A program made the position numbers and the translations under genes. From an uncultured Saprospiraceae bacterium (lineage in GTDB: Bacteria > Bacteroidota > Bacteroidia > Chitinophagales > Saprospiraceae): a stretch of DNA of 53,380 nt. This document shows, one piece after another, positions 1-53,380 of this stretch. The notes below the pieces were generated by a model. It saw only the letters and a list, made by a program, of their open reading frames with translations. It was not told where the DNA came from and searched no databases. The number at the start of each line of letters is the position of its first letter. The stretch's first letter is position 1. The DNA lies in the NCBI GenBank assembly GCA_938001865.1, contig CALLAW010000054.1, positions 1 through 53,380 of the forward strand, given 5' to 3'.

Positions 1-22
1 CATCAATTGAGTCTGCTTTGAG

Positions 23-95
<73 letters not shown>

Positions 96-232
96 ATATT
101 TCTTTTCATTTTGGGTTATGATTCGCCTTTGGCGAATACCAACTGCTTCAATCCCAAATATTTGGTTTCATTTATATTAGCTAGCAATCGCTAAGTAATG
201 ATGCTTTCATCATAACGGATGGCAAAGATAGA

Positions 233-240
233 AACATTAT
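233..240 (-). promoter_or_regulatory. Bacteroidota -7 element upstream of the tRNA
   Basis: The minus strand reads TATCTTTG (consensus TAnnTTTG) followed by CC. No clear TTG is seen 19 nt upstream. It would place the transcript start near 228 and give the tRNA a 5' leader of about 130 nt. That leader contains a 7-bp hairpin at 121-137 (ATTCGCC, loop TTT, GGCGAAT). Confidence 0.5.
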
Positions 241-254
241 TTATATCTGCACCA

Positions 255-328
255 TCTTGGTCTCTTTATCTAAAGAGATTTTCATTTCTCATAATTCTGA
301 GATGAACATACAACTCTTGGTCTCAGAT
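255..328 (+). repeat. Direct and inverted repeats in the mqo leader
   Basis: The 10-mer TCTTGGTCTC occurs at 255-264 and again at 315-324. An 8-bp inverted repeat TCTCTTTA/TAAAGAGA (261-278) is followed by TTTT, resembling a short terminator or attenuator hairpin. A second possible stem pairs TCTGAGA near 296-302 with TCTCAGA at 321-327. The set lies 50-120 nt before mqo and could form alternative leader structures. No known riboswitch was recognised. Confidence 0.4.
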
Positions 329-377
329 TTCGTTTTTTACGATAGTATCAACCCAATCAAAATAAAACTTATCTCTT

Positions 378-1856
378 ATGAATAAATCACCTCGGATATC
401 ACTCATCGGTGCTGGTATCATGAGTGCTACCCTCGCTATGCTAATAAAGCAACTCATGCCAGATGCTCAGATCTCATTGTTTGAAAGGTTAGATAGAGTT
501 GGTGCAGAGAGTAGCGATGCTTGGAATAATGCTGGCACTGGTCATTCTGCTTTTTGTGAATTGAATTATACTCCATATAATAAGGCAGATAAGACATGTG
601 ACATCTCCAAAGCTCTTCTAATCAGTGAACAATTTGAAATATCAAAACAGTTCTGGTCTCACCTTTTGAAAACTGGTTTGCTTGAATCTCAATCATCATT
701 TATCAATGACATAGATCACTTGAGTCTAGTCTGGGGTGCAGATCATAGAGAATATCTTCGAACCAGGTATCAATCACTCACTAAGTATCCCATCTTTGAA
801 GATATGGTCTACACTGAGGACCATGGTCAGATCAATGATTGGATTCCTCTCATGATGAAAGGTCGCGATCCTAATGAGATATTGAGTTCCACTCGAATGG
901 AAATTGGCACGGATGTAAATTTTGGAGCAATCACAAGAGGGATTATCCAAGCTTTAGAAAGTATGGATGGAGTTGATGTAATGCTAAACCATGAAGTTAT
1001 GGATCTGAGCAAAATCGACAATGGATGGGTACTTGATGTCAATGATCTTCACTCAGATGTCCAGAAATCATATTCCAGTGAATTCGTATTTATAGGTGCT
1101 GGTGGTGGTGCCTTGCTCTTGTTGGAAAAATCTGACATTCCTGAAGGTGAAGGTTATGGAGGATTCCCAGTAAGTGGACAATTCTTGCGATGTAATAATC
1201 CAGAGATTATCAATCAACATGAAGCTAAAGTCTATGGCAAGGCTGCCTCAGGCTCTCCACCTATGTCTGTACCTCATCTTGATACTCGTATGCTTGATGG
1301 CCAACGGTCACTTCTCTTTGGTCCTTATGCTGGATTTTCTACCAAATTTCTAAAAAACGGCTCATACTTTGATCTCCCACTCTCAATAGAGATGCACAAC
1401 GTATGGCCAATGCTCGCAGCTGGAGTTCACAATATTGACTTGACTAGATACCTAATCCGACAAGTCACTCAAAGTCCAGAACAAAGATTTGAGTTCTTAA
1501 AAACTTTCTATCCAGAAGCAGTGATGAGTGATTGGGAATTGATCACTGCAGGTCAGAGAGTCCAGATTATCAAGAAAGATAAGGACGAAGGTGGAGTACT
1601 CAAGTTTGGGACTGAAATAATCGTCTCCGAGGAACGATCTCTCGCTGCACTCCTTGGTGCTAGTCCTGGAGCTTCGACCTCTGTGAGTATTATGCTCGAT
1701 GTCCTATCTCAGTGTTTTCCAGATGATTATCAATCTGCTCCGTGGCAAAAAAAATTAAAAGAAATGATTCCTAGCTTTGGAGAATCGTTGATACAGGATG
1801 GGGACTTATGCAGGCGTACTCGATCCATGACTACTCAAATTCTTAACTTAAATTAG
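378..1856 (+). CDS. mqo: Malate:quinone oxidoreductase
   Basis: This 492-residue FAD enzyme oxidises malate to oxaloacetate and passes electrons to the quinone pool; it is a peripheral inner-membrane enzyme of the TCA cycle, independent of NAD. The N-terminus has the dinucleotide-binding glycine motif SLIGAGIMSATLAML and then the family-typical WNNAGTGHSAFCELNYTP. The segment GSPPMSVPHLDTR and the late LGASPGASTS are also characteristic, and the length matches Mqo (about 490-500). The ATG at 378 places the Rossmann motif at the extreme N-terminus as expected. tesB starts 7 nt after the stop, so the two are probably co-transcribed. The leader contains repeats that may be regulatory. The function call is firm. 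Confidence 0.95.
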   Translation: MNKSPRISLIGAGIMSATLAMLIKQLMPDAQISLFERLDRVGAESSDAWNNAGTGHSAFCELNYTPYNKADKTCDISKALLISEQFEISKQFWSHLLKTGLLESQSSFINDIDHLSLVWGADHREYLRTRYQSLTKYPIFEDMVYTEDHGQINDWIPLMMKGRDPNEILSSTRMEIGTDVNFGAITRGIIQALESMDGVDVMLNHEVMDLSKIDNGWVLDVNDLHSDVQKSYSSEFVFIGAGGGALLLLEKSDIPEGEGYGGFPVSGQFLRCNNPEIINQHEAKVYGKAASGSPPMSVPHLDTRMLDGQRSLLFGPYAGFSTKFLKNGSYFDLPLSIEMHNVWPMLAAGVHNIDLTRYLIRQVTQSPEQRFEFLKTFYPEAVMSDWELITAGQRVQIIKKDKDEGGVLKFGTEIIVSEERSLAALLGASPGASTSVSIMLDVLSQCFPDDYQSAPWQKKLKEMIPSFGESLIQDGDLCRRTRSMTTQILNLN

Positions 1857-1863
1857 ACATCTC

Positions 1864-2739
1864 TTGGGACTAGAATCACTCCAACAACTCATAGAAATCA
1901 TCACTCTCGAACGGTTAGATACTACCCTATTCAGAGGACAAAATTATATTACTCCATGGAAGCGAGTCTTCGGTGGACAAGTACTCGGACAATCACTCAA
2001 TGCTGCCTACCAAACAGTGGATAAGGACAGATATGCACACTCTATACACGGATATTTTATCCTCAGTGGTGACGTTACCAAGCCAATTATCTATCAAGTA
2101 GATGTCCTCAGAGATGGAGGAAGCTTCTCCACACGGCGTGTAACAGCAAGTCAGAATGGGAAAGCAATATTTGTTATGGCGGCATCATTTCAATTAAATC
2201 AAAAGGGATTTGATCACCAAACCGAAATTCCAAATGTAGAGGGACATAAAGACCTACAAACTGACATCGAACAAATCGAAGTGATTAAAGATTACTCTCC
2301 TCGCCTTTATAAAAAAATGATGGCAAGAGCTCAAGGCGCCATAGAGTTTAGACCAGTCGAGAACATTCTTATCCGCGATCCTGAAGTCAATGACAATATC
2401 AAGAATGTCTGGATGAAATTGACTCAACAAACTGACATCAATAAGATAGACAAACCTCTCCAGCAACAATTGCTTGCTTATGCCTCGGATTATGACCTTC
2501 TGCTCACTGCGATCAATCCACATAGAGGTAAGTTTGACCCTAATAAGCTCTTTATTGCAAGTATCGACCATGCGATGTGGTTTCATCGAGACTTCGACTT
2601 CAACCAATGGCTACTCTACTCTATCAATAGTCCTAGCGCCAGCAACTCTAGAGGAATAGGAATGGGTCATATCTATAATGAAAAAGGTGACCTAGTCTCT
2701 ACAGTAGTGCAGGAAGGACTTCTTCGAATCAAGGATTAG
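1864..2739 (+). CDS. tesB: Acyl-CoA thioesterase II
   Basis: This 291-residue double-hotdog enzyme hydrolyses fatty acyl-CoA to free acid and CoA in the cytoplasm. It resembles E. coli TesB along its length: FRGQ early, RVFGGQVLGQSL, FSTRRVTASQNGKAIF, YASDYDLL, SIDHAMWFHR, and VVQEG near the end. The expected catalytic set is present: Asp209 (YASD), Ser233 in SIDH where E. coli has Thr, and Gln283 (VQEG). The start is a TTG at 1864, because the reading frame is closed by a stop at 1849 and no ATG is available before the conserved region. It follows mqo by 7 nt. Confidence 0.93.
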   Translation: MGLESLQQLIEIITLERLDTTLFRGQNYITPWKRVFGGQVLGQSLNAAYQTVDKDRYAHSIHGYFILSGDVTKPIIYQVDVLRDGGSFSTRRVTASQNGKAIFVMAASFQLNQKGFDHQTEIPNVEGHKDLQTDIEQIEVIKDYSPRLYKKMMARAQGAIEFRPVENILIRDPEVNDNIKNVWMKLTQQTDINKIDKPLQQQLLAYASDYDLLLTAINPHRGKFDPNKLFIASIDHAMWFHRDFDFNQWLLYSINSPSASNSRGIGMGHIYNEKGDLVSTVVQEGLLRIKD

Positions 2740-2869
2740 ATACTGGAGCACGTAAGAGTGACCCTCTCTTCCCAGAATCCTCACAGATGAAAAACTGAAG
2801 AACACTACCAAAGTACGTACAAACATATCCAAAAACAGAAAAACCATCACTTAGGCGAATAACCTAACC

Positions 2870-2877
2870 TATCTTTG
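2870..2877 (+). promoter_or_regulatory. Bacteroidota -7 element for a predicted small RNA
   Basis: TATCTTTG matches TAnnTTTG exactly. It would start a transcript at about 2881-2884. The -33 box is poor: only TTAGG at 2851, with short spacing. Confidence 0.45.
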
Positions 2878-2880
2878 ACA

Positions 2881-2993
2881 TGCTAACAGGATATAGCAAT
2901 CAAAGCACTGCATAACCTTCCTATTGAAAATTACAGTTTATACAATTCTTTTTAAAGGGGATTACGATTTAACTATTTCGTAGTCCTCTTTTT
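2881..2993 (+). ncRNA. Candidate small RNA, about 113 nt
   Basis: The stretch begins just after a -7 element with a small hairpin, TGCTA at 2881-2885 pairing with TAGCA at 2894-2898, and ends at an intrinsic terminator. It holds no ORF with a plausible start. It could equally be the 3' end of the mqo-tesB message, as the terminator lies about 220 nt past tesB. No known RNA family was recognised. Confidence 0.35.
2956..2993 (+). terminator. Intrinsic terminator, plus-strand specific
   Basis: A 12-bp stem pairs 2956-2967 with 2978-2989 around a 10-nt loop and is followed by TTTT. Two of the pairs are G-U wobbles on the plus-strand RNA and would be C-A mismatches on the opposite strand, so it works for plus-strand transcription. 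Confidence 0.75.
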
Positions 2994-3133
2994 ATTCCTA
3001 CTCGTTTCTAAAATCATTGCAAATTAATTCTAACTGCGTTGAGACAGAGTGAAAGGAGGCATTTGAACACCTATCTCATAAATTCAAGACAACAATTTTT
3101 GTAGAATGATTATGCATTCTTTAACTTTACTGA

Positions 3134-6100
3134 ATGCGATATATCACACTGTTCCTATTTCTATTGATTGCTCAAAGTGTTTACGGTCAATCCAAATCTG
3201 AGTTATTTAAGGTTATCCCCAATCAGAATACAGAGATGCCAGACTGGGCTCGACTGATGTACAGCGACAATCCCAATGTCTGGGAGGTTGATTATCTGAT
3301 GGAGCTCTACTATGAGACACATCAGTTTGAAAAATCTATTCATACTCAGAACTACAAATTTTGGCGAAAGCAGATTGCAGACTATTGTCAAATTGACGGC
3401 ACCATCAATATTCCTCCAAGAAAGCAAAGGAAAGAAATCACTCGAGCAATCAGAGATCAAAGGGAAAAAACCTCTAAATCAACAGATGTGTGGACAAGTA
3501 TAGGCCCCTTCGCTACCTATCGAAATAATAGCCTTAATCTTCAATCGCAACATGCTAACGTCTACAGTATCAATGTTTCTACGATTGACTCAGATCACAT
3601 CTTGATAGGGACGGAGTCTGGCGGAGTGTTTAACTCATACAACAATGGTGATGATTGGAATCTTATCACCAAAGAAGAGGACTTCTCGGGTGGTATCACT
3701 TCAGTACAAATAGACCCAAGTAACGACAGTAGATATCTCATCTACGCTGATCATGCCATTTACGAAAGTACTAATCAAGGAGCTTCATGGACAGAACTGT
3801 ACGTGGTCGGGGCAAGAGTTGATGAGATCAAGTTTGACCCACAACAATCTGACATCGTCTACCTGACTGCTCAGAACGGTCTACATCGGAGCGATGATGG
3901 AGGTGTGACATGGTCCATACTCTACACCGAACCGTGTTGGGATATAGACTTTCACCCTACTGAGAGTGAGACAGTCTATCTACTCAAGTCTAACAATACT
4001 TTGATCAGATCAGAGTTTTTCAAATCAGATGATAATGGTTTGACATTTACACTTCAGAGTGCTGGATGGTATCTCCCCCAAGTCCCTAGCGAAGCGAATA
4101 ATGAGGGAGGTAAGATTGCAGTCAGTGCAGATGATCCCGACCGTGTCTATACGTGTCTGATTGGCAATAGCAAGGCTGGAGATAATGGATGGATTGGACT
4201 CTATAGAAGCGATGATTCGGGAGAGAGTTGGTCATTGCCATCAGGGCAGATTGGCGGGCCATATGCTGATATGAATACGATGCCTTGGAGTGCTGCATCC
4301 TATGGTAGCGGATACCACCAAGGATTTTACAACTTTGATTGTGAGGCTTCGCCAGATGATGCTGATCTAGTATGGTTTGGTACTGTCAGACTCATTGAAT
4401 CCACTGATGGCGGGAGCTCATACCTCAGCATAGGAGGAGCTAATAGTACGAGACTTGACTACATACATGCTGACATCCAAGCGATCGAAATCCAAGATGG
4501 AAAAATCTGGATCGCATCTGATGGAGGGCTCAACTACTCCGATGACGACCTCTTATCACATGTAGCTAAGCACCGAGGGATGATTGCATCCAACTTTTGG
4601 GGATTTGGATCTGGGTGGAATGAAGATGTCTATGTAGGTGGCAAGTATCACAATGGCAATACTACCTATCTCGGTGCTTATGGACTTGGTGAGACACATA
4701 ATGTAGGTGGTGTAGAGGAGGCAACAGGATATGTCAATCCACTCCTCAATAATAATGTCTACTTCAATCAATACTGGTCTGGCTACACAGTCCGTAAAAT
4801 ATTAGCTGATGATCTAGGAGGGAATACTGCTAATGGATCACCCGTCAATATTATACCCAATGAATCGTATGTGAGCAGCAGTAGTAGTGGATTATATTTC
4901 CATCCAAAGTATGCTCATCAGATGTACGCAGGCGTAGACAACACCATCCAGAAATCGGACGATGGTGGGGTTACATGGTCTGCTCTCCATACGTTTGGCA
5001 CAGATGGCAAAGTCTATGAAATCGAAATCGCAAGGAGCAATCCAGATATTATCTACTGTGTCTATCAACCGGGAGGTGGTTATTGGGATTGGTGTGAAAT
5101 ACATAAGTCTACAGATGGTGGACAGACATTCCAGATGATTACCAATATCGATGCCAATAGATGGAGATTGGAGTTCTCTATCGATCCATATCACCCTGAA
5201 GAGATCTGGGTCTCTGCTATCAATGGGAGCAATGGAGAGAAGGTCTATCGAAGCACTGACTCAGGTGACACATGGACCAATGTGACGACAAATCAGCTAG
5301 ATGGACAGAGTATCTCTGATATTCTCTATCAACCTGGGAGTGAAGGGATTGCATACATCGTCACTACTAACGGGATGTACTATTTTGATCCAGAATCTAA
5401 TGACTGGATAGATTATAGCAGCGGTCTCCCCTTCCAAGTCAAACCACTCAAATTGAAGCCCTTCTATGCTCAAAACAAACTACGGATTGCAACATATGGA
5501 AGAGGCATATGGGAAGCTGAGATCCCAATATCATATACCGAAAAAGTAGAAATCATCACTAATACACAGACCGTCAATTGCTCTAGGGACACGGTATCAC
5601 TTGATTCATATTCCTTCGTAGATCAGACTGACAATGCGTGGTTATGGACGATAGAGCCAAGCCCGGAGTACATCGATGATGCCACAGCCCGCAATCCCAA
5701 AGTAGTCCTGGGACCTGATGGCAGTTATTCTGTGACTCTAGCATCTACCAGCAATGGTATTACTCTCTCCACTACTGAGTCAGACTTCATCACAGTAGAC
5801 TCTCAGTGTGAGCCAGATACGATACCTGGACAGTCACTACAGATGGTCCAAGCTGGTGATTATGTCCAACTTCCAGATTATGAGATTGAAGCAACTCAGA
5901 CATTTACAATCAGTGCATGGGTCAAGCCAAATGGCATCCAAGACGAGTACTCTGGAATCGTAATGGGTGATAATGCAACTGGTGGGCTCAACTTCAGAGA
6001 GGCCAATAATACGCTTGCATATCACTGGCCAGGTGGAGCTTGGTGGTACGACAGTAATCTTACCGTACCAGCTGACGAATGGTCTCACGTAGCTATGGTC

Positions 6101-7090
6101 GTGACCCCAACAAGTGTCACACTCTATGTAAATGGTGTAGGCGCTACACACACCACATCTCCTGAAGCCATAGATATCAATAGCTTGAAGATAGGCAGTT
6201 ACAAAGGATGGTCTAGTCGTAACTACCGAGGAGAAATAGATGAAGTTGCAATCTGGAATCGATCACTCTCTCAAACAGAAATCCGCGAACACCGACACTT
6301 GACTAAAGAGGATATCGTTGCAACTGATCCAGACTTCATCGCATATTATCAATTTAATGATGACAACCTCCAGATCCTTGATCGCATAGGCACTAAGCAT
6401 GGCACATTGTCTGGTACATCTTCGCTGGTCACATCTACTGGACCATTTGGCGGAGGTACATCCGACATGCATCTAATCAACTCTAGTGGTCTCTATACTT
6501 ATGTAAATGGGAATGTAGAGTTAGAGCTAGGAGCCACAGGTACTTACCCCAATGATGAGGTCTATGTCTCTCTGATCAACCAACTTCCATTCGACAATCC
6601 AGAGAATATAGAGGGAATCATGAGCTTCTTCATTGTCAATAACTATGGAGTGGATGACTTCTCCTCCGAAGTCTCTATCACATATGACGATCCACTTACG
6701 AGTCCTCTTCCGAGTAGTATAGAGAGTCCTCAGACTCTCTATCTCTTGACTCGAAGCGTCAACTCAGACGTAGAGACTTGGGACCAAACATGCAGCAATA
6801 CTGCCGTCATAGGAGAGAAATATCACGTACAGGCCTGCAATCTCCAATCAGGGCTCAATCATCAATATATCCTCTACAAACTTTGCAAAGAGGAATCTTT
6901 TGAAATGCTCCCTTACCTCTCTGGAGAGATCGAAGCAATCTTGGTCAATGAACAGATCGAAGCAAATAACATGATCTTTTCAGGGGCAGATATCTTGTAT
7001 AAGGCTGGCAATGAAATCTTGCTGAGTAACGGTTTTAATACAGAAGCAGGAGCAGAGTTATTGATACAGATAGGGCGATGCGATAATTGA
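3134..7090 (+). CDS. Large secreted Asp-box (sortilin/VPS10-like) propeller protein with LamG-like domain
   Basis: This 1318-residue protein starts with a clear signal peptide (MRYITLFLFLLIAQSVYGQ). Residues about 150-800 hold repeated Asp-box motifs, including SDDGGVTWS twice (near 253 and 607), SDDSGESWS (near 358), STDGGQTF (near 658) and STDSGDTW (near 706). Such repeats form beta-propellers of the sortilin/VPS10 or sialidase-like type. A region near 810-895 looks like an immunoglobulin-like or PKD-like spacer. Residues about 902-1060 resemble a LamG/concanavalin-A-like domain (FTISAWVKPNG, WSHVAMVV). The last 50 residues (LYKAGNEILLSNGFNTEAG and on) resemble a coathanger-type C-terminal domain rather than a classic T9SS tail. 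Export and surface or extracellular location are likely; substrate and catalysis are unknown. Confidence 0.8.
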   Translation: MRYITLFLFLLIAQSVYGQSKSELFKVIPNQNTEMPDWARLMYSDNPNVWEVDYLMELYYETHQFEKSIHTQNYKFWRKQIADYCQIDGTINIPPRKQRKEITRAIRDQREKTSKSTDVWTSIGPFATYRNNSLNLQSQHANVYSINVSTIDSDHILIGTESGGVFNSYNNGDDWNLITKEEDFSGGITSVQIDPSNDSRYLIYADHAIYESTNQGASWTELYVVGARVDEIKFDPQQSDIVYLTAQNGLHRSDDGGVTWSILYTEPCWDIDFHPTESETVYLLKSNNTLIRSEFFKSDDNGLTFTLQSAGWYLPQVPSEANNEGGKIAVSADDPDRVYTCLIGNSKAGDNGWIGLYRSDDSGESWSLPSGQIGGPYADMNTMPWSAASYGSGYHQGFYNFDCEASPDDADLVWFGTVRLIESTDGGSSYLSIGGANSTRLDYIHADIQAIEIQDGKIWIASDGGLNYSDDDLLSHVAKHRGMIASNFWGFGSGWNEDVYVGGKYHNGNTTYLGAYGLGETHNVGGVEEATGYVNPLLNNNVYFNQYWSGYTVRKILADDLGGNTANGSPVNIIPNESYVSSSSSGLYFHPKYAHQMYAGVDNTIQKSDDGGVTWSALHTFGTDGKVYEIEIARSNPDIIYCVYQPGGGYWDWCEIHKSTDGGQTFQMITNIDANRWRLEFSIDPYHPEEIWVSAINGSNGEKVYRSTDSGDTWTNVTTNQLDGQSISDILYQPGSEGIAYIVTTNGMYYFDPESNDWIDYSSGLPFQVKPLKLKPFYAQNKLRIATYGRGIWEAEIPISYTEKVEIITNTQTVNCSRDTVSLDSYSFVDQTDNAWLWTIEPSPEYIDDATARNPKVVLGPDGSYSVTLASTSNGITLSTTESDFITVDSQCEPDTIPGQSLQMVQAGDYVQLPDYEIEATQTFTISAWVKPNGIQDEYSGIVMGDNATGGLNFREANNTLAYHWPGGAWWYDSNLTVPADEWSHVAMVVTPTSVTLYVNGVGATHTTSPEAIDINSLKIGSYKGWSSRNYRGEIDEVAIWNRSLSQTEIREHRHLTKEDIVATDPDFIAYYQFNDDNLQILDRIGTKHGTLSGTSSLVTSTGPFGGGTSDMHLINSSGLYTYVNGNVELELGATGTYPNDEVYVSLINQLPFDNPENIEGIMSFFIVNNYGVDDFSSEVSITYDDPLTSPLPSSIESPQTLYLLTRSVNSDVETWDQTCSNTAVIGEKYHVQACNLQSGLNHQYILYKLCKEESFEMLPYLSGEIEAILVNEQIEANNMIFSGADILYKAGNEILLSNGFNTEAGAELLIQIGRCDN

Positions 7091-7141
7091 TGCGGAAGTA
7101 GTCAGTCAATCTATACTGCACCAATACTACTAGAGGCATCT

Positions 7142-9757
7142 CTAGAGCTTATCGACCTTTCCCTTCAGCTCGATGAGCTTCATCATGCACTCCACTGGTG
7201 TCATTGTCTCTACTGTCAGTGTAGAGATATCTTTGACGACTTCTTGTCCGACTGCTGGCTGGAAGAGGTCCAATTGCATCGTAGGAGTAGCAGCGAGTGA
7301 CTTGAGGGTTTCGCTAGATTCTTTATTGATAGACTTCTTCTCCAATTCGATAAGAATCTGAGCTGCTCTATGGACAATCTTATTGGGCATACTCGCGAGC
7401 TTGGCGACATGGATACCGAAGCTGTGTTGTGATCCCCCCTCAATTAGAGTCCTCAGGAAAACAACAGTATTATTCACCTCTTTAGTCGCGATATTAAAGT
7501 TTTTGATCCTCTCGTGTTTGTTCGCAAGTTCATTGAGTTCGTGATAGTGAGTAGCGAAGAGTGTTTTGGGTCTTGCATCAGGGAGTTCGTGCAGATATTC
7601 TGCAATCGACCAAGCGATTGAGATTCCGTCATATGTACTCGTCCCTCTTCCGATTTCGTCGAGTAGCACGAGACTTCTATCTGAGATATTATTCATGATA
7701 CTTGATGTTTCTGTCATCTCTACCATGAATGTAGACTCGCCGCTACTGATATTATCGCTTGCCCCTACTCTTGTAAATAGCTTGTCGATATACCCAATTG
7801 CAGCAGATTCGGCTGGCACATAACTTCCTATCTGAGCCATCAAGCAGATAAGTGCAGTCTGTCTGAGTACGGCTGACTTTCCAGACATATTGGGTCCAGT
7901 AATCATCATGATTTGCTGTTCGGAATCATCTAGATAGAGATCATTTGGCACATATGAGGTATAGTGTTCGAGTTGGCTCTCTATGACAGGATGTCGACCC
8001 TTGACGATACTTATGGCTTTACTCTCATTGACCGTTGGTCTTGAGTAATTATAGTGATTAGCTAATCTACTGAATCCAATCAATACATCTAATTCTCCGA
8101 TGAGTCTTGCATTCTCTTGGATAGGTTGGATGTAATCAGAGCATGTACTTACTAATTCTTCGAAGAGTCGCAACTCTAAGTCCAGCATCTTCTCTTCCGC
8201 GGTCAAGATTTTGGATTCTAGTTCTTTGAGCTCATCTGTAATGTATCGTTCTGCGTTGGTAAGAGTCTGTTTTCTTACCCAATTTTCTGGGATGAGACCT
8301 TGATTTTTGTATTTATTCGTCACTTCGAGATAGTACCCAAATACATTATTGAAGCCTATCTTGAGATTAGTAATTCCAGTCGCAGTAGCTTCTCTCTGTT
8401 GGATGTCGACAAGGAGTGCCTTACTATTATTGATGATATACTTGACATCATCTAGCTCTGCGTCGAACCCTTCCTTGAGGAAAAATCCCTTCTTTGTCAA
8501 TGTGGGAGGATCCTCTACTATTGCATGTGTAATAATCTCCACGAGTGACTCGCATGGATGTAGCTGTTCTCTGATCACATCAAATGTAGGGTCAGTCTGT
8601 AACACACTGATGATATCTGGGATCACTTGCAGTGATTTGCCTAGAGCGGCTATCTCTCTTGGATTGATCTTCTGTGTAGAGATCTTTGATACAAGTCTCT
8701 CTAGGTCTCCAATCTGAGTGAGTGATGACTTGAGAGTCTCTGCCTTATCAGTATTCTCTACGAGATGAGCAACTTTCTTCAATCTTTCTTCTATCGCATG
8801 GACTGATACGAGAGGAAGTAATATCCACTTCTTGAGCATCCTTGCTCCCATCGGAGATGTGGTCTTATTCATCACTGAGAAGAGTGACTTACCGGATTCA
8901 TGTTGAGAGTGGATGAGCTCAAGATTACGGATAGTGAATCGGTCTAGCCAAAGGAATTCATCGCTTTGAATCCGACTGATACTAGAGATATGACCAAGTT
9001 TATGTTGGTTACTTTCTTCAAGATATTGGATGATTCCACCTGCTGCTATCTGACCCAACACCTGTGACTGTATCCCAAATCCTTTGAATGATTTACCCTC
9101 AAAGTGACGAGCTAATACTTGTATGGCGTGATCCTCTGAATAGATCCACTCATCTAATGGATAGATATACAGTCCTGGATCATTGAGTAGGTCTTTGAGG
9201 TCCGACTGATGTGTACGAGAGACTAAGATCTCCGTAGGTTCAAAACTCTGAATCAGCTTACGCAAAAGGGCAGCTCCACCCTGAGCTACTAAGAACTCTC
9301 CAGTACTAATATCCAAGAATGACACTCCGTAGACATCAGATTTGGAAAAAACTACTGAGGCGAGAAAATTATTTTTATTGTGAGTCAAGATGGAGTCATG
9401 GTAAGTAACTCCAGGAGTGACTAAGTCTGTAACTCCTCGTTTGACAATCTTTTTTTCCTTACTTGGTTTTTCGAGTTGTTCGCAGATCGCTACACGATAG
9501 CCAGCCTTGACCAACTTGGGCAGATACACATCTACCGAATGATATGGAAATCCTGCAAGCTCAATCTTTGATCCACCATTATTACGAGCAGTGAGTACGA
9601 TACCCAATACATTTGCAGCCTTGACTGCGTCCTCTCCAAAGGTCTCATAGAAGTCACCAACTCTGAACAACAACAACGCATCAGGATGCTTTGCTTTGAT
9701 CTCAAAGTATTGCTTCATTAGCGGTGTTACCTTGGTCGATTTACTCTTCCCTGCCAC
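7142..9757 (-). CDS. mutS: DNA mismatch repair protein MutS
   Basis: This 871-residue ATPase recognises base mismatches and small loops and starts methyl-independent or strand-directed repair with MutL. The mismatch-binding motif GDFYETF is at residues 34-40, with the wedging Phe36 and Glu38. The connector, lever and clamp regions follow. The Walker A motif GPNMSGKS starts at Gly621, then come DEIGRGTSTYDG (Walker B and signature) and the FATHYHEL motif. Length and order match MutS1, not the MutS2 form. The ATG at 9757 is 35 codons before the Phe-x-Glu motif, as usual. A weak promoter match (TATCTTCG on the minus strand) lies at 9789-9796. Confidence 0.97.
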   Translation of the reverse strand: MAGKSKSTKVTPLMKQYFEIKAKHPDALLLFRVGDFYETFGEDAVKAANVLGIVLTARNNGGSKIELAGFPYHSVDVYLPKLVKAGYRVAICEQLEKPSKEKKIVKRGVTDLVTPGVTYHDSILTHNKNNFLASVVFSKSDVYGVSFLDISTGEFLVAQGGAALLRKLIQSFEPTEILVSRTHQSDLKDLLNDPGLYIYPLDEWIYSEDHAIQVLARHFEGKSFKGFGIQSQVLGQIAAGGIIQYLEESNQHKLGHISSISRIQSDEFLWLDRFTIRNLELIHSQHESGKSLFSVMNKTTSPMGARMLKKWILLPLVSVHAIEERLKKVAHLVENTDKAETLKSSLTQIGDLERLVSKISTQKINPREIAALGKSLQVIPDIISVLQTDPTFDVIREQLHPCESLVEIITHAIVEDPPTLTKKGFFLKEGFDAELDDVKYIINNSKALLVDIQQREATATGITNLKIGFNNVFGYYLEVTNKYKNQGLIPENWVRKQTLTNAERYITDELKELESKILTAEEKMLDLELRLFEELVSTCSDYIQPIQENARLIGELDVLIGFSRLANHYNYSRPTVNESKAISIVKGRHPVIESQLEHYTSYVPNDLYLDDSEQQIMMITGPNMSGKSAVLRQTALICLMAQIGSYVPAESAAIGYIDKLFTRVGASDNISSGESTFMVEMTETSSIMNNISDRSLVLLDEIGRGTSTYDGISIAWSIAEYLHELPDARPKTLFATHYHELNELANKHERIKNFNIATKEVNNTVVFLRTLIEGGSQHSFGIHVAKLASMPNKIVHRAAQILIELEKKSINKESSETLKSLAATPTMQLDLFQPAVGQEVVKDISTLTVETMTPVECMMKLIELKGKVDKL

Positions 9758-9903
9758 TCCCTTTTATTCAGATTGATTGATAAGATAACGAAGATACAGA
9801 TTGTCTGAGAGACTACTCAGACTTGCAAGCATTATCTCTTGGCTTTTACAGAAGTACCCATAGTTCTCTTCTGATTCCTGAGCACGATTTCGCCTCAAAG
9901 TAG

Positions 9904-9940
9904 AACAGCGATGAAAAAAATTGAATTCTCCATCGCTGTT
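9904..9940 (-). terminator. Inverted repeat, possible terminator of the sugar porter gene
   Basis: A perfect 10-bp inverted repeat AACAGCGATG (9904-9913) / CATCGCTGTT (9931-9940) with a 17-nt loop lies just downstream of the transporter gene on the minus strand. There is no strong U-tract on that side, so termination is uncertain. Confidence 0.35.
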
Positions 9941-9971
9941 GCTTTGATTATTTTCTTTTATCTCACCTAGA

Positions 9972-11354
9972 TTATGCTTGCCAATAGGCTTCTATCTCTT
10001 CAAGGGTCTTCCCTTTAGTCTCAGGGACAAACTTGTATGTAACAAAGACAATGACCAGAATAAAGGCAATGAATATATAGTACGGCAATGCTCCACTCCA
10101 CTGTGAGGCATTCACTTCACTCTCCATCACTATAGGGAATGATTGTGATACCACATAGTTAGCTGCCCACTGAGCAGCGACCGCGACTGACATTGCTACA
10201 CTCCGTATCTTATTGGGAAACATCTCGGAGAGTAGAACCCACACCACTGGTCCCATCGATAGCGCAAATGATCCAATAAATATCAGCACACCAATCAATG
10301 AAATCAAACCAACATTATCAGTTTGTAATGAGATGGCTAAGAGTAAAAATCCTAATATCATACCAATAGATCCAATAAACAGGAGTGGCTTACGTCCCAA
10401 CTTATCGACTGTGTACATCGCTATAAATGTAAAGACTAGATTGACAAAGGCAAGTAGTACTTGCTGCTTGAGTACATCTTCCTTACCAAACCCTAGTGCC
10501 TTCTCAAAGATATCGGCACCATAGTAGAGTACTGCATTGATTCCAGTAAATTGCTGGAGCATAGATAAGACCGTTCCTATCATTACGATTGCAAATATCC
10601 CTTTGGTGAATATACTGATCCCCTTCCCTTTCTTTTCGTTTGCTAGAGAGGCTTTGATCTCTTCTATCTCAGTCTGGGCTACATCAGGTGTATGAATCTT
10701 ATTGAGCACCTGCAGTGCTTCGTCATCTCTGCCCTTGAGAGCTAACCACCTCGGACTCCTTGGAATGAAGAACATTAATACTAGGAACAGCAAGCTTGGC
10801 AGCAATTCAGACCAAAACATACGCTTCCATCCGAAATCAATATTTTGTTGCTCACTTAGACCATTACCAATAAAGTATGTTGCCAGAAAGACTACGAAAA
10901 ACCCAATCACAATCGCAAGCTGGTAGTATGTCACCATCTTCCCTCTAATGTTACTTGGTGCTATCTCTGCGATATACATTGGTGCATTCATAGATGCTAT
11001 CCCGATACCAAGCCCTCCCATAATCCTAAATGCTACAAGCATAGAGATAGTCTCAGGAAACATCGCTGGTAATCCAGAACCCCAAGCAGACAGAGAAAAC
11101 AATATCGCCGATATAATAAGAGAACTCTTCCTACCTATCAACTCACTCAGCCATCCTGCAATGACAGCTCCCACAAAACATCCAATCAATGCACTCCCAA
11201 CGACCCATCCTTTGGTAGCTGGGTCTAGATCAAAGTATTGACTCAGGTAGTATTGAGCACCATTAATGACTCCTGTATCATAGCCAAACAATAGACCACC
11301 AAGTGATGCTACGGCCGCGATTAATATTAGATAGGATTTTTCGTTCATTTTCAA
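9972..11354 (-). CDS. Sugar porter family MFS transporter (sugar:H+ symporter type)
   Basis: This 460-residue inner-membrane protein has 12 predicted helices and the hallmarks of the sugar porter family: GYDTGVINGA in helix 1, GRKSS after helix 2, RIMGGLGIG, PRSPRWL after helix 6, QQFTGINAVLYYG in helix 7, DKLGRKPL, and VPETKGKTLEEIE at the C-terminus. XylE- and GLUT-like proteins share these, so a hexose or pentose is the likely substrate, probably by proton symport. No sugar-metabolism gene or repressor is adjacent to narrow the substrate. It lies upstream of mutS on the same strand but 214 nt away, with an inverted repeat between, so it is probably separate. Confidence 0.9.
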   Translation of the reverse strand: MKMNEKSYLILIAAVASLGGLLFGYDTGVINGAQYYLSQYFDLDPATKGWVVGSALIGCFVGAVIAGWLSELIGRKSSLIISAILFSLSAWGSGLPAMFPETISMLVAFRIMGGLGIGIASMNAPMYIAEIAPSNIRGKMVTYYQLAIVIGFFVVFLATYFIGNGLSEQQNIDFGWKRMFWSELLPSLLFLVLMFFIPRSPRWLALKGRDDEALQVLNKIHTPDVAQTEIEEIKASLANEKKGKGISIFTKGIFAIVMIGTVLSMLQQFTGINAVLYYGADIFEKALGFGKEDVLKQQVLLAFVNLVFTFIAMYTVDKLGRKPLLFIGSIGMILGFLLLAISLQTDNVGLISLIGVLIFIGSFALSMGPVVWVLLSEMFPNKIRSVAMSVAVAAQWAANYVVSQSFPIVMESEVNASQWSGALPYYIFIAFILVIVFVTYKFVPETKGKTLEEIEAYWQA

Positions 11355-11675
11355 AGTTGATTTAAAGTGAGCTTTACAAATGTTATTGATCAGTTGTGAT
11401 TTGAGTTATATTGTCTATAGAATTACTAGACATACTCAATCCACAACCCAATAATACCATATTTTTTTCTTCACACTCTATATCAGAGGGTGAAATTCTA
11501 TTCTTGATGTAATATTGAGATAGGAGTATGAGCTTGATTTAGACACCCCAGAGGTACAGATATGGCTGAGTGATATTTCATATGTATATCATCTCATTAT
11601 GAAGCAATAAACGAGATAAATATCGTATGTTTAATGTGAGACATCACTCTCTCAAAAGAAACAGAATCCTCGCTT
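11355..11675. other. Intergenic region of 321 nt between divergent genes
   Basis: AT-rich region between the minus-strand sugar porter and the plus-strand LysE gene. It holds an imperfect 10-bp inverted repeat (TTCACACTCT...AGAGGGTGAA) near 11471-11495. No clear TAnnTTTG element or ORF was found. Confidence 0.5.
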
Positions 11676-12305
11676 GTGATCCTTAGTCCTATCCTATTTC
11701 CCTATACATTTCTGATTGCATCTGTTGCATTGACGATGATGCCTGGTCCAGATATCCTCTATGTGATTACAGAGAGTCTTGCTCATGGCAAACGCTGGGG
11801 AGTTGCGATTGCATTGGGACTCGTAACTGGGCTAATCTTCCATACGACTTTAGTTGCGACTGGAGTAGGACTATTTATCCAAGAAGGTGAATGGCTATAC
11901 ACAGCTATCAAGTATGCAGGCGCAATCTATCTGCTCTACTTAGCTTATCAAGCTGCTCAAGATCAAGGTAGCAATCAGCTCATCCAAACAAATACCGGTG
12001 AAGGTTCCTACAATTTTTGGCACCTGTATAGGAGAGGAATCATGATGAATATTCTCAACCCAAAGGTTACCCTCTTTTTTTTAGCCTTTCTACCTGGATT
12101 TATAGACACTAATCTAGCTAATCCTTACCTGCAGATCTCTTACCTTGGTCTGATCTTCATGATCCAGGCACTCTTGATATTTGTAGTTGTATCCTACTTA
12201 GCCGACAAGCTCAGTAGACTGCTCAAGCTCCAGCGAAGTAAGTCTGTAATATACTGGCTGAGGATAATCGTCTTGATCGGCATTGCTCTGTTACTCTTGA
12301 TCTGA
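11676..12305 (+). CDS. LysE/RhtB family amino-acid exporter
   Basis: This 209-residue inner-membrane protein has about six hydrophobic segments and the family signature MPGPDILYVI near residue 22, followed by GLVTGLIFH in the second helix and a basic loop before NILNPKVTLFFLAFLPGF, another conserved LysE/RhtB motif. The family exports amino acids such as lysine, threonine or homoserine lactone. The exact substrate cannot be told. The start is a GTG at 11676, which gives the usual short N-terminus before helix 1. It is followed by a convergent dehydrogenase gene and appears to stand alone. Confidence 0.88.
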   Translation: MILSPILFPYTFLIASVALTMMPGPDILYVITESLAHGKRWGVAIALGLVTGLIFHTTLVATGVGLFIQEGEWLYTAIKYAGAIYLLYLAYQAAQDQGSNQLIQTNTGEGSYNFWHLYRRGIMMNILNPKVTLFFLAFLPGFIDTNLANPYLQISYLGLIFMIQALLIFVVVSYLADKLSRLLKLQRSKSVIYWLRIIVLIGIALLLLI

Positions 12306-12343
12306 GTGCAGAGATGGGTGGAGAGATTGTTACTGTCAGCCAC

Positions 12344-13234
12344 TTACTTGCAGACATCCACACAATCTACACCTGCATACCTACACATATCTAGAGACGT
12401 CGCATAGAGATCATCTACGAGCTTAGTATTTTCTATCTGTTCTGTTGCCGTTACTGGTCTGAGTTCTTTGTAATAGAGTTGAGTATTATATGGGTCATAG
12501 CTTATCACTTTCATCAGTGTATCAGCAGCCTCCCCTGCAGTAGTTCCCTCTCTGAGTGTACCATAGAGTTCCCAAAACCACTTCTTCAAGCCACTGAGAT
12601 TCTTCCCACCAAATCCCGTATTGACTGTCCCAGGATGGACGACAAGCACGACTCCACCTTGCTCATAATCCAAGGTCGTATCAAGCTTCTTAGCATAGAG
12701 GACTTGACAGAGTTTGGTACGCTGATACATCGTACGAGGCTCATACTTCTCTTTTAGGAAGATATTTCCGAGATGGAGACTCCCTTTGCGATGTTCCTCT
12801 GATCCAACGAAGCAAATCTTACCAGAAGGTGTCAAGTGTCCCCTTACTTGCTGTGATATATAGAATTGGACTAGATAATTTACTTGGAACTGAGTCTCAA
12901 TCTTATCTATGGTCTCCACATACTGCCCCATGATGATGCCTGATGAGTGGATGCAGAGATCTATCTCAGTGTACTCTGCCAACACTTCATTGAGAGCTCG
13001 AGCTACTGACTTGAGATCAGTATAATCACAATCGTAGAGTGAGAGATTATAATCTTCTATAATCTCTGCGGTGTAGACCTTACTCAGATTTCGTCCAAGG
13101 ATACAGACTTGCCAGCCTTGCCCAAGTAATCTATTTGCGCAAGCTCTCCCTATACCAGCTGTGGCGCCAGTAATAATTGCGGTCTTATTGATATGATCTT
13201 CTTGAGGTCTGATAGATGATGATTGAAGTGACAA
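12344..13234 (-). CDS. Short-chain dehydrogenase/reductase of unknown substrate
   Basis: This 296-residue NAD(P)-dependent oxidoreductase has the cofactor motif TGATAGIG near residue 22, a supporting Asp in YDCDYTD, HSSGIIMG in place of the usual NNAG, and the catalytic pair Tyr170/Lys174 in YQRTK. The catalytic serine is probably in FVGSEEH. The layout and the later HPGTVNTGF segment are closest to the retinol-dehydrogenase/WWOX-like branch of SDRs. Substrate is unknown. The neighbours, an amino-acid exporter and mpl, give no hint of a pathway. Confidence 0.85.
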   Translation of the reverse strand: MSLQSSSIRPQEDHINKTAIITGATAGIGRACANRLLGQGWQVCILGRNLSKVYTAEIIEDYNLSLYDCDYTDLKSVARALNEVLAEYTEIDLCIHSSGIIMGQYVETIDKIETQFQVNYLVQFYISQQVRGHLTPSGKICFVGSEEHRKGSLHLGNIFLKEKYEPRTMYQRTKLCQVLYAKKLDTTLDYEQGGVVLVVHPGTVNTGFGGKNLSGLKKWFWELYGTLREGTTAGEAADTLMKVISYDPYNTQLYYKELRPVTATEQIENTKLVDDLYATSLDMCRYAGVDCVDVCK

Positions 13235-13352
13235 AGCTACGGATCAGATGTATCTTTCACCTTATTATTGAGTGGTCATTATTTCTATTTATCTTGCATT
13301 GCACTCCTGTAATAGTTCGATTCTCTGCATTGGATGTAGGATTACTATAAGA

Positions 13353-14666
13353 TTACACAACATCAACCCCCATCAGATTACCACTGCTCAACAATAATAC
13401 CACATCAAGACTTTGATATGCTTCTAACTGCGTCATGAGGCTTTCTTGATCATAGATCACCTGACACTCTGAGCAGTCAAAGGCTTGCTGGATCTGACTC
13501 TCGGTAAGCACTGGCATCTGCTTGATCTCAAATGCATGCTTATCTACACAGACCGCTGCGACATCTACACTCTGAAATACTCCGGCATACTGAGGGATAA
13601 AGTCAGCGAGCATACTGCTATATGAGTGCAACTCTACGATGACCCCTATTGATTGTCCAGGATGGTTTTCTCGTACTGCATCAATTGTTGCTCTGACCTT
13701 ACTCGGAGCATGACCAAAGTCTCTGTATATCCTTGGGCTCTCAGTCTTGATGACCTGCTGTCTCATCGCTGCACCCTTGAATGATTGCATGTGAGTCAAT
13801 GTTGTATGATTATCTATTCCCAACTCCTCAGCTACCAACATTGCTGCATGCATATTCTTACGATTATGCTCACCGAATACTTGCATCTCATATGATACTG
13901 ACTTATGGCACACTTCTGTACCTGAGCCTCTCAGACCGAGATAGCCTTTGACAATAAGTGAGTCATCTACTGTAGCTGCAAGGTCAATAAGGTTAGGGTC
14001 TGTGGCATCGTAGCAGACAGTAGAGTCCTCTGCTAGAGAAGAGAGAAACTCTCTAAACTGATCTGTGTATATCGCTTGCGTTGGGAAGACATTAGCATGA
14101 TCCCATGCAGTACCTGTCACTATGGCAATCTGAGGTCGATAATGGACAAACTTAGGACGTCTGTCTATAGCTGAGGACAGATATTCATCACCTTCGATGA
14201 CGATATACGGAGCATCAGATAATTTGACCATCAGGTCAAAACCATCTAACTGAGCCCCTACTAGATAGTCAAAATCAATCCCCTCTGCCCTAAGGATATG
14301 CATCAACATTGATGTGGTAGTCGTCTTACCGTGACTACCGGCAACAACGATTCGTATCTTATCAGCTGACTTATTAGCGATATATTCTGGGAATGATTGT
14401 ATCTCTATTCCTAGCTCTTTCCCTTTGATGAGCTCTGGATTATCCGCCTTGGCGTGCATCCCGAGTATGATGAGATCGATGTTATCTGTGATTCGAGATT
14501 GGTCCCATCCCAGCTGGTCAGGTAATAGCCCAGCCTGAGTTAACTTCCTCTGAGAGATGCCGTAGATTACATCATCTGATCCAGTAACGGTATGGCCATT
14601 GCGATGTAATGCAATCGCTAGATTATGCATGATGCTCCCTCCTATTGCAATGAAGTGGATCCTCAT
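13353..14666 (-). CDS. mpl: UDP-N-acetylmuramate:tripeptide ligase (murein recycling)
   Basis: This 437-residue Mur-ligase-family enzyme attaches the recycled tripeptide L-Ala-gamma-D-Glu-meso-A2pm to UDP-MurNAc using ATP, in the cytoplasm. The N-terminus (HFIAIGGSIMHNLA) matches the Mpl/MurC-type nucleotide domain, with the ATP loop GSHGKTTT at Gly110-Thr117. The motif LGMHAKADNPEL is typical of Mpl rather than MurC, as is the moderate length. RDFGHAPSKV corresponds to the conserved DYAHHP-type region. It starts 1 nt after the stop of the adenosyltransferase gene and so shares its transcript. Confidence 0.9.
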   Translation of the reverse strand: MRIHFIAIGGSIMHNLAIALHRNGHTVTGSDDVIYGISQRKLTQAGLLPDQLGWDQSRITDNIDLIILGMHAKADNPELIKGKELGIEIQSFPEYIANKSADKIRIVVAGSHGKTTTTSMLMHILRAEGIDFDYLVGAQLDGFDLMVKLSDAPYIVIEGDEYLSSAIDRRPKFVHYRPQIAIVTGTAWDHANVFPTQAIYTDQFREFLSSLAEDSTVCYDATDPNLIDLAATVDDSLIVKGYLGLRGSGTEVCHKSVSYEMQVFGEHNRKNMHAAMLVAEELGIDNHTTLTHMQSFKGAAMRQQVIKTESPRIYRDFGHAPSKVRATIDAVRENHPGQSIGVIVELHSYSSMLADFIPQYAGVFQSVDVAAVCVDKHAFEIKQMPVLTESQIQQAFDCSECQVIYDQESLMTQLEAYQSLDVVLLLSSGNLMGVDVV

Positions 14667-14667
14667 A

Positions 14668-15225
14668 TTACTTGCCTTGTTTTGGTTGCCAGATCACCTC
14701 TTCATTCCCTTCTGCTAGAGACAAATGCCTTGCGTATACAAAGAAGAAGTCAGATAATCTATTGATAAATGGGATGATAGACACATAGGATTCATGCTGT
14801 AATCCGAGAAGTACGATTCTCCTTTCCGCTCGACGGCAGACTGTCCTACAGATGTGAGCAGTACTTACGGCGATACTCCCTCCTGGTAGGATGAAATTCT
14901 TCAAAGGTGCCAATGTATGATCCATCTGATCTATTGCTAACTCTAATGATTCTATATCCGAGACATCTACACCTTCGATACTTGAGAGGAATGACTCATC
15001 CGCTGTGGCTAAAAGAGATCCAACATTGAATAACAAATGCTGAATCTTGCTGAGTAATGGACGATAGCTATCATGCGTAGGTACGTGACTTATCAATAAT
15101 CCAAGGAAACTATTCACCTCATCAATCGTACCATATGCTTCTACTCTTTGATCATGCTTAGAGATACGATCACCTCCAAATAGACTCGTCCCGCCATCAT
15201 CTCCCTTCTTCGTATAGATTTTCAT
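14668..15225 (-). CDS. Cob(I)alamin adenosyltransferase, PduO/MMAB type
   Basis: This 185-residue enzyme transfers the adenosyl group of ATP to cob(I)alamin to make coenzyme B12. Family motifs are clear: IYTKKGDDGGTSLFGG at the N-terminus, YGTIDEVNSFLG, FILPGGS, and ICRTVCRRAER, the last containing the ATP- and cobalamin-binding arginines. Length is typical of the PduO-type trimer. The promoter at 15261-15289 gives a leader of about 30 nt. mpl follows after a single base. No B12-dependent mutase is in the window, so the user of the cofactor must be elsewhere. Confidence 0.93.
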   Translation of the reverse strand: MKIYTKKGDDGGTSLFGGDRISKHDQRVEAYGTIDEVNSFLGLLISHVPTHDSYRPLLSKIQHLLFNVGSLLATADESFLSSIEGVDVSDIESLELAIDQMDHTLAPLKNFILPGGSIAVSTAHICRTVCRRAERRIVLLGLQHESYVSIIPFINRLSDFFFVYARHLSLAEGNEEVIWQPKQGK

Positions 15226-15260
15226 AATTATAGTTTAGATTACTCATATTATAGAATTGG

Positions 15261-15289
15261 CAAAGATAGTGCTACTCTATCTATATCAA
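15261..15289 (-). promoter_or_regulatory. Promoter for the adenosyltransferase-mpl operon
   Basis: On the minus strand TTG (15287-15289), 18-nt spacer, then TATCTTTG (15261-15268) followed by CC. This fits the Bacteroidota sigma-A consensus. The start site would be near 15256. Confidence 0.75.
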
Positions 15290-15319
15290 TTGATTAAACT
15301 GTAGAAAGAACAATAGTCG

Positions 15320-15327
15320 TACTTTTG
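15320..15327 (+). promoter_or_regulatory. -7 element for rlmH
   Basis: TACTTTTG matches TAnnTTTG. It overlaps the TTG codon at 15325, so that codon is unlikely to be within the transcript and the ATG at 15361 is the likely start. Confidence 0.5.
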
Positions 15328-15360
15328 GGTGGACATTACATTGCTTCCATAACTCTCGCT

Positions 15361-15828
15361 ATGAGCCTTATTACAGTCTACTACTTTGGCAAGTCCAAAT
15401 ATTCTTTTATCGAAGAGGGGACTCAGTTGTTCTCTGATCGTATCAAGCATTACACCAGATTTGAGAGTATCGTACTGACTCCAAAGCATAAGTCTCGAGA
15501 TCCACTCAAGGTAAAGCAATTAGAAGCTCTGACTATCCTCAAAAAAATAAAGAAAAGTGATTTCCTCGTCCTACTTGATGAGAACGGAAAGACTTATACC
15601 TCACGATCATATGCTGCACAACTGGGCAAGTGGCAGATGTCACATCCGTCGGTAATATTTGTGATAGGAGGTGCCTATGGGTTTAGTGATGAGATAATCA
15701 AGAGGAGCAATGCCAAGCTCTCATTATCTGCGATGACCTACTCTCATCAATTGATCAAACTTGTTTTTTTAGAGCAATTGTATCGGGCATTTACCATCCT
15801 GAAGGGTGAGTCCTATCACAATGATTAA
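15361..15828 (+). CDS. rlmH: 23S rRNA pseudouridine-1915 N3-methyltransferase
   Basis: This SPOUT-fold enzyme methylates pseudouridine 1915 of 23S rRNA, using S-adenosylmethionine, on assembled 70S ribosomes. From the ATG at 15361 it is 155 residues, the family's normal length. An upstream TTG at 15325 would add 12 residues but overlaps the promoter element, so it is rejected. Conserved parts are FLVLLDENGK, the knot region FVIGGAYGFSDEI, SLSAMTYSHQL, and the C-terminal RAFTILKGESYH. It is divergent from the adenosyltransferase operon and convergent with the OmpA-like gene. Confidence 0.95.
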   Translation: MSLITVYYFGKSKYSFIEEGTQLFSDRIKHYTRFESIVLTPKHKSRDPLKVKQLEALTILKKIKKSDFLVLLDENGKTYTSRSYAAQLGKWQMSHPSVIFVIGGAYGFSDEIIKRSNAKLSLSAMTYSHQLIKLVFLEQLYRAFTILKGESYHND

Positions 15829-15854
15829 TAGTCCTCCTGCCAATAACAGTCCTC

Positions 15855-17516
15855 CTAATCCAATCTGAGCTCCCCGTTGACAAACTTAGCAATATAGGAC
15901 TGTGGATACTCAATCTTCACACCACCTCGATGTACGCCTGCGCAAGTAGGCTTGTCGCTAAATGGCCCCAGACTGTAGATAAACTTGGCACCATCAAAGT
16001 ACACATTAAGCCCAGGATGCTTAGTCCATAGCTTATCATTAGTTGCAAGCGCAGTATTCGATTCTTTGATAACGATACGGTATTCTGTGAACCCATCCAT
16101 CTCTTGAGGAGATGCTTCCATTGGTAGGTCTCTTCCTCCTCTTGCGTCAAGTGCTGAATCGTCTACATAGATAGGTCTATCCAATCCTGTATCGTTAGAT
16201 GATGGATCGTCAGATGATGAGCTATCTAGGACTCTCCTCGCTTGCTGTTGATTGACATCTGGTTGCGTAGGAGTTTCATCCAGAGGGCTATCTATATCCT
16301 CAACTGTAATATTACTATTGACGACTGGCGCTTCTATGACTTCTGGTACTTTGATCTGAGTAGTATCATTTCCTACTACTTTGATCACACCTTGATTAGA
16401 GAGATCTACGAGTATCTCGTCCATGTGTTCTTCAGTTTTCATTTGAGCCAAGCTCTTCTTGATTGAGTTATCTGCATCTATGCCGACGATTGTCAATTCA
16501 GTTCTTCGATTCCTAGCATGTTGATTTTCATCGCAGTCTACACCATCGATACATCCATTATTGATCTGTGTCTCGCCATATCCCTTGTATGAGATCCGCT
16601 TAGAGGAGATCACTCCACGGCTTCTCAGATAGCTCACTGCTGCTTGAGCTCTCTTAGAGGAGAGGTCCATATTGGAGGCTGCACTTCCTCGACTGTCAGT
16701 ATGCGAGCCTAGCTCGATAGAGAGATGTGGGTTATCAGTCAGCATCGTGATTACTTTATCCAATTCCTCGGCAGCTTGGGGTTTGATATCCCACTTACCG
16801 AGATCATAGTAGAGGTCATTGACTGCAAGCTTTTTTCCTCTGAATAGGGAATCCATTTCGACATTGGCAAGGAGCACACCATTAGCGTTACCCTCTGTGA
16901 GATTATCGGTTACTCCAGGCTTGACACTTCCTACTCCTTCAAAGCAAAGGATGCAACCCTCTACATTGACAAATGCTTCCATTCGTTTAGCGAGGTATCC
17001 ATCTTTACGAATCAATATCGTATAATGATTCCCTTTAGACATATGGAGTTTAAATTCATGATCTTGATGGTCTTCTAGGACCATTACAGATTCCTTAGTA
17101 GTATTATTATATACTTCGATGAGAGCTCCTTTGATCTGATCGACGACTTGATTTTCGTCAGTTCTTGCTTCGGCGAGTGTCACTTCAAAGAAGTAACCTG
17201 GCTCTCGTTTCATTTCGTACTTGAGAAACACCTTATCACCTTTAGCGTTGATGACTGCTTCCATTGGTTCGAAGTAAGCTTTTACAATCTTTACATTATA
17301 GTCACCTTCAGCAGGTAATTCTAATTCAAAATAACCGTCACTATTACTTAATGCTTTGGTTACGAAATTTCCTTTATCGTCTGAGACACTTAATTCTACT
17401 CCATAGAGGTAACCCCTATTACCAGATTCGTAGACATACCCTTCTACAGCAACTGATTGACTTGATAATTGTACTGTAGCGAGTACCAATAAAGAAAGTA
17501 TGAAAGTCCGTATCAT
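15855..17516 (-). CDS. OmpA-family peptidoglycan-binding outer-membrane protein
   Basis: This 553-residue exported protein begins with a signal peptide (about 19 residues). Residues about 23-100 form a carboxypeptidase-regulatory-like beta-sandwich, and a related region follows to about 190. The OmpA C-terminal domain spans about 230-345, with YYDLGKWDIKPQA, SHTDSRGSAASN (Asp274, Arg276) and LSSKRAQAAVSYL; it binds peptidoglycan non-covalently. A long Asp/Ser/Thr/Pro-rich linker leads to a final 80-residue region (YRIVIKESN...SLGPFSDKP) that resembles a SPOR-like fold. This arrangement is common in Bacteroidota gliding- or envelope-associated proteins. It stands alone. The role beyond cell-wall anchoring is unknown. 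Confidence 0.85.
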   Translation of the reverse strand: MIRTFILSLLVLATVQLSSQSVAVEGYVYESGNRGYLYGVELSVSDDKGNFVTKALSNSDGYFELELPAEGDYNVKIVKAYFEPMEAVINAKGDKVFLKYEMKREPGYFFEVTLAEARTDENQVVDQIKGALIEVYNNTTKESVMVLEDHQDHEFKLHMSKGNHYTILIRKDGYLAKRMEAFVNVEGCILCFEGVGSVKPGVTDNLTEGNANGVLLANVEMDSLFRGKKLAVNDLYYDLGKWDIKPQAAEELDKVITMLTDNPHLSIELGSHTDSRGSAASNMDLSSKRAQAAVSYLRSRGVISSKRISYKGYGETQINNGCIDGVDCDENQHARNRRTELTIVGIDADNSIKKSLAQMKTEEHMDEILVDLSNQGVIKVVGNDTTQIKVPEVIEAPVVNSNITVEDIDSPLDETPTQPDVNQQQARRVLDSSSSDDPSSNDTGLDRPIYVDDSALDARGGRDLPMEASPQEMDGFTEYRIVIKESNTALATNDKLWTKHPGLNVYFDGAKFIYSLGPFSDKPTCAGVHRGGVKIEYPQSYIAKFVNGELRLD

Positions 17517-17672
17517 TGTATGATTTTTTATTTGAATACTTATTCTCTACTACAAATATGGTTCATTTTCGTTCCGTATCGAAGGACTTTGAGTATTTAT
17601 TAACGAGAAGAGCTCTATCTATCAGTTATTTCACTTGATGATGACTCTATACTCATTATACACTATTAGGCT

Positions 17673-18593
17673 ATGGCACTTCGCATCATATTTATGGGTA
17701 CTCCCGACTTTGCAGTTGCATCACTGAAGCGATTGCATCAAGATGGGCATCACATCGTCGGAGTGATCACAGCAACTGACAAGTATGGAGGTAGAGGTAA
17801 GAAAACCTTAATTGAATCTGCTGTGAAAAAATATGCAGTATCTCAGGGACTTCCTGTGCTCCAGCCAAAAAACCTTAAGGCACCAGCATTTGTGGACAAT
17901 CTATTGGCACTGAAGGCTGACTTGCAAGTTGTCGTGGCCTTCAGGATGTTACCACGTGTAGTATGGGATATGCCTCAGATGGGGACGATGAATCTTCACG
18001 GTTCACTCCTCCCTAAGTATCGAGGAGCTGCTCCTATCAATTGGGCTATTATCAATGGTGACAAGATCACTGGTCTTACAACATTTCTACTCAAGCATAA
18101 GATAGATACTGGAGACATCTTAGACAAAGTAGAAGTTCCTATAGACTATCATGATACTGTAGGAACACTCCATGACAAGATGATGATAGTAGGTGCTCAG
18201 TTAGTCAGTGCTTCTGTAAATGCATTGGAAAACGGTAATCTCCAATCCTTTCCACAAGATAATAGTATCGTGTCTCATGCCCCTAAGATCTATACAGAGA
18301 CATGTGCCATAGACCCAAATCAATCTACGAGAACTGTCTACAACTTCATCAGAGGACTGAATCCGTACCCAGGAGCATACTTAATCCAGCCAGATGGATC
18401 AAAGCTCAAAATATTTGACTGTAGTGAGATCATCTCCAAGCACAACACACCTTGTGGGACTCTAATCTATCAAGATAAATCAATAATCATGGCTACTCAA
18501 GACGGCTATATCTCAATTGAAAAGCTCCAAGCTCCAGGCAAAAGAAGGATGTCTGCAGCAGATTATCTCAATGGATTGAAAAACTCAAATTAA
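17673..18593 (+). CDS. fmt: Methionyl-tRNA formyltransferase
   Basis: This 306-residue cytoplasmic enzyme formylates Met-tRNA-fMet using 10-formyl-tetrahydrofolate. The N-terminal formyl-transfer domain has the motif NLHGSLLPKYRGAAPI with catalytic Asn107 and His109 and the SLLP loop, and the Asp of IDTGDIL completes the site. The C-terminal OB-like domain covers about 210-306. Length matches the E. coli protein. The partner initiator tRNA gene happens to be in this window at 23-95. It converges on the small ORF at 18613. Confidence 0.96.
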   Translation: MALRIIFMGTPDFAVASLKRLHQDGHHIVGVITATDKYGGRGKKTLIESAVKKYAVSQGLPVLQPKNLKAPAFVDNLLALKADLQVVVAFRMLPRVVWDMPQMGTMNLHGSLLPKYRGAAPINWAIINGDKITGLTTFLLKHKIDTGDILDKVEVPIDYHDTVGTLHDKMMIVGAQLVSASVNALENGNLQSFPQDNSIVSHAPKIYTETCAIDPNQSTRTVYNFIRGLNPYPGAYLIQPDGSKLKIFDCSEIISKHNTPCGTLIYQDKSIIMATQDGYISIEKLQAPGKRRMSAADYLNGLKNSN

Positions 18594-18612
18594 TTAGCGT
18601 TCGATGATGGAA

Positions 18613-18834
18613 TTACAATCGAAATAAAGCAAGAATAGAATCAATGAGGACTTGTATGATAGGATTGGGAAGCGATGCAGTCCCGGCATCATCGTAGAGC
18701 GATGAACTCAATCCATACTGTATGAGATCTTGAGAGTAGTTATACTCCAGACATAAGTATGCCGTAGAGATTACACTCAGAGCACCGATCACAAAGAAGA
18801 GCCGCTGATAGGAAATTTTTTTCATAATTGTCAT
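18613..18834 (-). CDS. Small predicted membrane protein of unknown function
   Basis: A 73-residue ORF with one hydrophobic N-terminal segment (QRLFFVIGALSVISTAYLC) after a basic start (MTIMKKISYQR). The frame also offers an ATG at 18885 that overlaps the stop of the acyl-CoA reductase gene, giving 90 residues and possible translational coupling. However, a -7 element lies at 18845-18852, within that longer version, which favours a start at 18834 or at 18825. No family was recognised. It is the last gene of the rluD set and convergent with fmt. It may be a real small protein, but coding evidence is limited to context. Confidence 0.5.
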   Translation of the reverse strand: MTIMKKISYQRLFFVIGALSVISTAYLCLEYNYSQDLIQYGLSSSLYDDAGTASLPNPIIQVLIDSILALFRL

Positions 18835-18844
18835 ATTGTTATCC

Positions 18845-18876
18845 CAAATATAACACTTTTCATTGAGGTTGACCAA
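18845..18876 (-). promoter_or_regulatory. Promoter inside the end of the acyl-CoA reductase frame
   Basis: On the minus strand TTG (18874-18876), 21-nt spacer, TATATTTG (18845-18852). The predicted start site near 18840 is just before the ATG at 18834. Confidence 0.5.
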
Positions 18877-18877
18877 G

Positions 18878-19888
18878 TTAGACATCTAATAAAAACTCCA
18901 TAATATCGACACCATCCGGGTAATCAGAGAGACTTGGCGATTGACAATTCCCTATCCCTACTCTCCTAGGATGGTCAAATCCCTCGATCTCAGTCGCAAC
19001 GCATTGGATATCCTCATCGTGCTGTTGAAGATATGTGTGTACCTGTTGTAAGTCGGAGTAGCGCTGATAATGGACACATGAGATCCTCGAAAACAACTGA
19101 TCTGATTGTCTGACATTGAAGAGACCATCTGACTTATACTCTTCCAAATTGAGCAGATATAATGCTGATGTATATTCGAAGTTATTGAAGTACTTGTTGT
19201 GGTTGCGATACTCGATATACTGAGATACTGCATCGAAGAGAACAGTCTCATCCATCTGTTCAGGGAGAAATAGGGTTGAGATATTCCTACAACCGAGTCC
19301 AAAGTAACTGAGAAGATCTCTACCGAGCAACTGTAATTGCTGTTTGCTTTCATTGCCAGAGAGGACACCGATGGACGTTCTGTTTTTGCGTATGACACTC
19401 TTGACATCACGGAAGTAATAATCAAAATACCTCGAGGAATTATTGCTGCCTGTGGCAATGACTCTGTCACACTTAGGTAACCGCTCCACGAACTCTACAT
19501 ACTGCGAATCTATCTCAGCTTGTTGGCAGAGATAAGGGAGTAAGATGGAGTCTTTTTCTGAGAGTTTTATTTTCATCTGGTATCCACAGATCAGACCACA
19601 AAGAAAATCTTGAAAACCTACGAGAGGGATATTCCCAGCCATGACGATTCCTAGTGTCTCATCTATCTGGGTTGGCAATGGTAAGTAATCATGTATCCAA
19701 TTGATAAGGAGATGCTCTGCAAGAAAGTTCTCCGCAATGGCATCCATCATCTGTAAGACATGCTCCTGCACAAACCATTGATTGTGAGCTTTGACAGAGT
19801 TGAGTATATTGTCCAGAGATTCATCCCGCCTGTTTATTACCTCGGCCAACCTAGATATTGCGAGTAAGCGATCTTCTATCGTATTCAT
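18878..19888 (-). CDS. LuxC-type acyl-CoA reductase
   Basis: This 336-residue protein resembles the acyl-CoA reductase family (LuxC), which reduces long-chain acyl groups to fatty aldehydes with NADPH. Seen: GIVMAGNIPLVGFQDFLCG in the N-terminal half, KLSEKDSILLPYL, IATGSNNSSRYFDYYF, RKNRTSIGVLSGNE, and the segment SYFGLGCRNISTLFLP with the conserved Cys expected to be the acyl-accepting residue. It is shorter than luminous LuxC (about 480). No luxA, luxB, luxD or luxE is present, so light production is not implied. It lies 27 nt downstream of rluD and is probably co-transcribed. Substrate is inferred from the family only. Confidence 0.85.
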   Translation of the reverse strand: MNTIEDRLLAISRLAEVINRRDESLDNILNSVKAHNQWFVQEHVLQMMDAIAENFLAEHLLINWIHDYLPLPTQIDETLGIVMAGNIPLVGFQDFLCGLICGYQMKIKLSEKDSILLPYLCQQAEIDSQYVEFVERLPKCDRVIATGSNNSSRYFDYYFRDVKSVIRKNRTSIGVLSGNESKQQLQLLGRDLLSYFGLGCRNISTLFLPEQMDETVLFDAVSQYIEYRNHNKYFNNFEYTSALYLLNLEEYKSDGLFNVRQSDQLFSRISCVHYQRYSDLQQVHTYLQQHDEDIQCVATEIEGFDHPRRVGIGNCQSPSLSDYPDGVDIMEFLLDV

Positions 19889-19915
19889 AGTTATTCTGAT
19901 CCAAAGATTAATGAG

Positions 19916-20971
19916 TTATCCAATGAGTTCTTTCCTTGAGTCGATGTAGGATTGCCATTTAGCTACGACTGCCCGCATATCGTCAGGCATCTCTGCCTCA
20001 AACTCAAGACGCTTACCTGTCACTGGATGCGTAAATGCTAAGTATCGAGCATGCAGCGCTTGCCTCTGACAAAGCTCAAAACAATTCATAACAAACTGTT
20101 TGTATTTGTTAAACACTGTGCCTTTGACAATCTTATCACCACCATACTTCTCGTCATTGAAGATTGGATGGCCTTGATGCTTCATGTGGACTCTAATCTG
20201 ATGGGTACGACCTGTCTCCAGCTTACATTTGATCAGACTCACGTAATAGAGACTCTTGTAAGTCTCATAATGAGTAATCGCATACTTGCCAGTTATCTCA
20301 TCATCGACAACTGTATACTGTGTCCGATTAGTGAGGCTACGGCCAAGATATGATTCAATCGTCGCCTTCTGTGGATCTGGCTCTCCCCAGACCAATGCAA
20401 GATATTCTCTATCAATTGTATGTTTGAAAAACTGCTGAGCCAGATGACTCAATGCATACTCTGACTTACCAATGACGAGTAACCCTGATGTATCCTTATC
20501 CAATCGATGTACGAGTCCCATCCTATCTATCGAATTCCCTTCGGACGTTGGTAGATGACTCCCTCCAAAGTACCCTGCAAGAGCATTGACTAATGTCCCA
20601 TCATGATTCCCAACTCCTGGATGGACCACAAGACCCGCCGGCTTATGTATCACCATGAGATCGTCATCTTCATACCTGATATCAAGAGGGATATCTTGAG
20701 GGATGATAGTTTCTCCCCACTTAATGGTCTTAGGCATCACGACATGGATACTATCATGAGGTCTAACCTTATAATTAGATTTAATAGGCTTCCCATTGAC
20801 CTCTACTGATCCTGCTTTTATTGCATTTTGGATCTTGTTCCTAGTGATACCTTGAAGTTTATCATGGAGATATTTGTCTACCCTGATAGGAGTCTGACCT
20901 GGATCAGCGACTACTGTGACCTCCTCTACATTCGCTTCTGACCCCTCTGTAATCTGCTCTTCTGACATCAT
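19916..20971 (-). CDS. rluD: Ribosomal large-subunit pseudouridine synthase, RluD type
   Basis: This 351-residue enzyme isomerises uridines of 23S rRNA to pseudouridine. After an acidic N-terminal stretch, an S4 RNA-binding domain covers about 25-90 (VDKYLHDKLQGITRNKIQ). The catalytic domain has VIHKPAGLVVHPG and the active-site motif HRLDKDTSGLLVIGKS with Asp158, then TGRTHQIRVHMKHQGHPI. RluC, RluD and related enzymes share these; RluD is favoured by the HPGVGNHDGTLVNAL stretch. The acyl-CoA reductase gene follows 27 nt downstream. Confidence 0.9.
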   Translation of the reverse strand: MMSEEQITEGSEANVEEVTVVADPGQTPIRVDKYLHDKLQGITRNKIQNAIKAGSVEVNGKPIKSNYKVRPHDSIHVVMPKTIKWGETIIPQDIPLDIRYEDDDLMVIHKPAGLVVHPGVGNHDGTLVNALAGYFGGSHLPTSEGNSIDRMGLVHRLDKDTSGLLVIGKSEYALSHLAQQFFKHTIDREYLALVWGEPDPQKATIESYLGRSLTNRTQYTVVDDEITGKYAITHYETYKSLYYVSLIKCKLETGRTHQIRVHMKHQGHPIFNDEKYGGDKIVKGTVFNKYKQFVMNCFELCQRQALHARYLAFTHPVTGKRLEFEAEMPDDMRAVVAKWQSYIDSRKELIG

Positions 20972-20993
20972 AATTATCGTACTCTGTGAGTCG

Positions 20994-21001
20994 CAAAGGT
21001 A
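20994..21001 (-). promoter_or_regulatory. -7 element for the rluD operon
   Basis: The minus strand reads TACCTTTG (TAnnTTTG) followed by CG, 23 nt before the rluD ATG. No clear -33 box is visible. Confidence 0.5.
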
Positions 21002-21065
21002 GGGATACTTTAGCAGATACTCTGCCCTGTATCGATTCAGAGAAAAATAGGTATTATGCGGTATC

Positions 21066-21740
21066 TCAAAATTGGAATGTCAATCCGAGATGAGACTTCA
21101 ATGTGCTCGTATGAGAGAACACCTCTCTAAAGTTATCGAATGGTACAATCTGTGAATCTCCAGTAGCAATATAATAGGTTGCTGCACCTGATGATTGGTA
21201 AGTCATGGCTAGATTGAGGTGAGTCCGTCTGCCTAGTATTACAGTAGATCCTATCCCTACTCCGAATAATGGTGTATGACTCTTATCTTCGACTATCAAC
21301 TCAGTATCATCCGTAGACCACTCTATCGTGGTCACCGTACTCAATCTCCTCAATCCTGCGACTACGGTAAGATATGGATCAACTCTCCAGAATCCAATCT
21401 GTGGATAATGTCTGATCGCCATAGAGAAATCCCAAAACCCCGACTTGGTGCTAGAGATACCTTGACTGACTCTATCAATCGTTACAGACGACAGAGTGAG
21501 CCCTGCAAACCATGCCTCATTATGCTTGAACTGCCTCAATAATGTCAACTCAAATCCATCGAGCCTACGATCATCAAGCAACTCACCAAATCGATCAAGC
21601 GGGGTAGCATGTATCCAATCCAATTGAAAGAACGTATAATGTCCGCCGTCATCCTGAGCAAAACAAACTTGACAAGACACTAAGCACATCACTGTGATAA
21701 CTGTATATTTGTAGCAGAATAGCCTAAGTACTGTGAGCAT
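21066..21740 (-). CDS. Predicted exported protein, possibly outer-membrane beta-barrel
   Basis: A 224-residue protein with a signal peptide ending near residue 29 (VMCLVSCQVCFAQ). The mature part is made of alternating hydrophobic and polar strands and ends in LGLTFQF, the C-terminal aromatic typical of outer-membrane barrels. No enzyme motif was recognised. It starts 51 nt from the divergent PLP-enzyme gene, so they share a short promoter region. Function unknown. Confidence 0.6.
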   Translation of the reverse strand: MLTVLRLFCYKYTVITVMCLVSCQVCFAQDDGGHYTFFQLDWIHATPLDRFGELLDDRRLDGFELTLLRQFKHNEAWFAGLTLSSVTIDRVSQGISSTKSGFWDFSMAIRHYPQIGFWRVDPYLTVVAGLRRLSTVTTIEWSTDDTELIVEDKSHTPLFGVGIGSTVILGRRTHLNLAMTYQSSGAATYYIATGDSQIVPFDNFREVFSHTSTLKSHLGLTFQF

Positions 21741-21791
21741 TGATTATTGTCGTAATGAGATGAGTAATTCACACAAGATAGTAGAGATATC

Positions 21792-23021
21792 ATGAATAAA
21801 AAAGAAGGACAAGCTAAAGAGAATTTGAGTTTTGAATCTATCTGCTCTACGGAGGTGCAAGAGTTAAGATACAATAAGCCTCATGTCCTTCCCATTTACG
21901 CATCAGCGTCCTTTGTATTCGAAGACACAGAGCACTCTATGTCCGTATTCACTCAGAAAGAAAAGGGACACTTGTACTCACGCTATGCTAATCCCACAGT
22001 AGACTCTGTAGCTCAGAAGCTGGCACTCTTGGAGACTTATGGATCGGATATCCAAGCAGATTGCCTCTTGACTAATTCTGGTATGTCGGCCATTAGTCTA
22101 GTCCTGAGTAGTTATCTCAAAGCAGGAGACACCGTACTTACTCAAGGTGATCTCTATGGAGGGACCACAGAACTCTTACATAAGGTCTATCGCAACTATG
22201 GAATCAAGACGATAACAACTGACTTGACTGACCTCACTCAGACAGAGCAAATAATCAAGGATGATCCAACGATTGCTCTCATCTACGCAGAGACACCAGC
22301 TAACCCATCTCTCAGATGTATAGATCTCAAGCGATTGAGCAGTCTAGCTAAAGGTCATGGAATCCTTACGGTAGTTGACAATACCTTCTGTACACCATAC
22401 CTTCAGAGGCCTCTGAGCTTAGGAATAGATATCGTCGTCCATAGCACTACTAAGTCACTGAATGGGCATGGCAACAGTATCGGAGGTGCTGTGATTGCTG
22501 ACAAGAAACATACACAGACTCTTTGGACAGCGTACAAGTTGATTGGTCTCAATCCAAGTCCATTCGACACTTGGTTACTCCATAATGGGCTCAAGACCTT
22601 GACACTGAGAGTAAAGCAAGCCTGTATAAATGCAATGAAGATAGCAAGTCACCTCGATCAAGATCATCGAGTCTCAGTGGTTAATTATCCAGGATTACCA
22701 GCACATCCTTCTCATCAGATTGCTCGTGAGCAAATGTCCCTGTTTGGATCAATGTTGAGCTTTGAGCTCAAAGGAGGCTTTGAGGCTGGCAAGCAATTCA
22801 TGGATTCTGTAAAGATGATTACCCTAGCTCCGACACTTGGAGACTTGGATACACTCTTGCTCCATCCAGCATCTAGCTCACATCTCAATGTAGACAAGGC
22901 TGTAAGAGAGGCTAATGGCATCACCGATGGGCTCATCAGGATGTCCGTTGGGATCGAGAGTGACTCTGACCTCATCTCTGACATCAGTCAAGCACTAGAT
23001 AGCATAGCATCAATCACATAA
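21792..23021 (+). CDS. Trans-sulfuration family PLP enzyme (cystathionine/methionine lyase or synthase)
   Basis: This 409-residue PLP-dependent enzyme belongs to the Cys/Met metabolism fold. Seen: YSRYANPTVDSVAQKLALLE early, LTNSGMSAISLVLSSYL, TQGDLYGGTTELL, AETPANPSLRCIDL, VDNTFCTPYLQRPLSLGIDI, and the cofactor lysine Lys221 in VHSTTKSLNGHG. The usual activities are cystathionine gamma-synthase or gamma-lyase, or methionine gamma-lyase; these cannot be told apart by eye. The next gene, a metallo-beta-lactamase-fold hydrolase, starts 41 nt later and is probably in the same operon. Confidence 0.88.
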   Translation: MNKKEGQAKENLSFESICSTEVQELRYNKPHVLPIYASASFVFEDTEHSMSVFTQKEKGHLYSRYANPTVDSVAQKLALLETYGSDIQADCLLTNSGMSAISLVLSSYLKAGDTVLTQGDLYGGTTELLHKVYRNYGIKTITTDLTDLTQTEQIIKDDPTIALIYAETPANPSLRCIDLKRLSSLAKGHGILTVVDNTFCTPYLQRPLSLGIDIVVHSTTKSLNGHGNSIGGAVIADKKHTQTLWTAYKLIGLNPSPFDTWLLHNGLKTLTLRVKQACINAMKIASHLDQDHRVSVVNYPGLPAHPSHQIAREQMSLFGSMLSFELKGGFEAGKQFMDSVKMITLAPTLGDLDTLLLHPASSSHLNVDKAVREANGITDGLIRMSVGIESDSDLISDISQALDSIASIT

Positions 23022-23062
23022 ACTCAGTCATCCTAGATTATCAACTCAAAGAAAGCACTAAA

Positions 23063-23914
23063 ATGAAAGCATACATCATAGAGACTGGCAAGTTCAAACT
23101 AGACGGGGGTGCAATGTTTGGGGTCGTACCAAAGCAAATGTGGAACAGACTCAATCCAGCAGATGAAAATAATATGTGTACGTGGAGCATGCGATGTCTA
23201 CTGATAGACGATGGTCAGAGAGTGATCTTATTTGACACAGGTATGGGGGATAAGCAAGATGAAAAATTCGCATCACACTTCGAACCGCATGGAGATGAGA
23301 CACTTGTGACATCCATCCAAGGTGCAGGTTATCAATTGAGTGATATCACTGATGTCTTCCTCACACATCTCCACTTTGACCACTGTGGAGGCGCAGTGAT
23401 GCGGGATATGAGTGGCAACTTGATACCGACATTTCCCAATGCTACATACTGGACAGGTTCTCGGCATTTGGCATCAGCCCTAGACCCTAACCCAAGAGAG
23501 AGGGCATCATTTCTCAAAGAAAACATCCAGCCTCTCTTAGACCATGGTGTCCTAGAGAGAGTGGACGAAGACGCAAAGACAGATTGGATGGACGCAATTG
23601 CGGTGAAGTTCTATGACGGCCACACAGCGGGCATGATGATACCAACAATCACCTTTCCCAATGGCAATCGATTGACATTTGCTGCAGATCTCTTGCCCTC
23701 CAGCTATCATGTAAGGATGCCTTATGTCATGAGCTATGATATCAACCCACTCCAAACTCTAAAGGATAAGGAAGCTTACTACCAAGAGGCGATTGCTGAT
23801 AACCATTACATCCTATTTGAGCATGATCCGCTGCATGTGGTCGGTAGTCTCCAAATGAATGAAAAACAACGCTATTATATTCAAAATGTCGATTTCGAGA
23901 TGATTGTAAGTTGA
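23063..23914 (+). CDS. Metallo-beta-lactamase-fold hydrolase (lactonase-like)
   Basis: This 283-residue enzyme has the di-metal motif HLHFDHCGG (His102, His104, Asp106, His107), with further ligands in YDGHTAGM and in the C-terminal HDPLH. The arrangement resembles the quorum-quenching lactonase (AHL lactonase/AttM-like) subgroup of MBL proteins, including the short aspartate-containing FDTGMGDKQDEKF region. No signal peptide. Substrate is unknown; lactone or ester hydrolysis is an inference from the subfamily. It probably shares a transcript with the upstream PLP enzyme. Confidence 0.82.
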   Translation: MKAYIIETGKFKLDGGAMFGVVPKQMWNRLNPADENNMCTWSMRCLLIDDGQRVILFDTGMGDKQDEKFASHFEPHGDETLVTSIQGAGYQLSDITDVFLTHLHFDHCGGAVMRDMSGNLIPTFPNATYWTGSRHLASALDPNPRERASFLKENIQPLLDHGVLERVDEDAKTDWMDAIAVKFYDGHTAGMMIPTITFPNGNRLTFAADLLPSSYHVRMPYVMSYDINPLQTLKDKEAYYQEAIADNHYILFEHDPLHVVGSLQMNEKQRYYIQNVDFEMIVS

Positions 23915-23961
23915 TCTTAAAACATTATTGAAAATAAGGGAGTTTAAACTATTGAAAGTAG

Positions 23962-23969
23962 TAATTTTG
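23962..23969 (+). promoter_or_regulatory. -7 element for ilvE
   Basis: TAATTTTG matches TAnnTTTG and gives a leader of about 32 nt to the ATG at 24006. The -33 region is not clear. The octamer TATTGAAA occurs twice upstream (23926-23933 and 23950-23957). Confidence 0.55.
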
Positions 23970-24005
23970 CCCAAGTAATGCCTTACAAAACAACCATCAA
24001 AATTT

Positions 24006-25070
24006 ATGATACCTGTTACTCTTACAACCCACTCACGCCTCTCAAGTCTTGACTTCGATGATATCCCTTTCGGAAAAGTATTTTCTGATCACATGTTCTA
24101 TGCGGAGTATAATAATGGTACTTGGCAAAAAATGGAAATCAAACCACTCCAAAAGCTAGAAATCCACCCAAGTAACTTAGCATGGCACTATGGGCAATCT
24201 ATCTTCGAAGGGATGAAAGCAACCAAGCATATTGATGGTTCACCTATGTTGATGAGACCGGAGATGCATGCTCAAAGGATGAATGCCTCTGCAGAGAGGA
24301 TGTGTATGCCTACATTTCCCGAAGAGATGTTCGTCGAGGCAGTATCACAGTTGGTTTCAATAGAGTCAGCATGGATACCACCAGCCAAAGGAAGTGCTCT
24401 ATATCTTAGACCAATCATGTTTGCCGCAGACGAGTTCATCGGTGTCAGACCAAGCGAAAAATATATCTACATCATCATGGCTCTCCCAGTAGGCCCATAC
24501 TACTCTACCCCACTCAGATTGAAGGCTGAGGAGACATATATCAGGGCAGCAGATGGTGGTACTGGAGAGGCTAAGACTGCAGGTAACTACGCTGGATCCC
24601 TCTACCCATGGCAAAAAGCAAAAGATGAAGGTTACGACCAAATCATGTGGCTAGATGCAAAAGAAAAGAAATACATCCAAGAGGCTGGCACCATGAATAT
24701 CTTTTGTGTGATTAATGATGTGGTAATAACACCAAAGACATCAGGATCTATCTTGAAAGGTATCACAAGAGACTCTATACTGAAGATCTTATCAGCCGAA
24801 GGATATCAAGTAGAAGAGAGAGAGATTACCATAGATGATCTCATCGCAGCCAGTAATGACGGGAGTCTAACAGAGATATTTGGATCTGGAACAGCTGCAG
24901 TTGTGATTCATGTCAAGGAAGTCGGATATCAAGATACAACTCTAACTCTCGATCCTGATACATTCAAGATAGCACCATTTGTAAAAAATTATATTGATTC
25001 ACTTAGAGACGGAAGTATGGAAGATAAGTTTGGCTGGACTACCAAACTTACACAAAGTACTGCAGTCTAA
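24006..25070 (+). CDS. ilvE: Branched-chain amino-acid aminotransferase
   Basis: This 354-residue fold-type IV PLP enzyme interconverts leucine, isoleucine and valine with their 2-oxo acids using 2-oxoglutarate/glutamate. Key regions: LAWHYGQSIFEGMKA, YLRPIMFAADEFIGV, the cofactor lysine Lys190 in GEAKTAGNYAGSLYPW, IQEAGTMNIFCVI, and TSGSILKGITRDSIL. This is the longer, eukaryote-like BCAT form common in Bacteroidota (about 350). A bidirectional terminator follows at 25115-25162. Confidence 0.94.
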   Translation: MIPVTLTTHSRLSSLDFDDIPFGKVFSDHMFYAEYNNGTWQKMEIKPLQKLEIHPSNLAWHYGQSIFEGMKATKHIDGSPMLMRPEMHAQRMNASAERMCMPTFPEEMFVEAVSQLVSIESAWIPPAKGSALYLRPIMFAADEFIGVRPSEKYIYIIMALPVGPYYSTPLRLKAEETYIRAADGGTGEAKTAGNYAGSLYPWQKAKDEGYDQIMWLDAKEKKYIQEAGTMNIFCVINDVVITPKTSGSILKGITRDSILKILSAEGYQVEEREITIDDLIAASNDGSLTEIFGSGTAAVVIHVKEVGYQDTTLTLDPDTFKIAPFVKNYIDSLRDGSMEDKFGWTTKLTQSTAV

Positions 25071-25114
25071 GTCAGTTCAAGTCACTATTAGAGTGACAGA
25101 ATAACAGATTCACA

Positions 25115-25162
25115 ATAAACAAAGAAGGGTTTTGGTTGACACCAAAACCCTTCTTTGTTTAT
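25115..25162. terminator. Bidirectional intrinsic terminator
   Basis: A perfect 22-bp stem around a TGAC loop (outer arms 25115-25136 and 25141-25162) lies between ilvE and the convergent gene at 25198. U-rich ends on both strands suit both directions. Confidence 0.9.
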
Positions 25163-25197
25163 CTCCTATTGAGATCAAATACTCTAGCTTCGACTCA

Positions 25198-25845
25198 TTA
25201 AAAATTGTGGGTAGCACCTATCCAATACTCGACGAAGCCATTATTATAATCTCTCATATCATCATTCAAGATGAAAAGTACTTCAGCACCGAACTTCCAA
25301 TTGCCCCAACCTTGCATATATCCACCACCGAAGTATGGACTAGGTATCGTCTCTCTCTGATCTAAGAATACAGTATTGGTATTGTAATCAATAAGAGGGA
25401 TACTATTGATATCATATTCAAATTGAACATAGAACTGTTGGAATATCTTAGCTCTAGCATAGACACCAGCTCCGACATCATAGACCCTGAAGTCTCCAGA
25501 TACACCTATAGAGTTGAAGGCTTGAATCCCATATTTCACAGCAAGTCCAGCAGAGATATTATCCGTCAGCTTGTAACCACTATTCGCCTTGAGGGAGATT
25601 GAAAACACATTATTGGAAATGCCAATATTTCCTACTTTTATATCACTATTGAGATTCTGGAAGAATGCACCACTCGCTTTATTTTCTGCTTTGGTCCTTG
25701 CGGTACTTTTGTAAGTACTAGACTCATCTGTCTGTGTAGTTTTATCTTCTCTTTTCTTAGTACCTACCTTCCGTTGTGCCGAAGCATCAGTGAAAACCCC
25801 TAAGGTGAAAATGAAAATTAAAGACGTTATATAGTAGTATTTCAT
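25198..25845 (-). CDS. Exported protein, probable outer-membrane beta-barrel
   Basis: A 215-residue protein with a signal peptide (TSLIFIFTLGVFTDASAQ). A Lys/Thr/Ser-rich linker follows to about residue 60. The rest is strand-like (YKLTDNISAGLAVKYGI, KFGAEVLFIL) and ends in YWIGATHNF. The pattern resembles small outer-membrane barrels of Bacteroidota, but no family was recognised. It is convergent with ilvE and divergent from the large protease gene. Confidence 0.65.
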   Translation of the reverse strand: MKYYYITSLIFIFTLGVFTDASAQRKVGTKKREDKTTQTDESSTYKSTARTKAENKASGAFFQNLNSDIKVGNIGISNNVFSISLKANSGYKLTDNISAGLAVKYGIQAFNSIGVSGDFRVYDVGAGVYARAKIFQQFYVQFEYDINSIPLIDYNTNTVFLDQRETIPSPYFGGGYMQGWGNWKFGAEVLFILNDDMRDYNNGFVEYWIGATHNF

Positions 25846-25955
25846 GGTTTTTATGTTTTATGTCAAAATTAAACAATTTGGTCCGTTAGATAATTAATAA
25901 ACGTACGTATATTTAAAATAGAATATAATAACTCTAAAATTAACACGAAATTATT

Positions 25956-28900
25956 ATGATGCTAACCCTAAAGCAGTTCATCCTATCTTTAACTCTAATA
26001 TTTGTTTCTTGTTCGATTTTCGCTGGAACACCACCAATCAAACTATTCCAAGAATCGGAGAAAAAACAATTTACTGACAATGAATTTGAATACACAACAC
26101 TTACTGTAGATGAGTCTATTCATTCTCAGATTTACAATTCAAGGAGTTCCTCACTTACACTAGAGATCCCATATCTTGATCGGATCTATACAGTCGAGCT
26201 ATACGCATTCGACTTATTGACACCAGACTTCAAGTTGATGACTAACAATGATGTGGAGATTCCATATACACCTGGAGTCTACTACAGAGGAGTTATTGCT
26301 GAGACTGGAGGAATGGTTGCTCTTTCATTTTTTGAAAATGATATCATGGGTATCCTTGCAACAAAAAAGGGCAAAATGCTCAATCTCGGTAAACCAACTC
26401 AAGGTCCATCCAATGAATATGTCATCTATAATGCTAACGATGTCAAGAGCCAACCAAATATGGACTGCCATACAGAAGAGCTACCTGAATATGCGGATCA
26501 GTTAGAGTCCATGTATAACAATGTTGCCTCTAGTAGCAAGATGGGAGATTGCGTCAACGTCTACGTAGAAGGTGATCACACCCTCAATATCGTCAAAGGA
26601 GGTGTGGTACAAGCAACAGATTATATTACTGGACTTTGGGGACCAGTAACTACAATCTTTGACAATGAAAGCATAGATGTCAACATCTCAGAGATTTTTG
26701 TTTGGGATGAACCAGACGGCTACAGTACTTCGAGTTCAACTACAGCCCTCAATCAGTTTAAAGATAATAATCCAACTTATAATGGAGACTTAGCTCATCT
26801 TATGGCTCTTGGTGGCAATGGACTCGGTGGAGTCGCATATGTCAATGTGATTTGCTCTAATAACTTTGGATACGCATACAGTAATATCAATGCGAACTAC
26901 AACAGTTTTCCATCATATAGCTGGACGATCAATGTAGTTACGCATGAGTTTGGTCATAACCTTGGATCTCCGCATACACATGCATGTGCTTGGAATGGGA
27001 ATAGTACAGCAATAGATGGATGTGGAACACAAGCGGGTGCTGGAGAGGGTTGTGACGCTGCATTGCCTGACTCAGGAACTATTATGAGCTACTGCCATCT
27101 GATTGGCGGAGTGGGTATTAACTTTAACAACGGATTTGGTGATCAACCAGGTGATCTGATTAGAGATAATGTAAGTGCTGCAAGTTGTCTAGGGAGTTGT
27201 ACTACCTTGGAAACTGGGGATCCTCCGATTGCAGATTTTGATTGGGACATCATTGAAGATTGCGCCTCAGAACCAGCTCAAGTCAATTACTTCGACGAAT
27301 CAGAGGATCAGCCTACGGAATGGTTCTGGACTTTCCCTGGAGGTGACCCTGCAACCAGCACTGATCAAAATCCAGTCGTAACATACGATACACCTGGCAC
27401 TTATGATGCTACACTTGAAGTCACTAATGCATACGGTGATGACGAAATCACCTATCAAAATGTTATTACAGTTCAAGAGAGTCCAAATGTTGTATTTACA
27501 ACCATTACCCTTGATAACATTGTATTTACTGATAATCTCAGTCAATTTAGTCTGAATTACCAATGGGACTTTGGTGATGGATTTACATCTTCGGTATTTG
27601 AGCCATCGCATACATATCTAGAGGATGGTACTTATACCATTACCTTAGAGGGATTCAATAATTGTGGCTCCGATGTCTATAGCGAAGAGGTGGTCATCGC
27701 GACTGCTCCTACAGCAAGCTTCACGATGACTAACGGCTCTGGGTGTGTAGATTGGACTGTTGACTTTACTTCTACAAGTAGTAACAATACAGATACTTAT
27801 CTCTGGGATTTCCCTGGAGGGACTCCGAGTACCTCTACTGATCCCAATCCTCAAGTGACCTATGCCACTGCTGGAGTATTTGACGTCTCATTGACAGTAT
27901 CCAATGAAACGGGAACAGACACAGAGACTATGGCAGATGTCATAGTCTTAGCAGATGTACCATCAACTGCATTCACCTATATGATTAATGAGGGTGAGGT
28001 GACATTCACCAACACTACCGAAGGTGACAACGACTATGTATGGGATTTTGGTGATGGATCTACAAGTACTATTGCGAGCCCTGTATACACTTATCTCGCA
28101 GGCGGCACTTATGATGTCAGTCTGATTGCAACTAACTTTTGTGGTAATCAAGAGTTTGTTGAGACAGTTACGATTGAACTCGAGCCAGAAGCTGGATTTT
28201 CATACAGTAATCCTGAGGGATGTGCTGTACATTCAGTCCAATATACTGACGAAAGTATAGGAGCAGAGACATACTTCTGGGAATTTGAAGGTGGATTTCC
28301 AAGCACATCCACTGATCCTAATCCACTCGTAGACTATGATACCAAAGGTGTATATGAGACCAAACTGACAGTTACCAATGAATATGGTGAGAGTGAATTA
28401 ATACTCTCCGATATTATAATAATCGACGATGTAGCTAATGCTGTTTTCACCTTTACAGAAAATGAAGGACAAGTAGACTTTACGAATCTATCATTTAATG
28501 GAAACAGTTATTTCTGGAGCTTTGGAGATGGGAATACATCTACGGCATTCAGCCCTAGTCATACCTATACCGATGCAGGAGAGTATCTCGTAACTCTTGT
28601 AGCAACCAATGATTGCGGAGACTCACAGTATATAGCTCAAGTGGTCGCTGCAATCCAACCAATCGCTACATTTGACAATACGACCCTTTCTGGGTGTGCA
28701 ACTCATACTGTAGCATACACTTATACAGGGTCTAATGAATCTGCACTACTCTGGACTTTCCCTGGAGGTAATCCAAGTACCTCAGAGGAGCCTAACCCTA
28801 TAGTGGAGTATGCCGAGCAAGGCATGTACTCTATCACACTCTATGTGTCTAATGATTATGGAGATGACGAACTCATTCTCCAAGATGTAGTGACGATAGA

Positions 28901-31900
28901 TGATGTTCCTAATGTTGACTTCACATTTGCAGAAGCGAATGGAGTTGTCGAATTTACCAATCTCACAACTAACGGTACTAACCCGATATGGGACTTTGGT
29001 GACGGCAACACCTCTACTGATGAAAATCCAACGCATACTTACGAAGAGGTTGGAAACTATCTCGTCACGCTAAGCTCTACTAATGACTGTGGAGCCTCTC
29101 AGTATATAGCCCAAGTAACTGCAGCAATCACCCCAATAGCTGCGTTTGATCATACTGAATTATCAGGATGTGCAATACATACAGTAGATTACACCTATAC
29201 TGGATCTAATGAGTCAAGTCTGCTCTGGACTTTCCCTGGAGGTAATCCGTCTACGTCCACTGCAGCTAATCCAAGTGTGACATATGATACAGCTGGATCA
29301 TACTCTGTCACTCTATCTGTAGAGAATGAGTACGGTGAAGATGAAGTGACACTCTCTGATGCAATAGAGATCGAGGATCTTCCAAGTGTAAGTTTTACAT
29401 ATTTCGGAGTATCGGGCAATATAGAGTTTACCAATACATCTACTAATGGGTCTAATCCAATCTGGGACTTCGGTGATGGTAGTACCAGTACTGATGAGAA
29501 TCCAACTCACAATTATGACAGTGTAGGTGATTATACCGTATCACTTACGATGAGTAATGATTGCGGTTCGGTAACAGATGAACGCATCGTAACTGTGACA
29601 TTTGCCCCGACAATCCAAATGAATGCTAGCGCAACATCAAGTTGCATCCCAGCGAATATCACATTTGAAGATCAATCAATTAATGCTGAAGAAATCAGTT
29701 GGGAATTTCCTGGGGGTAACCCTTCTGTATCCACAGATCCTAATCCTACAGTAAATTATGCAGTAGCAGGTACTTACGATGTCATCCTTACTGCATCCAA
29801 TAGTAACGGTACTAACTTGATTGTATACGAAGACTTTATTACGATTATCCCTGATCCTACATCTAACTTTAACTGGGAGAATGATGGTGTCACTTATAAC
29901 TTCAACTTCTTTGGTGAAGGTAATACTGTAAGTTGGGACTTTGGAGATGGGAATGACTCTACAGTTACAGACCCTAGTCACAGCTATGCTGTCGAGGGCA
30001 CATACGATGTGACAGCTATCGCAACCAATGAGTGTGGTCAAGTGAGTCTTACTCAGACTATCGATGTATATACTCCACCTACTGCAAGCTTCTCAGTAGA
30101 TGGAGGCATCTACTGTATCGGCGATGAGATTACGATTAACAATTCTTCGTCTGATAATGTTACAGAGTACCTCTGGACTATAGATGGCCAAAGTTATGTC
30201 TCTGAATCTCCAAGCATCATACTTGATCAGGTCGGAGTCTACCCTATCAGTCTCACTGTAAGCAATCCTCTCTTCAGTGACACCGCTCTAGATGAGACTG
30301 CGATAACGGTAATCCCTGAACCTACTGCACAATTCAATGTGATAGAAGATGGATTGTCAATCCAAATTGATAATGAAAGTACTGATGCGAGTAATTATCT
30401 CTGGGACTTTGGAGATGGGAGTACGAGTGTAGAAGAGAATCCAACACATACTTACGTAAATGAAGGATTATATACTGTGACTCTTGAGACTAATAATATC
30501 TGTGGATCAAGTACTCAGACATACAGTATCAATAATTACACAAGTCCAAGTGGTAATATTACTCAAAACAAAGACGAAATCTGTATCAATGAAAACATCA
30601 GATATTTCAGTAATGCGAGTGATAATACAGTAGAGTATGCTTGGGATTTGCCTGGAGCTACCCCATCAACATCCACTCTCAAAAATCCTCTCGTGACGTA
30701 TACAGAGCCGGGTACATACTCTGCAACATTGACTGTAACTAACCCAGGAGGTAGTGAATCATACACAATTAACAATACTCTTATTGTAAGAGACCAACCA
30801 ACGGCTGCATTCACTCAAGTAAATGAGATGCTCACGAGTCAATTTACCAACGAAAGTCTCGGTGGTACATCATATCTCTGGGACTTTGGCGATGGCAATA
30901 CCTCTACACAGCCCAATCCAACGCATACATATGAGAGTGAAGCATTCTATACAGTGACTCTTGTAACAACTAATCTTTGTGGCACGAACACTGAGACAGT
31001 AGAATTTCATAATTACAGCTTACCATCTGCAGCCTTTGGCCAAAACAAGGAAACAGTATGTGTCAATAAAAATGTGAGATACTTAGAGGATGCAAGTGAT
31101 AATACACTGACATATGAGTGGATTATGCCTGGAGCTACTCCATCAACATCTACATTGAGAAATCCAATCGTCACATATGCAGAAGCAGGCGAATATGATG
31201 TCACACTTATCGTGACGAACCCTGCCGGATCTGATGAAACAACTCAGACGTCTACAATCTTGGTGACCGATGTACCTGATACAGAATTCTCATTTATCAG
31301 AGATCTCTTCTCAGTATCGTTTAGCGAAGATACTAATGGCGAGACTGATTACTTCTGGGACTTTGGCGATGGCAATACCAGTACTGAGGCTAACCCGGTA
31401 CATACATATCAGGAAGAAGGTCAATACACCGTCACATTGACTACAACAAATGACTGTGGACAATCAACAGCTGAGCAGAACCTCACAATCAACACTAAGC
31501 CTACGGCAGCCTTTACCCTGGCTGGTGGTCTGAATCAAGAGTTGTGCCTACCTAGTGAGGTTACGTATCAAAATCAATCGTCATCAAATGTAGTGAGCCA
31601 AATATGGACATTTGAAGGTGGTACGCCGAATACGAGCACAGAAGATAATCCTACAGTATCATACTCTACACCTGGTGTATATGCAACGACCTTAGAAGTC
31701 TTCAGTGAAGAAGATAGCGATATCATCACTGTCGAGTCTGTAGTTACGATTAGAGATGTCCCTAGTGCAGGATTTACAGTAGACAACTCCGAAATTGATA
31801 TCATAGGAACTGACACTTCAACAGATGCGGAGACTATCACATGGTATGTCAACGGCCAAGAAGTAAGTACCGATGCTCAATTAGTCTATGCACCGCTCTT

Positions 31901-32738
31901 CAATGGGAATTATACGATCACTCAAGTAGTCAGTAACGACTGCGGTGAGAGTGAATTGGAAGCAACGGTTACAGTGACTGCTTATCCTGATGCAAGTTTC
32001 ACATCAACTCAAACTGAAATCTGCCAATCAAATACAGTAACATACCAAGCATCATTTGATGATAATCTGACATATAATTGGACATTTGAGGGAGGTACGC
32101 CAACTCTGAGTACAGATCAGAATCCAACCATTACCTATGACACACCTGGGACTTATCCCGTGGAGCTCCTCGTCACTAACCTAGCAGGAGAGTCCGAGGT
32201 AATTAATGTCGACTTTGTCACGGTAACGGCAAATCCTATTGCAGACGTAGATTGGTCGATTGATAATGATAATCTCGTGACCGCCGTCTTGAATAGTACT
32301 CAAGAGCAGACCTATACATGGACTGTAAATGGTGATATTATCTCTATGGATGAGGAATTCTCATATCAGATAACAGAGTTTGGGACATATCAAATGGGAC
32401 TCACTGTAATCAATGATTGTGGCGAAGCTGTCACAGAAGAGATCTTTGTCTATGAAGATGATACCGAGCCAGAAGGTCCAGCTGACCTCGACTTAGATGA
32501 TATCATGCTGGTGCCAAACCCAGCAATAGATCGACTCAATATACTGAGTCAATTTGAATCATTTAATCGGATTACATACACTGTTATAGATATGAGTGGG
32601 AAGTACATCATGGATGGGTTCTTAGAGACTTCTGATGATATCATAGACTTGACCAATCTGCCTTCGGGTGTCTATATCGTCTCACTCAATAAGGGGGACA
32701 ACTCCAGACATGAAAGAATAGTCGTAGCTAAAAACTAG
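25956..32738 (+). CDS. Giant secreted metzincin (reprolysin-like) protease with 22 PKD-like domains and T9SS tail
   Basis: This 2260-residue protein starts with a signal peptide (about 24 residues) and a propeptide-like region. The zinc site is HEFGHNLGSPH (His330, Glu331, His334, His340), with the Met-turn near GTIMSYCH (Met377), so it is a metzincin, closest to reprolysin/adamalysin type. Residues 424-2168 are 22 PKD-like domains in 11 alternating pairs: type A with a FPGG-like core and type B with a WDFGDG core (degenerate in the last pairs). Each domain has a single Cys at a fixed place. Residues about 2180-2260 form a T9SS tail (VPNPAIDRL ... VYIVSL), so it crosses the outer membrane by type IX secretion. 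It is likely an extracellular or surface-attached protease. Exact target is unknown. Confidence 0.9.
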   Translation: MMLTLKQFILSLTLIFVSCSIFAGTPPIKLFQESEKKQFTDNEFEYTTLTVDESIHSQIYNSRSSSLTLEIPYLDRIYTVELYAFDLLTPDFKLMTNNDVEIPYTPGVYYRGVIAETGGMVALSFFENDIMGILATKKGKMLNLGKPTQGPSNEYVIYNANDVKSQPNMDCHTEELPEYADQLESMYNNVASSSKMGDCVNVYVEGDHTLNIVKGGVVQATDYITGLWGPVTTIFDNESIDVNISEIFVWDEPDGYSTSSSTTALNQFKDNNPTYNGDLAHLMALGGNGLGGVAYVNVICSNNFGYAYSNINANYNSFPSYSWTINVVTHEFGHNLGSPHTHACAWNGNSTAIDGCGTQAGAGEGCDAALPDSGTIMSYCHLIGGVGINFNNGFGDQPGDLIRDNVSAASCLGSCTTLETGDPPIADFDWDIIEDCASEPAQVNYFDESEDQPTEWFWTFPGGDPATSTDQNPVVTYDTPGTYDATLEVTNAYGDDEITYQNVITVQESPNVVFTTITLDNIVFTDNLSQFSLNYQWDFGDGFTSSVFEPSHTYLEDGTYTITLEGFNNCGSDVYSEEVVIATAPTASFTMTNGSGCVDWTVDFTSTSSNNTDTYLWDFPGGTPSTSTDPNPQVTYATAGVFDVSLTVSNETGTDTETMADVIVLADVPSTAFTYMINEGEVTFTNTTEGDNDYVWDFGDGSTSTIASPVYTYLAGGTYDVSLIATNFCGNQEFVETVTIELEPEAGFSYSNPEGCAVHSVQYTDESIGAETYFWEFEGGFPSTSTDPNPLVDYDTKGVYETKLTVTNEYGESELILSDIIIIDDVANAVFTFTENEGQVDFTNLSFNGNSYFWSFGDGNTSTAFSPSHTYTDAGEYLVTLVATNDCGDSQYIAQVVAAIQPIATFDNTTLSGCATHTVAYTYTGSNESALLWTFPGGNPSTSEEPNPIVEYAEQGMYSITLYVSNDYGDDELILQDVVTIDDVPNVDFTFAEANGVVEFTNLTTNGTNPIWDFGDGNTSTDENPTHTYEEVGNYLVTLSSTNDCGASQYIAQVTAAITPIAAFDHTELSGCAIHTVDYTYTGSNESSLLWTFPGGNPSTSTAANPSVTYDTAGSYSVTLSVENEYGEDEVTLSDAIEIEDLPSVSFTYFGVSGNIEFTNTSTNGSNPIWDFGDGSTSTDENPTHNYDSVGDYTVSLTMSNDCGSVTDERIVTVTFAPTIQMNASATSSCIPANITFEDQSINAEEISWEFPGGNPSVSTDPNPTVNYAVAGTYDVILTASNSNGTNLIVYEDFITIIPDPTSNFNWENDGVTYNFNFFGEGNTVSWDFGDGNDSTVTDPSHSYAVEGTYDVTAIATNECGQVSLTQTIDVYTPPTASFSVDGGIYCIGDEITINNSSSDNVTEYLWTIDGQSYVSESPSIILDQVGVYPISLTVSNPLFSDTALDETAITVIPEPTAQFNVIEDGLSIQIDNESTDASNYLWDFGDGSTSVEENPTHTYVNEGLYTVTLETNNICGSSTQTYSINNYTSPSGNITQNKDEICINENIRYFSNASDNTVEYAWDLPGATPSTSTLKNPLVTYTEPGTYSATLTVTNPGGSESYTINNTLIVRDQPTAAFTQVNEMLTSQFTNESLGGTSYLWDFGDGNTSTQPNPTHTYESEAFYTVTLVTTNLCGTNTETVEFHNYSLPSAAFGQNKETVCVNKNVRYLEDASDNTLTYEWIMPGATPSTSTLRNPIVTYAEAGEYDVTLIVTNPAGSDETTQTSTILVTDVPDTEFSFIRDLFSVSFSEDTNGETDYFWDFGDGNTSTEANPVHTYQEEGQYTVTLTTTNDCGQSTAEQNLTINTKPTAAFTLAGGLNQELCLPSEVTYQNQSSSNVVSQIWTFEGGTPNTSTEDNPTVSYSTPGVYATTLEVFSEEDSDIITVESVVTIRDVPSAGFTVDNSEIDIIGTDTSTDAETITWYVNGQEVSTDAQLVYAPLFNGNYTITQVVSNDCGESELEATVTVTAYPDASFTSTQTEICQSNTVTYQASFDDNLTYNWTFEGGTPTLSTDQNPTITYDTPGTYPVELLVTNLAGESEVINVDFVTVTANPIADVDWSIDNDNLVTAVLNSTQEQTYTWTVNGDIISMDEEFSYQITEFGTYQMGLTVINDCGEAVTEEIFVYEDDTEPEGPADLDLDDIMLVPNPAIDRLNILSQFESFNRITYTVIDMSGKYIMDGFLETSDDIIDLTNLPSGVYIVSLNKGDNSRHERIVVAKN
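27225..32459 (+). repeat. Tandem PKD super-repeat in the protease gene
   Basis: Eleven A/B domain pairs of about 474 nt (158 codons) each. Three adjacent A starts (28659, 29133, 29607) are exactly 474 nt apart. Pairs 4 and 5 are close copies, as are the A domains of pairs 8 and 9, which suggests duplication within the array. Confidence 0.85.
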
Positions 32739-32760
32739 GCTCAGGAGAAACACAAAGAAA

Positions 32761-32796
32761 GGCGTCAAAGTGGAAATCACTCTGACGCCTTTTTTG
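32761..32796 (+). terminator. Intrinsic terminator of the giant protease gene
   Basis: GGCGTCAAAGTG (32761-32772) pairs with CACTCTGACGCC (32778-32789) with one mismatch around loop GAAAT, then six T. It lies 23 nt after the stop. Confidence 0.88.
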
Positions 32797-32846
32797 ATTT
32801 ATTGAAAACTGAGTTCACTTAGACTGTATGACATCTAAGAAATGAT

Positions 32847-32854
32847 TAATTTTG
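32847..32854 (+). promoter_or_regulatory. -7 element for the rel-fur operon
   Basis: TAATTTTG matches TAnnTTTG. The start site would be near 32859, about 22 nt before the rel ATG. No clear -33 box is visible. Confidence 0.5.
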
Positions 32855-32880
32855 AAAATTGAAATTACAAACTCCCAAAT

Positions 32881-35154
32881 ATGGCAGCGACCAAGGCATT
32901 TACTCAGAAAGAGTACAAAGATATTGAGAGAGCATTTGAGAATCTTTACACTCAGATGGAGTCAAAGTTGGTGGGTGATGATGCCAAAAATCTAAGAAAA
33001 GGATACGAGGTAGCTCTTGAAGCACATGGGAGTCAAAGGCGTAAATCTGGTGAGCCTTATATCTTGCATCCCATAGAAGTAGCTAGGATCTGTACCGAAG
33101 AGATCGGTCTAGGTCCAACAGCGGTGGTCGCAGCTCTCCTCCATGATGTCGTAGAAGACACTCCTGTATCCAAAGAATCAATACTCGAGACATTTGGACC
33201 TAAGATAGCAAAGATAGTTGATGGGCTTACGAAGATTGATGGACTCTACAATGTAGAAAGTCCTCAAGCAGAAAACCTCAAAAAAGTCCTCAGTACACTC
33301 GTCGAAGACGTCAGGGTAATCTTAATAAAAATGGCGGATAGACTCCATAATCTCAGGACGATCGACAGTATGCCTCAACACAAAAAACTGAGAATAGCTG
33401 CTGAGACATCTTATATCTATGCTCCATTAGCTCATCGGCTCGGACTCTATACCGTCAAAACAGAATTTGAAGATATCATCCTCAAGATCAATGAACCAGA
33501 AAACTATAATTACATCCACTCCAAGATCAAAGATACTGAGGCGACACGTACAGAGTATATCAAAGACTTCTTCAAACCTCTAGAACGGAAGCTTGAGATG
33601 CTCGAAAAAGAAACTAACTATAGATATCAATCTAATCTGTTTCCAGATCCAAAACCAGTCTTCAAATATCGAACACAAGGACGTGTCAAAGCGATCTCCT
33701 CTATCAACAACAAACTCAAAACAAAGAAGATCCCATTTGAAAAAATCTATGATCTCTTTGCAATTAGAATCATCGCTAAAGTGCCCAAAGAAGATGAAAA
33801 AAGAATCTGTTGGCAGATCTACTCAATGGTTACCGATGTCTACAAACCAATACCAGAACGACTCAAAGACTGGGTAACATCGCCAAAGAGTAATGGCTAC
33901 GAATCTCTGCATACTACAGTGATAGGCCCTGATGGCAAATACGTGGAAGTACAGATACGATCAGAGAGGATGGATGAAATCTCAGAACGAGGATTTGCAG
34001 CTCACTGGAAGTACAAAGGAATCAAAGATGAAAATAGTGTCTACGATAGATGGCTCAATAATATCAGAGAGATGTTAGACGAACAACACTCTGATGCCAT
34101 AGAATTTATCAATGACTTCAAGACCAATCTCTTTGCTGAAGAGGTATATGTATTCACTCCTAAGGGTGATATGAAAGTATTACCAAAGGGTGCCACCGCC
34201 TTGGACTTTGCCTTCGAGATTCACTCTGATATCGGATATAAGACTACAGCACTCAAGGTAAATGACAAGATAGTCCCTATGGGATTTAAATTGGAAAATG
34301 GAGATAGAGTTGAAGTAATTACGAATAACAATCAAAAACCCAAAGAAGCTTGGCTCAAGATGGTCGTGACTGGTAAGGCAAGATCTAAGATCAGGTCGTC
34401 GATGAAAGAAGAGAGACGCAAGCAAGGTGAAATGGGTAAGGAAGCACTCGATAGAAAACTCAAACGAGTCAAAGCTGACTTTGATCTCAATATCGACGAA
34501 CTAGTAAAATACTATGATACAACGTCTAGAGCCGACCTCTACTACGCTATCGCCAATGATACCATTAAAGTCAATCTAAAAGAATTTGCTGTCGAAGGGA
34601 AAAAGCTGATCATACCTAAAAAGTCACAAAACGACTCTCCCTCAATTGGTAAGAAAGCACCGAGTGATACTCATGGTAAGGAACAATCAAGTAAAGCAAC
34701 CAATATCATTGTCAATGGAGATCCTATCGATATGTATGAACACGAGCTTGCCAGCTGTTGCAATCCCGTACAAGGAGATTCGATCTTTGGATTCTTGACG
34801 CTAGGCGCAGGTCTCAAGATCCACCGCATCAGTTGTAAGAATGCTACAAACCTACTTGCAAAATACGGTTATCGTGTACTCAGCGCTGAGTGGTCTAATA
34901 TCTCCAACAAAGAATTCGTTGTAGACTTGAAGGTAACAGGAATAGACTCAGGGATAGGAGTAATCAATAATCTGATCAATGAGATCTCAAATAAGCTCAA
35001 AGTGAATATTAGATCCTTCAGTATCAATGGTAATGAAGGCTATTTTGAAGGTGATCTCAGTGTCATCGTGAAGAACAAAGACCAACTCCATGTCGTGATG
35101 TCTAGTGTATTAGCATTAGAGGGAATCGCCGATGTCCAAAGAATTGAAAAATAA
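32881..35154 (+). CDS. Bifunctional (p)ppGpp synthetase/hydrolase (RelA/SpoT)
   Basis: This 757-residue Rel/Spo homologue makes and degrades the alarmone (p)ppGpp in the stringent response. The hydrolase domain has RKSGEPYILHPIEVA and the metal motif HDVVED (His88-Asp93). The synthetase domain has YDLFAIRIIAK, SPKSNGYESLHTTV and EVQIRSERMDEISERGFA. A TGS domain follows (about 410-475), then a CC-containing zinc-finger-like region (ASCCNPVQGD near 625), and a C-terminal ACT domain (about 680-757). The intact HD motif suggests both activities are retained. The Fur-family gene follows 18 nt later. Confidence 0.95.
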   Translation: MAATKAFTQKEYKDIERAFENLYTQMESKLVGDDAKNLRKGYEVALEAHGSQRRKSGEPYILHPIEVARICTEEIGLGPTAVVAALLHDVVEDTPVSKESILETFGPKIAKIVDGLTKIDGLYNVESPQAENLKKVLSTLVEDVRVILIKMADRLHNLRTIDSMPQHKKLRIAAETSYIYAPLAHRLGLYTVKTEFEDIILKINEPENYNYIHSKIKDTEATRTEYIKDFFKPLERKLEMLEKETNYRYQSNLFPDPKPVFKYRTQGRVKAISSINNKLKTKKIPFEKIYDLFAIRIIAKVPKEDEKRICWQIYSMVTDVYKPIPERLKDWVTSPKSNGYESLHTTVIGPDGKYVEVQIRSERMDEISERGFAAHWKYKGIKDENSVYDRWLNNIREMLDEQHSDAIEFINDFKTNLFAEEVYVFTPKGDMKVLPKGATALDFAFEIHSDIGYKTTALKVNDKIVPMGFKLENGDRVEVITNNNQKPKEAWLKMVVTGKARSKIRSSMKEERRKQGEMGKEALDRKLKRVKADFDLNIDELVKYYDTTSRADLYYAIANDTIKVNLKEFAVEGKKLIIPKKSQNDSPSIGKKAPSDTHGKEQSSKATNIIVNGDPIDMYEHELASCCNPVQGDSIFGFLTLGAGLKIHRISCKNATNLLAKYGYRVLSAEWSNISNKEFVVDLKVTGIDSGIGVINNLINEISNKLKVNIRSFSINGNEGYFEGDLSVIVKNKDQLHVVMSSVLALEGIADVQRIEK

Positions 35155-35172
35155 TAGTATCTTTCTACCAAT

Positions 35173-35652
35173 ATGAGCCAAAGTACAGAAGCCCTAGAAA
35201 ATATTATCGAAGAGGTAAAGACTATCTTTTCCTCGCATCTTGAGTCTCACAAGCTCAGAAAGACACCAGAGCGGTATACTATCTTAGAGGAGATCTATCG
35301 TCGTACTGATCACTTTGATGCCGAAGCTCTCTATATCCATATGAAGGCCCAAAACTATCGGGTAAGTAGAGCAACTGTCTATAATACACTGGAACTGTTA
35401 GTCAGTTGTGATCTCGTCACGAAGCATCAGTTCGGCAAGAACACTGCTCGATATGAAAAAGCCTATGGTTATCGACAACATGATCATATCATCTGTGTCA
35501 ATTGTGGTAAAGTCTTAGAATTTTGCGATCCAAGAATCCAACAAATCAAAAATATGATGGGAGAGCTTATGGAGTTCAATGTCACTCATCACTCACTCAA
35601 TCTCTATGGTACTTGTAAGTCAGATTGCAAGCCTAAATCGGACGAATACTAG
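35173..35652 (+). CDS. Fur-family metal or peroxide-responsive repressor
   Basis: This 159-residue DNA-binding protein has a Fur winged-helix domain (LRKTPERYTILEEIYRR, VSRATVYNTLELL) and a dimerisation domain with the metal region HDHIICVNCGKV. Structural zinc cysteines are the CxxC of CVNC and the C-terminal GTCKSDC. Whether it senses iron, zinc or peroxide (Fur, Zur or PerR) cannot be told from sequence alone. It is 18 nt downstream of rel, so iron or redox state and the stringent response may be linked in expression. Confidence 0.9.
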   Translation: MSQSTEALENIIEEVKTIFSSHLESHKLRKTPERYTILEEIYRRTDHFDAEALYIHMKAQNYRVSRATVYNTLELLVSCDLVTKHQFGKNTARYEKAYGYRQHDHIICVNCGKVLEFCDPRIQQIKNMMGELMEFNVTHHSLNLYGTCKSDCKPKSDEY

Positions 35653-35700
35653 GTGACACTCACAGTCAGTTCCCTCAGAAGCTGACTCCCGGGATATCAA

Positions 35701-36882
35701 TCAATTTCCTTTCACTTCTTTGAATGGTGACCTTGCTCGCCAGGTATTGTCAGGGATGAAATATGGAACAACTTTTTTCATCATGCGGTTGAGCAATTTG
35801 TTGTGTGCATGAGTATAGACAGCGAGATGATGCGGCTCAGCACCTATGGAGCTTTTGATCTCTAGTGCCGTCCTTGAGAGTTCTAGAGATTGTACATTAT
35901 TGTCTATTGCTTTTTCCATCAGCCAATAGAGCATATTGAGATAGAGCTGATAGTCCTTATTGAGTGATTGTTCATAGCCAAGAAAGTGACCATGCATCTG
36001 ATCTCCATCTCTGATTGTAGAGTAAAATGCTACAAACTCTCCGTCTAAGTAGACACCAAAGATCTCTACCGCATCTCCAAGTGATTGCTTGAGCATCACG
36101 AAATAGTCAGGGTGAAGGGTAAAGAGATTAAATGTAGAGTAAGCTGCTATCTTTAAATATAGGTTGTATATCGTTTGGCTATTCTGTTTGAGGTCGTCCA
36201 GTGACAGTGTCTTCACTACGAATGATTGCCCTAGTTTCTTAGCTCTCCTTACTCTTACTCTCGCCTTTGACTTCATCGCAGAGAGATAATCATCAAAGCT
36301 CTTCCACTGAGGATCAATCTCCACAATCATCGTCGGGTCAGCGCTATATGGTGTATACTCCGCATGCTGAAATTTAGATGACAATCTATCATCTGCCAGC
36401 TCAAAATCCTTGACCATGATTGTCTTGATTTTGATACCATATGACTTAGCCAGATCGATAATAGCCTTACTTGCACCGTGTACGAGAGGGGCATGGAGAT
36501 TGTCATCCACCGAATCACAAAATCGATATCCATAATCACCAGTCAAAGAGACATTACCTACGACAAGGAGATTATCATTGATCATCTTCGCTCCCCACTT
36601 TTTCACGGAAGTGAATATCTTATCAATGAAATTGTTACTATGACTATGGATATTGAGGCTCTGCGACAAGCTAAATTTCTTAACCTGCCAATAGATAATG
36701 CCAACACTTTGGTCATCTCTTAGTACTACACCGTACTTGTACTTGATATCTTCAAGAGGAGCCTTCTCTAGTACCTCAAGATACTGGCTAGACAGTAGGA
36801 TATCATCTTTGGCTAACTCATCCCAAAATGGTGCAAGAGACCTGATATCATCCTTAACAGCAATAGAGTAACCACCAAACAA
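35701..36882 (-). CDS. GNAT-fold (FemAB/BioF2-like) acyltransferase of unknown substrate
   Basis: A 393-residue cytoplasmic protein. The second half resembles the GNAT/FemAB-like acetyltransferase domain: KSKARVRVRRAKKLG, a NLYLKIA region, EIFGVYLDGEFVAFYST, and LELSRTALEIKSSIGAEPH. These proteins transfer acyl or aminoacyl groups, in some cases to cell-envelope targets. The N-terminal half is less conserved. No partner gene is adjacent. A -7 element lies at 36950-36957. Confidence 0.72.
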   Translation of the reverse strand: MFGGYSIAVKDDIRSLAPFWDELAKDDILLSSQYLEVLEKAPLEDIKYKYGVVLRDDQSVGIIYWQVKKFSLSQSLNIHSHSNNFIDKIFTSVKKWGAKMINDNLLVVGNVSLTGDYGYRFCDSVDDNLHAPLVHGASKAIIDLAKSYGIKIKTIMVKDFELADDRLSSKFQHAEYTPYSADPTMIVEIDPQWKSFDDYLSAMKSKARVRVRRAKKLGQSFVVKTLSLDDLKQNSQTIYNLYLKIAAYSTFNLFTLHPDYFVMLKQSLGDAVEIFGVYLDGEFVAFYSTIRDGDQMHGHFLGYEQSLNKDYQLYLNMLYWLMEKAIDNNVQSLELSRTALEIKSSIGAEPHHLAVYTHAHNKLLNRMMKKVVPYFIPDNTWRARSPFKEVKGN

Positions 36883-36949
36883 AGGAATAGCTCCTTCGAG
36901 TGATTGTAGTTTAGGGGTTTTACAGTTAAATTGAAGTGTCTTGATAGTA

Positions 36950-36957
36950 CAAATGTA
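36950..36957 (-). promoter_or_regulatory. -7 element for the GNAT-like gene
   Basis: The minus strand reads TACATTTG. It gives a leader of roughly 60 nt. No good -33 box. Confidence 0.45.
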
Positions 36958-36996
36958 TGTTATCCTCTGGAAAAACGTAATGAATTAAAAAATGTT

Positions 36997-37536
36997 CTAT
37001 TCTACATTTTCTAATATGCGTAATGCTTTGAGATCATTGGCCCATTCCATATTACTACAATTACTCAATTCACAATTGGTCTTAAACCATGCGGCAATGA
37101 GGTTTTTGTATTGTATCTCATTGAGACTCCATGAGTTATAAGATTCGTCATCTACATTGTCATTTTGAAGTTGATCAGATTTGCAGAGGACAAATGCGAG
37201 TTGAGTAGAGTCTTTTACGATAAGATATGCCCCGATTGGATCGATCTGATATGCTTCATGAGTCGCGAGTGGAGGACCGAGCAGCATCCCAAAGACATTG
37301 TCTGTGAACTTACCAACATTAAACAATGTAGGCACTTTACTCTTAAATATAGACTCAGGGAGTAACGTACCTGTTGGATAATCAATCTTGAGTGTCTGTT
37401 TGGTATCGGCAGAGTAGCCAGCAGTACTTTGTGTATCATGGTGAGACTGCTCTCCACAACCTACCGAGATAAGCAAGGCGATGCTGATGCAAAACAGGTA
37501 ATGATTACCAATGGTATACTGCGCTATAATCTTCAT
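36997..37536 (-). CDS. Predicted lipoprotein of unknown function
   Basis: A 179-residue protein with an N-terminal hydrophobic stretch and a lipobox-like ISVGC at about residue 27, so it is probably anchored in the outer membrane by a lipidated Cys. The mature region has no recognised domain. A short GPPLATHEAYQIDP segment is the only distinctive part. It lies upstream, on the opposite strand, of the arsenosugar pair and shares the intergenic region at 37537-37652. No function inferred. Confidence 0.65.
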   Translation of the reverse strand: MKIIAQYTIGNHYLFCISIALLISVGCGEQSHHDTQSTAGYSADTKQTLKIDYPTGTLLPESIFKSKVPTLFNVGKFTDNVFGMLLGPPLATHEAYQIDPIGAYLIVKDSTQLAFVLCKSDQLQNDNVDDESYNSWSLNEIQYKNLIAAWFKTNCELSNCSNMEWANDLKALRILENVE

Positions 37537-37652
37537 ATCATTCTATTGATGTACAATATCGACATACTTTAGCATTTTTACCACTATATGGATACCTTTA
37601 TACTTTCGTCTATTAATATTTAGTTTCTTTGATATAGAATTCAGTAATTTTT

Positions 37653-37988
37653 ATGAGCAAAACATACTTCGATCCCAATGACTTGAAAAAATTCAAGGAT
37701 ATCACTGACTTCCAGAAGGAATATGGTGAAAAGTTTTTTGATTACTATGGATCAGTCTTCCAAGAAGGAGCATTGACTGCAAGAGAGAAAGCACTCATCG
37801 CATTGGCAGTTGCACATACTGTCCAGTGTCCTTACTGTATCGATGCCTATACTAATGGATGCTTATCCAAAGGTGCTGACGAAGAGCAAATGATGGAAGC
37901 TGTACATGTAGCGGCAGCAATCAAGAGTGGAGCTACACTCGTCAATAGTGTCCAAATGATGAATCAAGTCAAGCAAAAAATGATGTAA
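37653..37988 (+). CDS. Arsenosugar-associated AhpD-like (CMD-family) protein
   Basis: A 111-residue protein of the carboxymuconolactone decarboxylase/AhpD-like fold. The redox pair is Cys59 and Cys62 in CPYCIDAY, with a further Cys70 after the helix (TNGC). In known genomes this small peroxidase-like protein travels with the radical-SAM enzyme ArsS in arsenosugar synthesis, and that gene is indeed next, 96 nt away. Its role there is not established in detail. A 12-bp hairpin lies between the two. Confidence 0.85.
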   Translation: MSKTYFDPNDLKKFKDITDFQKEYGEKFFDYYGSVFQEGALTAREKALIALAVAHTVQCPYCIDAYTNGCLSKGADEEQMMEAVHVAAAIKSGATLVNSVQMMNQVKQKMM

Positions 37989-38014
37989 TTACATCTAGAG
38001 AGCAGATGACTTAC

Positions 38015-38046
38015 GTAGAGTACTACAGATAAGTAGTGGACTCTAC
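38015..38046 (+). promoter_or_regulatory. Intercistronic stem-loop between the AhpD-like gene and arsS
   Basis: GTAGAGTACTAC pairs with GTAGT-GG-ACTCTAC around a 6-nt loop, a 12-bp stem with a 2-nt bulge. There is no U-tract after it, so it is more likely an RNA-stability or processing element than a terminator. Regulatory role is a guess. Confidence 0.4.
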
Positions 38047-38084
38047 CACTTACGTTAAAATTAAATGATAGAATAAAATAGCAC

Positions 38085-39155
38085 ATGTCAGTAAAGCAAA
38101 GATCAAAGACACTCAGTAGATCCAATAATGAGTTAGCAGACACTCTTATCCAACTCAATATACTGAATGATAAGGAGAGACTCGATGAGAGCTTCGTCCC
38201 ATTCAGAAAAAAAATTGCGGAAGATGGATTGGCTAACGGGATCGATCCTGTCTATCCTGATATCTTCCAACTCAACATTGGCAAACTTTGCAACCAGACC
38301 TGTGCCCATTGCCATGTAGATGCTGGCCCAGATAAGAAGGTAGAGAATATGGACAAGGCTACCCTCGAAAAGTGCCTATCAATCATCAAAAAATATCAGA
38401 TCCCGATCGTAGATATTACTGGTGGGGCTCCAGAGATGAACCCTCACTTCAGATGGTTTGTGGAGGAGTGTACGGCTGCTGGAGCCAAAGTCATGGACAG
38501 ATGCAATCTAACTATCATCGAAGCACATAAGAAATATAGTGATCTCCCTCAATTCTTTGCAGATAATAAGGTCGAAGTCGTATCGAGTCTTCCTTACTTC
38601 ACGGCAAGTCGTACTGATGGACAAAGAGGTGATGGAGTCTTCGAAGCAAGTATCGCTGCATTGAAAAAACTCAACGAAGTAGGCTACGGAGTCGAAGGGA
38701 GCGGTCTGACACTCAATCTTGTATTCAACCCGTCGGGAGCCTTCCTCCCAGGTGATCAGATGGAACTCGAGACAGAGTTCAAAAATCAGCTCAAGAGACG
38801 ATATGGCATTGTATTTAACAACCTTTTTGCAATCACCAATCTTCCTATCAGCAGATTCCTTGACTACCTCCTAGAGTCAGGTAACTATACTCAATATATG
38901 ACAGATCTGATAGATGCGTACAACCCCACTACCCTTGATGGTTTGATGTGCCGAAATACGATCTCAGTAAGCTGGGACGGACATGTCTATGACTGCGATT
39001 TCAATCAAATGCTAGATCTGAAAGTTGCGAGTCCATCTAACCACTTAGATAACTTTGATATGGATCAATTTGTCAATAGGAAGGTGGTGCTCAATCAGCA
39101 CTGTTACGGGTGTACTGCAGGAGCAGGCAGTAGTTGTGGAGGTGAGGTAGCATAG
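38085..39155 (+). CDS. arsS: Arsenosugar biosynthesis radical SAM protein ArsS
   Basis: A 356-residue radical-SAM enzyme proposed to form the arsenic-ribose bond of oxo-arsenosugars. The [4Fe-4S] motif is Cys69-x3-Cys73-x2-Cys76 in KLCNQTCAHCHVDAG, typical of ArsS. Later signature parts are RCNLTIIEAHKKY, CRNTISVSWDGHVYDCDFNQML and the C-terminal HCYGCTAGAGSSCGG with extra cysteines for an auxiliary cluster. The AhpD-like partner gene is upstream. The arsenite methyltransferase ArsM is not in the window. Confidence 0.93.
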   Translation: MSVKQRSKTLSRSNNELADTLIQLNILNDKERLDESFVPFRKKIAEDGLANGIDPVYPDIFQLNIGKLCNQTCAHCHVDAGPDKKVENMDKATLEKCLSIIKKYQIPIVDITGGAPEMNPHFRWFVEECTAAGAKVMDRCNLTIIEAHKKYSDLPQFFADNKVEVVSSLPYFTASRTDGQRGDGVFEASIAALKKLNEVGYGVEGSGLTLNLVFNPSGAFLPGDQMELETEFKNQLKRRYGIVFNNLFAITNLPISRFLDYLLESGNYTQYMTDLIDAYNPTTLDGLMCRNTISVSWDGHVYDCDFNQMLDLKVASPSNHLDNFDMDQFVNRKVVLNQHCYGCTAGAGSSCGGEVA

Positions 39156-39266
39156 ATTCTTATCCTGCTATTGGTCTAGCCAAAAAAAAATAACAACTCT
39201 AAATAATCTGAGTCCAAGGATTGTAGATTACATTTACATAACAATGTAATCCAACCCGTAGCACCC

Positions 39267-40316
39267 ATGAATGTTATTGACCTCAAAGAAGCTTCACTGT
39301 CTCGACTTATCACCCATCACATCGGATCTATATCACGGGAGGGGCAACTTATCTTGAGTAGTGAAGAGACTCGTGTGAGTGATGATGATACCGAGAGATA
39401 CCTCAAGTCATACTTCCTAGATACTCTCAAAACTGATGAAGTATTCGAATTTGCCCATAGCATTGACCTTAGTCACAATAGTGTCTATACCCTCGTGAGT
39501 AGCATATTTGCAGATGAGAGTAATTTCATCCCACTCTCAGCTAATCTCGCAACATTACTCCATGAGAGTAGTACTCATCCACAGATTAAAGATGGCAAAC
39601 TCAGTATAGTTATCTTCAACCAAATCAGATATGGTGACGAGCTAGTCAGAGCAATAGGGTTGTTCAAGTCAGAGACATCTGTGCCTTTTCTACAACTCCA
39701 TGAGACAGAATCATATCTGGCCTTCGGACACGAATACGGCTTTGAGCTCAAAGGTATAGACAAAGCTTGCTTGATCTTAGAGACTAATAATGAACATGGC
39801 TATGCTGTACTCATCCGTGATACAGCTGGTAAGCACAAAGAAGCACAATACTGGATCGATGACTACCTCCATGTCCAACCGAGTGCCAATGAATACAATC
39901 TAACTAAACAATTCATGGCACTCACAAAAGACTTCGTCGTAACTCAAGCGGCGGAAGAGTTCATGATGAGCCCGACTGATAAGATCGATGTACTCAATAA
40001 GACTATGGATTACTTCAAAATCAATGAACAGTTTGACAAGGAAGAATTTACTGATACCGTCTTCGGAGATACACCGATGAAAGAATCATTCTTGGAGTTT
40101 GATACGGCAATGAGAGTTGGGCAACCACCAGAGAGTAATGCCAAGTTTGACATTTCCGCAAGGGCAGTAAAGTCCCAAAATAGCGTATATAAAAGTGTAC
40201 TCAAATTAGACAAAAACTTCCATGTCTATATCCATGGAGATAAGTCACTCATCCAAAGAGGTACAGAACCCGATGGAAGAAAATACTACAAAATATACTA
40301 CGAAAACGAAGCTTAA
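39267..40316 (+). CDS. Nucleoid-associated protein, NdpA/YejK family
   Basis: A 349-residue cytoplasmic protein resembling the nucleoid-associated NdpA (YejK) family, which binds DNA and is thought to help structure the nucleoid. Seen: LITHHIGSISREGQL at the start, the YLKSYFLDTLKTDEVFEF region, IRYGDELVRAIGLFKSE, and the C-terminal YKSVLKLDKNFHVYIHGDKS. Precise function in Bacteroidota is unclear. A near-match to the -7 element (TACATTTA) lies at 39229-39236. The next 325 nt on the plus strand hold no gene; see the minus-strand RNA candidate. Confidence 0.8.
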   Translation: MNVIDLKEASLSRLITHHIGSISREGQLILSSEETRVSDDDTERYLKSYFLDTLKTDEVFEFAHSIDLSHNSVYTLVSSIFADESNFIPLSANLATLLHESSTHPQIKDGKLSIVIFNQIRYGDELVRAIGLFKSETSVPFLQLHETESYLAFGHEYGFELKGIDKACLILETNNEHGYAVLIRDTAGKHKEAQYWIDDYLHVQPSANEYNLTKQFMALTKDFVVTQAAEEFMMSPTDKIDVLNKTMDYFKINEQFDKEEFTDTVFGDTPMKESFLEFDTAMRVGQPPESNAKFDISARAVKSQNSVYKSVLKLDKNFHVYIHGDKSLIQRGTEPDGRKYYKIYYENEA

Positions 40317-40348
40317 CCGTAAAGCTATCATTGCAAACAAAATTGAGC

Positions 40349-40378
40349 AAAAAAAAAGCCCTCTTTTGCAAGAGGACT
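40349..40378 (-). terminator. Intrinsic terminator, minus-strand specific
   Basis: On the minus strand AGUCCUCUU pairs with AAGAGGGCU (one G-U wobble) around a GCAA tetraloop, followed by about nine U. On the plus strand the wobble becomes a C-A mismatch and no U-tract follows, so the element works for the minus strand. Confidence 0.85.
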
Positions 40379-40556
40379 CCAAACAATTATGAAAAAGCTC
40401 ACGCTTCTTACATCTTTATAATCTTTCCGACATGAGTCGACATACATGTTATAACAATAAAATAAAAGTACTCCAATTTTGAGAAAGAACTTGCCTAATA
40501 CCCAAAATGTAGAATATAAATATCTTAAATGCCAATATTGGCAATTTCGCTATCGT
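40349..40556 (-). ncRNA. Candidate intergenic RNA, about 205 nt
   Basis: The stretch is bounded by a strong minus-strand promoter (40561-40591) and a minus-strand terminator (40349-40378), and there is no convincing ORF; the only ones are of 11 and 39 codons, and the 39-codon one runs through the terminator. The transcript begins near CACGATAGCGAAATTGCC and contains a 14-nt perfect palindrome. Length fits 6S RNA or a regulatory RNA, but no clear 6S-type long hairpin with paired ends was seen and no known family was recognised. Confidence 0.5.
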
Positions 40557-40560
40557 GGTG

Positions 40561-40591
40561 CAAATTTAGATTTTATCTGTGTTTAAACAAA
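40561..40591 (-). promoter_or_regulatory. Strong promoter for the minus-strand RNA
   Basis: On the minus strand TTTG (40588-40591), exactly 19 nt of spacer, then TAAATTTG (40561-40568) followed by CACC. This is a near-ideal Bacteroidota sigma-A promoter. The start site would be near 40556. Confidence 0.8.
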
Positions 40592-40692
40592 TAAATGCCA
40601 AGCAAAAAATAATAAAAGTTTTTAGCTATTGAAAAACAAGAATGTTAATCCGTAAATTAAACATATCTTCTACACTTGATGTTAAATCTACT

Positions 40693-41133
40693 ATGAGTAC
40701 AACAGACGCTAAAATCACGGTTAATCCGATAGATAAAGATAAAATCGCCACGAATCCTCACCTATTACCCTATGCACATACGCTAGGTAGCGCTATCATC
40801 AAGCCCATAGACGAAGGGAAGATCAAAGGTCGATCTCTAAAGTCGATGTATAAGCAGACAGAAAACTCCTTGACACAAATCAAAGAACAGGTAGATCTCT
40901 TAGTCAAACAAGCTCAGAAAATCCATGATAGGATTGCAATCTCAGAGAGCATCTACCAAGCTGAGTGTCGGATAACACCGCTTGTAGGGCACATCTATCA
41001 CCTCTACGAAAAATCTGATGGGACCAAAGTACTCTCTATGATCGGACCCGATGATTGGGGTAGCTCATCACCATATACACATGTCGCAGAAGTGGAGCTC
41101 CTTGCCGATCATACCTGGGATGTCCTCTCCTAA
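40693..41133 (+). CDS. DUF2452 family protein
   Basis: A 146-residue protein of the uncharacterised DUF2452 family, known mainly from Bacteroidota. Seen: VNPIDKDKIATNPHLLPYAHT, SAIIKPIDEGKIKGRSL, a coiled-coil-like middle, and GHIYHLYEK...SMIGPDDWG and LLADHTWDVL at the end. The ATG at 40693 matches the usual N-terminus of the family; an upstream ATG at 40642 would add 17 residues of uncertain value. No signal peptide. Function unknown. It is not closely linked to its neighbours. Confidence 0.78.
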   Translation: MSTTDAKITVNPIDKDKIATNPHLLPYAHTLGSAIIKPIDEGKIKGRSLKSMYKQTENSLTQIKEQVDLLVKQAQKIHDRIAISESIYQAECRITPLVGHIYHLYEKSDGTKVLSMIGPDDWGSSSPYTHVAEVELLADHTWDVLS

Positions 41134-41245
41134 GCTTTCTTTGATAGAGTTATAATCAAGCAATTCACTATCTTAGCCGTATCAGACCAATACTCCTTGG
41201 ACGGATACGAATGTCAACTCTCAAGATAACATCAAATATCATCGT

Positions 41246-43474
41246 ATGAAAAAAAGTCATCAGATACTCTGTGTTGGTATCCTCTCAGTGATATCAATAC
41301 TGATAACTCCAGCATGCAATCCCAAAACAACTCAACCATTAGCCTCTAACCCAACCACAACAATGCAACAGAAGACCTTAGAATCAGTAATCTCTCAGTA
41401 CAAAGCCCCAGTAGCGTCTCGAGAGGAGCATGCCATCACTACGCATGGTGATACCAGGATAGATCAATACTTCTGGATGAGACTCTCTGATGAACAAAAA
41501 AATGCTAAAACTCCAGATCTGCAAACTCAAAAGGTGCTCGACTATATCGATCAAGAAAATACATACAAATCTCAAGCACTAGCACATACAGAGTCACTCC
41601 AAGATAATCTCTTCGACGAGATAGTGGGACGGATCAAGCAAACAGATGAAAGTGTTCCATATAAGTATCAAGGCTACTACTATCTCACTAGATATGAAGA
41701 GGGTAAAGAATATCCAATCTATAGCCGTAAAAAAGGATCACTAGATGCCACAGAAGAAATTATGCTCAACGTCAATGAACTAGCGAAAGATAAGGACTAC
41801 TTCGCCGTATCTGGCATGAATATCAATAGTGATAATACAATCTTGGCATACGGAGAAGATGTAATCAGTAGACGAATCTACACGATCAAGTTCAAAAATC
41901 TAGAAACTGGAGAATACTATGATGACATAATTGAGAATACGACAGGAAGTGTCGTCTGGGCAGAAGGAAGCAACGTAGTCTTCTATACTCGAAAAGATGA
42001 TGCCCTCAGATCATACAAAATATTCAAACATACTCTTGGTACCGATGCAAGCCAAGATATAGAGGTCTGGCATGAAGTAGATGACACCTATCGGACATTT
42101 GTCTACAAGACCAAAAGCAAAAAGTATATCCTCATAGGCTCTGGATCTACCCTATCTGATGAGTATCGATATATCCCCGCTGACAACCCCAATGCAGATT
42201 GGACAATCTTCCAGCCTAGAGAGAAGAATCTCGAATATAGTGTCAGTCACTATGCAGACAAATGGTATATCAGAACAAACAAGGATGGTGCTGAGAATTT
42301 TAAACTGATGACATGTGCTCTAGACAAAACAACTCAAGACAACTGGAAAGAATACATCCCTCACCGGGAAAAAGTACTCCTACAGTATACAAGTATCTTT
42401 AACAATTACCTCGTCTTGAGTGAGAGGATAGATGGGATCTCCAAGATACGGATCATGCCGTGGAATGGAGAGAACGACCACTATATCCAATTTGACCAAG
42501 ATGCCTATGTAGCCTATCCCTCTACCAATCCAGAGTTTGATACAGACGTATTGCGAGTGAGCTATAGCTCTCTCACGACACCTCGGACCATCTTTGACTA
42601 TCACATGGAGACTAAGTCATTCACCCAGCTCAAACAGCAAGAAGTAGTTGGCTCATTTAGCCAGACTGACTACCAGTCGGAGAGAATAATGGTAACAGCT
42701 AGGGATGGTGTCCAAGTACCTGTCAGTCTTGTCTACCATAGAGATACACCGCGAGATGGGAGTGCTCCTCTCCTCCTCTATGGATATGGGAGTTATGGAA
42801 GTAGTATGGACCCCTACTTTAGTTCAGTAAGATTGAGCCTTCTCGACAGAGGATTTGTCTATGCCATAGCTCATATCAGAGGTGGCCAAGAACTTGGGCG
42901 GCAATGGTACGAAAACGGAAAGTTTCTCAAAAAGAAAAACACCTTTTTTGACTTCATAGATTGTGGTAAATACTTAGTAGCCGAAGGCTATGGTAGCGAA
43001 GACAAACTCTTTGCTATGGGAGGAAGTGCTGGTGGGTTGCTCATGGGAGCAGTCATGAACTACCAACCAGAGATGTGGAGAGGTGTCGTCGCTGCTGTAC
43101 CATTTGTCGATGTCGTGTCGACGATGCTCGATGAGAGTATTCCTCTTACGACTGGCGAATTTGACGAATGGGGGAATCCGAAAGACAAAGCATACTATGA
43201 TTATATCAAAAGTTACTCACCGTATGACAATGTCGAAGCTAAGGACTATCCATCAACTCTCATCACCACAGGATATCATGACTCTCAAGTCCAGTACTGG
43301 GAACCACTCAAGTGGATAGCCAAGCTCAGAGAGTATAAGACGGACAATAATCCACTTCTCCTACACTGTGAGATGGAAGCCGGTCATGGTGGCAAGTCTG
43401 GAAGATTTAGGCGGTATAGAGAGACAGCGCTAGAGTACGCATTCATCCTAGACTTAGCTGGTATCCATGAATAG
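41246..43474 (+). CDS. ptrB: Oligopeptidase B-type prolyl oligopeptidase (S9)
   Basis: A 742-residue serine peptidase that cleaves short peptides after basic residues in the oligopeptidase B group. It has a propeller-like N-terminal half and a C-terminal alpha/beta hydrolase domain. The catalytic triad is Ser594 in GGSAGG, Asp679 in GYHDSQV and His714 in EAGHGGKSG; the spacing of 85 and 35 residues equals that of E. coli OpdB. An N-terminal hydrophobic stretch ending in ITPAC may be a lipoprotein or signal sequence, so it may be exported, unlike the cytoplasmic E. coli form. It overlaps the next gene by 8 nt. Confidence 0.9.
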   Translation: MKKSHQILCVGILSVISILITPACNPKTTQPLASNPTTTMQQKTLESVISQYKAPVASREEHAITTHGDTRIDQYFWMRLSDEQKNAKTPDLQTQKVLDYIDQENTYKSQALAHTESLQDNLFDEIVGRIKQTDESVPYKYQGYYYLTRYEEGKEYPIYSRKKGSLDATEEIMLNVNELAKDKDYFAVSGMNINSDNTILAYGEDVISRRIYTIKFKNLETGEYYDDIIENTTGSVVWAEGSNVVFYTRKDDALRSYKIFKHTLGTDASQDIEVWHEVDDTYRTFVYKTKSKKYILIGSGSTLSDEYRYIPADNPNADWTIFQPREKNLEYSVSHYADKWYIRTNKDGAENFKLMTCALDKTTQDNWKEYIPHREKVLLQYTSIFNNYLVLSERIDGISKIRIMPWNGENDHYIQFDQDAYVAYPSTNPEFDTDVLRVSYSSLTTPRTIFDYHMETKSFTQLKQQEVVGSFSQTDYQSERIMVTARDGVQVPVSLVYHRDTPRDGSAPLLLYGYGSYGSSMDPYFSSVRLSLLDRGFVYAIAHIRGGQELGRQWYENGKFLKKKNTFFDFIDCGKYLVAEGYGSEDKLFAMGGSAGGLLMGAVMNYQPEMWRGVVAAVPFVDVVSTMLDESIPLTTGEFDEWGNPKDKAYYDYIKSYSPYDNVEAKDYPSTLITTGYHDSQVQYWEPLKWIAKLREYKTDNNPLLLHCEMEAGHGGKSGRFRRYRETALEYAFILDLAGIHE

Positions 43475-44171
43475 TCCAGACTCTTCTCAAAAGTATCGAG
43501 ACCTCTTCTTTGATATTGATAATACGATTGTAGATTTTGAGCAAGGAAGTCAACAAGCATTTCGTCTCGTCTTCGAAGAGCTCGGACTGGACTTTACTGA
43601 TGCCATCTATGAGCAATACAAGATCGTCAACAGGAGATACTGGATGGCATTCGAAGATGGACGTATAGATAATGCCACACTGAGAAGTGGAAGGTTTGAA
43701 GCATTCTTTAAGGAGTACGGGTATGGAGACTACAATGGTCAACAGATCAATGATGCATATCTCAATAATCTCATTACTACAACTGAGGCAATCCCTGGTA
43801 TCAAAGACTTACTCGTCTCACTCAAGGTGAACCATCGGATCCATGCGATTACCAATGGATTCAAAGAGGTGCAGCGACCGCGACTCAAAAGGATGGACCT
43901 TATCCACCTCTTTGACTCCATCACAGTATCTGACGAGATAGGAATAGCCAAGCCTGATAGCGCCTACTTTGATCACGCATTTAATCTCAATACGCCACTG
44001 CCGATCAAGTCAAAGACTCTGGTGATTGGCGATAGCCTTACATCAGATATCCAAGGCGGCAACCGATATGGTGTCGATACCTGCTGGATCTCTAACTCTA
44101 ACTACAACGATGGTGGACATACACCGACTTATACCATCAAATCTATCTTAGATCTCAAAGAAATTCTCTAA
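43467..44171 (+). CDS. HAD-superfamily nucleotidase, YjjG type
   Basis: A 234-residue phosphatase with the HAD motif I DIDNT (Asp16, Asp18), motif II region ITNGF, and motif III/IV region KSKTLVIGDSLTSDIQGG. This layout fits the YjjG family, which dephosphorylates pyrimidine nucleotides including damaged ones. Start is an ATG that overlaps the end of the oligopeptidase gene by 8 nt, so translation is probably coupled. The hydrolase-OsmC gene follows 32 nt later. Confidence 0.86.
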   Translation: MNSPDSSQKYRDLFFDIDNTIVDFEQGSQQAFRLVFEELGLDFTDAIYEQYKIVNRRYWMAFEDGRIDNATLRSGRFEAFFKEYGYGDYNGQQINDAYLNNLITTTEAIPGIKDLLVSLKVNHRIHAITNGFKEVQRPRLKRMDLIHLFDSITVSDEIGIAKPDSAYFDHAFNLNTPLPIKSKTLVIGDSLTSDIQGGNRYGVDTCWISNSNYNDGGHTPTYTIKSILDLKEIL

Positions 44172-44203
44172 ACAAAAATTGTCTAACCGATAAGTAATCA
44201 GAT

Positions 44204-45421
44204 ATGCCATCTACCAAACTTCAGTTCTTAAATAATAAGGGGCTTAATCTCTCCGCCAAATTAGAGATTCCAGCTAATGGTGAGATCCATGCCTATGCTA
44301 TACTAGCACATGTCTTTACTGGCAACAAAAACCTGTCAGCCACTCGGTATATCGCAAGATGCTTAGTGCAAAATGGAATTGCAGTTTTGAGATTTGATTT
44401 CACTGGATTGGGAGAGAGTGAAGGACTATTTGAAGATACTAACTTCTCTTCCAATGTCGATGACATCTTATCAGCAGCACAGTATCTAGAGGATAACTAC
44501 GAAGCTCCAGAGCTCCTAGTCGGTCACTCACTCGGTGGCGCTGCCGTCATCTACGCAGGATCTCAACTCGAGTCCATCAAAGCCATCGCTACCATAGGGG
44601 CACCATCAGAGCCAGAGCATGTGACTCACCTGCTCTCTCAGAAGATAGAGACCATCAAGTCAGATGGCAAAGCGATGGTAGATATTGGTGGACGACAATT
44701 TACGATCAAGAAGCAGTTTCTCGATGACCTGAGAAGCAAAAATATGGAAGGCATACTCAAGGAACTCAAAAAACCTATCTTAGTCATGCACTCTCCTCAA
44801 GATAGTGTCGTAGGTATCGAAAATGCAGCAAAGATCTACCACGCAGCATTTCATCCAAAGAGTTTCATTTCACTGGATGGAGCAGATCATATGTTGAGTG
44901 ATAAGAAAGATGCTCACTATGTCGGTGACTTAGTGGCTTCATGGCTAAGTAGATATATCTCGAGCATAGAGCAAATCCCAATCCAGACTGATCGTCAGGT
45001 AGCAGCACGTCTGGGTGATGTCGGATATACTACTGAGATCAAAGCAGGTAAGCACTCACTCCTCGCTGACGAATCCGAATCAATTAACTCCGAAGATTTT
45101 GGACCATCCCCGTATCAATTACTCTCGTCATCACTAGCTGCATGTAAGGTCATGACTCTCCAGATGTATGCTAGACGCAAACAATGGGAACTCACAGAAG
45201 CTATCGTCCATGTTGACTTCAGACGTAACTATACAGTAGACTGTGAAGATTGCGAAAGCGGCACCAAGAAGATAGACTTGCTAGACTGTACTGTAGAGCT
45301 CATCGGTGACCTCGATGAGACTCAGAGACTCCGATTGCTAGAGATAGCGGATCGCTGTCCTGTACATAAGACTCTCTCTCCCACTATTACTATCCAGTCA
45401 GTACTCAAGGCAACAGAGTAA
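44204..45421 (+). CDS. Alpha/beta hydrolase fused to OsmC-type peroxiredoxin
   Basis: A 405-residue two-domain protein. The N-terminal alpha/beta hydrolase (about 1-255) has the nucleophile Ser109 in VGHSLGGAAV and a probable His in GADHMLSD. The C-terminal OsmC/Ohr-like domain (about 270-405) carries Cys314 (LAACKVMTL) and Cys385 (DRCPVHKTL), the cysteines used to reduce organic hydroperoxides in that family. Such fusions are known in bacteria. Hydrolysis plus peroxide defence is a family-based inference. It probably belongs to the oligopeptidase-YjjG transcript. Confidence 0.88.
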   Translation: MPSTKLQFLNNKGLNLSAKLEIPANGEIHAYAILAHVFTGNKNLSATRYIARCLVQNGIAVLRFDFTGLGESEGLFEDTNFSSNVDDILSAAQYLEDNYEAPELLVGHSLGGAAVIYAGSQLESIKAIATIGAPSEPEHVTHLLSQKIETIKSDGKAMVDIGGRQFTIKKQFLDDLRSKNMEGILKELKKPILVMHSPQDSVVGIENAAKIYHAAFHPKSFISLDGADHMLSDKKDAHYVGDLVASWLSRYISSIEQIPIQTDRQVAARLGDVGYTTEIKAGKHSLLADESESINSEDFGPSPYQLLSSSLAACKVMTLQMYARRKQWELTEAIVHVDFRRNYTVDCEDCESGTKKIDLLDCTVELIGDLDETQRLRLLEIADRCPVHKTLSPTITIQSVLKATE

Positions 45422-45452
45422 TCTCCGCATACAAGTGCTGCTCAAGAGAGTA

Positions 45453-45935
45453 TCATGCCACACACTTATCGGCACAACTCGTAGATGCAAATGCATCAGG
45501 CTTTGCCTTGAACTCAAATCCCATGCCTAGGATATACCCCATTGCTTCTTTGAGTGCTACGTTGGATCCGAAGTTGGGATCAGTATTGATATCTGCATGC
45601 ACCTCTAATGCTACATTGTGGGAGTCTATCAAGTCACAGAGTCGATATGCGATATCAATCGACTTAGCGACCTCTGTAATCATCCGCTGCTTGAGAGATA
45701 GCTGCTGGGTACTCCTCTCTCTATGGATATACATATATCCGCCTCGCTTCTCACGGATGAACACGATTACCGTTGCGAAGTAAGTGATAGCACTTTTGAC
45801 TTGGCTATCCGTGCCTATGCAGATCTTCAACTTGTGACCAAGGCTTTTCTCATGGAGGATTGCTTGCTCTACTGCATTGACTATTGGGAGTTCTATCGTA
45901 TTGCCATTCAGAGATTTCCAGATCATACTTTTCAA
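45453..45935 (-). CDS. RNase H-like YkuK family protein (DUF458)
   Basis: A 160-residue protein with an RNase H-like pattern: CIGTDSQVKSAITYFATVIV, then EVHADINTDPNFGSNVALKEAMGYI, and KPDAFASTSCADKCV at the end. Asp residues in GTDSQ and HADIN could bind metal as in RNase H folds. The family (YkuK in Bacillus) is uncharacterised. It is convergent with the hydrolase-OsmC gene. Confidence 0.75.
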   Translation of the reverse strand: MKSMIWKSLNGNTIELPIVNAVEQAILHEKSLGHKLKICIGTDSQVKSAITYFATVIVFIREKRGGYMYIHRERSTQQLSLKQRMITEVAKSIDIAYRLCDLIDSHNVALEVHADINTDPNFGSNVALKEAMGYILGMGFEFKAKPDAFASTSCADKCVA

Positions 45936-46063
45936 TTTTACTAAAGTTACTAAAATTTTGATTCATCGTATGATCTACATTCCTCACATCTCACTCGTCG
46001 CCTCACATGAGGATCTATCTCAGGGGAGATGATACACCAGTGCACAGACCGGTGCAATCGAGT

Positions 46064-46729
46064 CTAGTTGGCATCTATCACTCTCCCTACACCATCATCA
46101 TCGATATTGAGACTTGGGTTACCTTTATAGTAGATACTCCCGACACCATTGAGTTCGCCTCTCAGACTATCTACTGCATTTACCTCCGAGTTACCGACAC
46201 CATCAGTCGTGATATCTACTCGATCTGCTACGAAGTCAAATCCCTCTAGGCTCCCCACTCCATCATGCTCGTACACTAAGCGATCAGCACTCCCTATCAA
46301 GATCACATCTCCTACACCATCTTGAGTGACTTCTAAGCGATCAAGGTCATAGAAGTCTAGCACCTCGAGAGTACCGACTCCATCTTTGTCAATGGATTGG
46401 ATGGTCGGTGTCCCAGCATAGATCGTCACATCTACATTATTATAGTTGGTATTGTCTTGGAAGCCAATTGTCAGTCTATCCCCTGAGTAATCTGTCATGA
46501 TATCTTCTATGATATTATCATTTGCAATGACTTCAAGGTATGGAGTTTCACTGTATTCGATAATGACTTCGGCTACACCATCTATTGCTACTGTCGTAAA
46601 TGGTTGTGCAGCTCGATCTACTGAGACTAAGGTATCAGATCCGTAGATAATCTGAGCTCCATCCCGACAGCCAATTGAGGTAAGAGTGAGTATCGCTATT
46701 GCTAAAAAGAAGAATTGTTCCTTTTTCAT
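46064..46729 (-). CDS. Head-GIN-domain lipoprotein (DUF2807)
   Basis: A 221-residue protein with a lipoprotein signal (TLTSIGC, Cys21) and a parallel beta-helix-like repeat of the head-GIN type: GVAEVIIEYSETPYLEV, then repeated DGVG at turns (KDGVGTLEV, QDGVGDVILI, HDGVGSLEG, TDGVGNSEV, NGVGSIYY, DDGVGRV). The family is often annotated as putative autotransporter adhesin. Probably outer-membrane or surface attached. No partner gene is adjacent. Confidence 0.85.
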   Translation of the reverse strand: MKKEQFFFLAIAILTLTSIGCRDGAQIIYGSDTLVSVDRAAQPFTTVAIDGVAEVIIEYSETPYLEVIANDNIIEDIMTDYSGDRLTIGFQDNTNYNNVDVTIYAGTPTIQSIDKDGVGTLEVLDFYDLDRLEVTQDGVGDVILIGSADRLVYEHDGVGSLEGFDFVADRVDITTDGVGNSEVNAVDSLRGELNGVGSIYYKGNPSLNIDDDGVGRVIDAN

Positions 46730-46874
46730 AAGTAGATGTTTTTATTGAATTGAATTACTGTTATTAGCCTAAAGACTTCTCTAATCTCATTGGGTTGCAT
46801 GACGACTACAGTTATATCTAGATTATACCGTAGATCTCACCACCTTAGAGCAGCTATTCTTTCCCATTTGGATC

Positions 46875-46892
46875 GCATTTGCATGCAAATGC
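46875..46892 (+). promoter_or_regulatory. 18-bp perfect palindrome, candidate operator
   Basis: GCATTTGCATGCAAATGC is its own reverse complement and lies 22 nt before the -7 element at 46914, overlapping where a -33 box would be. It is likely a binding site for a dimeric regulator. Confidence 0.5.
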
Positions 46893-46913
46893 CTTACTAA
46901 AACTCAGAATTAA

Positions 46914-46921
46914 TATCTTTG
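46914..46921 (+). promoter_or_regulatory. -7 element for the YyaL-like gene
   Basis: TATCTTTG is followed by CACG and then the ATG at 46926. The start site would fall at or within a few bases of the ATG, so the message may be leaderless. Confidence 0.6.
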
Positions 46922-46925
46922 CACG

Positions 46926-49049
46926 ATGAATAAGACCCTACTCTCAATCAGCCTATTGCCCTTCTTGTTTTTTCTCAAGGAGTGCAGCCCATCCGAGTCT
47001 ACCTTGCCACTGCAAGATGCCCACCATGAGTACACTAATGCTCTCGTCAATGAATCCAGCCCATACCTCCTCCAGCATGCTCACAACCCTGTAGATTGGT
47101 ATCCATGGGGACCAGAAGCACTCAAGAAGGCAGAAGATGAAAACAAACTCATCATTATTAGTATTGGGTATGCCGCTTGTCACTGGTGTCATGTCATGGA
47201 GCATGAGTCGTTTGAAAATAAGGCAGTCGCTGACTACATGAACGAACACTTCGTCTGTATCAAAGTCGATCGAGAAGAACGTCCTGATATCGATGATGTG
47301 TACATGACAGCTTGCAACCTCATCACTGGTCGAGGAGGATGGCCACTCAATGCGATCACTCTACCTGACGGCAAACCATTCTTCGCCGGAACATACTTCC
47401 CGACGGATGATTGGACTAAGATATTAGAACAGATCGTAGATCTCAAAGCAACTGACTATGGTAAGATCGTCGATAGTGCCAACAAAATCTCACAAGGAAT
47501 CCAAGAGACAGACTTGATCGAGGTCAATACAGATGAAGTCGACTGGTCAGAGGCTTCCTTGACTAAGATCAACAATAAGTTCCTCACGAGGATCGACTTC
47601 CGTGAAGGCGGTAGACTAGGCGAACCAAAATTTCCCATGCCTAACAACTACGAATACTTACTCAAGTACGCTAACCAATATAATGATGCGAAGGCTCTCC
47701 AAGCTGTAGAACTCACACTAGATAAGATGGCAAGAGGAGGCATCTATGATCAACTTGGTGGTGGATTTGCAAGATATAGTGTCGATGGTATCTGGCTTGT
47801 CCCACACTTTGAGAAGATGCTCTATGACAATGGCCAGCTCATCAGTCTCTACAGTCAAGCGTACAAAGTGATGAAAAAGCCTCTTTACTTGGAAGTGATA
47901 GATGAGAGCATCCAATTTGTCAAGCGAGAGTTAATGTCAGAAGACTTTGGCTTCTACTCTAGTCTCGACGCTGACAGCGAAGGAGAGGAAGGAAAGTTTT
48001 ACGTATTCAGCGAAAGCGAAGTAGACAGCTTGATCACAGATGCACTTGACCTCAAGTACTTCAAGAAGGTCTATGATGTCTCTAAAGGCGGAAACTGGGA
48101 ACATACCAACATCCTCAATAAGAAGAAGTCAGTCAGTGATATGGCTAATGCACTCAGTATAGATGAGAAGGCACTCACGACCAGCCTCAGTCGGTCTCGG
48201 AAGGCTCTCTTTGACTATAGAGCTACTCGGATCAGACCAGGCTTAGATGACAAGATCCTCGCCTCATGGAATGGGCTCATGCTCAAGGGGCTCGTCGATG
48301 CCTATGATGCCACTGGCAATGACGATTACTTAGCACTTGCGTTGAAAAATGCAAAATTCATCAAGCAAAATTTTATTAAGTCCGACTATAGAATGGATCG
48401 AAACTTCAAGAATGGCAAATCAACGATCAACGCATTCCTAGATGATTATGCACTGGTGGCTTATGCATATCACTCACTCTACGAAGCGACACTTGACCCA
48501 GCATGGTTAGAGATATCAAAAAACCTCGTAGACTACACTCTCAAGCACTTCAATAATAGTGAGACTAAGATGTTTAACTATACCTCTGACTTAGATCCTC
48601 CACTCATCGCCCGTAAGACTGAGAACAATGACAATGTCATCCCAGGATCTAATAGTATGATGGCTCGTAACCTCTACAGGATCGGATCACTCTACTACAA
48701 TCAAGACTGGTTACAAAAGGGGACGCAGATGCTCAAAAATATGTATACCGAAATATCCGAAAGTAATGCTCCTGACTTCTACAGTAACTGGCTCCAACTC
48801 TACTTCGACAAGGTCAATCCTCCATATGAGGTAGCAATCATTGGAGAGAATGCAGCTACTCTCAGAAGTCAACTCTCTAAGAGCTACCTAGGCAATACTC
48901 TCCTACTCGGAGGTAAAATCGAAGGAGATCTGCCACTCCTGAAAAACAAACTCCAAGAAGGTGAGACGACCATCTATGTCTGTCAAAACAAGGTCTGTAA
49001 ACTACCAGTATATAGTGCAGTAGAAGCACTACAACTGATGCAAGATTAG
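46926..49049 (+). CDS. Thioredoxin-fold YyaL/DUF255 protein
   Basis: A 707-residue protein matching the YyaL/SPATA20 family. Seen: [19 protein letters not shown], the thioredoxin-like [13 protein letters not shown] with Cys85 and Cys88, [25 protein letters not shown], and a C-terminal (alpha/alpha)6-like barrel with [20 protein letters not shown] and [12 protein letters not shown]. The function is not settled. An N-terminal hydrophobic stretch ([13 protein letters not shown]) resembles a signal or lipoprotein sequence, so export is possible. The promoter is extremely close to the ATG. Confidence 0.9.
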
Positions 49050-49131
49050 GCAATATTGATCCTAATAGTACTGCTCATCGATAGAGAACAGCAATGGGAT
49101 AACCACACACAGGTTGGCTAATAATAATAAA

Positions 49132-49161
49132 AGTGACCCCGCGACAAGTCGCGAGGTCACT
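49132..49161 (-). terminator. Terminator between convergent genes
   Basis: A 14-bp stem with one mismatch (49132-49145 with 49148-49161) around AA, lying between the YyaL-like gene and the M43 protease. The minus strand continues with TTTTATTATTA, so it is mainly the protease terminator. Confidence 0.8.
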
Positions 49162-49210
49162 CACAATACGATTCTATAGTATTCTAGGATCAAACCTTAA
49201 TAGAAGTTTT

Positions 49211-50956
49211 TTAAAAACTCCCGACTACTCTTGTCTTTTGCACGAGACTTGGTGCAGCGTCATCGGACGATCCTCCTCCGAACTCAGCGACATTGTCGTA
49301 GACTTCAAAGTCAATCTCAGCATATGTTCCGAAGTTACCATTGTGATTAGCGAAGAGAACATTGTTCACATCTCTGAGCTTGATATAACCATTGCCGTAT
49401 TGGCAGCAGATACCATCACCATATGAATCATCTACATAGAGGGTATAATCTCCATCAGGGATACTCAATGTCTTAGAGATCAACTTATTAGCCTTGGAGA
49501 CTGGGTAAGGACCGCCAAAGTCCACTACATCTCCAGAGTCATCGACTAACTCCCATGTCGTCTCTTCTGGATAATCATCAAGCTTAAGTCTGAGCTTAAT
49601 AGTATTCGTAGATGATCCTCCACTGCCACCCCCTGGGTTAGCTTGAGTAGTGAATGTCTTCAATGGGCTATATGGAGTCCAACCAGATGCACATCTTGTA
49701 CGTACTCTATACTGGTACTTACTTCCTGATTGCAATCCTGTCAAGGCTACTGATGGAGTAGCAACAGTCTTGAGAGACCAAGTCGTCGTACCGACCTTAC
49801 GATATCTTACTCTATACTTGATTGCTCCAGATTCGGCACCCCATGATACAGTAGTTGTGGATGTCCCTGTTACGGTTGCATTTATCTGAGTGGGGATACC
49901 ACATGTGACCGGAGTACCACCTCCTGATCCACCTCCTGATCCACCTCCGCCAGAGATTACTGTGCTTGCATTACTACTCACATTAGTAAGATTGGCATTG
50001 ACCCAGTTTTCCATTCTATTACTTTGTCCATTAGTGAACATGTACATACATGCATCATTGACATAGTCCATGTAGTTCATGGAGAGATCATTGGTCCCAC
50101 AACTACTCTGCGGTATAGATGGGCAACCATAGTTCTCGTTATTCTGATTAGGTGTATCTGATACAAGGTCACTATTGTTACATCCAGCATCTGCCCAGAT
50201 GTGATCAAGATTGAGGTAGTGACCTAGTTCGTGAGTCAGTGTTCTCCCGAGATTATATGGACTATTGGGAGAGACAGATCCACATCCATTGCCAGACCCA
50301 AAAGCGTTAGCATCGATGACGACTCCGTCTCCATTGCCAGCTCCACCGAGTGGTGAGTATCCAAGGAGTCCAGTATTAGGTTGGACAAAGAAGTTAATGT
50401 ATCCACTCCAGTCGCTATCTTGATCTCCAGTGGTTTGATTGATGGTTACAGCAAGGTCACCATTGCTCAGACCATAGCCTGATGGATGATTGGTGTTAGC
50501 CAATACAAATTCTATGCACGTCTCACCATTACTTACACCTGGGAAGTAAGAAGCATTAGAGTTCCATGTACTGATATCTGTATTAGTACCTTGGAAGTCT
50601 TGGTTGAGGATATCGATTTGGCTCTGTGCCAATGCGATGAGACAAGTAGCATTGGGGCTAGTGACTCCTTGGTAGTGGACTGCTACTGGCAATACCACAG
50701 GATCGCTACAGAGAGCTCTTGACTCCACATCTACTGCCTCTTCCTTGAGGTTGAGCATGAGCTCTTGTCGCAGCACTCTGTAGTCTTCATTTTGCATCAA
50801 CACGTCCATGTGTGCAGCATGTCCACATGTTCTGAGGTCTTGCTCTTGCTCTACTGATGCCTTAGTATCTTCGACTGGCAAGTCTAGATCTTGGTTACAG
50901 CTAAAGATGAGCATGATACTCATGATTCCGATTACTAAATTCAAAAAGTTTTTCAT
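49211..50956 (-). CDS. M43-type (pappalysin-like) metalloprotease lipoprotein
   Basis: A 581-residue zinc protease. The signal ends in a lipobox (MLIFSC, Cys20) followed by an acidic NQDLD, resembling the lipoprotein export signal of Bacteroidota, so it is probably on the cell surface. The zinc site is HELGHYLNLDH (His242, Glu243, His246, His252), with a Met-turn in NYMDYVND. A fibronectin type III domain (about 350-440) and Gly/Ser-rich linkers precede a C-terminal beta domain (LKLDDYPEETTWEL). No T9SS tail was seen. Confidence 0.88.
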   Translation of the reverse strand: MKNFLNLVIGIMSIMLIFSCNQDLDLPVEDTKASVEQEQDLRTCGHAAHMDVLMQNEDYRVLRQELMLNLKEEAVDVESRALCSDPVVLPVAVHYQGVTSPNATCLIALAQSQIDILNQDFQGTNTDISTWNSNASYFPGVSNGETCIEFVLANTNHPSGYGLSNGDLAVTINQTTGDQDSDWSGYINFFVQPNTGLLGYSPLGGAGNGDGVVIDANAFGSGNGCGSVSPNSPYNLGRTLTHELGHYLNLDHIWADAGCNNSDLVSDTPNQNNENYGCPSIPQSSCGTNDLSMNYMDYVNDACMYMFTNGQSNRMENWVNANLTNVSSNASTVISGGGGSGGGSGGGTPVTCGIPTQINATVTGTSTTTVSWGAESGAIKYRVRYRKVGTTTWSLKTVATPSVALTGLQSGSKYQYRVRTRCASGWTPYSPLKTFTTQANPGGGSGGSSTNTIKLRLKLDDYPEETTWELVDDSGDVVDFGGPYPVSKANKLISKTLSIPDGDYTLYVDDSYGDGICCQYGNGYIKLRDVNNVLFANHNGNFGTYAEIDFEVYDNVAEFGGGSSDDAAPSLVQKTRVVGSF

Positions 50957-51071
50957 AACATTAAGATTTTAAATTGTGAGTGAAATGGTTAGCTCATTTG
51001 GGTATAAAAGCATACTTCAAATCTCTTCAAATTTTGCACATGATTGAGGCGACTTCATACATTCTCTGCGG

Positions 51072-51102
51072 TTTATTATACGAAGTGATTGATTTATTAT
51101 AC
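51072..51102 (+). promoter_or_regulatory. 21-nt-spaced direct repeat, probable LytTR binding site
   Basis: TTTATTATAC occurs at 51072-51081 and again at 51093-51102, start-to-start 21 nt (two helical turns). LytTR-domain regulators bind such direct repeats. It lies 9 nt upstream of the -33 box of lytS. Confidence 0.55.
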
Positions 51103-51111
51103 TTTGTATAG

Positions 51112-51141
51112 TTGAGACCATAGAGCACTCCTCTACATTTG
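51112..51141 (+). promoter_or_regulatory. Promoter of the lytSR operon
   Basis: TTG (51112-51114), 19-nt spacer, TACATTTG (51134-51141). Near-ideal Bacteroidota sigma-A promoter, 17 nt before the lytS ATG. Confidence 0.8.
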
Positions 51142-51158
51142 TATTCAAAGTAAATAAT

Positions 51159-52184
51159 ATGACAGGTATACGAGAACGACTCCTTTTTGACCGACGCTAC
51201 TCTTGGATGCTACATGTTGCATTTTGGCTCTTTGTCTATCTAGATTTGATTCTTGACATTGACTATATGCAAGCCTATTGGGATGAATTCCTGATAAGTA
51301 CAGCAATAGATATTACCGTCATCTACTTCAACCTCTACTATTTGATACCCAAGTTTCTATTGAGGAAAAAATATCTCCTCTATCTCTTATTGACATTTGG
51401 CTGTGTAATCATCTTAGTAGGTGTGGCCGAGCTCTTTGATTGTCCATTTTGTGACGAAGTCAGCTCGAGAAATAAGATTATCTACTTTGTAGAGGCATTT
51501 GTGTTCAATGCATTCATCGTTGGATTTGCGATCGGTCTCAAGCTCTTCAAGACTCTCGTCAACAATCGTATGAAACTTGAAGAACTCAACACTCTAAAGA
51601 CTCAATCAGAACTCAACAATCTAAAAAAACAAATCAACCCACACTTTCTCTTTAACACTATGAACTCTATGTACGTCATGGCACAGAAGGGAGACGAGAG
51701 ACTACCAGATACTATCCTAGATCTCTCTGATTTGATGAGATTCCAACTCCATCAAGGAAGCAAATCGACCATAGGCATTGGAGAAGAATTTAAGTTTATC
51801 AAGAATTATATCAAATTTGAACAGCTCAGACGATCTGACCTTACGGTAAATATCAATGAATCCATACAAGATCCATCCACACCCATCCCGCCACTTATCT
51901 TACTGTGCTTCGTCGAAAATGCCATGAAACATAGCAAGTCAATGGATAATAGCCCAAATACTGTAGAGATTACTATCAAGACTACAGACACAATCCAATT
52001 TGATATCACGAATAAGATTGGGGACTTCCAGACTCATCTAGATGATCCAGATAAAGGTATCGGTCAGGCCAATGTCAAGAAAAGATTAGACCTCATTTAC
52101 GGAAGTGATTATACATTGGCGATAGATGAAGATAATGGTCTCTACAGCGTCTCACTCACACTACCATCATACCTTAGCTTATGA
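51159..52184 (+). CDS. LytS-type sensor histidine kinase
   Basis: A 341-residue inner-membrane kinase with about four N-terminal hydrophobic segments (to about residue 140), a coiled-coil linker, and the His-kinase motif NPHFLFNTMNSM with the phosphorylated His162. The HATPase region includes PPLILLCFVENAMKHSKS (N box) and GIGQANVKKRL (G box). The partner response regulator overlaps by 4 nt (ATGA). The signal is unknown; no distinctive sensor domain lies outside the membrane part. Confidence 0.9.
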   Translation: MTGIRERLLFDRRYSWMLHVAFWLFVYLDLILDIDYMQAYWDEFLISTAIDITVIYFNLYYLIPKFLLRKKYLLYLLLTFGCVIILVGVAELFDCPFCDEVSSRNKIIYFVEAFVFNAFIVGFAIGLKLFKTLVNNRMKLEELNTLKTQSELNNLKKQINPHFLFNTMNSMYVMAQKGDERLPDTILDLSDLMRFQLHQGSKSTIGIGEEFKFIKNYIKFEQLRRSDLTVNINESIQDPSTPIPPLILLCFVENAMKHSKSMDNSPNTVEITIKTTDTIQFDITNKIGDFQTHLDDPDKGIGQANVKKRLDLIYGSDYTLAIDEDNGLYSVSLTLPSYLSL

Positions 52185-52921
52185 AAGATCTGAAATATCT
52201 CATCATAGATGATGAACCACTAGGCCGAGAAGGAATAAGGATCATGGCTGACAAGTTTGATCATTTGGTATTTGGTGGAGAATGTCATAATGCCTTACAA
52301 GCTATTACGCATCTCAATGATGACACTGAGATCGATCTTCTCTTCTTAGATATAGAGATGCCTGGCCTCACGGGGTTAGAATTTTTAAAAAGCACAAAAT
52401 TTAACCAACACATAATCTTGACGACAGCATATCCACAATATGCCCTAGAGAGTTATGAGTATGGTGTAGTAGACTACTTGGTCAAGCCTATCAGACTAGA
52501 GCGGTTCACTCAAGCAATTACTAAGGTCTCAGCAATCAATCAAGTACCGACTCAAGGTCAAATCCAAAGTCATAATGAGTCAGCAAAGGACTATATCTAT
52601 GTCAAATCAGAAAGAACTATTGTGAAAATCGCCTATGATGAGATCAAATATATCAGTGGTCTGAAAGATTATGTCGCAATCCACACACTTAATGGCAAGA
52701 CGCTAACTGCTCTCAATATCAAGACCATTTACAGTCAACTGCCAAAACAGCTCTTCTGCAGAATCAATAAGTCATATATCATCAATGTCAACAAAATAGA
52801 TCGGATCACCAAGTCTGATGTCAATATCGGGGATATCGAGATTGCCATTGGAGACACATACAAGGAGGAGTTCTTCTCTACTCACATCGATATGAATCTC
52901 TTGAAACGGAAGAGTGGGTAA
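52181..52921 (+). CDS. LytTR-family response regulator
   Basis: A 246-residue regulator. The receiver domain has the phosphoacceptor Asp57 in LLFLDIEMPG, with the acidic pair IDDEP near the N-terminus and Lys in YLVKPI. The LytTR DNA-binding domain (about 145-246) has YIYVKSERTIVKI, GLKDYVAIHTLNGK and SYIINVNKIDRI. It is translationally coupled to lytS by the ATGA overlap and probably binds the direct repeat at 51072-51102. Confidence 0.92.
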   Translation: MKDLKYLIIDDEPLGREGIRIMADKFDHLVFGGECHNALQAITHLNDDTEIDLLFLDIEMPGLTGLEFLKSTKFNQHIILTTAYPQYALESYEYGVVDYLVKPIRLERFTQAITKVSAINQVPTQGQIQSHNESAKDYIYVKSERTIVKIAYDEIKYISGLKDYVAIHTLNGKTLTALNIKTIYSQLPKQLFCRINKSYIINVNKIDRITKSDVNIGDIEIAIGDTYKEEFFSTHIDMNLLKRKSG

Positions 52922-53041
52922 CGATACTGGCAAGACATTAAGTCACCAGCAATCAATCACTTAAATGTTGCACCAAATCCTGCGTCAGATCAAGTCACAT
53001 TACACCTTCCGAGTGGTGAAGGTGGAAAAGTGACAATTGTA
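52922..53041 (+). pseudogene. Truncated T9SS C-terminal sorting tail
   Basis: In the same frame as lytR, right after its stop, the sequence encodes HLNVAPNPASDQVTLHLPS and GEGGKVTIV, the first strands of a T9SS type A sorting domain. The rest of the domain (usual YDxxGR and LxxGxYxV parts) is missing; the match stops at 53041 and the frame ends at 53069. There is no start codon or upstream protein body. It is most likely the leftover 3' end of a lost secreted-protein gene. Confidence 0.7.
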
Positions 53042-53054
53042 ACTCCCCGTTGTC

Positions 53055-53180
53055 TTAAGTCTGCGACTTAACGATTAGTATAACGAGTTCATTTAGTACA
53101 CTGGAGTTTAGTCAAGAGGTTTCCAACCTCACAAACCGCAAGTACGCGTTACCCCAATTTCTCAGGTCTCCAGACTTGAG
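53055..53180. repeat. Cluster of three REP-like hairpins
   Basis: TTAAGTC-TGC-GACTTAA (53055-53071), GAGGTT-TCC-AACCTC (53116-53130) and CTCAGGTCT-CC-AGACTTGAG (53161-53180). Different stems but the same short hairpin layout with 2-3 nt loops. Resembles REP-type palindromes spread by RAYT transposases, but no RAYT gene is visible here. Confidence 0.6.
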
Positions 53181-53312
53181 AGAAATATCACGATGGTAGA
53201 GGTACGATCCTATACACTTACCTGTCACTTGATAGCACAATTAGGTTGTCTATGGGGTGTATCTCTATGATTTTTGCTTAAAGTTGAGACCACAAAACAA
53301 CGAAGACTTACA

Positions 53313-53380
53313 ATGAACTTTAAAAATACATTCAAGAACATCGAAATTGCTAATCACAATGGTCAAGATACACACCTCAA
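53313..53380 (+). CDS. Start of an unidentified ORF, cut by the window edge
   Basis: An ATG at 53313 opens a frame with no stop to the window end (22 codons, MNFKNTFKNIEIANHNGQDT and on). Codon use looks like coding sequence. No family can be assigned from this much. It lies beyond the REP-like cluster and could be part of the same mobile or rearranged segment. Confidence 0.4.
   Translation, partial: MNFKNTFKNIEIANHNGQDTHL

Follow-up and report, generated by a model that had tools for sequence, protein, structure and literature searches.

The window analysed here, a stretch of 53,380 bases, is contig C54 of the 3.58-Mb genome (G000) of an uncultured Saprospiraceae bacterium. It contains an intergenic gap, flanked by a gene of the NA37 nucleoid-associated family and a gene of the DUF2452 family, that carries a promoter-like element, a folded stretch and an intrinsic terminator, all on the minus strand (Table 1). 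Both neighbours are plus-strand genes, so the minus-strand terminator has no evident protein gene to serve. Elsewhere in the window, at 37653-39155 (+), a gene of the carboxymuconolactone-decarboxylase family adjoins a radical-SAM/DUF3641 gene.

Table 1. Positions of the gap, its flanking genes and the parts of the predicted RNA, numbered along the window
Feature	Coordinates	Strand	Basis
Gap (325 bp)	40317-40641		between the NA37-family and DUF2452 genes
Flanking gene, NA37 nucleoid-associated family	39267..40316	+	Pfam PF04245, E = 3.7e-27
Flanking gene, DUF2452 family	40642..41133	+	Pfam PF10504, E = 1.6e-19
Putative promoter TTTG-N19-TAAATTTG	40561..40591	-	sole perfect match in the window
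Predicted sRNA, ~205 nt	40349..40553	-	promoter and terminator positions, start placed from the promoter; 40348-40560 folds at z = -3.2
5' domain with its own fold, ~100 nt	40450..40553	-	z = -3.1; 2/200 shuffles fold equally well; no counterpart in relative G001
Hairpin 1, sequence different in each copy	40427..40440	-	fold of 40350-40442
Hairpin 2, GUGA loop	40392..40409	-	predicted in 3/3 copies
Core, 39 nt, the same in all three known copies; complementary to a translation start	40369..40407	-	comparison of copies
Pairing stretch AUAAUUGUUUGGAGUC (putative seed), extending into the 5' arm of the terminator	40375..40390	-	matches the G001:C117 leader exactly over 16 bases
Intrinsic terminator, 11-bp stem, GCAA loop, nine U	40349..40380	-	also found in both G001 copies

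Signals and fold of the intergenic gap

The promoter is the single perfect occurrence of the pattern TTTG-N19..21-TANNTTTG in the window, both strands having been scanned. In shuffled windows the perfect pattern arises 0.37 times on average and at least once in 35 of 100, and it was counted 13 times on the two strands of 651,055 bp sampled from G000. At this genome's own rate, one strand of a 325-bp gap should hold about 0.003 perfect promoters. A scan of positions 35000-45000 for sigma-70 elements (TTGACA/TATAAT) remained at chance level, with 25 sites against 26.4 expected. The length of about 205 nt depends on the start placed near 40553; additionally, a weaker promoter-like site at 40535-40504, matching at 8/10 positions, could yield an RNA of about 150 nt.

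The terminator stem proper occupies 40380-40355 and lies 181 bases beyond the promoter, its four-base loop and nine T residues being those of Table 1. It has the most stem pairs among the six terminator-like sites in 35000-45000, a count that is not above chance (6 versus 5.4, s.d. 2.3). In all three known copies of the RNA, two of which come from the relative described below, the 5' arm of the terminator is the same and the 3' arm varies at two positions; at these positions the minus strand retains a U-A or U.G pair, where the plus strand would have C.A. An invariant 5' arm combined with pairing-preserving differences in the 3' arm favours the minus strand as the transcribed one, and these three sequences also suggest that the 5' arm may be held constant for some further reason. 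Measured against shuffled sequences, the minus strand, taken over 213 nt, folds unusually stably (z = -3.2) and the plus strand does not (z = -0.3).

Three hairpins make up the part of the RNA that recurs between copies, which we call the module, and its fold scores z = -4.1, -3.4 and -3.0 across the three copies. At the position of hairpin 1, the minimum-energy folds of both G001 copies form a hairpin, which is absent from the centroid in copy B. A short single strand, AUAAUUGUUUGG, separates hairpin 2 from the terminator in the predicted fold. The 5' domain appears as a closed fold of its own, and no sequence common to G001 was found outside the module.

Coding content in the gap is limited to nine short frames of 21-56 aa overlapping 40330-40600. 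A minus-strand frame, VSFFIIVWSPL(A/E)..., is open from a GTG across the core in 3/3 copies (40407-40349 in the window and both G001 copies); because it continues through the terminator, the terminated RNA would hold no stop codon for it, and it was not counted as a convincing ORF. The main elements of the original prediction were therefore borne out at this locus, namely a minus-strand TTTG-N19 promoter, a terminator with a GCAA loop and nine U that pairs properly on the minus strand only, and a gap free of convincing ORFs.

Copies in relatives and the search for known families

The same gap is kept in G001, a genome of the same genus, where it holds two tandem minus-strand copies of the core and terminator. 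The three copies known from the two genomes have an identical 39-nt core, and the rest of the gap has diverged: the longest other stretch common to the G000 and G001 gaps is one of 20 bases at the 3' end of the terminator. Upstream of the first G001 copy stands a near-consensus promoter, ATTG-N20-TATATTTG, and a weaker promoter-like site overlaps the start of that copy. Since no promoter site of at least 8/10 positions lies between the two copies, RNAs of roughly 130 nt and, with read-through, 290 nt would be expected in G001.

Wider searches added no accepted copy to these three. The DNA of the gap matched 6 of 60 genomes, its own included, and among the others G001 alone matched beyond a short stretch. 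The 81-base module matched 25 of 398 genomes at E up to 0.01; outside G000 and G001 the matches are pieces of 19-58 bases, and the two best (G082 and G205) span the terminator only. A covariance model, R1, was run over 398 genomes of the family and gave the three known copies 93-105 bits and at most 37.5 bits elsewhere. Its matches at E up to 0.1, found in 39 of the 398 genomes, number about as many as chance would give (~0.1 x 398), so the three known copies alone were accepted. No further significant copy was detected in these 398 genomes, which include the congeners G002 and G003; when R1 was applied with laxer filters to four members of the genus, G002 reached at most 25.4 bits and G003 gave no match.

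The highest R1 score outside the genus, 37.5 bits and at chance level over the 398 genomes, belongs to a site in G298 (L197, 1501-1578, minus strand), where UUCGUAAUCGUUUGG lies directly 5' of a terminator; it is possibly a distant relative of the RNA. The gene order around the gap is similarly restricted, with NA37 standing beside DUF2452 in G000 and G001 only among the 27 DUF2452 loci examined. In G002 and G003, DUF2452 is preceded by other genes, and NA37 was located elsewhere in G002 and not found in G003.

Comparison with Rfam did not assign the RNA to a listed family. At the gathering score, the whole window yielded one tRNA and no other match, and at E up to 10 the gap yielded 12 matches, all far below gathering. 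The original prediction had noted that the size fits 6S RNA or a regulatory RNA, and the second half of that guess fared better. A length of about 200 nt is the likeness to 6S RNA; no 6S family is among the matches listed for the window (gathering score) or for the gap (E up to 10), and what is conserved consists of three hairpins together with an antisense stretch. The 6S assignment is thus not supported. A 6S-Flavo search of the bacterium's own genome was silent, as were its controls.

Two checks set beforehand were thus carried out, the covariance search against 6S and other Bacteroidota RNAs, which left the gap without a family, and the alignment of the same gap in relatives, which provided the promoter and terminator with counterparts in G001, the relative that keeps the gap. 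Good support for an undescribed RNA gene on the minus strand comes from the preserved gap, the tandem copies with their identical core, terminator differences that keep pairing on the minus strand only and the lack of an Rfam match, and we hold with high confidence that the gap contains a real RNA gene.

Complementarity to the starts of lipoprotein genes

The core holds the complement of a translation start, CUCCAAACAAUUAUGAAAAAGCUC, and its own complement, CTCCAAACAATTATGAAAAAGCTCACGCTTC, resembles one. In the complement, CAATTATGAAAAAGCTC would read as MKKLTLL, comparable to the MKKLSLL of the lipoprotein gene G000:C103. When AAACAATTATGAAAAAGCTC (20 bases) is searched in G000 with up to one mismatch, the one place found besides itself is the start of that same gene. 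C103 is a member of a CarboxypepD_reg lipoprotein family, for which G000, G001, G002 and G003 gave 4, 5, 3 and 4 matches, respectively. Because C103 was picked by its match and the family was found afterwards, G001 alone provides an independent test.

Duplexes between the core and the gene starts were evaluated across this family. A duplex energy of -24 or lower was reached by 4 of the 9 members in the carriers G000 and G001 (G001:C119, -32.1; G000:C103, -30.5; C90, -26.6; C117, -24.3), by 0 of 7 in the non-carriers G002 and G003, where the lowest value is -19.2, and by 2 of 502 sampled genes. In a larger sample, with the start of each background gene taken as its first ATG and with one family member (C9) included, 7 of 956 genes reached -24, rising to 10 of 956 when up to four ATGs were tried. 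Tests against random genes gave p = 1e-5 for G001, 8.5e-4 for G000 and 0.56 for the non-carriers. Similarly, shuffled cores matched the result of the real core in 0 of 300 cases in the carriers and in 31% in the non-carriers.

When the folding of both partners was counted, C103 scored -24.7 against a best value of -17.3 among 497 sampled genes in G000, and C119 scored -18.2 against -14.4 among 459 in G001. C90 fell to -13.8 and C117 to -9.6, the latter among the best 2.6%. The duplexes with C103 and C119 span the start codon; for C117 the paired region runs from 44 to 11 bases upstream of it, in the leader to which AUAAUUGUUUGGAGUC has its exact 16-base match. The C90 site is directly downstream of a promoter-like box and possibly outside the transcript, for which reason C90 was discounted as a target. 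Without it, 2 of the 5 G001 members remain, corresponding to p ~5e-4 at the rate of 7/956 if the paralogs are treated as independent, a value that shared descent may weaken.

Two properties expected of a trans-acting base-pairing sRNA are therefore present: a promoter and an intrinsic terminator of its own with no accompanying protein gene, as read from the sequence, and a conserved pairing stretch whose distant targets exceed background, independently in G001 and partly by selection in G000. A third property, which is usual support without being strictly defining, is missing, since likely orthologs do not share the target sites. C9, which matches C103 best in G001, is a poor target (-16.9), and so is G000:C6 (-15.7), the counterpart of C119 judged by eye.

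Other sites were also considered. Near-matches to the bare start context, apart from the RNA itself, number 10, 5, 10 and 8 in G000 to G003, and a general enrichment of such matches in carriers was rejected, given that they are equally common in non-carriers. Some unrelated sites also score well as bare duplexes; one of them, located where a coding region ends in G000:C21, has a bare duplex of -33.7 and drops to -11.9 with structure. Among the matches listed for GACTCCAAACAATTAT at up to two mismatches there are 30 sites, 3 of which are the RNA itself; 21 of the other 27, C90 included, fall in frames of at least 100 aa. Four further G001 sites of this sequence were seen, three on C119 and one on C93. 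Separately, GACTCCAAACAA occurs within the third gene of three sigma-factor operons (G000:C5 60099, G000:C6 47426 and G001:C119 6678, all on the minus strand), coding-region sites that we attribute to chance or common descent.

The family itself has a recognisable genomic setting. Six of its loci were mapped, and in five (C5, C6, C90, C117 and C119) the lipoprotein gene is followed by a sigma-70-type gene and then by a longer third gene; behind C103 there is neither a sigma-factor gene nor a third gene. According to Pfam, 4 of the 5 second genes carry sigma regions 2 and 4, and the 114-aa frame of C6 carries region 4 alone; the ECF sigma model is above cut-off for C5 and C90. For the third genes, Pfam at E up to 0.001 gave nothing beyond a sub-threshold barrel in C117. 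The same three-gene operon, in which a CarboxypepD_reg lipoprotein and a sigma-70-type factor precede a protein of 448-506 aa, thus recurs at L148, L149, L150, L152 and L153.

Upstream of 8 of the 16 family members in G000 to G003, at a distance of 58-89 bases, we found the box GCARCGTT (for instance at L154, L150, L148 and L153), compared with 2 of 502 sampled genes, and GTACGTACACC lies upstream of 4 other members and of 0 of 502 sampled genes. On this distribution, both boxes are probably promoter elements of a sigma-factor regulon. If they are read in this way, the family would form a genus-wide regulon, and the RNA would be a layer added in two species. The gap of the RNA itself has no GCARCGTT box in G000 or G001.

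Proposed role, alternatives and related systems

Since the core mirrors the start of certain lipoprotein messages, the RNA probably switches lipoproteins off, and we judge it somewhat better than even that it is a trans-acting antisense sRNA repressing lipoprotein translation, with targets in the CarboxypepD_reg family. C103 and C119 are the firmer predicted targets, and C117 is assigned less surely. In the mechanism we propose, the RNA would start near 40553 and end near 40349, and AUAAUUGUUUGG, exposed between hairpin 2 and the terminator, would pair with the message around the start codon. To extend the duplex, hairpin 2 would open together with the base of the terminator stem, and ribosomes would be kept off the message so that the lipoprotein is repressed. 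Where a sigma-factor operon follows the lipoprotein gene, its downstream genes would be repressed too.

The RNA may instead be a real sRNA whose main targets lie elsewhere, or whose role is protein binding, with the lipoprotein matches arising from a start context common to secreted proteins, AAUUAUGAAAAA. This context is indeed as common in non-carriers as in carriers, many of its occurrences being starts of secreted-protein or lipoprotein genes, and the lack of shared sites between likely orthologs agrees with such an origin. However, the lipoprotein family stands out against the 956 sampled genes, and only in the carriers, and its matches run beyond the common context, into GACTCC for C117 and C119 or into the codons past AUGAAAAAG for C103. 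We regard this alternative as rather unlikely.

Control in cis is improbable. Any transcript reading through from NA37 into DUF2452 would be antisense to the RNA, and the order of genes around the gap is the same in G001, which would suit a cis-antisense or read-through control element for these two genes; yet pairing in cis is perfect with any sequence, so a 39-nt identity within a diverged gap and a second copy would be unneeded. Even less probable is a small-peptide gene in the conserved stretch, whether MKKLTL... on the plus strand or VSFFIIVWSPL... or KRELFHNCLESS on the minus strand. The plus-strand frames (10, 8 and 16 aa) do have MKKLTL in common and the VSFFIIVWSPL frame is open in every copy, but the former differ beyond those six residues on a strand that folds ordinarily, the latter crosses the terminator, and an ATG for the KRELFHNCLESS frame is present in just one copy. 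With just six residues shared, the plus strand likewise offers no small toxic peptide gene kept between species opposite the RNA, as a type I toxin-antitoxin pair would have. That there is no gene, and that promoter and terminator met by chance, is scarcely credible: terminator-like sites are at chance level in the region, but core and terminator are conserved and duplicated in a second species whose surrounding gap has diverged.

For the preferred reading, a trans-acting repressor of lipoprotein translation, we tentatively suggest an origin that we would not call likely: the RNA gene may be an inverted copy of a lipoprotein-gene start from the sigma-factor regulon, now a dedicated post-transcriptional brake on that regulon; different family members would have acquired sites in each species, and the pairing stretch would partly double as the 5' arm of the terminator. 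If the repressor is real, an uncultured Saprospiraceae lineage gains an sRNA with named, testable targets, sRNA control becomes tied to lipoprotein/sigma-factor operons in Bacteroidota, and carriers and non-carriers within one genus are available for comparison.

Among the best-ranked full-text literature matches, no sRNA from Saprospiraceae was described, which is weak evidence of absence. The closest parallels come from other Bacteroidota. As presented in PMC11697453, the FopS family of Bacteroides thetaiotaomicron comprises 14 intergenic sRNAs of ~65-70 nt that are transcribed from canonical Bacteroidota promoters, are bound by RbpB and use their 5' part to base-pair with the translation start of the leading gene in surface-protein operons, repressing SusC-type genes. 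The RNA described here resembles that account in being multicopy and intergenic, in its Bacteroidota promoter and in its predicted pairing at translation starts of surface proteins; it differs in having one or two copies, a pairing stretch that adjoins the terminator and CarboxypepD_reg lipoproteins as candidate targets. GibS of Bacteroides (Rfam RF04182), in the description given by PMC7366714, is a 145-nt intergenic sRNA whose unstructured 5' end pairs across start codons; its promoter motif differs from the one found here. Both GibS and our RNA are intergenic sRNAs with start-codon pairing, predicted in our case, but the GibS model scores 16.1 bits where gathering requires 115. For both systems the seed is in the 5' part, whereas the conserved stretch at 40369-40407 adjoins the terminator. 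Membership in FopS or GibS is not supported, as the GibS model is unmatched and both seed position and targets differ.

A further comparison can be made by description with Rfp18 of Flavobacterium, for which PMC9723704 reports several functionally related predicted targets, metalloproteases and an adhesin, all through one stem-loop, and two protease messages lowered by deletion of the RNA. Although its targets differ, Rfp18 is, like the RNA proposed here, a Bacteroidota sRNA with grouped targets.
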